Assembly (NCBI GenBank): GCA_937880925.1
Contig: CALGGB010000145.1
Span: 1-40,144, forward strand
Source: an uncultured Rhodospirillaceae bacterium
Lineage (GTDB): Bacteria > Pseudomonadota > Alphaproteobacteria > SP197
Reading direction: 5' to 3'
DNA: 40,144 nt
This document shows, in pieces, positions 1 to 40,144 of the stretch. The notes below the pieces were generated by a model that searched no databases, was not told the DNA's origin, and saw only the letters and a program-made list of their open reading frames with translations. Within the stretch, counting starts at the first letter, position 1, and the number at the start of each line of letters is the position of its first letter. Position numbers and translations under genes: made by a program.

Positions 1-5
1 GACGG

Positions 6-713
6 ATGCACAATCTCGGTGGCGCTTTTGGCGAGGCCCTGCGGCTGATCGTGGGACTGGACGGCGATCTCGTGGAGATCGTCGGCCTGTCGTTGCGCGT
101 CTCGCTCTGCGCGGTGCTGCTGGCTGCCCTGATCGGTTTTCCCCTGGGAGCCGCCGTGGCCGTCGCGCGCTTTCCCGGCCGCGGCGCCCTCGTCGCCGCG
201 CTCAACACCTTCATGGGTCTGCCACCGGTGGTGGTCGGCCTCGTCATCTATGTCCTGCTCTCGCGCGCCGGACCGCTGGGTGAGCTGGGCCTGCTCTACA
301 CGCCCACCGCCATGATCGCTGCCCAGACCGTGCTGGTGACACCCATCGTTGCGGCGCTGACGCGCCAGACGGTGGAGGACCTGCGCGGCGAATACGAGGA
401 ACAGCTCCACGCCTTCGGTGTCGGCGCGCCGGGGCTGGTCGCCACGCTGCTGTGGGAGGCGCGCCTCAGTCTCGTCACCGTGCTGCTGGCCGGGTTCGGG
501 CGCGCGGTCGCCGAAGTCGGCGCGGTCATCATCGTGGGCGGCAACATCAACCACGTCACGCGCGTGATGACGACGGCGATCGCGCTGGAAACCTCCAAGG
601 GCGACCTGGAGCTGGCGCTGGGTCTGGGCATCGTGCTGCTGACCATCGTGCTGGCGATCAACGGGCTCGCCTCGGGCCTGCGGTCGGCCGTGGCCCAGGC
701 CAGCCATGCCTGA
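6..713 (+). CDS. tupB: Tungstate-type ABC transporter permease (TupB)
   Basis: Inner-membrane permease of an ABC importer, most likely for tungstate. The 235-residue protein has about five hydrophobic segments, near residues 28-55, 63-86, 101-120, 155-180 and 203-223. A cytoplasmic EAA-type coupling loop lies around residues 131-152 (EEQLHAFGVG onward). The short length, the single permease, and an ATPase and TupA-type binding protein directly downstream fit the TupABC family better than ModABC. The start is the ATG five bases from the window edge; its ribosome binding site would lie outside the window, and an upstream start cannot be excluded. The stop overlaps the tupC start by 8 bases, implying translational coupling. 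Specificity for tungstate over molybdate is inferred from the family. Confidence 0.88.
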   Translation: MHNLGGAFGEALRLIVGLDGDLVEIVGLSLRVSLCAVLLAALIGFPLGAAVAVARFPGRGALVAALNTFMGLPPVVVGLVIYVLLSRAGPLGELGLLYTPTAMIAAQTVLVTPIVAALTRQTVEDLRGEYEEQLHAFGVGAPGLVATLLWEARLSLVTVLLAGFGRAVAEVGAVIIVGGNINHVTRVMTTAIALETSKGDLELALGLGIVLLTIVLAINGLASGLRSAVAQASHA

Positions 714-1491
714 GGCCGCCGCGATCTCCCCCCGGGCCGTTGCGGCAGTACCCCCGCGCAGTGTTTCCGGCGAACGCGGTGTGCTGCCCATCGTGGGGCA
801 GGGGCTCGCCGTGCGCCGCGGCGGTCGCACCCTGATCGACGGTATCGATATCGCCTTCGAAGGCCATGGCCTCACGGTCGTGCTGGGCGCCAACGGCGCG
901 GGCAAAAGCCTGCTCCTGCGCCTGCTCGCCGGGCTCGTGCAGCCCGATGGCGGCGCCGTCACCTGGGCGGGCTCGGCGCCTGACCGCAGCCGCGCCCTGG
1001 GTGTGGGATTTGTCTTCCAGCGCCCGGTGATGCTGCGCCGCACCGCCATCGCCAATGTCCGCTATGCGCTGAAAGCAGCGGGCGTTCCGCGCGGCGAGCG
1101 CGACGCCATCGCGCAACGCGCATTGCAGGATGCCGGACTGGGCGCCCTGGCCGACTGGCCCGCGCGCCTGCTTTCGGGCGGCGAACAGCAGCGCGTCGCA
1201 CTGGCCCGCGCGCTGGCGCCGGCACCCCAGGCGCTGCTGCTGGACGAGCCGACCTCCAACCTCGATCCGGCCTCCACCCTGGCGATCGAGAACCTGGTGT
1301 GCGGCGCGCGCAAGGCCGGCACGCGGATCGTCCATGTCACCCACGACCTTGGTCAGGCGCGCCGCCTGGCCGACGAGGTCGTCTTCATGCATGCCGGGCG
1401 CATTGTCGAACGCGCCCCGGCAGCAAGCTTTTTCGATGCACCCTCGAGCGGGCGGGCACAGGCCTTTCTCGAGGGGCGCATCGTTCTATGA
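706..1491 (+). CDS. tupC: ABC transporter ATP-binding protein (TupC)
   Basis: Cytoplasmic ATPase that powers the TupB permease. All nucleotide-binding motifs are visible in the 261 residues: Walker A GANGAGKS (61-68), Q-loop Gln105, signature LSGGEQQR (from 156), Walker B LLLDEP (177-182) and switch His213 in VTHDL. About 30 residues precede the ABC fold, so the ATG at 706 gives a slightly long N-terminus; I keep it because it overlaps tupB and no better ribosome binding site is seen downstream. The C-terminus is short, with no TOBE domain of the ModC kind, as expected for TupC. Its stop overlaps an ATG at 1488 (ATGA), but tupA is judged to start later. Confidence 0.9.
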   Translation: MPEAAAISPRAVAAVPPRSVSGERGVLPIVGQGLAVRRGGRTLIDGIDIAFEGHGLTVVLGANGAGKSLLLRLLAGLVQPDGGAVTWAGSAPDRSRALGVGFVFQRPVMLRRTAIANVRYALKAAGVPRGERDAIAQRALQDAGLGALADWPARLLSGGEQQRVALARALAPAPQALLLDEPTSNLDPASTLAIENLVCGARKAGTRIVHVTHDLGQARRLADEVVFMHAGRIVERAPAASFFDAPSSGRAQAFLEGRIVL

Positions 1492-1503
1492 GCCACCACA
1501 CGC

Positions 1504-1509
1504 AAGGAG
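1504..1509 (+). promoter_or_regulatory. Ribosome binding site that selects a GTG start for tupA
   Basis: AAGGAG sits 8 bases before a GTG codon at 1518. The ATG at 1488, which overlaps the tupC stop, has no purine-rich sequence at proper distance and would put 10 extra polar residues before the signal peptide. The GTG is therefore the better start. Confidence 0.7.
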
Positions 1510-1517
1510 CCTTACCC

Positions 1518-2354
1518 GTGATCCGCAGAACCCTCTTGCGCAGCCTGTTTGCCGCTGCGGTCTTCGCCGGCGCCGCCTGGGGCCTGACGCCCGCCCAGGC
1601 CGATAGCGACAATTTCATCGTCGTGCAGTCCACGACCTCGACCCAGAATTCCGGCCTGCTCGACTACCTGCTGCCGATGTTCACCGAAAAGACCGGCATT
1701 GAAGTCCGCGTCGTCGCCGTGGGCACCGGCCAGGCGATCACCAACGCCTCCAACGGCGACGGCGACGTTCTGCTGGTTCATGCCAAGGCCGCCGAGGAGG
1801 CCTTCGTGGCCGCGGGCAACGGCGTCGCGCGCTTCGACCTGATGTACAACGATTTCGTCATCGTCGGCCCGGCCTCCGACCCTGCCGCCATTGCCGGCAC
1901 CAGCGATCCGGTGGCAGCGTTCCAGGCGATTGCGTCCTCGGAGTCGACCTTTGCCTCGCGCGGCGATGACTCGGGCACCAACAAGGCCGAGCTGAACCTC
2001 TGGAAGGCCACCGGCATCGATCCCTCCAGCGCCAGCGGCGACTGGTACCGCGAGACCGGCTCGGGCATGGGCGCCACGCTGAATGCCGCCGCAGGCATGG
2101 AGGCCTACACCCTGACCGACCGTGCCACCTGGGTCGCCTTCGAGAACAAGGGCGATCTGGAAATCGTTACGCAGGGTGGCGAAGCGCTGTTCAACCAGTA
2201 CGGCGTTATCCTGGTGAACCCGGAGAAGTTCCCCAGCGTGAAGGCCGACCAGGGCCAGCAGTTCATCGACTGGCTGCTTTCCGGCGAGGGCCAGTCCGCG
2301 ATTGCCGCCTATCAGGTGGACGGCCAGCAGCTCTTTTTCCCCAACGCGAAGTAA
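1518..2354 (+). CDS. tupA: Tungstate-binding periplasmic protein (TupA)
   Basis: Exported solute-binding protein that delivers the oxyanion to TupBC. Read from the GTG at 1518 it is 278 residues. A typical signal peptide (basic IRR, hydrophobic core, LTPAQA cleavage region) precedes the mature start DSDNF. The mature N-terminus carries TupA family hallmarks: a TTSTQNSGLLDYLLP stretch, then TGIEVRVVAVGTGQAI, and later NDFVIVGP. Gene order permease-ATPase-binding protein is the reverse of many tup operons, but all three genes are tightly coupled. A GC hairpin follows the stop. The family is firm; whether it prefers tungstate or molybdate needs binding data. Confidence 0.9.
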   Translation: MIRRTLLRSLFAAAVFAGAAWGLTPAQADSDNFIVVQSTTSTQNSGLLDYLLPMFTEKTGIEVRVVAVGTGQAITNASNGDGDVLLVHAKAAEEAFVAAGNGVARFDLMYNDFVIVGPASDPAAIAGTSDPVAAFQAIASSESTFASRGDDSGTNKAELNLWKATGIDPSSASGDWYRETGSGMGATLNAAAGMEAYTLTDRATWVAFENKGDLEIVTQGGEALFNQYGVILVNPEKFPSVKADQGQQFIDWLLSGEGQSAIAAYQVDGQQLFFPNAK

Positions 2355-2363
2355 GCAGGCGAT

Positions 2364-2386
2364 CCGGGGCGGCATCGCCGTCCCGG
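2364..2386. terminator. Hairpin between convergent tupA and regulator genes
   Basis: A 10-bp stem (CCGGGGCGGC with GCCGTCCCGG, one G-T wobble as read on plus) closes a 3-base ATC loop. It sits in the 54-base gap between two convergent stops. On the plus side it is followed by a pyrimidine-rich stretch (TCTTCCCTTT) rather than a clean T run. It probably serves as the terminator or 3-prime stabiliser for tupBCA. Confidence 0.55.
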
Positions 2387-2408
2387 TCTTCCCTTTGATC
2401 GGCGTCGC

Positions 2409-3314
2409 TCAGCCCGCGCCGTTGCGCTGGACGGTGCCCAGGGCGGCGATGTCGTAGCCGCCCAGCTCAGCGGCGCGTTCGGCGAACTGCCGGCTGCGGG
2501 CGAAGGCCAGCAGGGTCTGGAAGGGCGGCTCGAAGTAGTCGCGCCGGCCGATGGCGATGTCGAAGCGTTCGTGGGCCAGCGGCACGAAGCCCAGGCGGAA
2601 TTGCTGCGCCACCGATTCGATGGCCAGGCCCGCATCGGCCTTGTCGCCTGCCACGGCATGGGCGACATCGGTTTCGCTGCGCGCCGGGCTTTCCAGCATC
2701 GCCACGTCGTCCTCGCCCAGGCCTGCTTCCTCCATCAGGTGGCGCAGCAGGATCTGGCTGCCCGCCTCGGCCTGGCGCGGCACGATCACGCGGCCCTTGA
2801 GATCGGCGACCTTGCCGATGCCGTGGGGATTGCCCGCCGCGACCACCAGTCCCTGGCGGCGCCGCGCCCATTCGATCAGCACGATGCCGTTGAGGCCGGG
2901 GGTGGCCGCGACATGATCGCGGTTCCAGTCGCCCGATGCCGGTTCGAAGACGTGCATGCCCGCTGCCATGGCCTTGCCCTCGGCCATGCGGGCAAGGCCG
3001 CTGAGGCTGCCCTCATAGACCGTCGCAAGGCCCGAACCCGATTCGCGCAGGGCCCAGTCGAGCAGGGGGTCGTGGCTGCCGGCCACGACCGGGGGCGGGC
3101 TGGAGAGCCGCTCGCTGTCGCCCGACCACTCGATGCTGCCGTCGACCCAGGCTTCGATCTGGCGGCGCGGGAACAGCAGCTTGCCGGTGACACGGCAGAC
3201 CGGGATCGCCGCGTCGGCGACGAGCTCGTAGACCTTGCGCTCCTTGATGCGGAGCAGGGTGGCGACCTCACGCGTTGTCAGATAACGCGCCGAAGGTGTG
3301 GATTCGATGGCCAA
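2409..3314 (-). CDS. HTH regulator with PBP-like ligand domain (tungstate/molybdate sensor candidate)
   Basis: Predicted one-component transcription factor of 301 residues. Residues 11-58 form an excisionase/MerR-type winged helix (YLTTREVATLLRIKERKVYELV, then KLLFPRRQIEAWVDG). The remainder, about residues 80-300, resembles the PBP-like domain (type-2 periplasmic-binding fold, no signal peptide) found in HTH regulators near molybdate and tungstate genes. The start is a TTG at 3314 with GGAG 7 bases upstream; an ATG at 3356 lacks such a site. The gene is convergent with tupBCA and divergent from the hydroxylase operon, so the 396-base leader is its natural target. Ligand identity is inferred from context. 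Confidence 0.75.
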   Translation of the reverse strand: MAIESTPSARYLTTREVATLLRIKERKVYELVADAAIPVCRVTGKLLFPRRQIEAWVDGSIEWSGDSERLSSPPPVVAGSHDPLLDWALRESGSGLATVYEGSLSGLARMAEGKAMAAGMHVFEPASGDWNRDHVAATPGLNGIVLIEWARRRQGLVVAAGNPHGIGKVADLKGRVIVPRQAEAGSQILLRHLMEEAGLGEDDVAMLESPARSETDVAHAVAGDKADAGLAIESVAQQFRLGFVPLAHERFDIAIGRRDYFEPPFQTLLAFARSRQFAERAAELGGYDIAALGTVQRNGAG

Positions 3315-3321
3315 GGTTGTT

Positions 3322-3325
3322 CTCC
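3322..3325 (-). promoter_or_regulatory. Ribosome binding site for the TTG start of the regulator
   Basis: GGAG on the minus strand, 7 bases before TTG at 3314. It decides the start in favour of TTG over the ATG 42 bases upstream, which would add a 14-residue stretch rich in Arg and Pro. Confidence 0.55.
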
Positions 3326-3541
3326 AGACGGCGTGTGAACCGCGCGGGCAGGGCACGACGCCGCATTCGAGCCTGCGTGCTTAGGCGATTTCAAGTGATT
3401 ATTACGTGTTTGACCCATGACCCTAGCGAGAACTACTTTTTGCACAACTCTTCTGCGCTCGCATGACGGAAATCCACATCCCGCGCGATCAGAACAGAGG
3501 TTGTCGGCCGGCCAACGCCCCTTGTTGTCCGCCGAACGCCC

Positions 3542-3571
3542 GGGAGGGTGGCGTGTGCCCGCCACCCTCCC
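3542..3571. repeat. Perfect 12-bp inverted repeat in the operon leader
   Basis: GGGAGGGTGGCG, a 6-base TGTGCC loop, then its exact reverse complement. The hairpin ends 139 bases before the ATG at 3711 and is followed by ACCCCTTCTCCC, without a T run. It could be a leader structure, a partial terminator or an operator. Confidence 0.7.
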
Positions 3572-3710
3572 ACCCCTTCTCCCGATGGTGCTCGCACCGG
3601 CGCCATGACGTGTTAGAACGGGATTTGTGATCGAAAATGTCAGCATGACCGTTGCGGACCGCCGTCCCGGCGGGCCAACATGGGCAAACAACCACTCGGG
3701 GACGCAATCC

Positions 3711-4568
3711 ATGCGCTATGAAGCTCCAGACACGATCAAGGCCGCGGTCGGTCTGCTTTCCAAGGCTAAAGGCACCTCCCGCATTCTTGCCGGCGGTACC
3801 GATCTGCTCGTGCAGATGCGTTCGGGCATGATCGAGCCGGACCTGGTGGTCGACATCAAGTCGATCCCCGGCATGCGCGAGATCGTGGCCGAAAAGGGCG
3901 GCTACCGTATCGGCGCAGCCGTCAGCGGCGCCGAGCTCGAGGAGCACGGCAAGGTCGGCAAGATGTGGCCGGGCGTGGTCGAAGCGACCAACCTGATCGG
4001 CTCCACCCAGATCCAGGGCCGCGCCACCATGGTCGGCAACCTGTGCAATGCCTCGCCTGCCGCAGACAGCGTGCCGGCGATGATCGCAGCGGGCGCCACC
4101 GCCCGTGTCGTTGGTCCCAAGCGCACACGCGACGTGCCGGTCGAGGACATCGCCAAGGCGCCGGGCAAGACCTCGCTCGCCAAGGGCGAGTTCGTTGCCT
4201 CCATCTTCCTGCCCAAGGCTCCGGCCCGCACGGGCAGTGCCTACCTGCGCTTCATTCCGCGCACCGAGATGGACATCGCCGTGGTCGGCGCAGGCATCGC
4301 GCTGACCGTCAATGCCAAGGGCGTCATCACGGCGGCCAAGGTATCGCTGGGCGCGGTTGCCGCGCGCGCGCTGGTGGTCGATGCCTGCGCCAAGGCGATC
4401 ATCGGCAGTTCGCTCGACGACGAGGCGCTTGATCGCCTGGCTGCCGCCGCTTCGGCTGCCGCCAAGCCGATCTCCGACAAGCGCGGAACCGTCGATTTCC
4501 GCATCAAGGTGGCTGGCGTGCTCGCGCGCCGTGCCGCCGTCATCGCATACGACCGGGCGAGGGGCTGA
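3711..4568 (+). CDS. FAD-binding subunit of a xanthine-dehydrogenase-family hydroxylase (CoxM type)
   Basis: Medium subunit that passes electrons from the iron-sulfur subunit to FAD. Read from ATG 3711 (GGGGA about 8 bases upstream) it has 285 residues, the usual family length. FAD-contacting motifs are visible: AGGTDLLVQM (27-36) and the GNLCNASPAADS loop (109-120). The standard C-terminal domain follows, with RTEMDIAVVGAG near 180. It opens an operon with the 2Fe-2S subunit 3 bases downstream. The gene name coxM would be misleading because the catalytic subunit lacks the carbon monoxide dehydrogenase signature. Confidence 0.9.
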   Translation: MRYEAPDTIKAAVGLLSKAKGTSRILAGGTDLLVQMRSGMIEPDLVVDIKSIPGMREIVAEKGGYRIGAAVSGAELEEHGKVGKMWPGVVEATNLIGSTQIQGRATMVGNLCNASPAADSVPAMIAAGATARVVGPKRTRDVPVEDIAKAPGKTSLAKGEFVASIFLPKAPARTGSAYLRFIPRTEMDIAVVGAGIALTVNAKGVITAAKVSLGAVAARALVVDACAKAIIGSSLDDEALDRLAAAASAAAKPISDKRGTVDFRIKVAGVLARRAAVIAYDRARG

Positions 4569-4571
4569 TCC

Positions 4572-5135
4572 ATGAGTGCTGTTCACGTATCCACCAACAT
4601 CAACGGCGACGACGTCGAATTCGTCTGCCGCCCCGATGAAAGCCTGCTCGATGTCCTGCGCGATCGCCTGGGCATGACGGGCAGCAAGGAAGGCTGCGGC
4701 ACCGGCGACTGCGGTGCCTGCTCGGTCGAGCTCGACGGCCGTCTGGTCTGCTCGTGCCTCGTCATGGGCGCCGAAGTCGGCGGTCACAAGATCGAGACCA
4801 TCGAGGGCATGGCCCAGGGCGACAAGCTGCACCCGCTGCAGCAGAAGTTCCTGGAGCATGCCGCCCTGCAGTGCGGCATCTGCACCCCTGGTTTCCTGGT
4901 CGCCGCGCGCAACCTGCTCGAGCGCAACAACGACCCCACGGAGACCGAGGTCCGCTACTGGCTGGCCGGCAACCTGTGCCGCTGCACCGGCTACGACAAG
5001 ATCGTCCGTGCCGTGCTCGACACCGCCAAGGACATGAGGAAGTCCGCAGCCAAGTCCTCGGCCAAGAAGCCTGCCGCCAAGAAGAAGGCCGCCCCGAAGA
5101 AGACTGCCAAGAAGGGAGCACGTCATGCCGCTTGA
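4572..5135 (+). CDS. 2Fe-2S subunit of the hydroxylase with Lys/Ala-rich tail
   Basis: Small electron-transfer subunit with two 2Fe-2S clusters. The plant-ferredoxin-type cluster uses Cys42, Cys47, Cys50 and Cys62 (GCGTGDCGAC). The second cluster uses Cys101, Cys104, Cys136 and Cys138 (QCGICTPGF, LCRCTGYD). The family normally ends soon after the second cluster, at about 155-165 residues. Here residues 157-187 add a tail of 31 residues containing 11 Lys and 11 Ala, resembling histone-H1-like or low-complexity basic tails. The 3-prime end overlaps the catalytic-subunit gene by 11 bases, and that gene's ribosome binding site (GGGAG) lies within the tail codons. Confidence 0.92.
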   Translation: MSAVHVSTNINGDDVEFVCRPDESLLDVLRDRLGMTGSKEGCGTGDCGACSVELDGRLVCSCLVMGAEVGGHKIETIEGMAQGDKLHPLQQKFLEHAALQCGICTPGFLVAARNLLERNNDPTETEVRYWLAGNLCRCTGYDKIVRAVLDTAKDMRKSAAKSSAKKPAAKKKAAPKKTAKKGARHAA

Positions 5136-7440
5136 TGCGAACACCCCCGATCTCCGCACGGAGTTCAAGTCCGTCGGTACGCGCCCCAACCGTCCCGACG
5201 GTGTCGACAAGGTCACCGGCCGCGCCCGCTTCGGCGCGGACTTCGCGCTGCCCGGCCAGCTTACCGGCCTGATCCTGCGCAGCCCGCACGCCCACGCCAA
5301 AATCAAGTCGATCGACACCTCGGCCGCCGAAGCGCTGCCGGGCGTGAAGGCCGTGATTACCTACAAGGACATCCCCGAGCAGGAAGGCTGCGACAAGGAC
5401 GTCCTGGTCAACATCATGGCCCGCGGCACGGCCCTCTACGACGGCCATGCGGTCGCCGCGGTCGCCGCGGTCGATGCCTCGGTCGCCCGCAAGGCGCTGA
5501 AGCTGATCAAGGTCGACTACAAGGTCCTCAAGCACGTCACCGACGTCGACGAGGCCATGAAGCCCGATGCTCCCGTGCTGCACCCCGGCCGCTTCGATCC
5601 GGTGGACTTCAGCACGCTGGAGAATGCCGCCCATGTCTCGGGCAAGGAGGAGCGCAAGACAGCGACCCCCGCGCACTCCAACATCGCGGGCCGCTACGTC
5701 TTCGGCCACGGTGACCCCGACAAGGGCTTCAAGCAGGCCGATGTCATCGTCGAGCACGAGTTCAAGACCGAGGCGACCCATCAGGGTTACATCGAGCCCC
5801 ACGCCTGCACCGCCAGCGTCTCCAGCGACGGCATGGCCGAGCTCTGGGTCTGCACCCAGGGCCCGTTCATGGTCCGCGATGTCTGCGCCAGCCTGCTCGG
5901 CATGGATGTCTCGCGCCTGCGCGTCACCCCGTCGGAAATCGGCGGCGGCTTCGGCGGCAAGACCACGGTCTTCATCGAGCCTGTTGCCCTGGCGCTGTCG
6001 CGCAAGGCAGGCAAGCCCGTGAAGGTGGTGATGAGCCGTTCGGAAGTCTTCCGCGCCACGGGGCCGACGTCGTCGGCCAGCATGTGGGTCAAGATCGGCG
6101 CCAAGAAGGACGGCACCTTCGTTGCCGCCGATGCGGTGCTGAAGTACCAGGGCGGCGCCTTCCCGGGCTCGCCCGTCGAGATGGGCGCGATGTGCGCCTT
6201 TGCCTGCTATGACCTCAAGAACGTGCGCATCGTCGGTTACGACGTTGTCACGAACCGGCCCAAGCAGGCGGCCTACCGTGCCCCGGGTGCGCCGATGTCG
6301 GCGTTCGCGGTCGAGGGCGTGATCGGCGAGATCGCCGACAAGCTCGGCATGGACGCCATCGACATCCGCCTGAAGAACGCGGCCAAGGAGGGCACCGTCT
6401 CGTCCTACGGCCCGACCTTCGGTCCGGTCGGTCTCGTCGAGACGCTGGAAGCCGCCAAGGCGCACAAGAACTACAAGGTGAAGCTGGGCAAGAACCAGGG
6501 CCGTGGCGTCGCCTCGGGTTTCTGGTTCAACTTTGCCGGCAACACCTGCGTCTCGATCAACCTCAACGTCGACGGCACCCTGGCGCTCGCGCTCGGCACC
6601 GTCGACATCGGCGGCAGCCGTGCCTCGATGTGCCTCATGGCCGCCGAGGAGCTCGGCATCAGCTATGAAGATGTCCGCGCCGTCATCGCCGATACCTCCT
6701 CGCTTGGTTACAACGACATCAGCGAGGGCAGCCGTGTCACCTTCTCCTCGGGTCTGGCGACCATCAAGGCTGTGCGTGATCTGAAGGTGCGGATGTGCGG
6801 CCGCGCCGCAAAGATCTGGGGCATCCCGGAAGACGCGGTGAAGTGGGAGAACGGTGCGGCCCATCCGGCCGGATCGAACGCGGGCAACTTCCCGCCGCTC
6901 TCGATCAAGGAGATCGCCGCCCAGGCTTCGGCCACCGGCGGTCCTCTCGCGGGTCACTACGAGATCAACGCCGAGGGTGCGGGGCCGAGCTTTGCCACCC
7001 ACGTCTGCGATGTCGAGGTCGATCCCGATACCGGCGCCATGAAGGTGCTGCGTTATCTCGTCGTGCAGGACGCCGGCAAGGCCATCCACCCCTCCTACGT
7101 CGAGGGTCAGTTCCAGGGCGGCGCCGTTCAGGGCATCGGCTGGGTGCTGAACGAGGAGTACTTCTACGGCAAGGACGGCACGCTGCAGAACGCCGGCTTC
7201 CTGGATTACCGGGTGCCGGTCTGCTCGGACGTTCCGATGATCGACACGGTCATCGTCGAGGTGCCCAATCCGGGCCACCCCTACGGTGTCCGCGGTGTCG
7301 GCGAAACCTCGATCGTGCCGCCCCTGGCGTGCGTCGCGAACGCGGTTTCCTCGGCCATCGGCGTGCGCGCGCGCACGCTGCCGATGTCGCCGCCCAGGGT
7401 TCTGGCGGCGCTTGAAGGTGTTGCTGCCTCGAAGGCTTGA
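5125..7440 (+). CDS. Molybdopterin-binding catalytic subunit of a xanthine-dehydrogenase-family hydroxylase
   Basis: Large subunit of 771 residues that binds the molybdenum cofactor and hydroxylates an unidentified substrate with water-derived oxygen. Family landmarks: RSPHAHAKI (52-60), QGPFMVR (from 245), GGGFGGK (273-279), the active-site loop AAYRAPGAP (382-390) and the C-terminal GVGE whose Glu727 matches the catalytic glutamate of the family. The loop is neither AYXCSFR (form I carbon monoxide dehydrogenase) nor AYRGAGR (form II), so a different substrate is expected. It follows the iron-sulfur gene with an 11-base overlap. A MoaD-like gene starts 3 bases after its stop, so cofactor supply appears to be co-expressed. 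Confidence 0.92.
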   Translation: MPLDANTPDLRTEFKSVGTRPNRPDGVDKVTGRARFGADFALPGQLTGLILRSPHAHAKIKSIDTSAAEALPGVKAVITYKDIPEQEGCDKDVLVNIMARGTALYDGHAVAAVAAVDASVARKALKLIKVDYKVLKHVTDVDEAMKPDAPVLHPGRFDPVDFSTLENAAHVSGKEERKTATPAHSNIAGRYVFGHGDPDKGFKQADVIVEHEFKTEATHQGYIEPHACTASVSSDGMAELWVCTQGPFMVRDVCASLLGMDVSRLRVTPSEIGGGFGGKTTVFIEPVALALSRKAGKPVKVVMSRSEVFRATGPTSSASMWVKIGAKKDGTFVAADAVLKYQGGAFPGSPVEMGAMCAFACYDLKNVRIVGYDVVTNRPKQAAYRAPGAPMSAFAVEGVIGEIADKLGMDAIDIRLKNAAKEGTVSSYGPTFGPVGLVETLEAAKAHKNYKVKLGKNQGRGVASGFWFNFAGNTCVSINLNVDGTLALALGTVDIGGSRASMCLMAAEELGISYEDVRAVIADTSSLGYNDISEGSRVTFSSGLATIKAVRDLKVRMCGRAAKIWGIPEDAVKWENGAAHPAGSNAGNFPPLSIKEIAAQASATGGPLAGHYEINAEGAGPSFATHVCDVEVDPDTGAMKVLRYLVVQDAGKAIHPSYVEGQFQGGAVQGIGWVLNEEYFYGKDGTLQNAGFLDYRVPVCSDVPMIDTVIVEVPNPGHPYGVRGVGETSIVPPLACVANAVSSAIGVRARTLPMSPPRVLAALEGVAASKA

Positions 7441-7443
7441 GGC

Positions 7444-7689
7444 ATGCTGAAGGTCAAGCTCGGCGGCACGCTCGTCAACAAGGCGGGCGGCCGCACCGAG
7501 TTCGAGGTCGAGGGAGCCAACATCATGCAGATGTTGCGCAACCTCGGCCGGACCTGCCCTGAGCTCGAACCCATGCTCCAGAAGGGCGTGTCCGTGGCGG
7601 TCGACGGCCAGATCTACCGCGACGCCATGCTCCAGCCCCTGGGGCCGGAGAACGAGATCATCCTGTTGCCACGCATGGCGGGCGGCTGA
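7444..7689 (+). CDS. MoaD/ThiS-family sulfur-carrier protein
   Basis: An 81-residue ubiquitin-fold protein ending in LLPRMAGG. The terminal Gly-Gly is the site that is adenylated and thiocarboxylated in MoaD and ThiS. The gene lies 3 bases after the catalytic subunit and 63 bases before the YqeC-like gene, so it is part of the operon. MoaD would donate sulfur to molybdopterin with MoaE, but no MoaE or MoaA-C genes are in the window. It is either an operon-dedicated carrier that uses the genomic MoaE, or a carrier for another sulfuration step. Family assignment is strong; the partner is unknown. Confidence 0.85.
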   Translation: MLKVKLGGTLVNKAGGRTEFEVEGANIMQMLRNLGRTCPELEPMLQKGVSVAVDGQIYRDAMLQPLGPENEIILLPRMAGG

Positions 7690-7752
7690 ACGCCGCCTGC
7701 CTTGCGTCGGCGGCCCTGGATTCGCTCTAGTGGCCGCCGGAGATCATCGCCC

Positions 7753-8505
7753 ATGACATCAGAGCTGATCGACGCGCTGGGTGCCCGCAACGGCATCGTC
7801 TGCGTTGCGGGTGCCGGCGGCAAGAAAACCACCATGCTGCGCCTGGCGCGCGCCCATCCGGGCCGCGTGGCGCTGACCGCTACGTCGAAGATCCCCCGGG
7901 CCTTCGGCAAGGGCGATCCCGACCTGCTTTCCTTTCCCGAAACCGCCGTTGCGGCGGACGTTCTGGCCCACGCCGGCGGCGGGCGGATTCTGGCCTACGC
8001 CGGTGAACCCAGCCGCTCGGCCCGCCTGCGCGGTGCCGCGTCTGACCTGATCCGGGCGGTTCACGAGCAGGGCAATTTCGCTGCGACCTATGTGAAGGCC
8101 GATGGCGCGCGCATGCGTCTGGCCAAGGCCCATGAGGGCGAGGAACCGCGCCTGATCGCTGGGGCTGCCGCAGTGGTGTTGCTCGCCTCGATCCGGGTCG
8201 TGGGCAAACCACTCGATGAACACAGCGTCCACCACCACGAACGCTTTGCTGAGATCGCCGGCATCGCCGTCGGCGAGCCGGTAACGGAAGCCGCTCTGGC
8301 CCGCGTACTGGCCCACCAGCTTGCCGCCATCGCCGCCTGCGGGCACGACAACATTGTCGCCGTCATCAACATGGCCGATGACGAGGCCCTGCTCGCTTGC
8401 GCACGCGCCGTGGCGCTGGAAGTGCGGGAGCGTTTCGGGGCGCGCCAGCGCATCGCGCTGACCGCCATGCTGGCGGCTGATCCCTTGCGTGAACTCCTGA
8501 TTTAA
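7753..8505 (+). CDS. yqeC: YqeC-like molybdenum hydroxylase maturation protein
   Basis: A 250-residue P-loop-like protein similar to YqeC, a family annotated as accessory to selenium-dependent molybdenum hydroxylases. The N-terminal GAGGKKTTMLRLA (20-32) is a modified phosphate-binding loop. VKADGARMRLAKAHEGEEP (from 114) matches the family's EADG-type motif, followed by VVGKPL and HRPER-like HHHERF segments. The ATG at 7753 is chosen because GGAG lies 10 bases upstream; an upstream TTG at 7702 would add a basic peptide of low plausibility. It is the last gene of the hydroxylase operon and interlocks by 4 bases (TTAA) with the convergent hydrolase gene. Whether selenium is involved cannot be read from the sequence. 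Confidence 0.75.
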   Translation: MTSELIDALGARNGIVCVAGAGGKKTTMLRLARAHPGRVALTATSKIPRAFGKGDPDLLSFPETAVAADVLAHAGGGRILAYAGEPSRSARLRGAASDLIRAVHEQGNFAATYVKADGARMRLAKAHEGEEPRLIAGAAAVVLLASIRVVGKPLDEHSVHHHERFAEIAGIAVGEPVTEAALARVLAHQLAAIAACGHDNIVAVINMADDEALLACARAVALEVRERFGARQRIALTAMLAADPLRELLI

Positions 8506-10232
8506 AGCGGCGCCAGCGCATCGGCGATGCGCGGGAGCTTCAGGCCGTCGTAGCGCTCCTGCTGGTCGGCGGCATCATGGGCCAGGCGGAAGCAGGTGAT
8601 GCCGTTCCACAGCGGCTGGATGATGTTGCCGCCATAACCCCGCATCGAGGGAATTCGCACCAGACGTCCGCTGCGGGCGCGGTAGGGAAGCTGCCAGTAG
8701 GCGAGGCGATAGGTCACCTCGCCGTCGCTGGTCGTCGTGCCCGTGGGCAGGCCCTTGGCGAAGTCGCCATCGGTCGCGTCGGCCAGCAGGCGGGGACAGA
8801 GCAGACGCTCGCCCTTGTGGACCCCGCCACCCGCGATCAGCGCGCCAAGCTTGGCGATGTCGTCGAGCCCCAGGAACAGGCCGAAGGCGGTCAGCGGCAG
8901 GCCGCGCGATCCGTCGCCCTGCCGTGTGCGCGCGATGTCGGCCCCGCGGATGCCGATGGGCTCATAGACCTCGCGTGCGACCATGTCGAAGAGATCGGCA
9001 TTCGGCCCTGCGTGGCGCTTCCACAGGGCGTCCATGGCGACACCCGCCATGAACAGATCCTGGTCGCGGTAACGCGCCACCTCGCCCGGCCCCCATGGGT
9101 AGCTCGGGCAGGCAAAGGCGCAGGCGAGTTTGTCGCTGCTGCTTTCGGCGGCATACCAGGCCTGATAGGCGCGGTAGGAATCCGGGCCGTCGCCCTCCGC
9201 TTCGGCGTTTTCGGGTTCCGTGAGGTTGTCGGCATAGATATCGAAAGGTTCGGCCTGCTGTCCGGCCGTGCCGATGCCGCTTGCCATGTTGAGGCAGTCC
9301 TTGATCGTGACATCGGCCCATCCATCGTGATCGGCGCCAATCTCGAGCGCGTCGGCGATGCGCGTGGTGGCGACCTGCGGCCCCAGATGGACGCCAAGGC
9401 GCAGCAGGGCGGTGGTGCCGAATGCCGCCTTGGTCGCCGACCAGAGGCCAAAGCGCATGGCGCGCGGAAAGGGCGCTGTGCCGTGGGCCACCTGCATGGC
9501 CGTGGCATAGATCACGCCATCGACCACGAGGCCGGAGACGATCTCGCTCGCCGCGCCATAACCCTCGCCCAGGGCGGCGATCAGTGCGGGATCGACGCGG
9601 CCGGCCAGCTCGCCGATGGCGCGGATCGGCAGGGCATCGGCGCTGTCGGCCTCGTGGCGGGCGCGGGCTGCCGCCGCGCGAACGGCCTCGCCCGTTTCCA
9701 GGCGCGCGGGCACCCGGCCCCACAGGCCGAAGGCATCGGGCAGGTGGTCGGGCTGCGTCTGTGTGATCTTCTGGACGACCAGGTCGCTGGCCTCGCTCTC
9801 GTTCCACAGGAAGGTTGCGACCAGATGGTGCGATTCGTTTTCGTGGGCATTGGAGAGATGCAGCGGAAAGGATGCGCGGTTGGCGCCGCCGTCCGCTTCC
9901 TCGCGCCAGATGCGCCCGCTGCCGACCATGACGTCCCAGTAGCTTGCCGTATCGGGGCGGCGGTGGAGCCCGGCATGGATCGGCACCAGCGCCTGGCCGC
10001 TGGTGGTGAAGGAAAGCGCCATTGCGGGAAAGCGGTGCGGGTCGCCCGACAGGCGGAACGGCCCTTTGAGCGCTGGGTTGTCGCTGGTCAGCGCGGTACC
10101 GGCCAGATGCAGGGTGCCCTCGAACGGCGGCGCTGCTGGCGCGTTGCCTTCAGGCAGGTAGGCGCCATTGTCGGCGGGTGCGGTGAGGGTTTCTCCCGAA
10201 GTCAGGAAGCCGGTCGTGAATCGTTTCTGCAT
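8502..10232 (-). CDS. Serine hydrolase of the beta-lactamase/penicillin-binding fold
   Basis: A 576-residue protein whose C-terminal two thirds match class-C beta-lactamase-like serine hydrolases. The nucleophile motif SATK (SxxK) is at residues 265-268. A second element, RYRDQDLFMAG, occupies the place of the usual YxN motif, with Asp where Asn is expected. No signal peptide is apparent, so it is probably cytoplasmic. Residues 1-200 precede the fold and contain beta-rich sequence without a domain I recognise. Start ATG 10232 has GGAG 9 bases upstream. It diverges from the NmrA-like gene across 77 bases. Substrate is unknown; family members cleave esters, amides or peptides. Confidence 0.75.
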   Translation of the reverse strand: MQKRFTTGFLTSGETLTAPADNGAYLPEGNAPAAPPFEGTLHLAGTALTSDNPALKGPFRLSGDPHRFPAMALSFTTSGQALVPIHAGLHRRPDTASYWDVMVGSGRIWREEADGGANRASFPLHLSNAHENESHHLVATFLWNESEASDLVVQKITQTQPDHLPDAFGLWGRVPARLETGEAVRAAAARARHEADSADALPIRAIGELAGRVDPALIAALGEGYGAASEIVSGLVVDGVIYATAMQVAHGTAPFPRAMRFGLWSATKAAFGTTALLRLGVHLGPQVATTRIADALEIGADHDGWADVTIKDCLNMASGIGTAGQQAEPFDIYADNLTEPENAEAEGDGPDSYRAYQAWYAAESSSDKLACAFACPSYPWGPGEVARYRDQDLFMAGVAMDALWKRHAGPNADLFDMVAREVYEPIGIRGADIARTRQGDGSRGLPLTAFGLFLGLDDIAKLGALIAGGGVHKGERLLCPRLLADATDGDFAKGLPTGTTTSDGEVTYRLAYWQLPYRARSGRLVRIPSMRGYGGNIIQPLWNGITCFRLAHDAADQQERYDGLKLPRIADALAPL

Positions 10233-10309
10233 CGGGGCGCTCTCCTGTTGCCGCTGCCAGCAAGCCACGGCGATGATAGCCTCAATGGCACAACACGAAA
10301 GGATCGACG

Positions 10310-11170
10310 ATGAGCGAATTTCTGGTGGTGGGCGGTAATGGCCATGTCGGCAAGGAGGTGGTCGCTCAGCTTCTGGACGCCGGCCACAGCGTGCGCGCCC
10401 TGGTGCGCAGCGAGGCAAAGGTGCCGGCGTTGAAGCGTGATGGCGTCACCCTGTTTGTCGGCGATATCGCCGATGCCGATTCGCTTGCCCCAGCGATGCG
10501 CGGCATTGAGGGCGCCTATGTCGCCACCGGCGACGGCGAGGAATCGGTTGCGGCCTTCGAGACCTTCCTGAAGGCCGGTCTGGAGCACAAGCTGCAGCAC
10601 ATCGTGCGCCTCTCTGCCCGTTCGGCCGATGCCAACTCGCCTTCCGACCTGACACGCCGCCACGGCCTGCGCGAGAAGGCGCTTGAGGAGTCGGAGATCG
10701 GCTGGACCCATCTGCGCCCGACCTGGTTCATGCAGATGATGACCGAATATGCCCCGGGCGGCGTCATCGCGGTGCCCGGCGGCCAGGGCCGCATCCCCTG
10801 GATCGACACCCGCGACATCGCGGCCGTTGCGGTGACCTCGCTGATCGATGGCGGCGATCATCTGGGCCAGACCTATGAACTGACCGGCGGCCGTCCGCTG
10901 ACCTATGGCGATCTGGCCAAGGACATGTCGGCCGCGACGGGCAGGACCTTCGAGTACCGCGACATGAGCCCGGAGGACTTCGCCGCCAAGATGCGCGAGG
11001 AGGGCAACGAGGAATGGTACATTTCGCTGATCCTCCAGCTCTACGAAAGCATCCGCAGCAACACCAAGGCCGAGCTGGCGCTGGGTGTGCAGGAGGCGCT
11101 CAACCGCCAGCCGATCACCTTTGCCCAGTTCTGCCGTGACCATGCCGACGAACTGGTGAAGCAGCTTTAG
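10310..11170 (+). CDS. NmrA-like NAD(P)-binding protein
   Basis: A 286-residue atypical short-chain-dehydrogenase-fold protein. The N-terminal Rossmann motif is VVGGNGHVGKEV (GGxGxxG). Later segments HLRPTWFMQMM and WIDTRDIAAVAV match the NmrA/NAD(P)H-quinone-oxidoreductase group. Such proteins bind NAD(P)H and act as reductases or redox sensors. AAGGA lies 7 bases before the ATG. The gene is divergent from the serine hydrolase and interlocks at its stop (TTAG) with the minus-strand SDR gene. Substrate is not identifiable. Confidence 0.82.
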   Translation: MSEFLVVGGNGHVGKEVVAQLLDAGHSVRALVRSEAKVPALKRDGVTLFVGDIADADSLAPAMRGIEGAYVATGDGEESVAAFETFLKAGLEHKLQHIVRLSARSADANSPSDLTRRHGLREKALEESEIGWTHLRPTWFMQMMTEYAPGGVIAVPGGQGRIPWIDTRDIAAVAVTSLIDGGDHLGQTYELTGGRPLTYGDLAKDMSAATGRTFEYRDMSPEDFAAKMREEGNEEWYISLILQLYESIRSNTKAELALGVQEALNRQPITFAQFCRDHADELVKQL

Positions 11171-12666
11171 CGGATCGCGTGGACGCCAGGCAGGGCGTCC
11201 ACGCTGCACGCGGGGGCGTCCTGCGGGCTCCTTGTCAGGCTGCGCTCCAGTGCCTGCTCCAGGGTCGGCGCCAGGAATTCAAAGCCGGCTTGCTGCATGC
11301 GCATGGGCACGGCCCGGCGGCTGGCGAGCAGCAGCTCCTGGCCCATCTCGCCCAGCAGGCCGTGGATCAGCGGTGCGGGCAGGGTGAACAGGCAGGGCCG
11401 GTGCAGCGCGGCGGCGAGCGCGACCGAGAAGTCGGCGTTGCGCACCGGCTGGGGCGCGACGGCGTTGAAGGGGCCGCGCAGGTCCTCCCGCGCAATGGCA
11501 AAGGCGATCATGCGCACGGCGTCGTCGAGATGCAGCCAGGGCATCCACTGACGGCCGCAGCCCAGGCGGGCGCCCAGGCCGAATTCGAAGGCCGGCATCA
11601 TGGCGCCCAGCGGCCCGCCGTGGGCGGCCAGCACCAGCCCGAAGCGCAGCTCCACGACCCGCACGCCGAAGCGGCAGGCCTTGCGCGCCTCGGCTTCGCG
11701 CGCCGCGCACAGGTCGTGGGCGAAGCCGGCGGCGTGGGGGCTCTCCTCGCTCACCAGGTCGTCGTTGTCGGTGCCGTAGAAGCCTGTCGCTGAGGCCGAG
11801 ACCAGCACGCGCGGACGTGTCTCCAGGCGGCCCATCAGGTGGATCAGGTCGCGTGTCGTGTCGATCCGGCTGGTGCGCAGCAAGTCCTTGCGCCGCGCGC
11901 TCCAGCGTCCCCCGGCGACCGAGGCGCCAGCCAGGTTGACCACGGCGTCGAAGATGGTGTCGGCAGGAATGCTGCCCATGGCGGTCGCGACGGTCACGGG
12001 CATCGCCAGGTCGCGCGCCTTGCGCGGGTCGCGCGTCAGCACGGTGACATGGTGGCCTGCCCCGACCAGGGCGGCGACCAGGCGGCGGCCGATGAATCCT
12101 GTGCCGCCCGTCACCAGCACCCGCATGGGGGAGGGCAGGAACGGGGTGACGAGCGGCCCCGCGGGCAGCGCCGGGGAGGCAACGGCGCGGGCGCGGGCGG
12201 CATCGCGCAGGGCCCACAGGCCGACCCCCAGCGCGAACACGGTGAAGAGCACCGACCACAGGCCGCGCTCGACCAGAACGAGCCCGCCGGGCTCGCTCGC
12301 CCAGGCCACCAGATGGGGCGTCAAAAGGGCCAGGAACGCGCCATAGCTCACCGCGAGCAGGGTGTGGATGATGCGCTCGCTTTCGGGCAGCAGGCGGGTG
12401 CGGTCCTCGACGATGAAGTCGGCAAGGGTGATCGCGACCTCGGCGGCCAGCACCGCGACGAAGACCGCGACCCACCAGCCATGCGGCTCGGCCCAGGCCA
12501 GGACCAGGAAGATGACGGCATAAAGCGCGTTGCGCGCGGCATGGAGCCCAAGTTCGCGGCCCGTGCCGGTCTTCCAGGTCAGGCGTTCGGTGAACTCGTG
12601 GTGGAAGGCAAGGTCGAAGGCGCCGACCAGCCCCTGGATCGCGGCAAGTATCAGGACGGCGGTCAT
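11167..12666 (-). CDS. Membrane-anchored TIGR01777-family epimerase/SDR
   Basis: A 499-residue fusion. Residues 1-155 contain about four hydrophobic segments (near 1-20, 45-85, 100-122 and 135-152), a small membrane domain. Residues 181-490 are a TIGR01777-type extended SDR with the nucleotide loop GGTGFIG (187-193), NLAGASVAGGRW, SASATGFYG and LHLDDAVRMI. The start ATG 12666 has GGGAGG 7 bases upstream and overlaps the TGA that ends the interrupted DUF4166 frame (ATGA). It is the last gene of a regulator-DUF4166-SDR operon. Function is probably NAD(P)-dependent modification of a lipid-associated or nucleotide-linked substrate, which is inference only. Confidence 0.8.
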   Translation of the reverse strand: MTAVLILAAIQGLVGAFDLAFHHEFTERLTWKTGTGRELGLHAARNALYAVIFLVLAWAEPHGWWVAVFVAVLAAEVAITLADFIVEDRTRLLPESERIIHTLLAVSYGAFLALLTPHLVAWASEPGGLVLVERGLWSVLFTVFALGVGLWALRDAARARAVASPALPAGPLVTPFLPSPMRVLVTGGTGFIGRRLVAALVGAGHHVTVLTRDPRKARDLAMPVTVATAMGSIPADTIFDAVVNLAGASVAGGRWSARRKDLLRTSRIDTTRDLIHLMGRLETRPRVLVSASATGFYGTDNDDLVSEESPHAAGFAHDLCAAREAEARKACRFGVRVVELRFGLVLAAHGGPLGAMMPAFEFGLGARLGCGRQWMPWLHLDDAVRMIAFAIAREDLRGPFNAVAPQPVRNADFSVALAAALHRPCLFTLPAPLIHGLLGEMGQELLLASRRAVPMRMQQAGFEFLAPTLEQALERSLTRSPQDAPACSVDALPGVHAIR

Positions 12667-13331
12667 GGCCGGTCCTCCCTTTCGAAGAAGTCGCCCTCCT
12701 GGAAGACCAGTTCGCCGAACCAGGGATGGACGATGGAAAGCGTGAAACGGAAGCGGCCGCCGCCCAGCTCCCGGTGGCTGACCCGCGTCTACCCCGGCCA
12801 CAGGGCGCGGGGCAGGCGGATGTGCAGGCCGCCGCCGTGGAAGGCATAGGCGCGGCTGGTGAAGTGCAGGACATCGGGTTCGGCGGTAAGGTCGAGTTCC
12901 ATGACGATGCCGTGGCCCAGGCACTCGAGCAGGCCGCGTTCGGCATCGAAGCGCTTGACGCTCTTCACGGTGAAGGCGCGCCCGCCGGGCATCAGGTAGC
13001 GGCGCTGCCAGACGCCTGCCTCATCGCCGCTGCCGCCAACGTCGATCATGGTCACCATGTCGCGTCCCGCGCTGGTGCAAAGCGCACGTCCGAACAGGCG
13101 CGTCAGCAGCGCAAGCGCGCGCCCGGCCATGCTCAGGCGTACGGTGCCCATCAGGCCATAGAAGGCGCGGTGGACGTGGCGGCCGTCGAAGCGGCCGCGG
13201 ATCGCGGGATCCAGGAGGCGCCAGCCGGCTTCGCCCAGCAGGCTGCGGTAGGTCGGCAACGGGCGGCGTGCCCTGGCAGCCGGCGCAAAGCCGGTAGCCG
13301 TCGGAAATTTCAGAAATTCTTGAAAGGTCAT
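12663..13331 (-). pseudogene. DUF4166 gene interrupted by an in-frame amber codon
   Basis: The first 180 codons (13331 to 12792) encode a DUF4166-type protein ending in RALWPG. They are followed by TAG at 12789-12791. The same frame then continues for 41 sense codons, including SHRELGGG, SIVHPWFGEL and VFQEGDFFERE, which look like the normal C-terminus of the family. It stops at a TGA that overlaps the ATG of the next gene in an ATGA junction. The conserved continuation and the junction indicate a single recent nonsense change, a sequencing error, or readthrough. Start ATG 13331 lies 13 bases after the regulator stop, with AGGGGG upstream. Confidence 0.75.
13308..13325. promoter_or_regulatory. 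Operator-like palindrome, copy 2, at the start of the DUF4166 gene
   Basis: On the minus strand it reads TTTCAAGAATTTCTGAAA, identical at 16 of 18 positions to the palindrome upstream of the regulator gene. It overlaps codons 3-8 of the DUF4166 gene, so part of its sequence is also coding. It is a candidate second binding site for the GbsR/MarR-type regulator. Confidence 0.5.
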
Positions 13332-13344
13332 GGCAAAAAACCCC

Positions 13345-13866
13345 CTATTTCACGAACCGCGCGACCTTGCCTCCCATGGCCATCAGCTTGCGCAGGATCG
13401 GCCGCGGGATACGTTTGACCTGGTCGTACCAGCCCGACATCGAGACGATGAAATCGTGCATGGCGGCAATGCGCTGGGCGACACCGGGATCGATCGCCTT
13501 GTCGGCGGCGGCCTCGTCGCGGCAGCGCGCGAGTGTCGCCACCAGCGGGTCGATCTCGCGCTGCTTGCGGCCCTCGGCGATCAGGTTCATCAGGTTCCAC
13601 GCGTCCTGTTCGGCGACGAAGTGGTCGCGCCGGTCGCCCATGACATGGACCAGTTCGATCAGGCCCCAGCCCTGCAGTTCCTTCAGGCACATGCTGACGT
13701 TGGAGCGTGCGATCGAAAGCGTGTCGGTGATCTCGTCGGCATGGATCGGGCCGGGTGCGAGATAGAGCAGGGCATGGACCTGGGCGACCGAGCGGCTGAC
13801 TCCCCAGCGCGATCCCATCTCACCCCATTGCAGGATGAAGCGTTCCATGGCGGGGTTGAGTTTCAT
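13345..13866 (-). CDS. GbsR/MarR-type transcriptional regulator
   Basis: A 173-residue DNA-binding protein. Residues 20-85 form the winged helix of the GbsR-type MarR group: WGVSRSVAQVHALLYLAPGP, then IARSNVSMCLKELQGWGLIE and GDRRDHF. The C-terminal half is helical and probably dimerises or binds a ligand. ATG 13866 is used; a TTG six bases upstream is an alternative. A perfect 9-bp inverted repeat begins 9 bases upstream of the ATG, suggesting autoregulation. The gene leads an operon with the DUF4166 gene and the TIGR01777 SDR, 13 bases from the former. Confidence 0.85.
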   Translation of the reverse strand: MKLNPAMERFILQWGEMGSRWGVSRSVAQVHALLYLAPGPIHADEITDTLSIARSNVSMCLKELQGWGLIELVHVMGDRRDHFVAEQDAWNLMNLIAEGRKQREIDPLVATLARCRDEAAADKAIDPGVAQRIAAMHDFIVSMSGWYDQVKRIPRPILRKLMAMGGKVARFVK

Positions 13867-13875
13867 GATCAACGG

Positions 13876-13899
13876 TTCTTTCAGTAATTTCTGAAAGAA
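13876..13899. promoter_or_regulatory. Operator-like palindrome, copy 1, upstream of the regulator gene
   Basis: Arms TTCTTTCAG and CTGAAAGAA are perfect 9-bp inverted repeats around a 6-base TAATTT spacer. It lies just upstream of the regulator ATG, in AT-rich sequence unlike its surroundings. The core (13879-13896) reappears with two changes at 13308-13325. The symmetry and the position are as expected for a dimeric MarR-type repressor. Confidence 0.65.
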
Positions 13900-13939
13900 A
13901 TATCGCGCTGCTTGTCTTCGGAGTCAAGAGTGTGCGGAA

Positions 13940-14722
13940 TCAGCCCGCGTGATCGGTGCCCGGCGTCCAGCCGATGCGGTTTGCCCAGTCCGCCGGGGCG
14001 CAGACGTAACCGACCACGGCATTGCCCTTGCTGCCGCAATGTGCCGGCGTGCCCTGGGCCAGCCACAGGAGATCGCCCTGGGCTGCTTCCACCCCGCGGC
14101 CCTCGGCCTCAATCCAGAAGTCGCCGCGGATCGCGACCAGCGCCATGTCGCAGGGGGCGGTGCAGGAAAGCGCTCCATCACCGAACCGGGCGAGGCCCGC
14201 GGCCATGGAAATGCCGCTGCCGGGACCCAGAAGCTGGGCTAGTTCCAGCGTTCCGGAGTCAGCAGCAAAGCGATCGAAGCGGGCGCCTGCGTGGCGATGG
14301 ACGGCGATTCCGGAGAGGCTGCCTTCCGCGCCGCCCTGGTTGGCCAGGTCCTTGACGTCGCGTCCGGCTTCCCAGCCCACGATCTGCGCCCAGTTGACCG
14401 GCCAGGTCGTATAGAAGAAGCGCGAGGTGCCGGTGCTCCAGTAGGAGTTCCTTGCGCCCTCGGCGATCCACACGACATCGCCTGCCTTCAGGGCCTGCGG
14501 CCCGTGGGAATCCTCCCAGACCAGATCGTCGTCCAGCGCGATGACCACGGCATCGTAATCGACGCGATAGACAAGCGGTCCGCCCTGAGCAATGCACAGA
14601 CCCGCGGCCATGGTGGTGCTGTTGGCGGCGGTCACGACATCGGCGACATCAAGCCTGCCGGGAGGCCCGCCATAGGGTTCGAAGGGCGCATCGGCCATCG
14701 GCTGGTGCAGGAAGAGGGGCAT
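13940..14722 (-). CDS. Tandem-cupin protein (EutQ-like)
   Basis: A 260-residue protein made of two similar cupin halves, roughly residues 20-130 and 135-250. Parallel motifs mark the repeats: GDVVWIAEGARNSYWS in the first half and GDLLWLAQGTPAHCGS in the second, each after an aromatic/acidic beta segment. This resembles EutQ-type cupins, which often bind metal, but the canonical HxH metal site is not evident. The ATG at 14722 has GGAG 7 bases upstream. It diverges from the GcvT-like gene across 168 bases. Function is unknown. Confidence 0.7.
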   Translation of the reverse strand: MPLFLHQPMADAPFEPYGGPPGRLDVADVVTAANSTTMAAGLCIAQGGPLVYRVDYDAVVIALDDDLVWEDSHGPQALKAGDVVWIAEGARNSYWSTGTSRFFYTTWPVNWAQIVGWEAGRDVKDLANQGGAEGSLSGIAVHRHAGARFDRFAADSGTLELAQLLGPGSGISMAAGLARFGDGALSCTAPCDMALVAIRGDFWIEAEGRGVEAAQGDLLWLAQGTPAHCGSKGNAVVGYVCAPADWANRIGWTPGTDHAG

Positions 14723-14890
14723 ACACAGGCTCCGTGATCGGCAAGGGTGCAGCCTGTAGGGCGTGCGGGCCTGATACAAGCGTGCCGACAGCCATCGATT
14801 GAGATTTACGCAACTATTGCGCCGAATTCATCGCTGGCCGCATGGCCCCCTGCACCCTAGCCTTTGGGCCATCTTCGGGGAGAAAAACAC

Positions 14891-16057
14891 ATGCACCACG
14901 CCGTTCGCGATCTCGTCTGTTCGTTGCCCGAGCCCGGCTGGAATTATGGTTATGCCCGTTCGCCGTTCTACGACCGGGCCCTGGCATGCGGCGCGACCTT
15001 TGTCGTTTACAACCGGCGCATGATGCCGGTCTCGCTGAAGACCAGCGACCGCTTCGAGGGTTACTGGGCGCTGCGCCGGGGCGTCACGCGGCTCGATACC
15101 GGTGAACTGCCGACCGAGATCGCCGGCCCGGATGCCGAACGGCTGCTCAACCGCATCTTCACGCGGGATGTCTCGAAGATGAAGCCGGGCCGCTCGACTT
15201 ATGGCATCGCCTGCTGGGACGACGGCGGCCTGCTGGTCGACGGCGTCCTGATCCGCCTCGAGCAGGACCGCTTCTGGTACGTCCAGGCCGACGGCGATTT
15301 CGTCGGCTGGACACGCGCCCATGCCATGGGCATGGATGTCGAGATCAGCGATCCCCAGTCCTGGGTGCATCAGATCCAGGGGCCGAAGTCCTTCGACGTC
15401 CTGGCCGATGCCTGTGACGACGGCATGCCCGATCCCTTCCGTTATTTCGATGCCCGCGAGGTGACGATGGGCGGGCAGAAGGTGCTGATCACCCGCACCG
15501 GCTGGACCGCTGAGCTGGGTTTCGAGATCTACACCTATCCGGACATGGACCACGCCGCGCTGTGGGATCACGTCAGCGCCGCGGGCGCGCGCCACGGCAT
15601 GATCGACATCGGGCTCGACGCCATGGACATCCGCCGCATCGAGGGCGCGATCTTCAACAACGGCTCGGACATCGATGCAACGATGACGCCCCATGCGGCG
15701 GGCATGGGCGGCTTCGTCGCCATGGACAAGGGCGACTTCTTCGGCCGCAAGGCGCTGGAAGGGGCCGACCCGCGCACCCGCATGTACGGCATTGCCTGCA
15801 AGGACGCCGAGGCGTTGGTCGGCGGCCCTGTCGCGCGTGGCGGCAAGCAGATCGGCCACATCACGGCGTCGGGCTGGTCGCCTTACCTCGAGCAGGGCGT
15901 CGCCTTCGTACGCCTCGAAAGCGCAGACCTGGTGGAGCCGCGCGGGGTCGAGGTGATGGGCTTCGATCTCAAGATGCACCCGGCACAGATCGTCGACCTG
16001 CCCTTCTACGACCCCGAGAAGCGCATCCCGCGCGGCCTCGACAAGCCGCAGGTCTAG
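14891..16057 (+). CDS. GcvT/DmdA-like aminomethyltransferase-family protein
   Basis: A 388-residue folate-binding-fold protein of the glycine cleavage T-protein superfamily, in the clade that includes dimethylsulfoniopropionate demethylase DmdA. Visible landmarks are SPFYDRALACGATFVVYNRR near the N-terminus, VHQIQGPKSFDVL (OB/folate region), ITRTGWTAELGFEIY and the C-terminal IVDLPFYDPEKR. Family members transfer methyl or aminomethyl groups to tetrahydrofolate. There are no glycine cleavage partners (GcvH, GcvP) nearby. ATG 14891 has GGGGAG 8 bases upstream. A paralog lies at 23012-24154. The stop interlocks with the MFS gene (CTAG). Substrate is not determinable. Confidence 0.8.
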   Translation: MHHAVRDLVCSLPEPGWNYGYARSPFYDRALACGATFVVYNRRMMPVSLKTSDRFEGYWALRRGVTRLDTGELPTEIAGPDAERLLNRIFTRDVSKMKPGRSTYGIACWDDGGLLVDGVLIRLEQDRFWYVQADGDFVGWTRAHAMGMDVEISDPQSWVHQIQGPKSFDVLADACDDGMPDPFRYFDAREVTMGGQKVLITRTGWTAELGFEIYTYPDMDHAALWDHVSAAGARHGMIDIGLDAMDIRRIEGAIFNNGSDIDATMTPHAAGMGGFVAMDKGDFFGRKALEGADPRTRMYGIACKDAEALVGGPVARGGKQIGHITASGWSPYLEQGVAFVRLESADLVEPRGVEVMGFDLKMHPAQIVDLPFYDPEKRIPRGLDKPQV

Positions 16058-17244
16058 GCCACCCTGCGGTCCAGCCAACGCACGTAAAGGGCCGCGCCAA
16101 GGGCCAGCGCCGACGAGCCAAGCATCATCGCAAGCAGGGCCTGCGGCGCATTGGCCGGCGTCAGGATGGCGCCGGTGAGGCCTGAAATCAGCGCGCCGCC
16201 CGCCACGGTCAGGGCGCCTGCCAGCCCGGCGGCCGTGCCTGCGAGAGAGGGCCGCACCGACATGGCGCCTGCCGCGCAGCTCGGCATGGTGATGCCGTTG
16301 CCGATGCCGACAAAGACGCAGGCGCCGAACAGAAGGGGCGGCGTGACGATGCCGGCCACAACGATGGCGAGGCCCACCGACAACCCGCCGCAGGCGACCA
16401 GCCGGCCGATGATCATCATCGTCGCCAGCCCATGGCGGCCTGAGAAACGTCCCGCCAGAAAGCTGCCCAGGACGAAACCCGCCGTGATGGTACCCAGCCA
16501 AACGCCCAGGGTGCCCGGCGACATGGCAAAGACCGTGGCTGCGACCAGCGGCGCGCCGCCCAGGAAGGCGTAGAAGGCGCCGGTGGAAAACGCCATGCAG
16601 AGGGCAAAACCCCAGTACTGCCGCGAACGCAGCAGTTCGGGATAGGCATGGAACTGGCGCGCCAGGGTGGGCGATGGCGCGGCGTTGGTCTCGCCCAGAT
16701 CGACCCAGCACAGGGCGAGCAGGGCGAGGCCCAGAGCGAACAGCAGAACGAAACTGGCCCGCCAGCCGAACAGTTCGTCGAGCGCGCCGCCCAGCGTGGG
16801 GGCGAGCATCGGCGCAATCGCATAGGCCATGGCGAGATATCCGATCAGGCTAGCGGCCTTCTGCTCGGGCGCGGTATCGCGGATCACCGCCATCGACACG
16901 GTGTAGCCGGCAACGATCACGCCCTGGGCCATGCGACAGACAAGGAAGCTCCAGACATCCGGGGCGACCATGCAGCCCAGCGAGGCCAGGACAAAGACGA
17001 TGAGTCCCCACAGCATCACCGGACGCCGCCCGAAGCGGTCCGACAAGGGCCCGAGCACGAGCTGCAGCGCGGCGGTGACGATCGCGTAACCCGCGACCGA
17101 AAGGTTCACCAGGGCGTAGTCGGCCCCAAACTCTGCCGAGATGTTGGCAAGCGAGGGCAGGAACAGGTTCAGCGTGCCGACGGAAAGACCGGCCAGCAGG
17201 ATCAGGGTGAAAAAATGGGGCGGTGTGCGCGTGGTGGCGGTCAT
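16054..17244 (-). CDS. Bcr/CflA-type MFS multidrug efflux transporter
   Basis: A 396-residue inner-membrane protein with 12 predicted helices. Motif A between helices 2 and 3 reads GPLSDRFGRRPVML. Helix-4 RMAQGVIVAGYTVSMAVIRD and the helix-5 region IAPMLAPTLGGALDELFGW match the Bcr/CflA drug:H+ antiporter group (motif C). This family exports bicyclomycin, chloramphenicol-type and other drugs. It stands alone on the minus strand. A terminator hairpin lies 29 bases upstream of its ATG, preceded by a small ORF, which suggests attenuation control. Drug specificity cannot be read from the sequence. Confidence 0.88.
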   Translation of the reverse strand: MTATTRTPPHFFTLILLAGLSVGTLNLFLPSLANISAEFGADYALVNLSVAGYAIVTAALQLVLGPLSDRFGRRPVMLWGLIVFVLASLGCMVAPDVWSFLVCRMAQGVIVAGYTVSMAVIRDTAPEQKAASLIGYLAMAYAIAPMLAPTLGGALDELFGWRASFVLLFALGLALLALCWVDLGETNAAPSPTLARQFHAYPELLRSRQYWGFALCMAFSTGAFYAFLGGAPLVAATVFAMSPGTLGVWLGTITAGFVLGSFLAGRFSGRHGLATMMIIGRLVACGGLSVGLAIVVAGIVTPPLLFGACVFVGIGNGITMPSCAAGAMSVRPSLAGTAAGLAGALTVAGGALISGLTGAILTPANAPQALLAMMLGSSALALGAALYVRWLDRRVA

Positions 17245-17273
17245 GGGGGCATCCGGTCGCTTAAAAAGCAGGC

Positions 17274-17299
17274 AAAAAAAAGCCCTCGGAGTCGAGGGC
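17274..17299 (-). terminator. Strong intrinsic terminator upstream of the MFS gene
   Basis: On the minus strand GCCCTCG pairs with CGAGGGC around a 4-base ACTC loop, followed directly by eight T residues. This is the best rho-independent terminator in the window. It lies 143 bases downstream of the last GFA gene and 29 bases before the MFS ATG. It either ends the amidase-GFA operon or acts as an attenuator for the MFS gene. Confidence 0.88.
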
Positions 17300-17325
17300 G
17301 CGCAGCAGAACGGTGGGGCGGGTGC

Positions 17326-17376
17326 CTACCGTACCTTGCGCTCTTGCCTGGTTACGACGCGGGAAACCGGAATCAT
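17326..17376 (-). CDS. Candidate 16-residue leader peptide ahead of the attenuator
   Basis: A small ORF reading MIPVSRVVTRQERKVR, then TAG. It has a good ribosome binding site: GGAG at 17386-17389, 9 bases before ATG 17376. It ends 26 bases before the terminator stem on the same strand. The C-terminal RKVR holds a Lys/Arg-X-Lys/Arg pattern (KVR), the kind of sequence at which macrolides arrest ribosomes in known leader peptides. The downstream gene is a drug efflux pump. The peptide is too short for statistical proof; it could be chance. Confidence 0.45.
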   Translation of the reverse strand: MIPVSRVVTRQERKVR

Positions 17377-17421
17377 GCCGGGATGCTCCGTTGAATGGGG
17401 TGCGGCCTGTCCGCTGCGGCG

Positions 17422-17451
17422 ATCATGCATCGCCTGTATGGCCTATGTCAC
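17422..17451 (-). promoter_or_regulatory. Weak candidate promoter for the leader transcript
   Basis: On the minus strand GTGACA (5 of 6 to TTGACA) is followed after 18 bases by CATGAT (4 of 6 to TATAAT). It would start transcription about 40 bases before the leader ATG. It overlaps the end of the upstream GFA gene. The match is modest. Confidence 0.25.
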
Positions 17452-17856
17452 GTCTTCGCGTGGCAATACGCCGTCCAGATGCAGCCAGGGCAGTTTCGAG
17501 CCAACGTAGATGTGGCGTTCCCTGGCGGCCGCGCCGGGGTGGCGGCCGCCGTCCAGCGTGCCGGGCATGAACCAGATGGACCCGGGCGATGCCGCGACAT
17601 CAATGGTGATCTGGCAGCCGCAGGTCCGGCAGAAGTTGCGCGTCACACCGGGTGAGCTGTCGAAGTGGGAGAGATTGTCCGCACCCCGGATGATGGTCAG
17701 GGCCGGGCGTGGCGCGATGGCATAGGTGGCAAAGGAGACGCCATGGACCTTGCGGCACATCGAGCAGTGGCAGTGGTAGAGGTCGGTTGCTTCCTCACGC
17801 ACCTCGAAGCGCACCGCGCCACACTGGCAACCGCCGGTCAGGGTGTCGAATGGCAT
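17443..17856 (-). CDS. GFA-fold (glutathione-dependent formaldehyde-activating family) protein, copy 1
   Basis: A 137-residue zinc-binding protein of the GFA/CENP-V family. The cysteine pattern is complete: GGCQCGAVRF (11 onward), HCHCSMCRK and FCRTCGC. The family name comes from Gfa, which promotes S-hydroxymethylglutathione formation, but most members have unproven functions. It is the last of three tandem copies; its ATG shares one base with the TGA of copy 2 (TGATG). The copies share only the zinc motifs and fold pattern, so the duplication is old. Confidence 0.88.
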   Translation of the reverse strand: MPFDTLTGGCQCGAVRFEVREEATDLYHCHCSMCRKVHGVSFATYAIAPRPALTIIRGADNLSHFDSSPGVTRNFCRTCGCQITIDVAASPGSIWFMPGTLDGGRHPGAAARERHIYVGSKLPWLHLDGVLPREDVT

Positions 17857-18302
17857 CAGGTTTTCTCCGGGCCGAATTCGATGAAGCGTGGCAGGTGGTC
17901 GTGCGGCTCGTACCAGCCGGTGCGCGACTCCCAGAAGATGTGGCGTTCCGTACCTTCACGCCCGCCGGGATCGGCGCCCGCGTCCAGGATGCCCGCGGAA
18001 AACCAGATGTCGTCGGGTTTGCGTTCGACCTCTTCCCAGACATGGCTGCCGCAGGTGCGGCAGAAATGTCGGTGCGTGGTCGGCGAGCTGTCGAAGGTGC
18101 CGAGGTTGTCGGCGCCGGACAGCAGGTGAAAGGCCTTGCGTGCAACCACCGCATAGGTCGGGTAGAGCGCGCCCTGCAGCTTGCGGCAGATCGAGCAGTG
18201 GCAGTGATAGACGTCGTGGGCCGGGGCGGTGATCTCGAAGCGCACCGCGCCGCACAGGCAGCCGCCCTGGCGCGGCGCGAAGGCGGTGGTGTCAGTCGCC
18301 AT
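17856..18302 (-). CDS. GFA-fold protein, copy 2
   Basis: A 148-residue GFA/CENP-V family protein. Zinc-binding motifs are GGCLCGAVRF, HCHCSICRK and FCRTCGSH. The C-terminal TERHIFWESRTGWYE matches the TDERHIFWDSRVSWYD segment of copy 3, so these two are closer to each other than to copy 1. Its start overlaps the end of copy 3 by 11 bases, indicating coupled translation. Substrate is unknown. Confidence 0.88.
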   Translation of the reverse strand: MATDTTAFAPRQGGCLCGAVRFEITAPAHDVYHCHCSICRKLQGALYPTYAVVARKAFHLLSGADNLGTFDSSPTTHRHFCRTCGSHVWEEVERKPDDIWFSAGILDAGADPGGREGTERHIFWESRTGWYEPHDHLPRFIEFGPEKT

Positions 18303-18714
18303 AACCCGTGTCCTTTCTCAGATCGTCGCCCGTGTCGTACCAGCTGACGCGCGAGTCCCAGAAGATGTGGCGCTCGTCGGTGGGGGCATGGCCCGGGTTC
18401 TCGCCGGCATCCAAGGTGCCGAGCACGACGAAGACGCGGTCACTCCACTTGTCGATGCGGTTGAAGAGCTGGCAGCCGCAGGAGGGACAGAACAGGCGGT
18501 GTATGCCGGGCGAACTCTGGAAATCGGCAAGGCTGGCGCTGCCGCAGTCGATCGTCAGCGCGGTCGCGGGGTAATCGCCGAAGCTTGCGAATAGCGCGCC
18601 GTGCGCCTTGCGGCACAGGGAGCAGTGGCAGTGCAGCACCTCGCGCGGCGGGGCCGTGATGGTGTAGCGCACGGTGCCGCACTGGCAGCCGCCGTGGATC
18701 GGTTTGAGGCCCAT
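18292..18714 (-). CDS. GFA-fold protein, copy 3
   Basis: A 140-residue GFA/CENP-V family protein with GGCQCGTVRY, HCHCSLCRK and FCPSCGC. The ATG at 18714 is chosen because it gives the family's usual N-terminus (GLKPIHGGCQCG) and has GGGAG about 10 bases upstream. It lies 43 bases after the amidase stop on the same strand, so amidase and the three GFA genes probably form one operon. The link suggests a shared pathway around an amide or thiol adduct, which is inference. Confidence 0.87.
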   Translation of the reverse strand: MGLKPIHGGCQCGTVRYTITAPPREVLHCHCSLCRKAHGALFASFGDYPATALTIDCGSASLADFQSSPGIHRLFCPSCGCQLFNRIDKWSDRVFVVLGTLDAGENPGHAPTDERHIFWDSRVSWYDTGDDLRKDTGYGD

Positions 18715-18757
18715 GGTGATCTGTCTCCCTGGCGGCGATGCTAGCTCCTGTCGCGCC

Positions 18758-20404
18758 TCAAGCGAACAGCGGAGGACGCTGGATGCCGCGGGCCATTTCC
18801 CGCTCCAGCGCCATGCCCAGCTCGACCAGGCGGCCGTCTTCGTAGAGGCGGCCCCACAGGGCGGTGACGTGGGGCAGCAGACGGCCCTGGCTGCCGTCCT
18901 GCCTGGCGCAGGGGGCATAGTCCTCATTCCTGCGCCAGGCGAACCCCGTGGGCACGGCAAGGGCGGGATGGCCGGTGCAGTTGGTGATGGTGAGCAGCGG
19001 CGTACCGTCGACCGGGGCGAGCAGGGCGTCGACGCCTTCCAGAACCTCGGCCATGGCCTGCATGGTGCGTCGGCGCAGCCGCTCTGCCTGGACCAGGGCG
19101 ACGGCGGACACGAGATGGGCCTTGCGGAACTCGTTGGACCAGGAGACGTCGCCCTGCAGCGGCAGGTCGTCGTCGCGCCCGTCGAGCGTCAGTTCCTCGA
19201 AGGCTGCGGCGGCCTCGACGTTGAGGATGGTTTCCAGCGAATCGTAGGGCAGGTCGGGCAGGCTGATCTTCCTGGCGCGGCAGCCCGCACGCTTCAGAGC
19301 CTTCAGGGCGTCGCGGTCAGCCTGGGTGCCGACGGGCCCTTCGAGCCAGGCCGGATCGTAGCCGATCACCGCGCCTTCCACGCTGCGCCGGGCATCGAAG
19401 TCCAGTGGCACGTCGCGGCTGCCGGCATCGGCGGAATGGAAGGCATCGATGGCGTCGAGCACCAGCATGGTGTCCTCGGCGCCGCGTGTCAGCGGACCCA
19501 GTTTGTCGAGCGACCAGCACAGCGCCATGGCGCCGCTGCGCGGCACGCGCCCGAAGGTCGGGCGCAGGCCGACGGTGCCGCAGCGGTCGGCGGGCGAGAG
19601 GATCGAACCCAGGGTCTCCGAACCGATGGCGAAGCCGACGCAGCCTGCCGCCACCGCCGCGCCCGACCCCGCGCTGGAGCCCGAGGAACCTTCCTCCAGG
19701 TTCCACGGGTTGCGCGTCTTGCCCTTGTGCCAGAGTTCGCCCCAGGCGAGCGCACCCAGGGAGAGCTTGGCGACCAGCACGGCACCGGCCTCCTCCAGCA
19801 GGGAGACCACGCGGGCATCGCGCGTCGGCATCCGCCCGGCATAGGGGGCCGCCCCCCAGGTGGTGGCGATGCCCTTGGTATCCAGCAGGTCCTTGGCGCC
19901 CCAGGGCACGCCATGCAGGGGGCCGCGCCACTTGCCGCGGGCGATCTCCCGGTCGGCGCGGCGCGCCTGGGCCATGGCGAGCTCTTCGGTCAGGGTGACG
20001 ACCGCTTCCAGGCGGCCGTCATGTTCCTTCAGGCGCGAAAGATAGAGTTCGGTGAGGCGGCGGCTGGAGATCTTGCGGCTCTTGAGCCAGGCCGAAAGAT
20101 CGGTCAGCGGGGCGAAGGCGATATCGGCATCGCTAGCGGGCAGGGCACGACGCGTCGGCGGCGAGCGGCGCACCTTCTCGTGCGCCGGAACGGGCGTTCC
20201 GGGCAGCAGCGGCTCGAAGACACAGGCCGGCCCCAGGTCGTTGGGCAGCTCCACCTTGCGTACGGCGCGCTCGCGCGCGACCTGCAGGCCGATGGTGTGG
20301 AGCGCCAGCAACCGTTCCTTCTTCGTGTAGCGCACGCTGGCGAGCGTCTCGGCGCCTGCCATGTCCTGGGCTGAGATCTTAGGGGTCCTGCCGCCTGCTG
20401 CCAT
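18758..20404 (-). CDS. Amidase-signature family hydrolase
   Basis: A 548-residue enzyme of the amidase signature family, which uses a Ser-cisSer-Lys triad to cleave amide bonds. The catalytic Lys171 lies in WGAKDLLD, the cis-Ser is near residue 243 in the GSSGSSAGS stretch, and the nucleophile is Ser267 in SETLGSILSPA. The last motif is TLGS rather than the usual TGGS. About 95 residues precede the catalytic domain and resemble no domain I recognise. ATG 20404 has GGAG 6 bases upstream. It heads the putative operon with three GFA genes. Substrate is unknown; GatA is unlikely, as no gatB or gatC is present. Confidence 0.87.
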   Translation of the reverse strand: MAAGGRTPKISAQDMAGAETLASVRYTKKERLLALHTIGLQVARERAVRKVELPNDLGPACVFEPLLPGTPVPAHEKVRRSPPTRRALPASDADIAFAPLTDLSAWLKSRKISSRRLTELYLSRLKEHDGRLEAVVTLTEELAMAQARRADREIARGKWRGPLHGVPWGAKDLLDTKGIATTWGAAPYAGRMPTRDARVVSLLEEAGAVLVAKLSLGALAWGELWHKGKTRNPWNLEEGSSGSSAGSGAAVAAGCVGFAIGSETLGSILSPADRCGTVGLRPTFGRVPRSGAMALCWSLDKLGPLTRGAEDTMLVLDAIDAFHSADAGSRDVPLDFDARRSVEGAVIGYDPAWLEGPVGTQADRDALKALKRAGCRARKISLPDLPYDSLETILNVEAAAAFEELTLDGRDDDLPLQGDVSWSNEFRKAHLVSAVALVQAERLRRRTMQAMAEVLEGVDALLAPVDGTPLLTITNCTGHPALAVPTGFAWRRNEDYAPCARQDGSQGRLLPHVTALWGRLYEDGRLVELGMALEREMARGIQRPPLFA

Positions 20405-20467
20405 GATGCACTCCACTGCCTGGACGCGATCATGGCGCGCCTGCCCGGTGCGATCAAACCGGCGCAT

Positions 20468-21352
20468 TCAGACAGGCCGGGGCCGGGTCTGCCGTTCGCG
20501 GTGCAGGATGTAGAGGCCACAGGCGATGATGACCGTGGCGCCGCCGACCACGTCCCAGCGCGGCACGTCACCCCAGATCAGCAGGCCAAGCAGGATCGCC
20601 CAGAGTATCGAGCTGTATTCGAAGGGCGCGACGGTGGAGGCAGGCGCGATGCGGAAGGCCTGGATCATGCAGAAGTTGGCAAGGCCGGTCAGCGCGCCGA
20701 CCAGCATGAAGAGCGCCAGGTCGCCGGACGCCGGCCAGGCCCAGGCAATCGGCGTGCCCAGCGCCATCACCGCCAGCGTCGCCGCCGTGGTGTGAAGGTT
20801 GAGGGTCGGGCCCTCGACCAGCGCGCCCAGGCGGCGCGTCAGGATCATCATGAAGGCATAGAGCATGGTGCCGCCCAGCAGCAGGGCGGCCCCCAGAGGC
20901 GGCATGGCGCCGTCCGGGCGCACGATCACCAGGGTGGCGGCAAAGCCGATCAGCACGGCGATCCAGCGCTGGCGGTCGAGCCGCTCCTTCAGCAGCCAGG
21001 CCGAGAGCACGAGGATCATCAGCGGACCCGTCATGCCCACGGCGATGGCATCGGCCAGCGGGATCATCGGCAGGGCAAAGACATAGGCGCCATAGGCCAG
21101 CGCGCCGCCGAAGCCGCGCAGCCAGCACAGCACCAGCAGGCGCGGCGGCAGTTTCTGGATGCCGCCGCGGGTTGCGACCAGCAGGCCCGCGGGCACCAGG
21201 GCGAAGACATTGCGCCAGAACAGCACGGCCAGGACGGGGTAACTCGCCGCCAGCCATTTGCTCGCGGCGTCGTGGCCGGTCCACATGCCGGTCGCCACCA
21301 GCATGAAAAACACGCCGGTCAGCGGGCCGGCCTGACGCAGGGTTGCGGTCAT
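20468..21352 (-). CDS. EamA/DMT-superfamily transporter, copy 1
   Basis: A 294-residue inner-membrane protein with ten predicted helices in two EamA repeats. Typical positions are ALPMIPLADAIAVGMTGPLM at the end of the first repeat and APFEYSSILWAILLGLLIWGD in the second. Members export amino acids or metabolites. GGAG lies 7 bases before the ATG. It is 66 bases downstream of a second EamA gene and shares many motifs with it (PLADAIAVGM, APFEYS, WRNVFAL/WRSQFGL), so the pair comes from a duplication. A 7-bp inverted repeat (GGACGCC/GGCGTCC) at 21376-21400 lies between them. Confidence 0.88.
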   Translation of the reverse strand: MTATLRQAGPLTGVFFMLVATGMWTGHDAASKWLAASYPVLAVLFWRNVFALVPAGLLVATRGGIQKLPPRLLVLCWLRGFGGALAYGAYVFALPMIPLADAIAVGMTGPLMILVLSAWLLKERLDRQRWIAVLIGFAATLVIVRPDGAMPPLGAALLLGGTMLYAFMMILTRRLGALVEGPTLNLHTTAATLAVMALGTPIAWAWPASGDLALFMLVGALTGLANFCMIQAFRIAPASTVAPFEYSSILWAILLGLLIWGDVPRWDVVGGATVIIACGLYILHRERQTRPRPV

Positions 21353-21418
21353 CGTCGTTCTCCGCGCGCAGGATAGGACGCCTGCCAGGCTCTGGCGTCC
21401 GCGCTGCGGAACGCGGGC

Positions 21419-22315
21419 TCAGGTTGCGGCACGGCCGTTACGGCCGCGCACCCGCTCGCGGTGCACGATGTAGAGGCCGCTGGCGATGATGACGGCAACG
21501 CCGATGACGACATCGTGGCTGGGCCACTCGTTCCAGATCAGCAGGCCCAGCAGCGCGCCCCAGATCATGCCGGAATACTCGAAGGGCGCGACGATGGCGG
21601 GCGAGGCGATGCGGAAGGCCGCTGTCATGGCAAGCTGGGCCAGGCCCGCCATGCAGCCCAGGACCGCGAAGATCGCCAGGTCATACCAGGTCGGCGTGAC
21701 CCAGAAGAAGCTGACGCCCACAGCGCTGAGGAAACAGAAGGCAAGGGCGGTGTAGAAGCTGAGCGTGGCGGTCGAGACCGTGCGCCCCAGCACCCGCGTC
21801 ATCATCATGCTGGCGGTATAGAACAGGTTGCTGGCGATCAGCAGGGCCGCGGCCTCAATGGGGATCTGGCCGCCCGGACGCACGATGAAGAGCACCGCGG
21901 CAAAACCCACCAGCACCGCGCCCCAGCGATGGATGCCGACGGGTTCGCGCAAAACGATGGCCGAGGCCGCCGTGATGAAGATGGGTGCGGACATGCCCAC
22001 GGCGATGGCATCGGCCAGCGGCATCATGGGCAGGGAAAAGACAAAGCAGGAAAAGGCGCAGAAGCCGAGCGACCCGCGCAGCACGCAGAGCGCGCGCAGG
22101 CGCGGCGGAATGCGCTGGATGCCGCCCATGCGGCGCGACAGGGCCAGCACCGGGATCAGGCCGAACTGGCTGCGCCAGAACAGGATGACAAAGACCGGGT
22201 AGAAATCCGCATACCACTTGGCCGCGGCGTCGTGCATCGCCCAGATGCCCACGGCCAGGACCATGAGCAGGATAGCCTTCAGCGGCGCATCGGCGCGCGC
22301 CTCAGACGTCGTCAC
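21419..22315 (-). CDS. EamA/DMT-superfamily transporter, copy 2
   Basis: A 298-residue ten-helix exporter, paralog of the next gene downstream. The start is a GTG at 22315 giving VTTSEARADAPLKAILLMVLAVG; later Met codons would cut into the first helix. The GTG lies 14 bases inside the end of the ChaC gene in another frame, with AGGGG close upstream, so translation is probably coupled to ChaC. EamA repeats are marked by SLPMMPLADAIAVGMSAPI and APFEYSGMIWGALLGLLIWNE. Its association with a glutathione-degrading enzyme could point to export of cysteinyl-glycine or 5-oxoproline, but that is inference. Confidence 0.85.
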   Translation of the reverse strand: MTTSEARADAPLKAILLMVLAVGIWAMHDAAAKWYADFYPVFVILFWRSQFGLIPVLALSRRMGGIQRIPPRLRALCVLRGSLGFCAFSCFVFSLPMMPLADAIAVGMSAPIFITAASAIVLREPVGIHRWGAVLVGFAAVLFIVRPGGQIPIEAAALLIASNLFYTASMMMTRVLGRTVSTATLSFYTALAFCFLSAVGVSFFWVTPTWYDLAIFAVLGCMAGLAQLAMTAAFRIASPAIVAPFEYSGMIWGALLGLLIWNEWPSHDVVIGVAVIIASGLYIVHRERVRGRNGRAAT

Positions 22316-23015
22316 GAGGCCCCTGTTTCTCCTGATGGGCACGACGGGCCTGGCGCGCTTCGCGCAGCAGGTCGTGCATGGGCCCGCGGCGGTGGCCGAT
22401 GGTGTCGAGCGAGGCCACGGTCTTTTCCAGGTATTCGATGCAGGCGCCCATGGGCCCCTCGGCGCGGGCCAGGTGATGGACCAGCACATCCTGCGCGATG
22501 CGCCCGGCGTAACGCTCGTATTCCGGATTGATGACGAAGGTGACCGAGCGCACCTCCCGGTCGCCCAGATCAGCGGTGACCCAGGTGGGGATGTAGGCCC
22601 CGGCCAGCATTTCGCGGCGCCAGATGATGTTGGTTTCCTCGTCGATCTTGTCGGCTGCGATGCGCAGGACCAGGCCGCGGCAGGACCCACCCCGCTCCAG
22701 CCCAAGCATGACGCCCGGCAGCTCCGGCGTGCCCCGGCCGAGCGGCGTCCACAGGTTGAAGCGGCGATGCCAGCCGCGCACCAGGGCAGGGAGCGTCTCC
22801 TTCACATGGCAGGCGGGATTCCACATCAGCGAACCGAAGCCGAAGACATAGAGGTCCTCGGCGGCAGGGTGCCCGGCCAGCGTCGTCTTTCGATTGGCCT
22901 CGCGCTGCTCGTCGCTCCACAGGACGATCTGGCCGCTGTCCTGGGCGGCCTGCAGATGGGGCGAAAGCTGGCCGCTGGCCAGCAGGTCGCGGCTGATGGT
23001 GAACTTCTCGCTCAT
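22302..23015 (-). CDS. chaC: ChaC-type gamma-glutamylcyclotransferase
   Basis: A 237-residue cytosolic enzyme that cleaves glutathione to 5-oxoproline and cysteinyl-glycine. The family signature YVFGFGSLMWNP is at residues 56-67, and the catalytic glutamate is probably Glu135 in WRREM. The N-terminal 50 residues are an extension common in proteobacterial ChaC. The ATG overlaps the stop of the GcvT-like gene (ATGA), and the 3-prime end overlaps the EamA copy 2 start. The neighbouring GFA-fold genes also belong to a family linked to glutathione, which gives this region a glutathione theme. Confidence 0.9.
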   Translation of the reverse strand: MSEKFTISRDLLASGQLSPHLQAAQDSGQIVLWSDEQREANRKTTLAGHPAAEDLYVFGFGSLMWNPACHVKETLPALVRGWHRRFNLWTPLGRGTPELPGVMLGLERGGSCRGLVLRIAADKIDEETNIIWRREMLAGAYIPTWVTADLGDREVRSVTFVINPEYERYAGRIAQDVLVHHLARAEGPMGACIEYLEKTVASLDTIGHRRGPMHDLLREARQARRAHQEKQGPRDDV

Positions 23016-24154
23016 GTGCTGCGGGTGATCACCTTCTCGGGATCCCAGAACGGCAGATCGACCACGCTGGCGCCACGCAGGCCGTGGTCCGTGGAGACCG
23101 ACAGGCGGGTGCCCTTCTCGTCGTGGGGCAGGTCGACAAAGGCCATCGCCATGTTCATGTCCAGACGCGGCGAGTGGACAGCGCTGGTGACGTGCCCGAC
23201 AGCCTGGTCGCCCGCGATGACAGGCCAGAAGTCCTCGTTGGACCCCTTGAGCGCCGCGCCCTCGAGCGCCAGGCCGACCAGGCGGCGCTTGACCCCTTCT
23301 TCGGCGATGCGCGCCAGGGCGGCCTTGCCGATGAAATCAAAATCGCCGTCAAGCTTCACCAGACGGCCCAGGCCCAGCTCATAGGGATTGTTTTCCAGGG
23401 TGCAGTCGGTGCCCCAGGAGACCATGCCGCCTTCCATGCGGCGGATCTGGTTGGGTGCTGCCGGCCCGATTTGATAGGGCTTGCCGGCGGTGGCCACCTT
23501 TTCCCACAGTTCGTCGCCGCGGGAACCGTCGCGCAGGAAGATCTCGTAGCCCCGCTCGCTCGACCAGCCGGTACGCGAGACGACGACTGGAATGCCGTCG
23601 AGCTCGGTCTCGCGGAAGCGGAAGTAGCGCAGGTCGCCGATCCAGTCGCCGAAAAGGTCGGCCATGACGTCGACCGCCTTGGGCCCCTGCACCTGCATGG
23701 GGCTGACATCGGGCTCGCGGATGGCGACATCGAAGCCCCCGGCCGCTGCGACCCCCTTGGCGAACAGCAGCACGTCGGAATCGGCCAGCGACAACCAGAA
23801 CTTCGTCTCCGACAGCTTCAGCAGCACCGGATCGTTCATGACGCCGCCGTTTTCGTCGGTGATCAGCACGTAACGGCACTGGCCCGCCTCGAGATTGCCG
23901 AGGTCGCGCGGCGTCAGCATCTGGGTCAGGCGGGCGGCATCCGGTCCCTCGATCTCGACCTGCCGCTCGGCGGCCACGTCCCACATCGTGACGTGTTCGA
24001 CCAGGCGCCAGTATTCTGCCAGCGGCCCCTCGAACCACAGCGGCATGGCCATGTGGTTGTAGACGGTAAAGGCCTTGGCGCCGTGGCGCAGGGTGGCCTC
24101 GTAGAAGGGTGACTTCCTTACGCGCGGAGCAAAGGCGATCTGGGACAGGGGCAT
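23012..24154 (-). CDS. GcvT/DmdA-like aminomethyltransferase-family protein, paralog
   Basis: A 380-residue T-protein-superfamily member, paralogous to the gene at 14891-16057. Shared landmarks are SPFYEATLRHGAKAFTVYN, PMQVQGPKAVDVM, VSRTGWSSERGYEIFL and the C-terminal VVDLPFWDPEKV. It should bind tetrahydrofolate and accept a one-carbon group. No other glycine cleavage genes are nearby. ATG 24154 has GGAAGG about 10 bases upstream, and translation appears coupled to chaC at its end. DMSP demethylation is one possibility; sarcosine or other methylamine demethylation is another. The sequence alone does not decide. Confidence 0.8.
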   Translation of the reverse strand: MPLSQIAFAPRVRKSPFYEATLRHGAKAFTVYNHMAMPLWFEGPLAEYWRLVEHVTMWDVAAERQVEIEGPDAARLTQMLTPRDLGNLEAGQCRYVLITDENGGVMNDPVLLKLSETKFWLSLADSDVLLFAKGVAAAGGFDVAIREPDVSPMQVQGPKAVDVMADLFGDWIGDLRYFRFRETELDGIPVVVSRTGWSSERGYEIFLRDGSRGDELWEKVATAGKPYQIGPAAPNQIRRMEGGMVSWGTDCTLENNPYELGLGRLVKLDGDFDFIGKAALARIAEEGVKRRLVGLALEGAALKGSNEDFWPVIAGDQAVGHVTSAVHSPRLDMNMAMAFVDLPHDEKGTRLSVSTDHGLRGASVVDLPFWDPEKVITRST

Positions 24155-24188
24155 GGGTCGCGGCCTTCCGTGCCGTGGATGAGGGTTC

Positions 24189-25682
24189 TTACAGTACGAC
24201 GGGATCGAGCGGATAGATCGGGCGCCGTACCTTGGTGAAGGGCAGGCGCGAAAGGTCGGGGGAGGCCAGCGCCCCGGAATCGCAGACAATCACGGTATCG
24301 GCCATGGGTTCATAAGCGGCGCGGAAGTGCTGCATCGATTTCAGCGCCACGGTGCGCTTCTTGCGCGGATCGATGCCATTGGCCAGGAACTGCTGCAGGT
24401 CGGTGATCTGCATGATCTGGCTGACGATCAGGATGTCGACGCCGCCGCTGCGCAACACGGCGGATTTGCCGAAGCTCTTTTTCATGCCGGCCCACATCGG
24501 ACCATCGCAGACAAAATTGCCGTCGGTCGCGGCGATGACCTCGCCGGTGACCAGCAGGGAACCGCCGCCGAAGCGCGCATCGGTCTTGCCGCCGATGGTG
24601 AAGGTGCCCTTGGCGCCGACACCGGCGTCATGCATGTCGGCTGCCGATTCAGGATCGAGCAGGGGGCCGAAGCAGGCATCCTGCAGATTGGCGTCCAGCA
24701 TCGCTTTCAGCAGGTTGGTGGCATCGCCATAGGCGCCCGCCCCGGGGTTGTCGGCGTAGTCGGCGATCACCAGGGGGTTGCCGTTCCAGTTGTGCGAACG
24801 GGCGATCTCGGCGGCGGCCCCGGTGGTGAGATAGGTGTTGGTGACCTTCCCACGGGAAGCCCAGATGTCGTCCATCAGGCTTTCGGCGATCGCCTGGAAA
24901 CGCTCGTCCTGCCCGTCGCCGGTGACGATCACGTTGGGGCCGATGTCGTAGATGTCGGCGTGTTCGAAGCCGGCGTTGATCGAGATGTCGAGCACCCCGG
25001 GATCGGCCGCCATGATCGCGTCGGACTTCGCAAGCAGGCTGATCATCGGTTCGGTATCGGTGCGCCCGCCGTCGGCGCCGTGCAGCAGGGGGCGGCGCGC
25101 GTGATAGAGCCTGGGGCGCACCTCTCCGGCCATGGCCTGCTGCAGCAGGCCTCCGGCGCGCCGTGCCCGCACGCGCATGTCGATGTGGGGATAGGTGCGG
25201 TAGCTGCAGACGATGTCGGCAAGACCCGCGAAGTCCGGCCCGACATTGGCGTGCAGGTCGAAGGTGGTGCAGATCGGCACGTCCGGCCCGGCGATGGCGC
25301 GGATGCGTTTCAACAATTCGGTCTCGGCATCTTCGAAGCTCTCGGTCGACATGGCGCCGTGCAGGGCAAGCGCAATGCCGTCGAAGGGCCCGCCCTCGCG
25401 CAGGCCGTCGAGGATCAGACCGCCCAGTTCCTCGAAGGCCGCGTCGGTCACCAGGCCCGATGGTGTGGCGAAACAGGCGACGGTGTGGGTGAGGTCCCAG
25501 CCGTGGGCCTCCGCGGCGTCCATGTAGCCTGCGGTCTCGCAGTTCGTGCCGGTGAGATGCTCGACGATCTGCTCGGCACCGCGGTAGCAGAACAGCCGCT
25601 CGAACGCCGCCACGTCGGTGGGTTTCACCGCGAACGTGTTGGTCTCGTGCATGAACTGGCCGATCAGCACCCGGAAGGTCAT
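24189..25682 (-). CDS. M81-family (MlrC-type) metallopeptidase
   Basis: A 497-residue protein of the M81/MlrC family, named for the final peptidase in microcystin degradation; most homologs have other, unknown substrates. The N-terminal GQFMHETNTF (8-17) carries likely zinc ligands, and TTFDLHANVG and IADYADNPGAGAYGD are further conserved family segments. The C-terminal MlrC domain holds VDILIVSQIMQITD. GGAG lies 6 bases before the ATG. An 8-bp inverted repeat could pair across the start codon. Downstream, 34 bases separate it from the GcvT-like gene, so co-transcription is likely. Confidence 0.87.
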   Translation of the reverse strand: MTFRVLIGQFMHETNTFAVKPTDVAAFERLFCYRGAEQIVEHLTGTNCETAGYMDAAEAHGWDLTHTVACFATPSGLVTDAAFEELGGLILDGLREGGPFDGIALALHGAMSTESFEDAETELLKRIRAIAGPDVPICTTFDLHANVGPDFAGLADIVCSYRTYPHIDMRVRARRAGGLLQQAMAGEVRPRLYHARRPLLHGADGGRTDTEPMISLLAKSDAIMAADPGVLDISINAGFEHADIYDIGPNVIVTGDGQDERFQAIAESLMDDIWASRGKVTNTYLTTGAAAEIARSHNWNGNPLVIADYADNPGAGAYGDATNLLKAMLDANLQDACFGPLLDPESAADMHDAGVGAKGTFTIGGKTDARFGGGSLLVTGEVIAATDGNFVCDGPMWAGMKKSFGKSAVLRSGGVDILIVSQIMQITDLQQFLANGIDPRKKRTVALKSMQHFRAAYEPMADTVIVCDSGALASPDLSRLPFTKVRRPIYPLDPVVL

Positions 25683-25729
25683 CGTCGGCTCCAGAAGGAA
25701 GACCGCGACCGTGCCACGGAACCGACGAT
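25681..25729 (-). promoter_or_regulatory. Inverted repeat covering the start codon of the M81 gene
   Basis: ATCGTCGG and CCGACGAT are perfect 8-bp inverted repeats 33 bases apart. In the minus-strand transcript the second arm directly follows the GGAG ribosome binding site and includes the first two bases of the AUG. Pairing would hide the start. Function is inferred from position only. Confidence 0.35.
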
Positions 25730-25746
25730 GGCGCCAGTTGGGCGCC
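25730..25746 (-). terminator. Short hairpin directly after the desaturase stop
   Basis: GGCGCC, CAACT, GGCGCC on the minus strand, immediately after the desaturase TGA. No T run follows, so it is a weak terminator at best. Its position next to the start-codon repeat of the M81 gene may create a compound structure. Confidence 0.3.
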
Positions 25747-26688
25747 TCAGCGCGGCGATGTCTCCGGCGCGGCGGCAGGCGCCTCCCGGTAGCTCTTCAG
25801 CAGTCGGGCGGTGAAATGGACGTAGCCGGGGCTGGTCGCGCCCAGGCGGTCGGCGATGCGTTCATGCGTCGCCTTGAGGGCATGGAACGGCACGGTAGGG
25901 AAGGTGTGGTGCTCGCAGTGATAGGGCATCTGCCAGGCCATCCAGCGCACCAGGGCGTTGCTGCGCGTCGTGCGCGTGTTGACCAGCATGTCCTCGGTAT
26001 GGGGCAGCAGGGTGTGCTCGGCCATGAGGTAGGCGCGCAGGGTGAAGGAGGCGAGCACGATGGGTGCGGCCCACCAGATCACCGCCGCCCAGGTGGAGAG
26101 CGCGACCGAACCTGCGATGACCGCGATGTAGAGCGCCAGGTATATCCGCGCCTCCAGGATCACCGCCGCCCTGCCCTCCTGCGGCACGAAGGGGGCGTTG
26201 ACGCGGCCCATGGCGTGACGCACGAACATCGCCGTCTCGGCCCACCAGTAGGACTGCAGCCCCGTCATGTACCAGGCCCACGACCAGAAACCCGCGGGCT
26301 TGGGTTCGATCAGCTCGGGGTCCTTGCCCGGGATCTGCGTGTAGCGGTGATGGTCGAAGTGGAAGTAACGGAAATAGACCGGCGGCAGCAGCATCACGAA
26401 GCCGGTCAGGTTGGCGACCGCATCGTTGAGCCACTTCGAGCGGAAGGGCGTGCGGTGGATCGTCTCGTGCAACGGGCAGAACAGGAAGTTGAGCAGCGTG
26501 CCGTGGAGCAGCCAGGCCGGAATCAGCAGCCACCACGTCCCCAGCGCCAGCCAGACCAGCAGCCCGGTCAGACACAGCGCACCCAGATGGCTGGAAAGCT
26601 GGATCAGCCCGGGCAGGTCCGAGCGTTCGGAGAGCCTGCGCACCTCGGTAAAGGAGAGCACGTCGCGCCGTGCGATGAAGCCGTCCAT
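25747..26688 (-). CDS. Fatty acid desaturase-family membrane protein
   Basis: A 313-residue di-iron membrane enzyme of the fatty acid desaturase/hydroxylase family. The three histidine boxes are present: HETIH (74-78), HFDHH (110-114) and HCEHH near residue 265. About four hydrophobic segments surround them. Members use O2 to desaturate or hydroxylate lipids or other hydrophobic substrates, and beta-carotene ketolase-like and alkane-type members have similar boxes. The ATG at 26688 is chosen as the first plausible start, with GGGA 6 bases upstream; the frame stays open far upstream, so this start is less certain. It diverges from the quinone-reductase gene. Confidence 0.83.
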   Translation of the reverse strand: MDGFIARRDVLSFTEVRRLSERSDLPGLIQLSSHLGALCLTGLLVWLALGTWWLLIPAWLLHGTLLNFLFCPLHETIHRTPFRSKWLNDAVANLTGFVMLLPPVYFRYFHFDHHRYTQIPGKDPELIEPKPAGFWSWAWYMTGLQSYWWAETAMFVRHAMGRVNAPFVPQEGRAAVILEARIYLALYIAVIAGSVALSTWAAVIWWAAPIVLASFTLRAYLMAEHTLLPHTEDMLVNTRTTRSNALVRWMAWQMPYHCEHHTFPTVPFHALKATHERIADRLGATSPGYVHFTARLLKSYREAPAAAPETSPR

Positions 26689-26847
26689 GGGCGATCCCGT
26701 AGCCAGGTCCGTTGAGGCGCACAGCCGCTGCGCACCGGCCGTCATCCTGCGATGGCGCACCCAGGGAGCGCAAGGCGTCGGCGCGCCAAAGAGCCGTGCA
26801 TACGCCCACGTCCTGCGGCTAGGCTGACCGCACAATCGGGGGATGCC

Positions 26848-27435
26848 ATGCACGTACTCGCCGTCTTCTGCCACCCGCGCCGCGATTCCTTCTCGGGCGC
26901 CGTTCTCGACCGCTTCGCGCAGGGCGCGCGCGAGGCCGGCCACAGTGTCGAGGTCGCCGACCTCCACGCCGAGGGATTCGACCCCGTCTTCAAGGCCGGC
27001 GACTTCATCCAGTTCGAGGGCGGCGCCATGCCCCCCGACGTGCTCGCCGAGCAGGCTCGCGTCGAACGTTGCGACGCGCTCGCATTCGTCTTCCCCATCT
27101 GGTGGTACGGCATGCCCGCCATGTTCAAGGGCTGGCTCGACCGCGTCTGGTCCAACGGCTGGGCCTACCACTGGGAACACGACCCCGAAGGCAGCCTGCT
27201 CAAACCCCGACCCTGCACCTTCCTCTGCCCCACGGGCGCCAGCCCGGCGATGATGCAACGCGGCGGCTACGGCGCCGACCTCGACAACCTCTGGCGCCGC
27301 GGCGTGCTCGGCTACTGCGGCGTCAAACCCATCCGCATCGAACTGCTGCTGGATGCCGCCTTCGACACCGGCAACGGCGCGCATGCCGCGCATCTGGAGA
27401 CGGCGTACCGGGCGGGGCGGGAGATCGGGGCTTAA
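26848..27435 (+). CDS. NAD(P)H:quinone oxidoreductase-type flavoprotein
   Basis: A 195-residue flavodoxin-like-fold protein of the NQO1/MdaB/YwrO group. The N-terminal VLAVFCHPRRDSFSGAVL is the FMN/FAD phosphate-binding region, and FVFPIWWYGMPAMFKGWLDRV is the signature helix. Such enzymes perform two-electron reduction of quinones or xenobiotics in the cytosol. The ATG at 26848 has a GGGGGA stretch upstream; an ATG five bases earlier is in another frame. Its stop interlocks (TTAA) with the minus-strand gene that follows. Confidence 0.88.
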   Translation: MHVLAVFCHPRRDSFSGAVLDRFAQGAREAGHSVEVADLHAEGFDPVFKAGDFIQFEGGAMPPDVLAEQARVERCDALAFVFPIWWYGMPAMFKGWLDRVWSNGWAYHWEHDPEGSLLKPRPCTFLCPTGASPAMMQRGGYGADLDNLWRRGVLGYCGVKPIRIELLLDAAFDTGNGAHAAHLETAYRAGREIGA

Positions 27436-28733
27436 CGCGCCACGAGCATGAGGGTCGCACAGGCCGGTGCGCCGGCAGGGATGTCCTGACCCTGACGTAG
27501 GCCGGTGAGCACCGCCATGAAGAGCAGTGTCCGGTGAAGGTCGTTCTCTGTGTGGCGTGCCACCGCAAAGGCCTCCTCACCGTGGCCTGCAGCGGCTGCG
27601 GCGATCAGCGTATCGACCAGATGCCATGCGTAGGGAGCGCGATCATCGGCCATAAGCGCAGCCTCGTTGGCCATCAGTGCGATGGCGCGCGGAAGATCGT
27701 GACAGGCCACGAACGGGGCGACCTTCGGCCAGAAGTTGAAATAGGCAAAACTGTTGGTGCCTGCCCAGCCAGCAGCGTCATGCATGGCATCGAAATCGCC
27801 CAGCAAGGCGTAGGCTTGCGCGAAGCGTAGGCGATACTGCTTTACGAGCCACTGGCGCATCTGTGTCATGTCTTGCTGGGTCGCATGCAGCCGGTCGAGC
27901 GCCGCCTCCGCATCACCGCTGCGTCGTTCTGCTTCGGCGATAGCGAGGCCGCCCAGCATAGGCAATGCCCCCTCAAGGGACTCCACCAGAGTGCGTGTCG
28001 CCTCGATGTCACCCGTCCAGGCTAGACCGTCGGCAATGGCAAGCGCCGCGTAGCCGCGATTGAGCGGCGCCCAGTCGGCGACATAGGCCAGGGCGTCGAC
28101 CGAAAAACTGGAGGCGGCCCACACTGCAAGTAGGCGCGCCTGCATGTCCCTGGAAATCTTGCTGGCGGTCCCTGTTTCGACCCTGGGGTCCGAGAAAGCA
28201 GCATCGGCAGCGGCCTGGAACAAGGTGCGAGCCTGCTTCTCGTTGCCCACCGACGCGAGTACGCGCGCCACCGAAACCATGGCCCATGGGCCCGCCAGTT
28301 CCAGATCGGCCAGAGCAAGGGTCGACAGTACGCCCACGTCGGTCGGAGAAACCGGGTCGACGGCGATGGCATTCAGCGTGTCGAGCAGATCGCTTTTGGT
28401 GTTGGCGTACCAAGGAAGGCCGCGTGCTGCACCGTCCGGGTCCATCTTCAAGGCCAGGTCGATGGCTTCGCCCAGGTCGCCCTCAGCAGCAACAAGTCTG
28501 GGATAGAAGAACATGGGATCGAGAGACTGATAGGGCGAAATCTCGTCTTCCTCGAGTGCCGCGACAAAGGCCGATAGCGAACGCCAGGTTTCGGTTGCGA
28601 CGCTGCAGGCAAAGCTGCCCGGGTCATGCCGGCATTCGGCAGGGGCCTCTGTCATGTCGTCGCCCTGCGCCGGGCTGACGACCAGGAACACTCCGCAGGC
28701 CCAAGCTTTCCATCGCGCGCCCATAGGAAGCAT
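27432..28733 (-). CDS. Exported helical-repeat protein of unknown function
   Basis: A 433-residue protein with no family I recognise. The first residues (MLPMGARWKAWACGVFLVVSPAQG) look like a signal peptide; the second Met at 28724 is an equally possible start. The rest is Ala-rich and helical, with paired helices such as GDLGEAIDLALKM, NEKQARTLFQAAADAA and GDAEAALDRLHATQ, suggesting degenerate TPR-like repeats in the periplasm. No clear ribosome binding site precedes either Met. Codon use is slightly less GC-biased than in neighbours. It diverges from the sugar-acid dehydratase across 100 bases. Function unknown. Confidence 0.65.
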   Translation of the reverse strand: MLPMGARWKAWACGVFLVVSPAQGDDMTEAPAECRHDPGSFACSVATETWRSLSAFVAALEEDEISPYQSLDPMFFYPRLVAAEGDLGEAIDLALKMDPDGAARGLPWYANTKSDLLDTLNAIAVDPVSPTDVGVLSTLALADLELAGPWAMVSVARVLASVGNEKQARTLFQAAADAAFSDPRVETGTASKISRDMQARLLAVWAASSFSVDALAYVADWAPLNRGYAALAIADGLAWTGDIEATRTLVESLEGALPMLGGLAIAEAERRSGDAEAALDRLHATQQDMTQMRQWLVKQYRLRFAQAYALLGDFDAMHDAAGWAGTNSFAYFNFWPKVAPFVACHDLPRAIALMANEAALMADDRAPYAWHLVDTLIAAAAAGHGEEAFAVARHTENDLHRTLLFMAVLTGLRQGQDIPAGAPACATLMLVAR

Positions 28734-28833
28734 ATGGTGGCAATCAACTGCCGCGATAAGTGCAAATCGGTCCGTCCATCGACGGTTTCGGCGGACGGGG
28801 CCATGAATCCTCCTGCACAGAGGGAGCCCAACC

Positions 28834-30609
28834 ATGGCCACACGCCGCAAGAAGCCCGAAGACCTGCGCAGCAGGCTGTGGTTCGACGATCCCAGCCACC
28901 CCGATTCCGTGGCGATCCATCTGGAGCGTTACCTCAACTACGGGCTGACGCGCGAGGAGCTGCAGGGCGGGCGGCCGATCATTGCGATCGCGCAGACCGG
29001 CTCCGATCTCTCGCCGTGCAACCGGCATCACATCGAGCTCGCCAAGCGCGTGCGCGACGGTATCCGGGATGCCGGCGGCGTGCCCTTCGAGGTGCCGGTG
29101 CATCCGATCCAGGAGACGGGCAAGCGCCCCACGGCCATGCTCGACCGCAACCTCGCCTACCTCGGCCTCGTCGAGAGCCTGCACGGTTATCCCTTTGACG
29201 GCGTGGTGCTCACCATCGGCTGCGACAAGACGACGCCGGCCTGCCTGATGGCCGCCGCCACCGTCGACATTCCCGCCATCGCGCTCTCGGGCGGGCCTAT
29301 GCTGGATGCCTGGTGGGAGGGCAAGCTCGCGGGTTCGGGCATGGTGAAGTGGGAGGCGCGCAAGAAACTCGCCACGGGCGAACTCGACTACGCCGGGTTC
29401 ATCGACCTGGCCTGCCGGGCGGCGCCCTCGCCGGGCCACTGCAACACCATGGGCACCGCGCTCACCATGAACAGCCTGACCGAGGCGCTGGGCATGTCGC
29501 TGCCCGGTTGCGCGGCGATCCCGGCGCCCTATGCCGGGCGCGCGGCGATGGCCTATCTCACGGGCAAGCGCATCGTGGAGATGGTCTGGGAGGACCTGAA
29601 GCCGTCGGACATCCTGACGCGCGGCGCCTTCCTCAACGCCATCCGCGTCAACACCCTGATCGGCGGCTCGACCAACGCGCCGATCCACCTGCAGGCGATC
29701 GCGCGCCATGTCGGCGCGGAGCTTTCCCTGGAGGACTGGCAGGAGGCGGGCTACGGCCTGCCGCTGCTGGTCGATTGCCAGCCCTCGGGTCGTTATCTGG
29801 GCGAGGCCTATAACCGGGCGGGCGGCGTGCCGGTGGTCGCCAGGGTCCTGGCCGACCGGGGCCTGCTCGATCCCGCGACCACGGTGACGGGCCGCACGCT
29901 GGCCGAGAACGTCGCCGATGCGCCGCTGCCCGACGGCGACGTCATCCGGCCGTTCGACAAGCCGCTGAAGGAACATGCCGGCTTCCTGGTGCTCTCGGGC
30001 AACCTGTTCGACGGCGCGATCATGAAGACCTCGGTGATCTCCGAGAGTTTTCGCAAGGCATGGCTGGAGGTGCCCGGCCGCGAGAACGTCATGGAGGGCA
30101 CGGCTGTGGTCTTCGACGGCGCGGAGGATTACCGCGCGAGGATCAACGACCCCGACCTGCCGTGCGACGCAAACTCCATCCTGGTGGTGCGCGGAGCCGG
30201 CCCCATCGGCCATCCCGGCGCTGCCGAGGTGGTCAACATGCAACCGCCCGACCGGCTGATCCGCCAGGGCATCCGCGAGCTGCCGACCATGGGCGACGGC
30301 CGCCAGTCCGGCACATCCAACGCGCCCTCGATCCTCAATGCCGCGCCCGAGGCGGCGGCGGGCGGCGGCCTGGCGCGGCTGAAGACAGGCGACCGCCTGG
30401 TGATCGACCTCAATGCGCGCACCGCCAATGCCATCGTGCCGCAAGAGGAGTGGGAAGCGCGCGCAGCCGAGATTGCCGTGCCCGAGAGCCAGACGCCCTG
30501 GCAGGCGCTCTACCGGGAGAAGGTGGGGCCGCTCAACACCGGCATGTGCTTCGACTTCGCCACCGCATTTCAGAAAATCCGCACCCACGAGCCGCGCAAC
30601 TCGCACTGA
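28834..30609 (+). CDS. IlvD/Edd-family sugar-acid dehydratase
   Basis: A 591-residue iron-sulfur dehydratase. The three likely cluster ligands are Cys62 ([10 protein letters not shown]), Cys130 ([15 protein letters not shown]) and Cys203 (GHCNTMGTA). Their spacing corresponds to pentonate dehydratases such as L-arabinonate and D-xylonate dehydratase, and [13 protein letters not shown] is typical of that sugar-acid branch rather than of dihydroxyacid dehydratase IlvD. The substrate should be an aldonic acid converted to its 2-keto-3-deoxy form. AGGGAG lies about 7 bases before the ATG. No other sugar catabolic genes are adjacent. A composite repeat follows the stop. Confidence 0.87.
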
Positions 30610-30618
30610 GGCGTGGGG

Positions 30619-30823
30619 CACGCGGAGGCGCGGAGAAGCGTGGTCGGGCGGCAGGAGCTCTCCCTCTCCCCCTTGTTGGGAGAGGGTCGGGGTGAGGGAG
30701 GTTACGCGCGGTAGCGTGGAGACGAACCGTTGTGCGTGCAGCTTCGGCTAGGTGCCCGTTGCGCAGGCTCTTTCCCACAAGGGGAGAGGGGGAACTTCTC
30801 CGCGATCTCCGCGTCTCCGCGTG
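30619..30823. repeat. Composite palindromic intergenic repeat
   Basis: A 205-base nested inverted repeat between two genes. The outer arms (30619-30636 and 30806-30823) match at 17 of 18 bases when one is inverted. Inner inverted elements lie near 30660-30686 and 30771-30793; the left one is itself a perfect hairpin of CCCTCTCCC and GGGAGAGGG. Sequences of this CCCTCTCCC / GGTGAGGG and CACGCGGAG type recur between genes in many GC-rich proteobacteria. It contains no gene. It may act as a terminator or mRNA stabiliser for the dehydratase gene. Confidence 0.8.
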
Positions 30824-30878
30824 AAATGTGTTCCCTGGAGCTTGCACTGAACGGGGAGCGCGTCGCGATGCGCTGCGC

Positions 30879-31421
30879 TCACGGCTTCTGTTCGATGTTG
30901 TCGAAGACGATGATGCCGGAGGCGTCGATCCGGGGGACGCCCCAGATGGGGCGGTAGCGGCCGGCTTCCTCGAGCACGGTCATGTGGTCGATGCTGCCGC
31001 AGCCGATGCCGCAGAAGCGGGTCATGGTGAACAGGTGGACGTTGTCGCGACCTGCGAAGGCCGCGGGCGTACCGGTGTTGACCAGTTCGGTGAAGGCGGG
31101 GCCGTCCTCGGTGGCCTCATGGCGCAGTTGCTCGCACACCGAGAGCGGCACGAAACCCTGCCAGTTCGCACTCGGCCCGCCGTATCGGGCGTTGAGCTCG
31201 GTGCGTTCCTTCTCGTCGAGCGGATCGGCATCGCCCGAGCTGCCCGCGCAGGTCAGGCCCAGGCTGGTGGCCGGGCTGCCGAAGGCATAGTCGTAGACGA
31301 CGGAGAAGAGCTGCACGTCATCGAAGCTGTGATTCTCCCCGTCGTTCTCCATGCCGCCGGCGGCCAGTACGGCGGCGGGCGCCAGCAGGAGCAGGGCAAG
31401 CAGGCGCAGCATCACCATCAT
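30879..31421 (-). CDS. Small secreted protein of unknown function
   Basis: A 180-residue protein starting MMVMLRLLALLLLAPAAVLAAGG, a clear signal peptide. GGAG lies 8 bases before ATG 31421, which selects this start over the open frame further upstream. The mature part contains four or more Cys (LTCAGS, SVCEQL, RFCGIGCGS) that could form disulfides in the periplasm, and it ends with a hydrophobic beta segment (ASGIIVFDNIEQ). I do not recognise a family. It is alone on the minus strand, diverging from the deacetylase gene. Confidence 0.7.
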   Translation of the reverse strand: MMVMLRLLALLLLAPAAVLAAGGMENDGENHSFDDVQLFSVVYDYAFGSPATSLGLTCAGSSGDADPLDEKERTELNARYGGPSANWQGFVPLSVCEQLRHEATEDGPAFTELVNTGTPAAFAGRDNVHLFTMTRFCGIGCGSIDHMTVLEEAGRYRPIWGVPRIDASGIIVFDNIEQKP

Positions 31422-31518
31422 CGTCAGTTCTCCCGTGAGCCGACCGCCGCGCGAACGTAGCTGGCTTCGCACCAAACCGGGCATGATTCGGCAGGGCGTT
31501 TTAGTCTATGAATCGATC

Positions 31519-32409
31519 ATGGCAGACCTTTCCAAGCCCTGTTATCCCGATCTGACGTTTCGCATGCCAGCGGATTTCGCCTGGCCCCATGGCGCGGCCT
31601 GCGGTGTTACCCTGGCTTGGCACGTCGATGGCGAGGCAGGGCCGATGGCTTCGGACCGGCGGGCGGCCGATCATGTCGCGGCGATCTCCGAGGCGGCCTA
31701 CGGCGTGACGACGGCGATGCCGCGCATCCTGGCGCTGCACCGCGAACTGGAAATCCCGGGAACCTTCTTCGTGCCGGCCCATGTGGCCGAGCGCCATCCC
31801 GACATGATCGAGGCGATCCTGAAGGACGGCCACGAGATCGCGCATCACGGCTACATGCATGAGAACGTCTTCGCCATGGAAGCCTCGGAACAGCGCGCCG
31901 TGTTCGAGCATGCCTCAGCCATTCTGGAGCGCATGACCGGTCGCGCCCCGCGCGGCTGGAGTGCGCCGGCCTGGGGCGTTTCGGGCCCGACCCTGGAGGT
32001 CATGGCGCAGATCGGCATGGTCTATGACGCGAGTCTGATGGAATACGACCGGCCCCACATTATCGAAACGGTCCATGGTTCCCTCGTCGAGCTCCCGATT
32101 TCCATGGTGCTGGACGACTGGGCGCTTTTTGGCTCCTCGATCTACTGGGGCGGTCATGTGGCGCTGCAGCCGGCCGAAACAGCCGGGACGATATGGCGCG
32201 AGGAATTCGAGGGCATGCGTCGCTACGGCGGGCTGTTTCAGACCACCTTTCATCCCAACCTTATGGGGCGGCCCGGCCGCCTGGTCATGCTGGAGCAACT
32301 GCTCACGCACATGCGTGGCTGCAGCGATGTCTGGTGGGGAACCTGCGAGCAGGCCGCAGCCCTTGTTCCGGGGAGCAACCCCGGGGCGCCCTTCAGGAGA
32401 CAGCCATGA
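31519..32409 (+). CDS. Polysaccharide deacetylase-family protein
   Basis: A 296-residue NodB-homology protein, close to the cytosolic PuuE/PgdA-like branch, as no signal peptide is present. The acidic metal motif is HVDGEAG, the His pair is HEIAHHGYMHEN, and PRGWSAPAW and TFHPNLMGRPGR complete the usual set. Members hydrolyse N-acyl groups of sugars or act on allantoin-type amides. The ATG at 31519 is preferred because the family's N-terminus begins nearby, though its ribosome binding site is poor. The stop overlaps the start of the DUF5680 gene (ATGA). Confidence 0.83.
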   Translation: MADLSKPCYPDLTFRMPADFAWPHGAACGVTLAWHVDGEAGPMASDRRAADHVAAISEAAYGVTTAMPRILALHRELEIPGTFFVPAHVAERHPDMIEAILKDGHEIAHHGYMHENVFAMEASEQRAVFEHASAILERMTGRAPRGWSAPAWGVSGPTLEVMAQIGMVYDASLMEYDRPHIIETVHGSLVELPISMVLDDWALFGSSIYWGGHVALQPAETAGTIWREEFEGMRRYGGLFQTTFHPNLMGRPGRLVMLEQLLTHMRGCSDVWWGTCEQAAALVPGSNPGAPFRRQP

Positions 32410-32852
32410 GAGACCTGATCGACTTTCTGGTCGTCGCCCGGCGCGAGACCTATGCCATTCCCGATGGCACGCCGGTGGGCGATGGCACGACGCAGATGCT
32501 CTGGGACAAACCCGGCTGGTCCTATCGCGACCGTTATGCCGGCCAGAACCCCTATGGCGGTCATGAGATCGTGTGGCGTGACGGCCAGGTGGTCTGGATG
32601 AAGAACTATATGGCCGAGGTGCTGTCGGTCCGCGTCCCCATGGCGCGGATCTACGATTTCCAGCGCGAGGTGCTGGGCCAGCCCGATCCGGAACACCTGA
32701 TGCGTGGCCCTGCCGCCTATCAGCGGGGCGCCTTTGCCTATGCCAACACCGTGACGGGCGATCTGGCGCGTTTCAGCGGCGAGGAGACCATTCGTCACGA
32801 GGGTTTCCCGGTCTACCGCATGATCTTCCACGGTGGACTGGTGGGGGCCTGA
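32406..32852 (+). CDS. DUF5680-type protein
   Basis: A 148-residue cytosolic protein resembling the DUF5680 family: DLIDFLVVARRETYAI, GWSYRDRYAGQNPYGGHEIVW and RHEGFPVYRMIFHGGLVG. Function is unknown. AGGAGA precedes the ATG, which overlaps the deacetylase stop by 4 bases, so the two are co-translated. It converges with the NMT1-like gene with a gap of 6 bases. Confidence 0.7.
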   Translation: MRDLIDFLVVARRETYAIPDGTPVGDGTTQMLWDKPGWSYRDRYAGQNPYGGHEIVWRDGQVVWMKNYMAEVLSVRVPMARIYDFQREVLGQPDPEHLMRGPAAYQRGAFAYANTVTGDLARFSGEETIRHEGFPVYRMIFHGGLVGA

Positions 32853-32858
32853 CGGTCC

Positions 32859-33752
32859 CTACATGAAGGCGTCGCAGACAACCTGGTCGTAGGCGGCGAG
32901 CCGGTCGACGATGCCGGAGCGGGCATAAGTCTCGAGATTGCGGCACCAGCGGCCGGGGTCCATCGACACGGCATGCTCCAGGCCGCGGTCCCCGGCGATC
33001 AGCGGCACCATGGATTGCAGGATGACGCGGTTCTCTGCCGGGTCGTCGTGTTCCCGCGAGTGCGCCGCGACCAGCCGCGCGGTTCCCGGCAGGTCGGTCA
33101 TCGCGGCGATCCAGCCGTCGCGGCAGGCCGTCACGAAGGCGGAAAGGATCTCGGGTCGCTCGCGGATCACGCTGTTGGTGGCAAACATCATCTGCGCCCA
33201 AGGATGCATGCGGTGATGGCGCACCGGGACGAGACGTGTCGCGAATCCGAGACGTTTCAGGTTGTGGGGTTCGGTGGTGGTATAGCCCTGCACGGCGTCG
33301 AAGCTGCCGTCGATGAGCTGATCCAGGGTCCACCCGCCCACCTGGAAGGCGATCGTGGAGGCGTCGATGGCGTGGAGCGCAAGCACAGTGCGCAGCAAGT
33401 GAATGCCGTCGGCGTGCATGGCGACGCGCCTGCCGGCGAGGCCCGCAAGGTCGGCGATGCCGCCCTCGCGCGCCGTCATCAGAACCATGGGCGAATCCTG
33501 CATGGTGGCACCGATGGCGCGCACATCTCCGCCAGCCAGTACGGCGCGCACGATGAGGTTGTCCTCCATGCAGCCCGCGCACAGGCCGCCCTGCCGCACC
33601 AGCTCCAGGACGCCGGCTCCCGGGCAGGCGCTGGGCGGAACCAGATCCACCGCGAGGCCGGCACGGGCAAACAGCCCGTCTTCCCGCGCCCGGAGAAGGC
33701 CGGCGAACTGGCAGTTGACCTCCCAGTCGAGGAAGAAACGGAACGGTGTCAT
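32859..33752 (-). CDS. NMT1/THI5-like substrate-binding-fold protein without signal peptide
   Basis: A 297-residue protein of the NMT1/THI5-like (type-2 periplasmic-binding) family: FFLDWEVNCQFAGLLRAREDGLF, AGLAVDLVPPSA, LAGRRVAMHADGIHLL and GGWTLDQLIDGSFDAVQGY. Relatives bind thiamine-pyrimidine precursors, nitrate or sulfonates for ABC import. Here the start (ATG 33752) gives a cytosolic protein with no signal peptide, and no permease or ATPase is adjacent. The cysteine pair CAGC near residue 59 is notable. It is the last gene of the dimethylformamidase-like/ASCH group, 11 bases after the ASCH stop. An intracellular ligand-binding or enzymatic role is more likely than uptake. Confidence 0.75.
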   Translation of the reverse strand: MTPFRFFLDWEVNCQFAGLLRAREDGLFARAGLAVDLVPPSACPGAGVLELVRQGGLCAGCMEDNLIVRAVLAGGDVRAIGATMQDSPMVLMTAREGGIADLAGLAGRRVAMHADGIHLLRTVLALHAIDASTIAFQVGGWTLDQLIDGSFDAVQGYTTTEPHNLKRLGFATRLVPVRHHRMHPWAQMMFATNSVIRERPEILSAFVTACRDGWIAAMTDLPGTARLVAAHSREHDDPAENRVILQSMVPLIAGDRGLEHAVSMDPGRWCRNLETYARSGIVDRLAAYDQVVCDAFM

Positions 33753-33763
33753 GGCCCCGGACG

Positions 33764-34129
33764 TCAGGGCAGAACCGGATCGAAGTACACAGCCAGGAAC
33801 TCGAACCCCCCATCGGGATTGCCGAAATAGTCGTCGTGATCGGCCAGGAAGGCTTCCAGGCTGACCGCGCCGCTCGCCGCGGGATCGCGCCGCCACAGGC
33901 GTTCCGGAATGGCGTCCCAGCGCACCAGTTCGATGGCGGTGACGCGGACCCGGCAGCGTGGTTCCAGAGCCTGGTTGTACACGGTGTAGTTGGCGCCGAC
34001 GTGAAGCGGGGTGTTGAAGGCGTCGAGCCCCTGGCCGGACTCGATGGTGCGCACGGTCGCGGTCTTGCTGCCGTCGACGATCTGGTCGATCAGCGCTTCG
34101 TCGTACCACTGCATGCGGTGCTCGCTCAT
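33764..34129 (-). CDS. ASCH-domain protein
   Basis: A 121-residue small beta-barrel protein of the ASCH (PUA-like) family: a basic KTATVRT segment, then VYNQALEPRCRVRVTAIELVRW and a C-terminal FGNPDGGFEFLAVYFDPV. Members are predicted RNA-binding proteins, and some (YqfB type) hydrolyse N4-acylcytidines. It sits 5 bases after the dimethylformamidase-like stop, so it is co-transcribed. An amidohydrolase role like YqfB would match the amide theme of that neighbour, but this is inference. Confidence 0.8.
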   Translation of the reverse strand: MSEHRMQWYDEALIDQIVDGSKTATVRTIESGQGLDAFNTPLHVGANYTVYNQALEPRCRVRVTAIELVRWDAIPERLWRRDPAASGAVSLEAFLADHDDYFGNPDGGFEFLAVYFDPVLP

Positions 34130-34134
34130 GGCGG

Positions 34135-36369
34135 TCAGAACGGCGCCGGATCGCAGAAGCGCCGCACCACGTTGGCGGTCAGCGTGGCGATGTTGTTGTC
34201 GAAGCCGTTGCAGGGCAGGGCCGAGACATAGGCGATGGAGCCGGTGGAAAAGACGGCGCCGCCGCCCGGTGTTTCAAAGAACATCATGTCGGCCTTGATC
34301 GCGGGCTGCATGGGGCCGGTGATCATCGGGTGCATGTGGCCGATCTCCTCGACCACGAACATCACCGCCTCGGAGTGATCGAAGGAACTGGCGATGGCCA
34401 GCGCATGGGGCGGGGTGCCGCGCATGGGGTCGGCGGCATCTAGCTCCCAGCCGGCAGCACCGCCGCCCAGCAGGCCGAAGTCGCCGATGATGTCGCCTTC
34501 GATGCCCTCGAAGATCCAGGACGCACGCGGGTCGTGGCTTTCCGGATTGCGCCGGTAAGGGCTGGAGACATCGAAACCCTGGGCGATGAAGCCGTTGCCG
34601 ACCAGGGACTGCGGCGTGCGCCCGGCGCGCCACCACAGGCCGCCCATCTCGCCGGTAAAGCTCATGTAGTATTCGCCCGGCTCGGCGATCCAGCTCCGCA
34701 TTCCGTCCTCGGCCCGGCGCATCTCGATGGCGCCGGGCTTGTCGTCGCGGTAGGCGACGCGCCAGTAGAAGCCGTTGCCGCCCATGTACATCAGCCGCCC
34801 GCCGCCAGCGCAGAAGCCGGTGTAGGCATCGTGCATGCGCGTCGATGTGTATTCGGGATGGCTCATGGTCATCACGCAGGGCCATTGCGCCAGCAGCTCG
34901 GCGCCCTCGCGGTCGATGTCCTCGTCGCAGATCATGTCGTAGGCGATGCCGGCATGTTCGAGCCAGGCGATCAGGTGCATGTCGGCCGAAAGCTGCCAGC
35001 GCGAGCTGTGGGTCGGCGACAGGTTGGCGACCGGACGCAGGCGCGAGCTGTAGTGCGGGCCGGTGCCGTCGTTGTGGAAGCCGTACATCGAGACGCCATA
35101 TTCGGGATGGGCGTTCTGATAGAGGTCGTCGACGTCCAGCGCGGCGTGGTGGTTGTACTGGAGGTCGAAGCCGGCGTCGAAAACCTCCTCGAAGTTGGCA
35201 TAGGCGAGATAACTGGCATCGGGAAAGACGACGCAGAGCGGCGCGCTGGTCTTGCCCCTCTCCGGGCGCACGACGAAGGGGATGAAACAGGGCTCGCTGC
35301 CCTCGCGCTCCAGTTTGGCGGCATAAAGGCCGCTTTTCGTGTCCGGCGGGATAACGGCCTCGACGTCGTTTTCCCATTCGCAGTCGTAGAGCGCATCCTC
35401 CACCACGTGGATCGCGCCCCACTGAGCAGGGTCATCGGTCCAGCGGTGCTGGCTGCCATCCCAGTTGTGTCCAGTCTTGGCGCGGATCGGCAGGTTGACG
35501 GCAAGGCCGTCGAGACCGTTGCCGGAGATATCCGCCAGGCGGTCGGTCGGGATGTCGATGGAGAAGTCCCAGGCGAGCACGACGCGATCCTTCAGCGTGC
35601 CCGGCACGGGTCCGGCGGAAAGCGCGAGAACCTCCTCGTCGCTGAGCAGGCCGCGCGTCAGGACCGGGCGTTCCAGCTTGCCATTGACGTGACCGCCGGG
35701 AAACCAGCCTGCTGCGTTGCGGTTGTTGTAGGCGCCGGCGAGGAACGCGGCGCCGGGATTGCGTTCGTCGCTGACCGCCGAGGCATCGGCGCTGGCCTCG
35801 CAGCGCGGCGGAATCGTGGCCACCGGATGGACCATGTGCTGGACGATGCGGATCTCTTTCGTCTGCGCGTCCCAGCTTCCCGAAAGCAGGTACCACTGGC
35901 GCGCGATCAGGGGTTCGGGCGCAACCGCGTGGACCGTTGTGTGATCGTGCCCGTCGCCGACGAAGAAGCAGGCATGGCCATCGCCGTTGGTGAACAGGCC
36001 AAAGCCGTGTTCAACCGATTCATCGAACTTGGAGACGATGGATTTCCAGGGCGCCTCCGGCGTGGTCGGCCAGAACAGAACCTGCAGCGTAAAGCTCTCC
36101 AGCTCGTCGAAAACCGGATGGTGGTCGAGCCTGCCGTAGCTGCCGGGATGGACCGGCTGATGGCGCGCCGGGTAGCTGCCGTTGGCGGCAACCTGCAACG
36201 GCTCGTCGCGGTAGCCCGGGCCGCCCGGCTGGTCGTCGGCCGAGATCAGACGCACGAGCGTTGCCTGGAAGCTGTCGGGGCCGGGATCGCAGCTCACCTT
36301 GAATGCGATACTGTCGCCCGGCGCCACGGAGATGGCGTCGGCATAACCGGCAAGCGTTCTGGCGCGCAT
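34135..36369 (-). CDS. N,N-dimethylformamidase large-subunit-like protein
   Basis: A 744-residue protein of the dimethylformamidase beta-subunit family. The N-terminal half has a beta-sandwich, LamG-like region (roughly 80-270, with FTLQVLFWPTTPEAPWKSIVS). The C-terminal half is the catalytic Rossmann-like domain. Likely iron ligands, by analogy to the Tyr-Tyr-Glu site of the Paracoccus enzyme, are Tyr390 in YLAYANF, Tyr440 in PHYSSR and Glu506 in SHPEYTS. Start ATG 36369 has GGGGAG 7 bases upstream. No gene for the small subunit is seen on either side. It leads an operon with the ASCH and NMT1-like genes. The substrate may be another amide. Confidence 0.85.
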   Translation of the reverse strand: MRARTLAGYADAISVAPGDSIAFKVSCDPGPDSFQATLVRLISADDQPGGPGYRDEPLQVAANGSYPARHQPVHPGSYGRLDHHPVFDELESFTLQVLFWPTTPEAPWKSIVSKFDESVEHGFGLFTNGDGHACFFVGDGHDHTTVHAVAPEPLIARQWYLLSGSWDAQTKEIRIVQHMVHPVATIPPRCEASADASAVSDERNPGAAFLAGAYNNRNAAGWFPGGHVNGKLERPVLTRGLLSDEEVLALSAGPVPGTLKDRVVLAWDFSIDIPTDRLADISGNGLDGLAVNLPIRAKTGHNWDGSQHRWTDDPAQWGAIHVVEDALYDCEWENDVEAVIPPDTKSGLYAAKLEREGSEPCFIPFVVRPERGKTSAPLCVVFPDASYLAYANFEEVFDAGFDLQYNHHAALDVDDLYQNAHPEYGVSMYGFHNDGTGPHYSSRLRPVANLSPTHSSRWQLSADMHLIAWLEHAGIAYDMICDEDIDREGAELLAQWPCVMTMSHPEYTSTRMHDAYTGFCAGGGRLMYMGGNGFYWRVAYRDDKPGAIEMRRAEDGMRSWIAEPGEYYMSFTGEMGGLWWRAGRTPQSLVGNGFIAQGFDVSSPYRRNPESHDPRASWIFEGIEGDIIGDFGLLGGGAAGWELDAADPMRGTPPHALAIASSFDHSEAVMFVVEEIGHMHPMITGPMQPAIKADMMFFETPGGGAVFSTGSIAYVSALPCNGFDNNIATLTANVVRRFCDPAPF

Positions 36370-36421
36370 GGCTCTTCTCCCCGTCGTGATGGGGGGAGCC
36401 TGCCCCGCCGGGCAGCCCGCT

Positions 36422-36889
36422 TCAACCGCGCGTGTTGCGCCGCTGCTCGAAGTGGCGCTCCAACGCCCAGCGGTGGCTCTCGAAGGTCAGGCTGGAGATC
36501 AGGTCGTGGGGCGAGAGCCAGACCGCCTGATGGTCCTCCTCGGAGACGATCAGAGGATCGTGGCCCACGGTGACGGCGAAGAAGTGGCAGAACTTGTTGA
36601 CCGGCGGCTTGCTGATGCGGTGGCTGTGGTACTGCCGCGCGCAGCCGATTGCGCTGGCGTCCAGCACGCGATGGGCGGTCTCCTCGGCGACCTCGCGGAC
36701 CATGGCTTCCTGCGGGCTTTCCCCGGCATGGAGACCGCCGCCGGGCAGCAGAATGCGCCCGCGCGAGCGGCGGCAGACCAGCACCCGGCCGGCGCTGTTG
36801 ACCGCGATGCCATAGGCGCTGGGACGCTCGCCATAGATCAGGCCGGGCATGGCCGTGCCGAACTGGGGAATCTCGCTCGTCTGGTTCAT
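36422..36889 (-). CDS. Nudix hydrolase
   Basis: A 155-residue Nudix-family pyrophosphohydrolase. The Nudix box is complete: GGGLHAGESPQEAMVREVAEETA, with the metal-binding REVAEE core. The first 35 residues lead into the fold, and YGIAVNSAGRVLVCRR is the typical first strands. ATG 36889 is selected by GGGAG just upstream. It lies 52 bases before the dimethylformamidase-like gene on the same strand and diverges from the MFS gene. Substrate is not predictable from the box alone. Confidence 0.88.
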   Translation of the reverse strand: MNQTSEIPQFGTAMPGLIYGERPSAYGIAVNSAGRVLVCRRSRGRILLPGGGLHAGESPQEAMVREVAEETAHRVLDASAIGCARQYHSHRISKPPVNKFCHFFAVTVGHDPLIVSEEDHQAVWLSPHDLISSLTFESHRWALERHFEQRRNTRG

Positions 36890-37022
36890 GGCGCTCCCAT
36901 ACACCGCCCTGCAAGCGTGTTGCAAAACCTGCGGGATTAGAAGGCCTCATGGCTGCCATGAGAGAGCCTGACTTGCCCCGATTCGCTCCCCGGCATAGAG
37001 CAGGTGCAGGGGAGAAGAGGAC

Positions 37023-38174
37023 ATGACGGAGAAGGAACGCCTGCGCGGCATCATTGCGTGCATCGCCAGCACCATCGCTGTGACGGTGACCATGGGCCTG
37101 ACGCTGCCCTATCTGGCGCTGGTGCTGGAGCATCAGGGTGTCGATCCCTGGCTCAACGGTCTCTCGGCCGCCGTGCAGATGGTGGCCGTGATGTTCCTTG
37201 CCTTCCTCGGTCCGCGCCTGATGGCGCGCTTCGGCACGAAGCGGGTGATCGCGGGCGGCCTTGTCGGGGTGGCGGTATCGCTTGCCCTGCTGCCGGTCTT
37301 CCCCAATGTCTGGCTGTGGTTCCCGATCCGCTTCCTTCTGGGTCTTTCGTCGGAGCTGGTGTGGACCGCGGGCGATGTCTGGATCAACCAGCTTGCACCG
37401 GAGGAAAAGCGCGGCCGCATCATCGGTATCACCGGCTTTTTCCAGCACGGCGGCTTTGCCGTCGGTCCCCTGCTGCTGGGCGTGCTGGGCACCGATACCT
37501 GGTGGCCGCTCTACATCGGCACCGCCATCGTGCTCGTCGGCCTGGCGCCGCTGCTGATCGCGGGCCGCGCGATCAAGGCCGGGGGCGGTGACTCCAGCGC
37601 GCGCATCCTGCATTTCCTGAAGATCGCACCGGGCCTGATGATCGCGGGCCTGATGTTCGGCCTGATCGACAGCGCCACGCTCTCCCTGCTGCCGGTTTAC
37701 GGCCTGCGCAAGGAACTGAGCGCCGACATGGCCGAGAGCATGCTGGCGATCTTCGTCATCGGCGCCATGCTGGCGCAGATTCCCATGGGCTGGCTCACCG
37801 ATCATTTCCCGGCACGCCTGCTGATGATGGTCGGCGCGACGCTGACCCTTGTCATGCTGGTCGCCATGCCCTGGACCATCGCCGATCCGGTGCTGATCTA
37901 TCCGGTTCTGGGCCTCATGGGCGCCGGGTTGGGAAGTTTCTACACCATCGCGCTGACGGAAATGGGCCGCCGCTTCAGTGGAGGCGCGCTGATCGGCGTC
38001 ACCACCACCTTCATGTTCCTCTGGGCAAGCGGCAGCGTCGTCGGTCCCGGCCTCTCGGGTGTTGCAATCGAACTGGCTGGGCCGGATGGCATGCCCATGC
38101 TGGGTGCGGCGCTGACCTTCGCCTTCATGGTGCTGATCGCCGTGCGCATGCGCAGGGGTGGCGACACCGTCTGA
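37023..38174 (+). CDS. MFS transporter (YcaD-like)
   Basis: A 383-residue inner-membrane protein with 12 predicted helices and a central cytosolic loop after GRAIKAGGG. The helix-2/3 loop reads GPRLMARFGTKRVIAGG, and the second half has GWLTDHFPARLLMMVGA, both typical of MFS motif A. Helix 4-5 GLSSELVWTAGDVWINQLAPEEKRGRI resembles the YcaD/YhfC-type exporters. AGAGGAC precedes the ATG. Substrate is unknown. It converges with the TTC38-like gene across 12 bases. Confidence 0.85.
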   Translation: MTEKERLRGIIACIASTIAVTVTMGLTLPYLALVLEHQGVDPWLNGLSAAVQMVAVMFLAFLGPRLMARFGTKRVIAGGLVGVAVSLALLPVFPNVWLWFPIRFLLGLSSELVWTAGDVWINQLAPEEKRGRIIGITGFFQHGGFAVGPLLLGVLGTDTWWPLYIGTAIVLVGLAPLLIAGRAIKAGGGDSSARILHFLKIAPGLMIAGLMFGLIDSATLSLLPVYGLRKELSADMAESMLAIFVIGAMLAQIPMGWLTDHFPARLLMMVGATLTLVMLVAMPWTIADPVLIYPVLGLMGAGLGSFYTIALTEMGRRFSGGALIGVTTTFMFLWASGSVVGPGLSGVAIELAGPDGMPMLGAALTFAFMVLIAVRMRRGGDTV

Positions 38175-38186
38175 GGCAGCGGCTCT

Positions 38187-39509
38187 CTACCGGGCAAGCC
38201 CGGCACGGGCGAGGAAACGACGGTTGGCCGGGCTGGAGGGCTTCAGCGCCCAGCGCTCGGCCGCCAGGGTGCGCGCCAGGGTCATCTCCTCGCCCGCCAG
38301 GGCCGCCTCCATCAGGGTGAGATGGATCACGTCGCGCTGGGCGTGGCTGCCGCCGAACAGGTGGGTGTCGTAGCGCACCGGGGCGAGCTGGCGGATCGCC
38401 TCGTCGAAGCGGCGGCGGCCAAAGGCCTGCAGGCCGCGGCACACCGGCAGGCCGATGCGCCGGGTCATCATGGCGTTGGTGCCTTCGGTCTGGGCGACCG
38501 CCTCCATGGTTTTCAGCAGATCGGCCTGGCCCAGTTCGTCGCCCGTGGCGATCATCGCCATCATGGTGTGCATGTCGTTGAAGGCATAGTTGCCGTCGCC
38601 CGTGCGGCGGCGCCAGTGCGGGGCAAGAACCTGCCAGCGTTCACCCGTGTCGGTGCCGGCCAGATCCAGGCGCCAGAGCAAACTGGCGGCGTCCAGCAGT
38701 TCCTGCACGAAATCGTTGTCGGGGCGGAACAGGATATCATCATAGATGGAGAGGGCGACGTCGTGTTCACCCAGATCGACATGCAGAAGCGCCTTGTGCC
38801 AGGCGTTGTGCACGGCAAAGACGCCGTCGCTCCAGTCACCCCAGGTGCGGTCGAGCCAGGCGACGCCGTCTTCCAGGCGGCCCTCCATTTCATAGACATG
38901 GGCCACGGCATGCACGGCCCATGCATCGCGCGGGTCCTGCTCCACGGCATACATGCCGCGCTCCTCGGCGCGCGGATAGTCGCCCGATTCCTCCAGCCCG
39001 AAGGCATGCATGCCCACGACATGGCTGTGGCCGGCGACGCCGCCATCCCAGTGAGGCAGCACACGGGCAATGCGGTCGCGCAGGATGCGCGCATCGCCAA
39101 GGAAGAAGTCGAGGCTGTGGACCAGATGCAGGGCAAAGGCATCACGCGGGAAGGATTCCAGCACGGCGCCCCAGCATGCCGCCGCCTTCTTCCAGTCGCC
39201 GCCCGCCCAGGCGACGATCGCCGCGATATGGCCGCGTTCGCGGTCGTTGGCCCTGGGCGCCAGGTCGCCCAGGCGCTCCATGCGTTTCCTCACCTCGACC
39301 AGACCTGCCTTGTCGGTGCCCGACAGATTCGAGGCGGCATGGAAGCAATGGCCCATGACAAAATCGGGATCGGCTTCCAGCGCGGCATCGACCAGGGGCA
39401 GGGGATCGTCGTTGTAGGTCTGGTAGGCGGCAACGGCGCGCTCCCAGGATGCCAGCGCATCGCGGTTGCCTGTGGAGTAGGGATTGCCGTGTTCGTCGAG
39501 CAGACTCAT
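38187..39509 (-). CDS. TTC38-like tetratricopeptide protein
   Basis: A 440-residue cytosolic all-helical protein that matches the TTC38 type of tetratricopeptide proteins. Repeated helix pairs are visible: EADPDFVMGHCFHAASNL, GDWKKAAACWGAVLESFPRD, GDYPRAEERGMYAVEQDPRDAWAVHAVAHVYEMEGR and NAWHKALLHVDLGEHDVAL. The family's function is unknown in bacteria. The start ATG overlaps the stop of the DUF427 gene (ATGA), so the two are co-translated. Confidence 0.83.
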   Translation of the reverse strand: MSLLDEHGNPYSTGNRDALASWERAVAAYQTYNDDPLPLVDAALEADPDFVMGHCFHAASNLSGTDKAGLVEVRKRMERLGDLAPRANDRERGHIAAIVAWAGGDWKKAAACWGAVLESFPRDAFALHLVHSLDFFLGDARILRDRIARVLPHWDGGVAGHSHVVGMHAFGLEESGDYPRAEERGMYAVEQDPRDAWAVHAVAHVYEMEGRLEDGVAWLDRTWGDWSDGVFAVHNAWHKALLHVDLGEHDVALSIYDDILFRPDNDFVQELLDAASLLWRLDLAGTDTGERWQVLAPHWRRRTGDGNYAFNDMHTMMAMIATGDELGQADLLKTMEAVAQTEGTNAMMTRRIGLPVCRGLQAFGRRRFDEAIRQLAPVRYDTHLFGGSHAQRDVIHLTLMEAALAGEEMTLARTLAAERWALKPSSPANRRFLARAGLAR

Positions 39510-40144
39510 GAAACAACCTTGCCGTCGACCAGGATCGCGTCGACCTTTTCGGGATAGAAGCAGAGGTAGTCGCCGATCCTGCGCACTTCGTCCAGCGGCT
39601 CGGGGTAGTACCACACCGCATCCTCGATGGTGGCGCCGCCGATCTTGAGATGGTGGTAGCTCGCCTTGCCCTTGTAGGGGCAGGCGGTGTGGCTCGAGGA
39701 GGGCGCCAGGAGATCGGCGCGCACGTCCTCGCGCGGGATGTAGTAGCGCGTGACGTGGCCGGTCTCGAACAGGAAGCGGGCGCGGATCGAGCGTGCGACC
39801 ACCTCGCCGCCGGCGCGCACCTCCACCGGGCGGTGGCTTTCCAGGATGTCGATGCGGACATGGGGGTCGCGGGCGTGGACGAAGACCTCCTCGTCCTCCT
39901 CGAACCAGTGGTCCATCTTCTTCCAATAGAACGACAGCCAGCCTGCGATGCCGGCGCATGCGTCGAACGGCGTCTCGTAGCTCCAGGCGGCGTTCTCGGC
40001 GGTGCTGCCGCCCGCGCTCACCGTGTAGTAGCTGGCATCGCCCTTGTAGGGGCAGTGGGTGGTGTGATCGGTGCGGGCGAGGCGGTCCATCGCCACGTCC
40101 TCGCGTGGCACGTAATAGACCGCGATATGGCCGCTCTCGCGCAG
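39506..40144 (-). CDS. Tandem DUF427 protein, 5-prime end beyond the window
   Basis: At least 212 codons with two DUF427 units. The visible repeats are HCPYKGDASYYTVSAGG and ACPYKGKASYHHLKIGG, each followed by an aromatic AWSYETPFDA / VWYYPEPLDE segment. The frame remains open to the last base of the window: 11 further codons before GTG 40111 read LRESGHIAVYY, matching the ETGHVTRYY of the second unit. The true start therefore lies outside. DUF427 proteins are of unknown function. It is coupled to the TTC38-like gene. Confidence 0.87.
   Translation of the reverse strand: MRESGHIAVYYVPREDVAMDRLARTDHTTHCPYKGDASYYTVSAGGSTAENAAWSYETPFDACAGIAGWLSFYWKKMDHWFEEDEEVFVHARDPHVRIDILESHRPVEVRAGGEVVARSIRARFLFETGHVTRYYIPREDVRADLLAPSSSHTACPYKGKASYHHLKIGGATIEDAVWYYPEPLDEVRRIGDYLCFYPEKVDAILVDGKVVS

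Follow-up and report, generated by a model that had tools for sequence, protein, structure and literature searches.

A valine-codon leader and terminator conserved upstream of a Bcr/CflA-family transporter gene in Alphaproteobacteria: a probable branched-chain amino-acid attenuator with homologs before ilvB

The closest described systems to the locus reported here are the ribosome-mediated attenuators of branched-chain amino-acid genes (E. coli ilvB, ilvGMEDA and leu, among others; PMC6123439), in which, as here, a Val/Ile/Leu-rich leader and a terminator stand before the gene. In Alphaproteobacteria, the uORFC-8-2 motif of Rhodobacterales cysS (PMC8632094) likewise combines a short leader with tandem cognate codons and has been attributed to ribosome-mediated attenuation, and the Rfam family RF02502 is catalogued, as an sRNA alone, under the name 'Rhizobiales sRNA Atu_C8'. 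The drug-inducible attenuators of msrD/mef and cmlA also place a leader peptide before a resistance-type gene, cmlA belonging to the same MFS family as the gene studied here. A literature search of limited coverage found no paper coupling Bcr/CflA transporters with leader peptides or branched-chain amino acids, and the ilvB leader discussed below may have been described. In this work, we analysed a 40,144-nucleotide stretch of DNA from an uncultured Rhodospirillaceae bacterium (hereafter the window), in which a drug-responsive attenuator, sensing macrolides through a basic-X-basic peptide motif, had been predicted before a Bcr/CflA-type pump. Based on our results, we propose that this leader is a ribosome-mediated transcription attenuator that senses how far the tRNAs for branched-chain amino acids, valine above all, are charged. 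We put the probability at about 0.82, a figure that covers the branched-chain amino-acid attenuator and not the substrate of the transporter.

The leader ORF with its ribosome-binding site, the terminator and the Bcr/CflA-type gene all lie where the original prediction had placed them. The parts of the locus, all on the minus strand, are as follows.

17443, minus strand: stop of the upstream neighbour, a GFA-domain gene
17422..17451, minus strand: weak sigma-70-like promoter, GTGACA-18-CATGAT (9/12), lying partly within the 3' end of the GFA gene
17389-17386, minus strand: ribosome-binding GGAG, 5' of the leader ORF
17376 (ATG) to 17326 (end of TAG), minus strand: leader ORF of 16 sense codons, MIPVSRVVTRQERKVR followed by a stop; position kept in orthologs
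17353..17358, minus strand: putative control codons GTC GTA (Val7 Val8), aligning with the (I)VVV run found elsewhere
17341-17337 (feature 17337..17348), minus strand: 5' arm of helix P1, GCGCA; conserved GGCGC(AUGG) in relatives
17348-17346, minus strand: GGC, optional extension of P1 across a bulge
17300..17304, minus strand: 3' arm of P1, UGCGC, directly abutting the terminator
17282..17299, minus strand: intrinsic terminator hairpin GCCCTCG-ACTC-CGAGGGC with a 7-bp stem; helix covaries in relatives
17274..17281, minus strand: U8 tract (eight T in the DNA)
17275..17385, minus strand: whole attenuator, as matched by a covariance model from which the window had been left out
16054..17244, minus strand: regulated gene, a Bcr/CflA-family MFS transporter of 396 aa that clades with other leader-bearing transporters

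The leader stop codon is 26 nt from the terminator stem, and the U tract is 29 nt from the transporter ATG at 17244. The transporter scores 217 bits against the curated cut-off of 200.9 of TIGR00710 and therefore falls within the Bcr/CflA MFS family. Taken alone, the terminator is unremarkable and scarcely beyond chance: a scan found three terminator-like sites, of which this one is the best, and shuffled sequences give 1.8. Folding of the leader RNA, which had been suggested as a check, showed it to be more stable than shuffles (z=-3.0). A direct Rfam search of the region returned just a chance match to anti-hemB. Three consecutive overlapping GFA-domain ORFs (17443-18690, minus strand) lie upstream of the leader; the GFA domain is that of glutathione-dependent formaldehyde-activating enzyme-like proteins.

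The same order of leader, terminator and pump is kept upstream of orthologous pumps at 19 loci, the window included, in the sampled alphaproteobacterial genomes. The module was found at two further pump loci, both in one family, and in named records of Roseobacter, Phaeobacter, Leisingera and Burkholderia (69-79 bits), which brings the total to at least 24 orthologous pumps, counting that of the window. The shared order consists of a TTGAC-N17-TANNNT promoter-like site (in most), near which the weak promoter of the window lies, a short ORF of 15-17 codons (21 in one), the terminator, and the pump start 29-65 nt further on; typical peptides are MTTSIVVVGTWRMVR, MHILIVVVGERRLDR and MNTGVVLVGSRRMDR, each followed by a stop codon. 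The window leader shares 56-74% DNA identity with the others. Upstream regions of paralogous pumps below about 40% identity were without such a leader. The genes upstream of the module vary between loci, the promoter-like site lying just 5' of most leaders, and no conserved operon partner was seen among the ORFs of the pump neighbourhoods. In maximum-likelihood trees, one clade takes in all leader-bearing pumps, plus a few without a leader; its named leader-bearing members include Rhodobacterales, and some copies are on conjugative plasmids. The leader-pump unit is also present in Burkholderia (Betaproteobacteria), which suggests that leader and pump were transferred as a unit. In the locus of one relative, a c-di-GMP-I-GGC riboswitch lies downstream of the pump (L005:3625-3717, minus strand).

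We searched 385 alphaproteobacterial genomes with a first covariance model, built from pump leaders. Beyond pumps, it gave four strong matches, all in one family and each directly upstream of ilvB, the gene of the acetolactate synthase large subunit. In this family, whose label 'Rhodobacterales-like' rests on gene content, the leader occurs in 51/61 genomes, and all matches with a downstream gene read precede ilvB (for example MASILVLVGERRMGR and MDTLLVIVGTWRMGR, each ending at a stop codon) except two (G396, G399), which precede the pump instead. The longest branched-chain run in these ilvB leaders is mostly five codons. In the pump-leader genomes examined, ilvB was without this leader. A second covariance model, built from pump and ilvB leaders with the window left out, recovers the window leader (17385-17275) with 34.8 bits, at E=9e-7 (9.1e-7) in 40 kb and E=9.5e-5 genome-wide, where it is the sole match at E<=1e-4. 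Since the module is kept by orthologous pumps and its copy in the window is recovered by a model trained on other leaders only, it is not a chance arrangement. The translated-leader transcription attenuator originally proposed to control the pump is supported. A weak match outside Alphaproteobacteria (G539, L181) was discarded, having neither ilvB nor a pump downstream. Another family provides a further ilvB leader with a terminator (L211 in G202; MSLLIVPCAPNEGLA and a stop codon). In the ilvB 5' regions L096, L100 and L103, a terminator-like hairpin and U-tract come without an obvious leader ORF, and control there may be of another kind.

The conserved element of the peptide is a Val/Ile run, which the original prediction had missed, and not the basic tail. 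In most leaders a Val run occupies residues 6-10, and 23/24 pump leaders have at least two consecutive Val/Ile/Leu codons. Valine accounts for 61/281 codons in leaders (22%) vs 542/7277 in pump genes (7%; odds ratio 3.4, p=2e-13), and the rare GTA for 21/61 Val codons in leaders (34%) vs 21/542 in pump genes (4%; odds ratio 13, p=5e-12), the GTA bias being measured across the family and both p-values being optimistic, as the sequences are related and phylogeny is ignored. Within the family, the window copy is divergent: it has just two consecutive Val codons (Val7-Val8) and a weak promoter. It is this codon run, the over-use of GTA and the homologous leaders before ilvB that lead us to propose that a branched-chain amino-acid attenuator here governs a transporter gene.

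Also missed before was a conserved helix, P1 (GGCGCAUGG/CCAUGCGCC), whose arms flank the stop codon together with a small hairpin and whose 3' side meets or overlaps the base of the terminator. Its pairing holds in 90.5% of cells, a share that never exceeds 52% when the arms are slid; its pairs hardly vary and shuffles reach an equal score, so that P1 has no covariation support, unlike the terminator helix. The overlap between the 3' arm of P1 and the terminator stem is 0-5 nt across leaders; in the window, P1 reaches no further than the edge of the terminator unless the bulged GGC/GCC pairs form, and in L042-type leaders the two are separate. The last branched-chain codon is mostly 11 nt from P1. 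When truncated transcripts, ending before the terminator 3' arm, were folded with the ribosome parked on the penultimate branched-chain codon, P1 had a mean probability of 0.85 (0.84 in the window, where that of the P1 core is 0.84-0.95). The complete terminator dominates at equilibrium in nearly all leaders, with a mean probability of 0.89 for a stalled ribosome vs 0.998 for a ribosome at the stop codon. Because the terminator nearly always wins at equilibrium whatever the ribosome position, any switch must be kinetic, and the equilibrium calculation does not confirm one. P1 is plausible as antiterminator.

Reading the observed architecture, codon bias, ilvB-leader homology and predicted P1 in truncated transcripts by analogy with classical attenuation (PMC6123439), we infer the starvation response and the switching itself as follows. 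With ample Val-tRNA, the ribosome would reach the stop codon and cover the 5' arm of P1, the terminator (17299-17274) would form and transcription would end ahead of the transporter gene. Under shortage of Val (or Ile/Leu), the ribosome would instead halt at the Val/Ile codons, some 11 nt 5' of P1, leaving P1 free to form; in most relatives the 3' arm of P1 would capture the lowest 2-5 nt of the terminator's stem, and the polymerase would then read through into the Bcr/CflA gene.

Three other explanations were weighed against this branched-chain attenuator. The predicted drug-responsive attenuator, in which a drug-bound ribosome arrests on the leader, at a basic-X-basic or an ErmAL1/ErmCL-like hydrophobic motif, and so turns the pump on, draws some support from the CmlA/FloR exporters of the Bcr/CflA family, from the Val run at residues 6-10 and the 'MTTSIVVVG' of the leaders, which we take to resemble ErmAL1, and from a Leisingera plasmid copy near a chloramphenicol phosphotransferase gene. 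Alignment of the orthologous leaders, however, conserves the leader ORF and not the basic-X-basic pattern, which is C-terminal in 3/24 pump leaders and 0/5 Rhizobiales leaders and present anywhere in the peptide in 6/24 pump leaders. The macrolide version fails for this reason, a lack of conservation that the original prediction had itself named as telling against it. The codon bias in GTA, moreover, points to sensing of tRNA and not of peptide, and homologous leaders stand before ilvB, which they would control in the same way. We therefore retain the attenuator before the pump, drop its sensing of drugs through basic-X-basic, and regard direct drug sensing by any motif as improbable; drugs may still induce indirectly, for example where they inhibit AHAS or the charging of Val/Ile/Leu tRNAs. 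Scarcely more favoured is a leader that acts mainly in trans as a small RNA, with attenuation as a by-product. The Rhizobiales version is indeed filed in Rfam as an sRNA, RF02502 fully matching seven pump leaders at 97-111 bits vs a cut-off of 50 (L199, L201, L202, L203, L205 and L207, from Rhizobiales plasmid records, and L042), and the trp attenuator of Sinorhizobium has been reported as a dual-function sRNA (PMC10117765), but the cis position before pump or ilvB is conserved, as is the Val run at codon level. The third explanation, already raised with the original prediction, is that the ORF is spurious and the terminator just closes the GFA operon that precedes it. The GFA stop codon does lie 143 nt before the terminator, and such sites are frequent (the three found vs 1.8 expected); yet the module precedes the orthologous pump in unrelated neighbourhoods, whatever gene is upstream, most relatives have promoter-like sites of their own just upstream of the leader, and the score from the model built without the window is significant, which leaves this explanation very little room.

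The purpose of the transporter is a separate question within the branched-chain attenuator. A starvation switch on an exporter-family gene is physiologically odd, which counts against the proposal. By family name, membership says exporter. The main rival on transporter function is a variant in which the attenuator works as a toxin sensor, the pump exporting inhibitors of Val/Ile/Leu-tRNA synthetases or acetolactate synthase and the uncharged tRNA inducing it. This would explain why a starvation switch drives such a gene, and it suits both the nearest solved relatives, EmrD and MdfA, and the copies on conjugative plasmids. We know of no such inhibitor for these hosts, however, and two observations suit metabolism better, so that we consider this variant rather unlikely. 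The pump ortholog of the Agrobacterium tumefaciens plasmid pAt2 (L195) belongs to the leader clade; a TPP riboswitch (RF00059, 2324-2440, 74.6 bits) stands in the place of its leader. In the sister clade, transporters are divergent to a propionyl-CoA carboxylase-type carboxyltransferase gene in three genomes and upstream of a RamB/PccR-type regulator in three, the names pccB and PccR being our reading of the sequences, as the curated models matched are of related families and below their cut-offs. As further observations, the sister-clade loci L048, L049, L060 and L051 are leaderless, the carboxylase-type gene was not seen for L051, and TTTGCAAA-like repeats lie upstream in three of the four. 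On the Leisingera conjugative plasmid, the chloramphenicol phosphotransferase-family gene (L196:972-1526) and two GNAT genes adjoin the leader-controlled pump.

Intermediary metabolism is suggested by the proposed starvation switch, the TPP riboswitch and the propionyl-CoA locus alike. The substrate of the transporter under the branched-chain attenuator is thus probably not a macrolide but a metabolite of branched-chain/2-oxo-acid metabolism, and transport of valine, isoleucine or 2-oxo acids would fit. A bolder and much more tentative proposal is that this widespread 'multidrug efflux' clade transports short-chain 2-oxo acids or branched-chain intermediates, such as 2-oxobutyrate, an intermediate that accumulates under limiting activity of the TPP-dependent acetolactate synthase. 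If true, this would account for three controls together, namely the branched-chain attenuator of most members, the TPP riboswitch of an Agrobacterium member and, in the sister clade, the location beside a pcc-type gene and a PccR-like regulator. More broadly, our data suggest that a class of genes labelled 'multidrug efflux', present in Alphaproteobacteria and in some Burkholderia, is coupled to the supply of valine and other branched-chain amino acids, which offers a handle on its natural substrate.

Compared with the known attenuators of branched-chain biosynthetic operons, the present family is alike in having homologous leaders directly before ilvB in the Rhodobacterales-like family, and differs in that the gene regulated here is a Bcr/CflA transporter; one attenuator is thus common to a biosynthetic gene and a transporter, and in one transporter it is replaced by a TPP riboswitch. 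Unlike the classical leaders, most of those described here have 15-17 codons, and the proposed antiterminator consists of one helix, placed around the stop codon, that overlaps the terminator base by 0-5 nt. The cysS uORFC-8-2 motif has Cys codons, another gene and another RNA (PMC8632094). The Atu_C8 RNA is filed as an sRNA, its P1 and terminator are separate, and the window is not matched by RF02502 even at E=5, and so does not reach the gathering cut-off; sub-threshold matches of 32 bits fall on ilvB leaders in G265 and G202. Going by the matched leaders, Atu_C8 probably corresponds to this attenuator or to the RNA left by termination at it, and would thereby gain a likely identity as a cis attenuator. 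RF02502 members begin near the leader AUG, and the leader may therefore be leaderless in those loci. Unlike those of msrD/mef and cmlA, our leaders are without a conserved arrest motif and have a branched-chain codon run with codon bias. Finally, in T-box-regulated amino-acid transporters an uncharged-tRNA signal turns on a transporter, as proposed here, with the difference that our mechanism would rely on a ribosome and a leader peptide and not on tRNA-RNA pairing.
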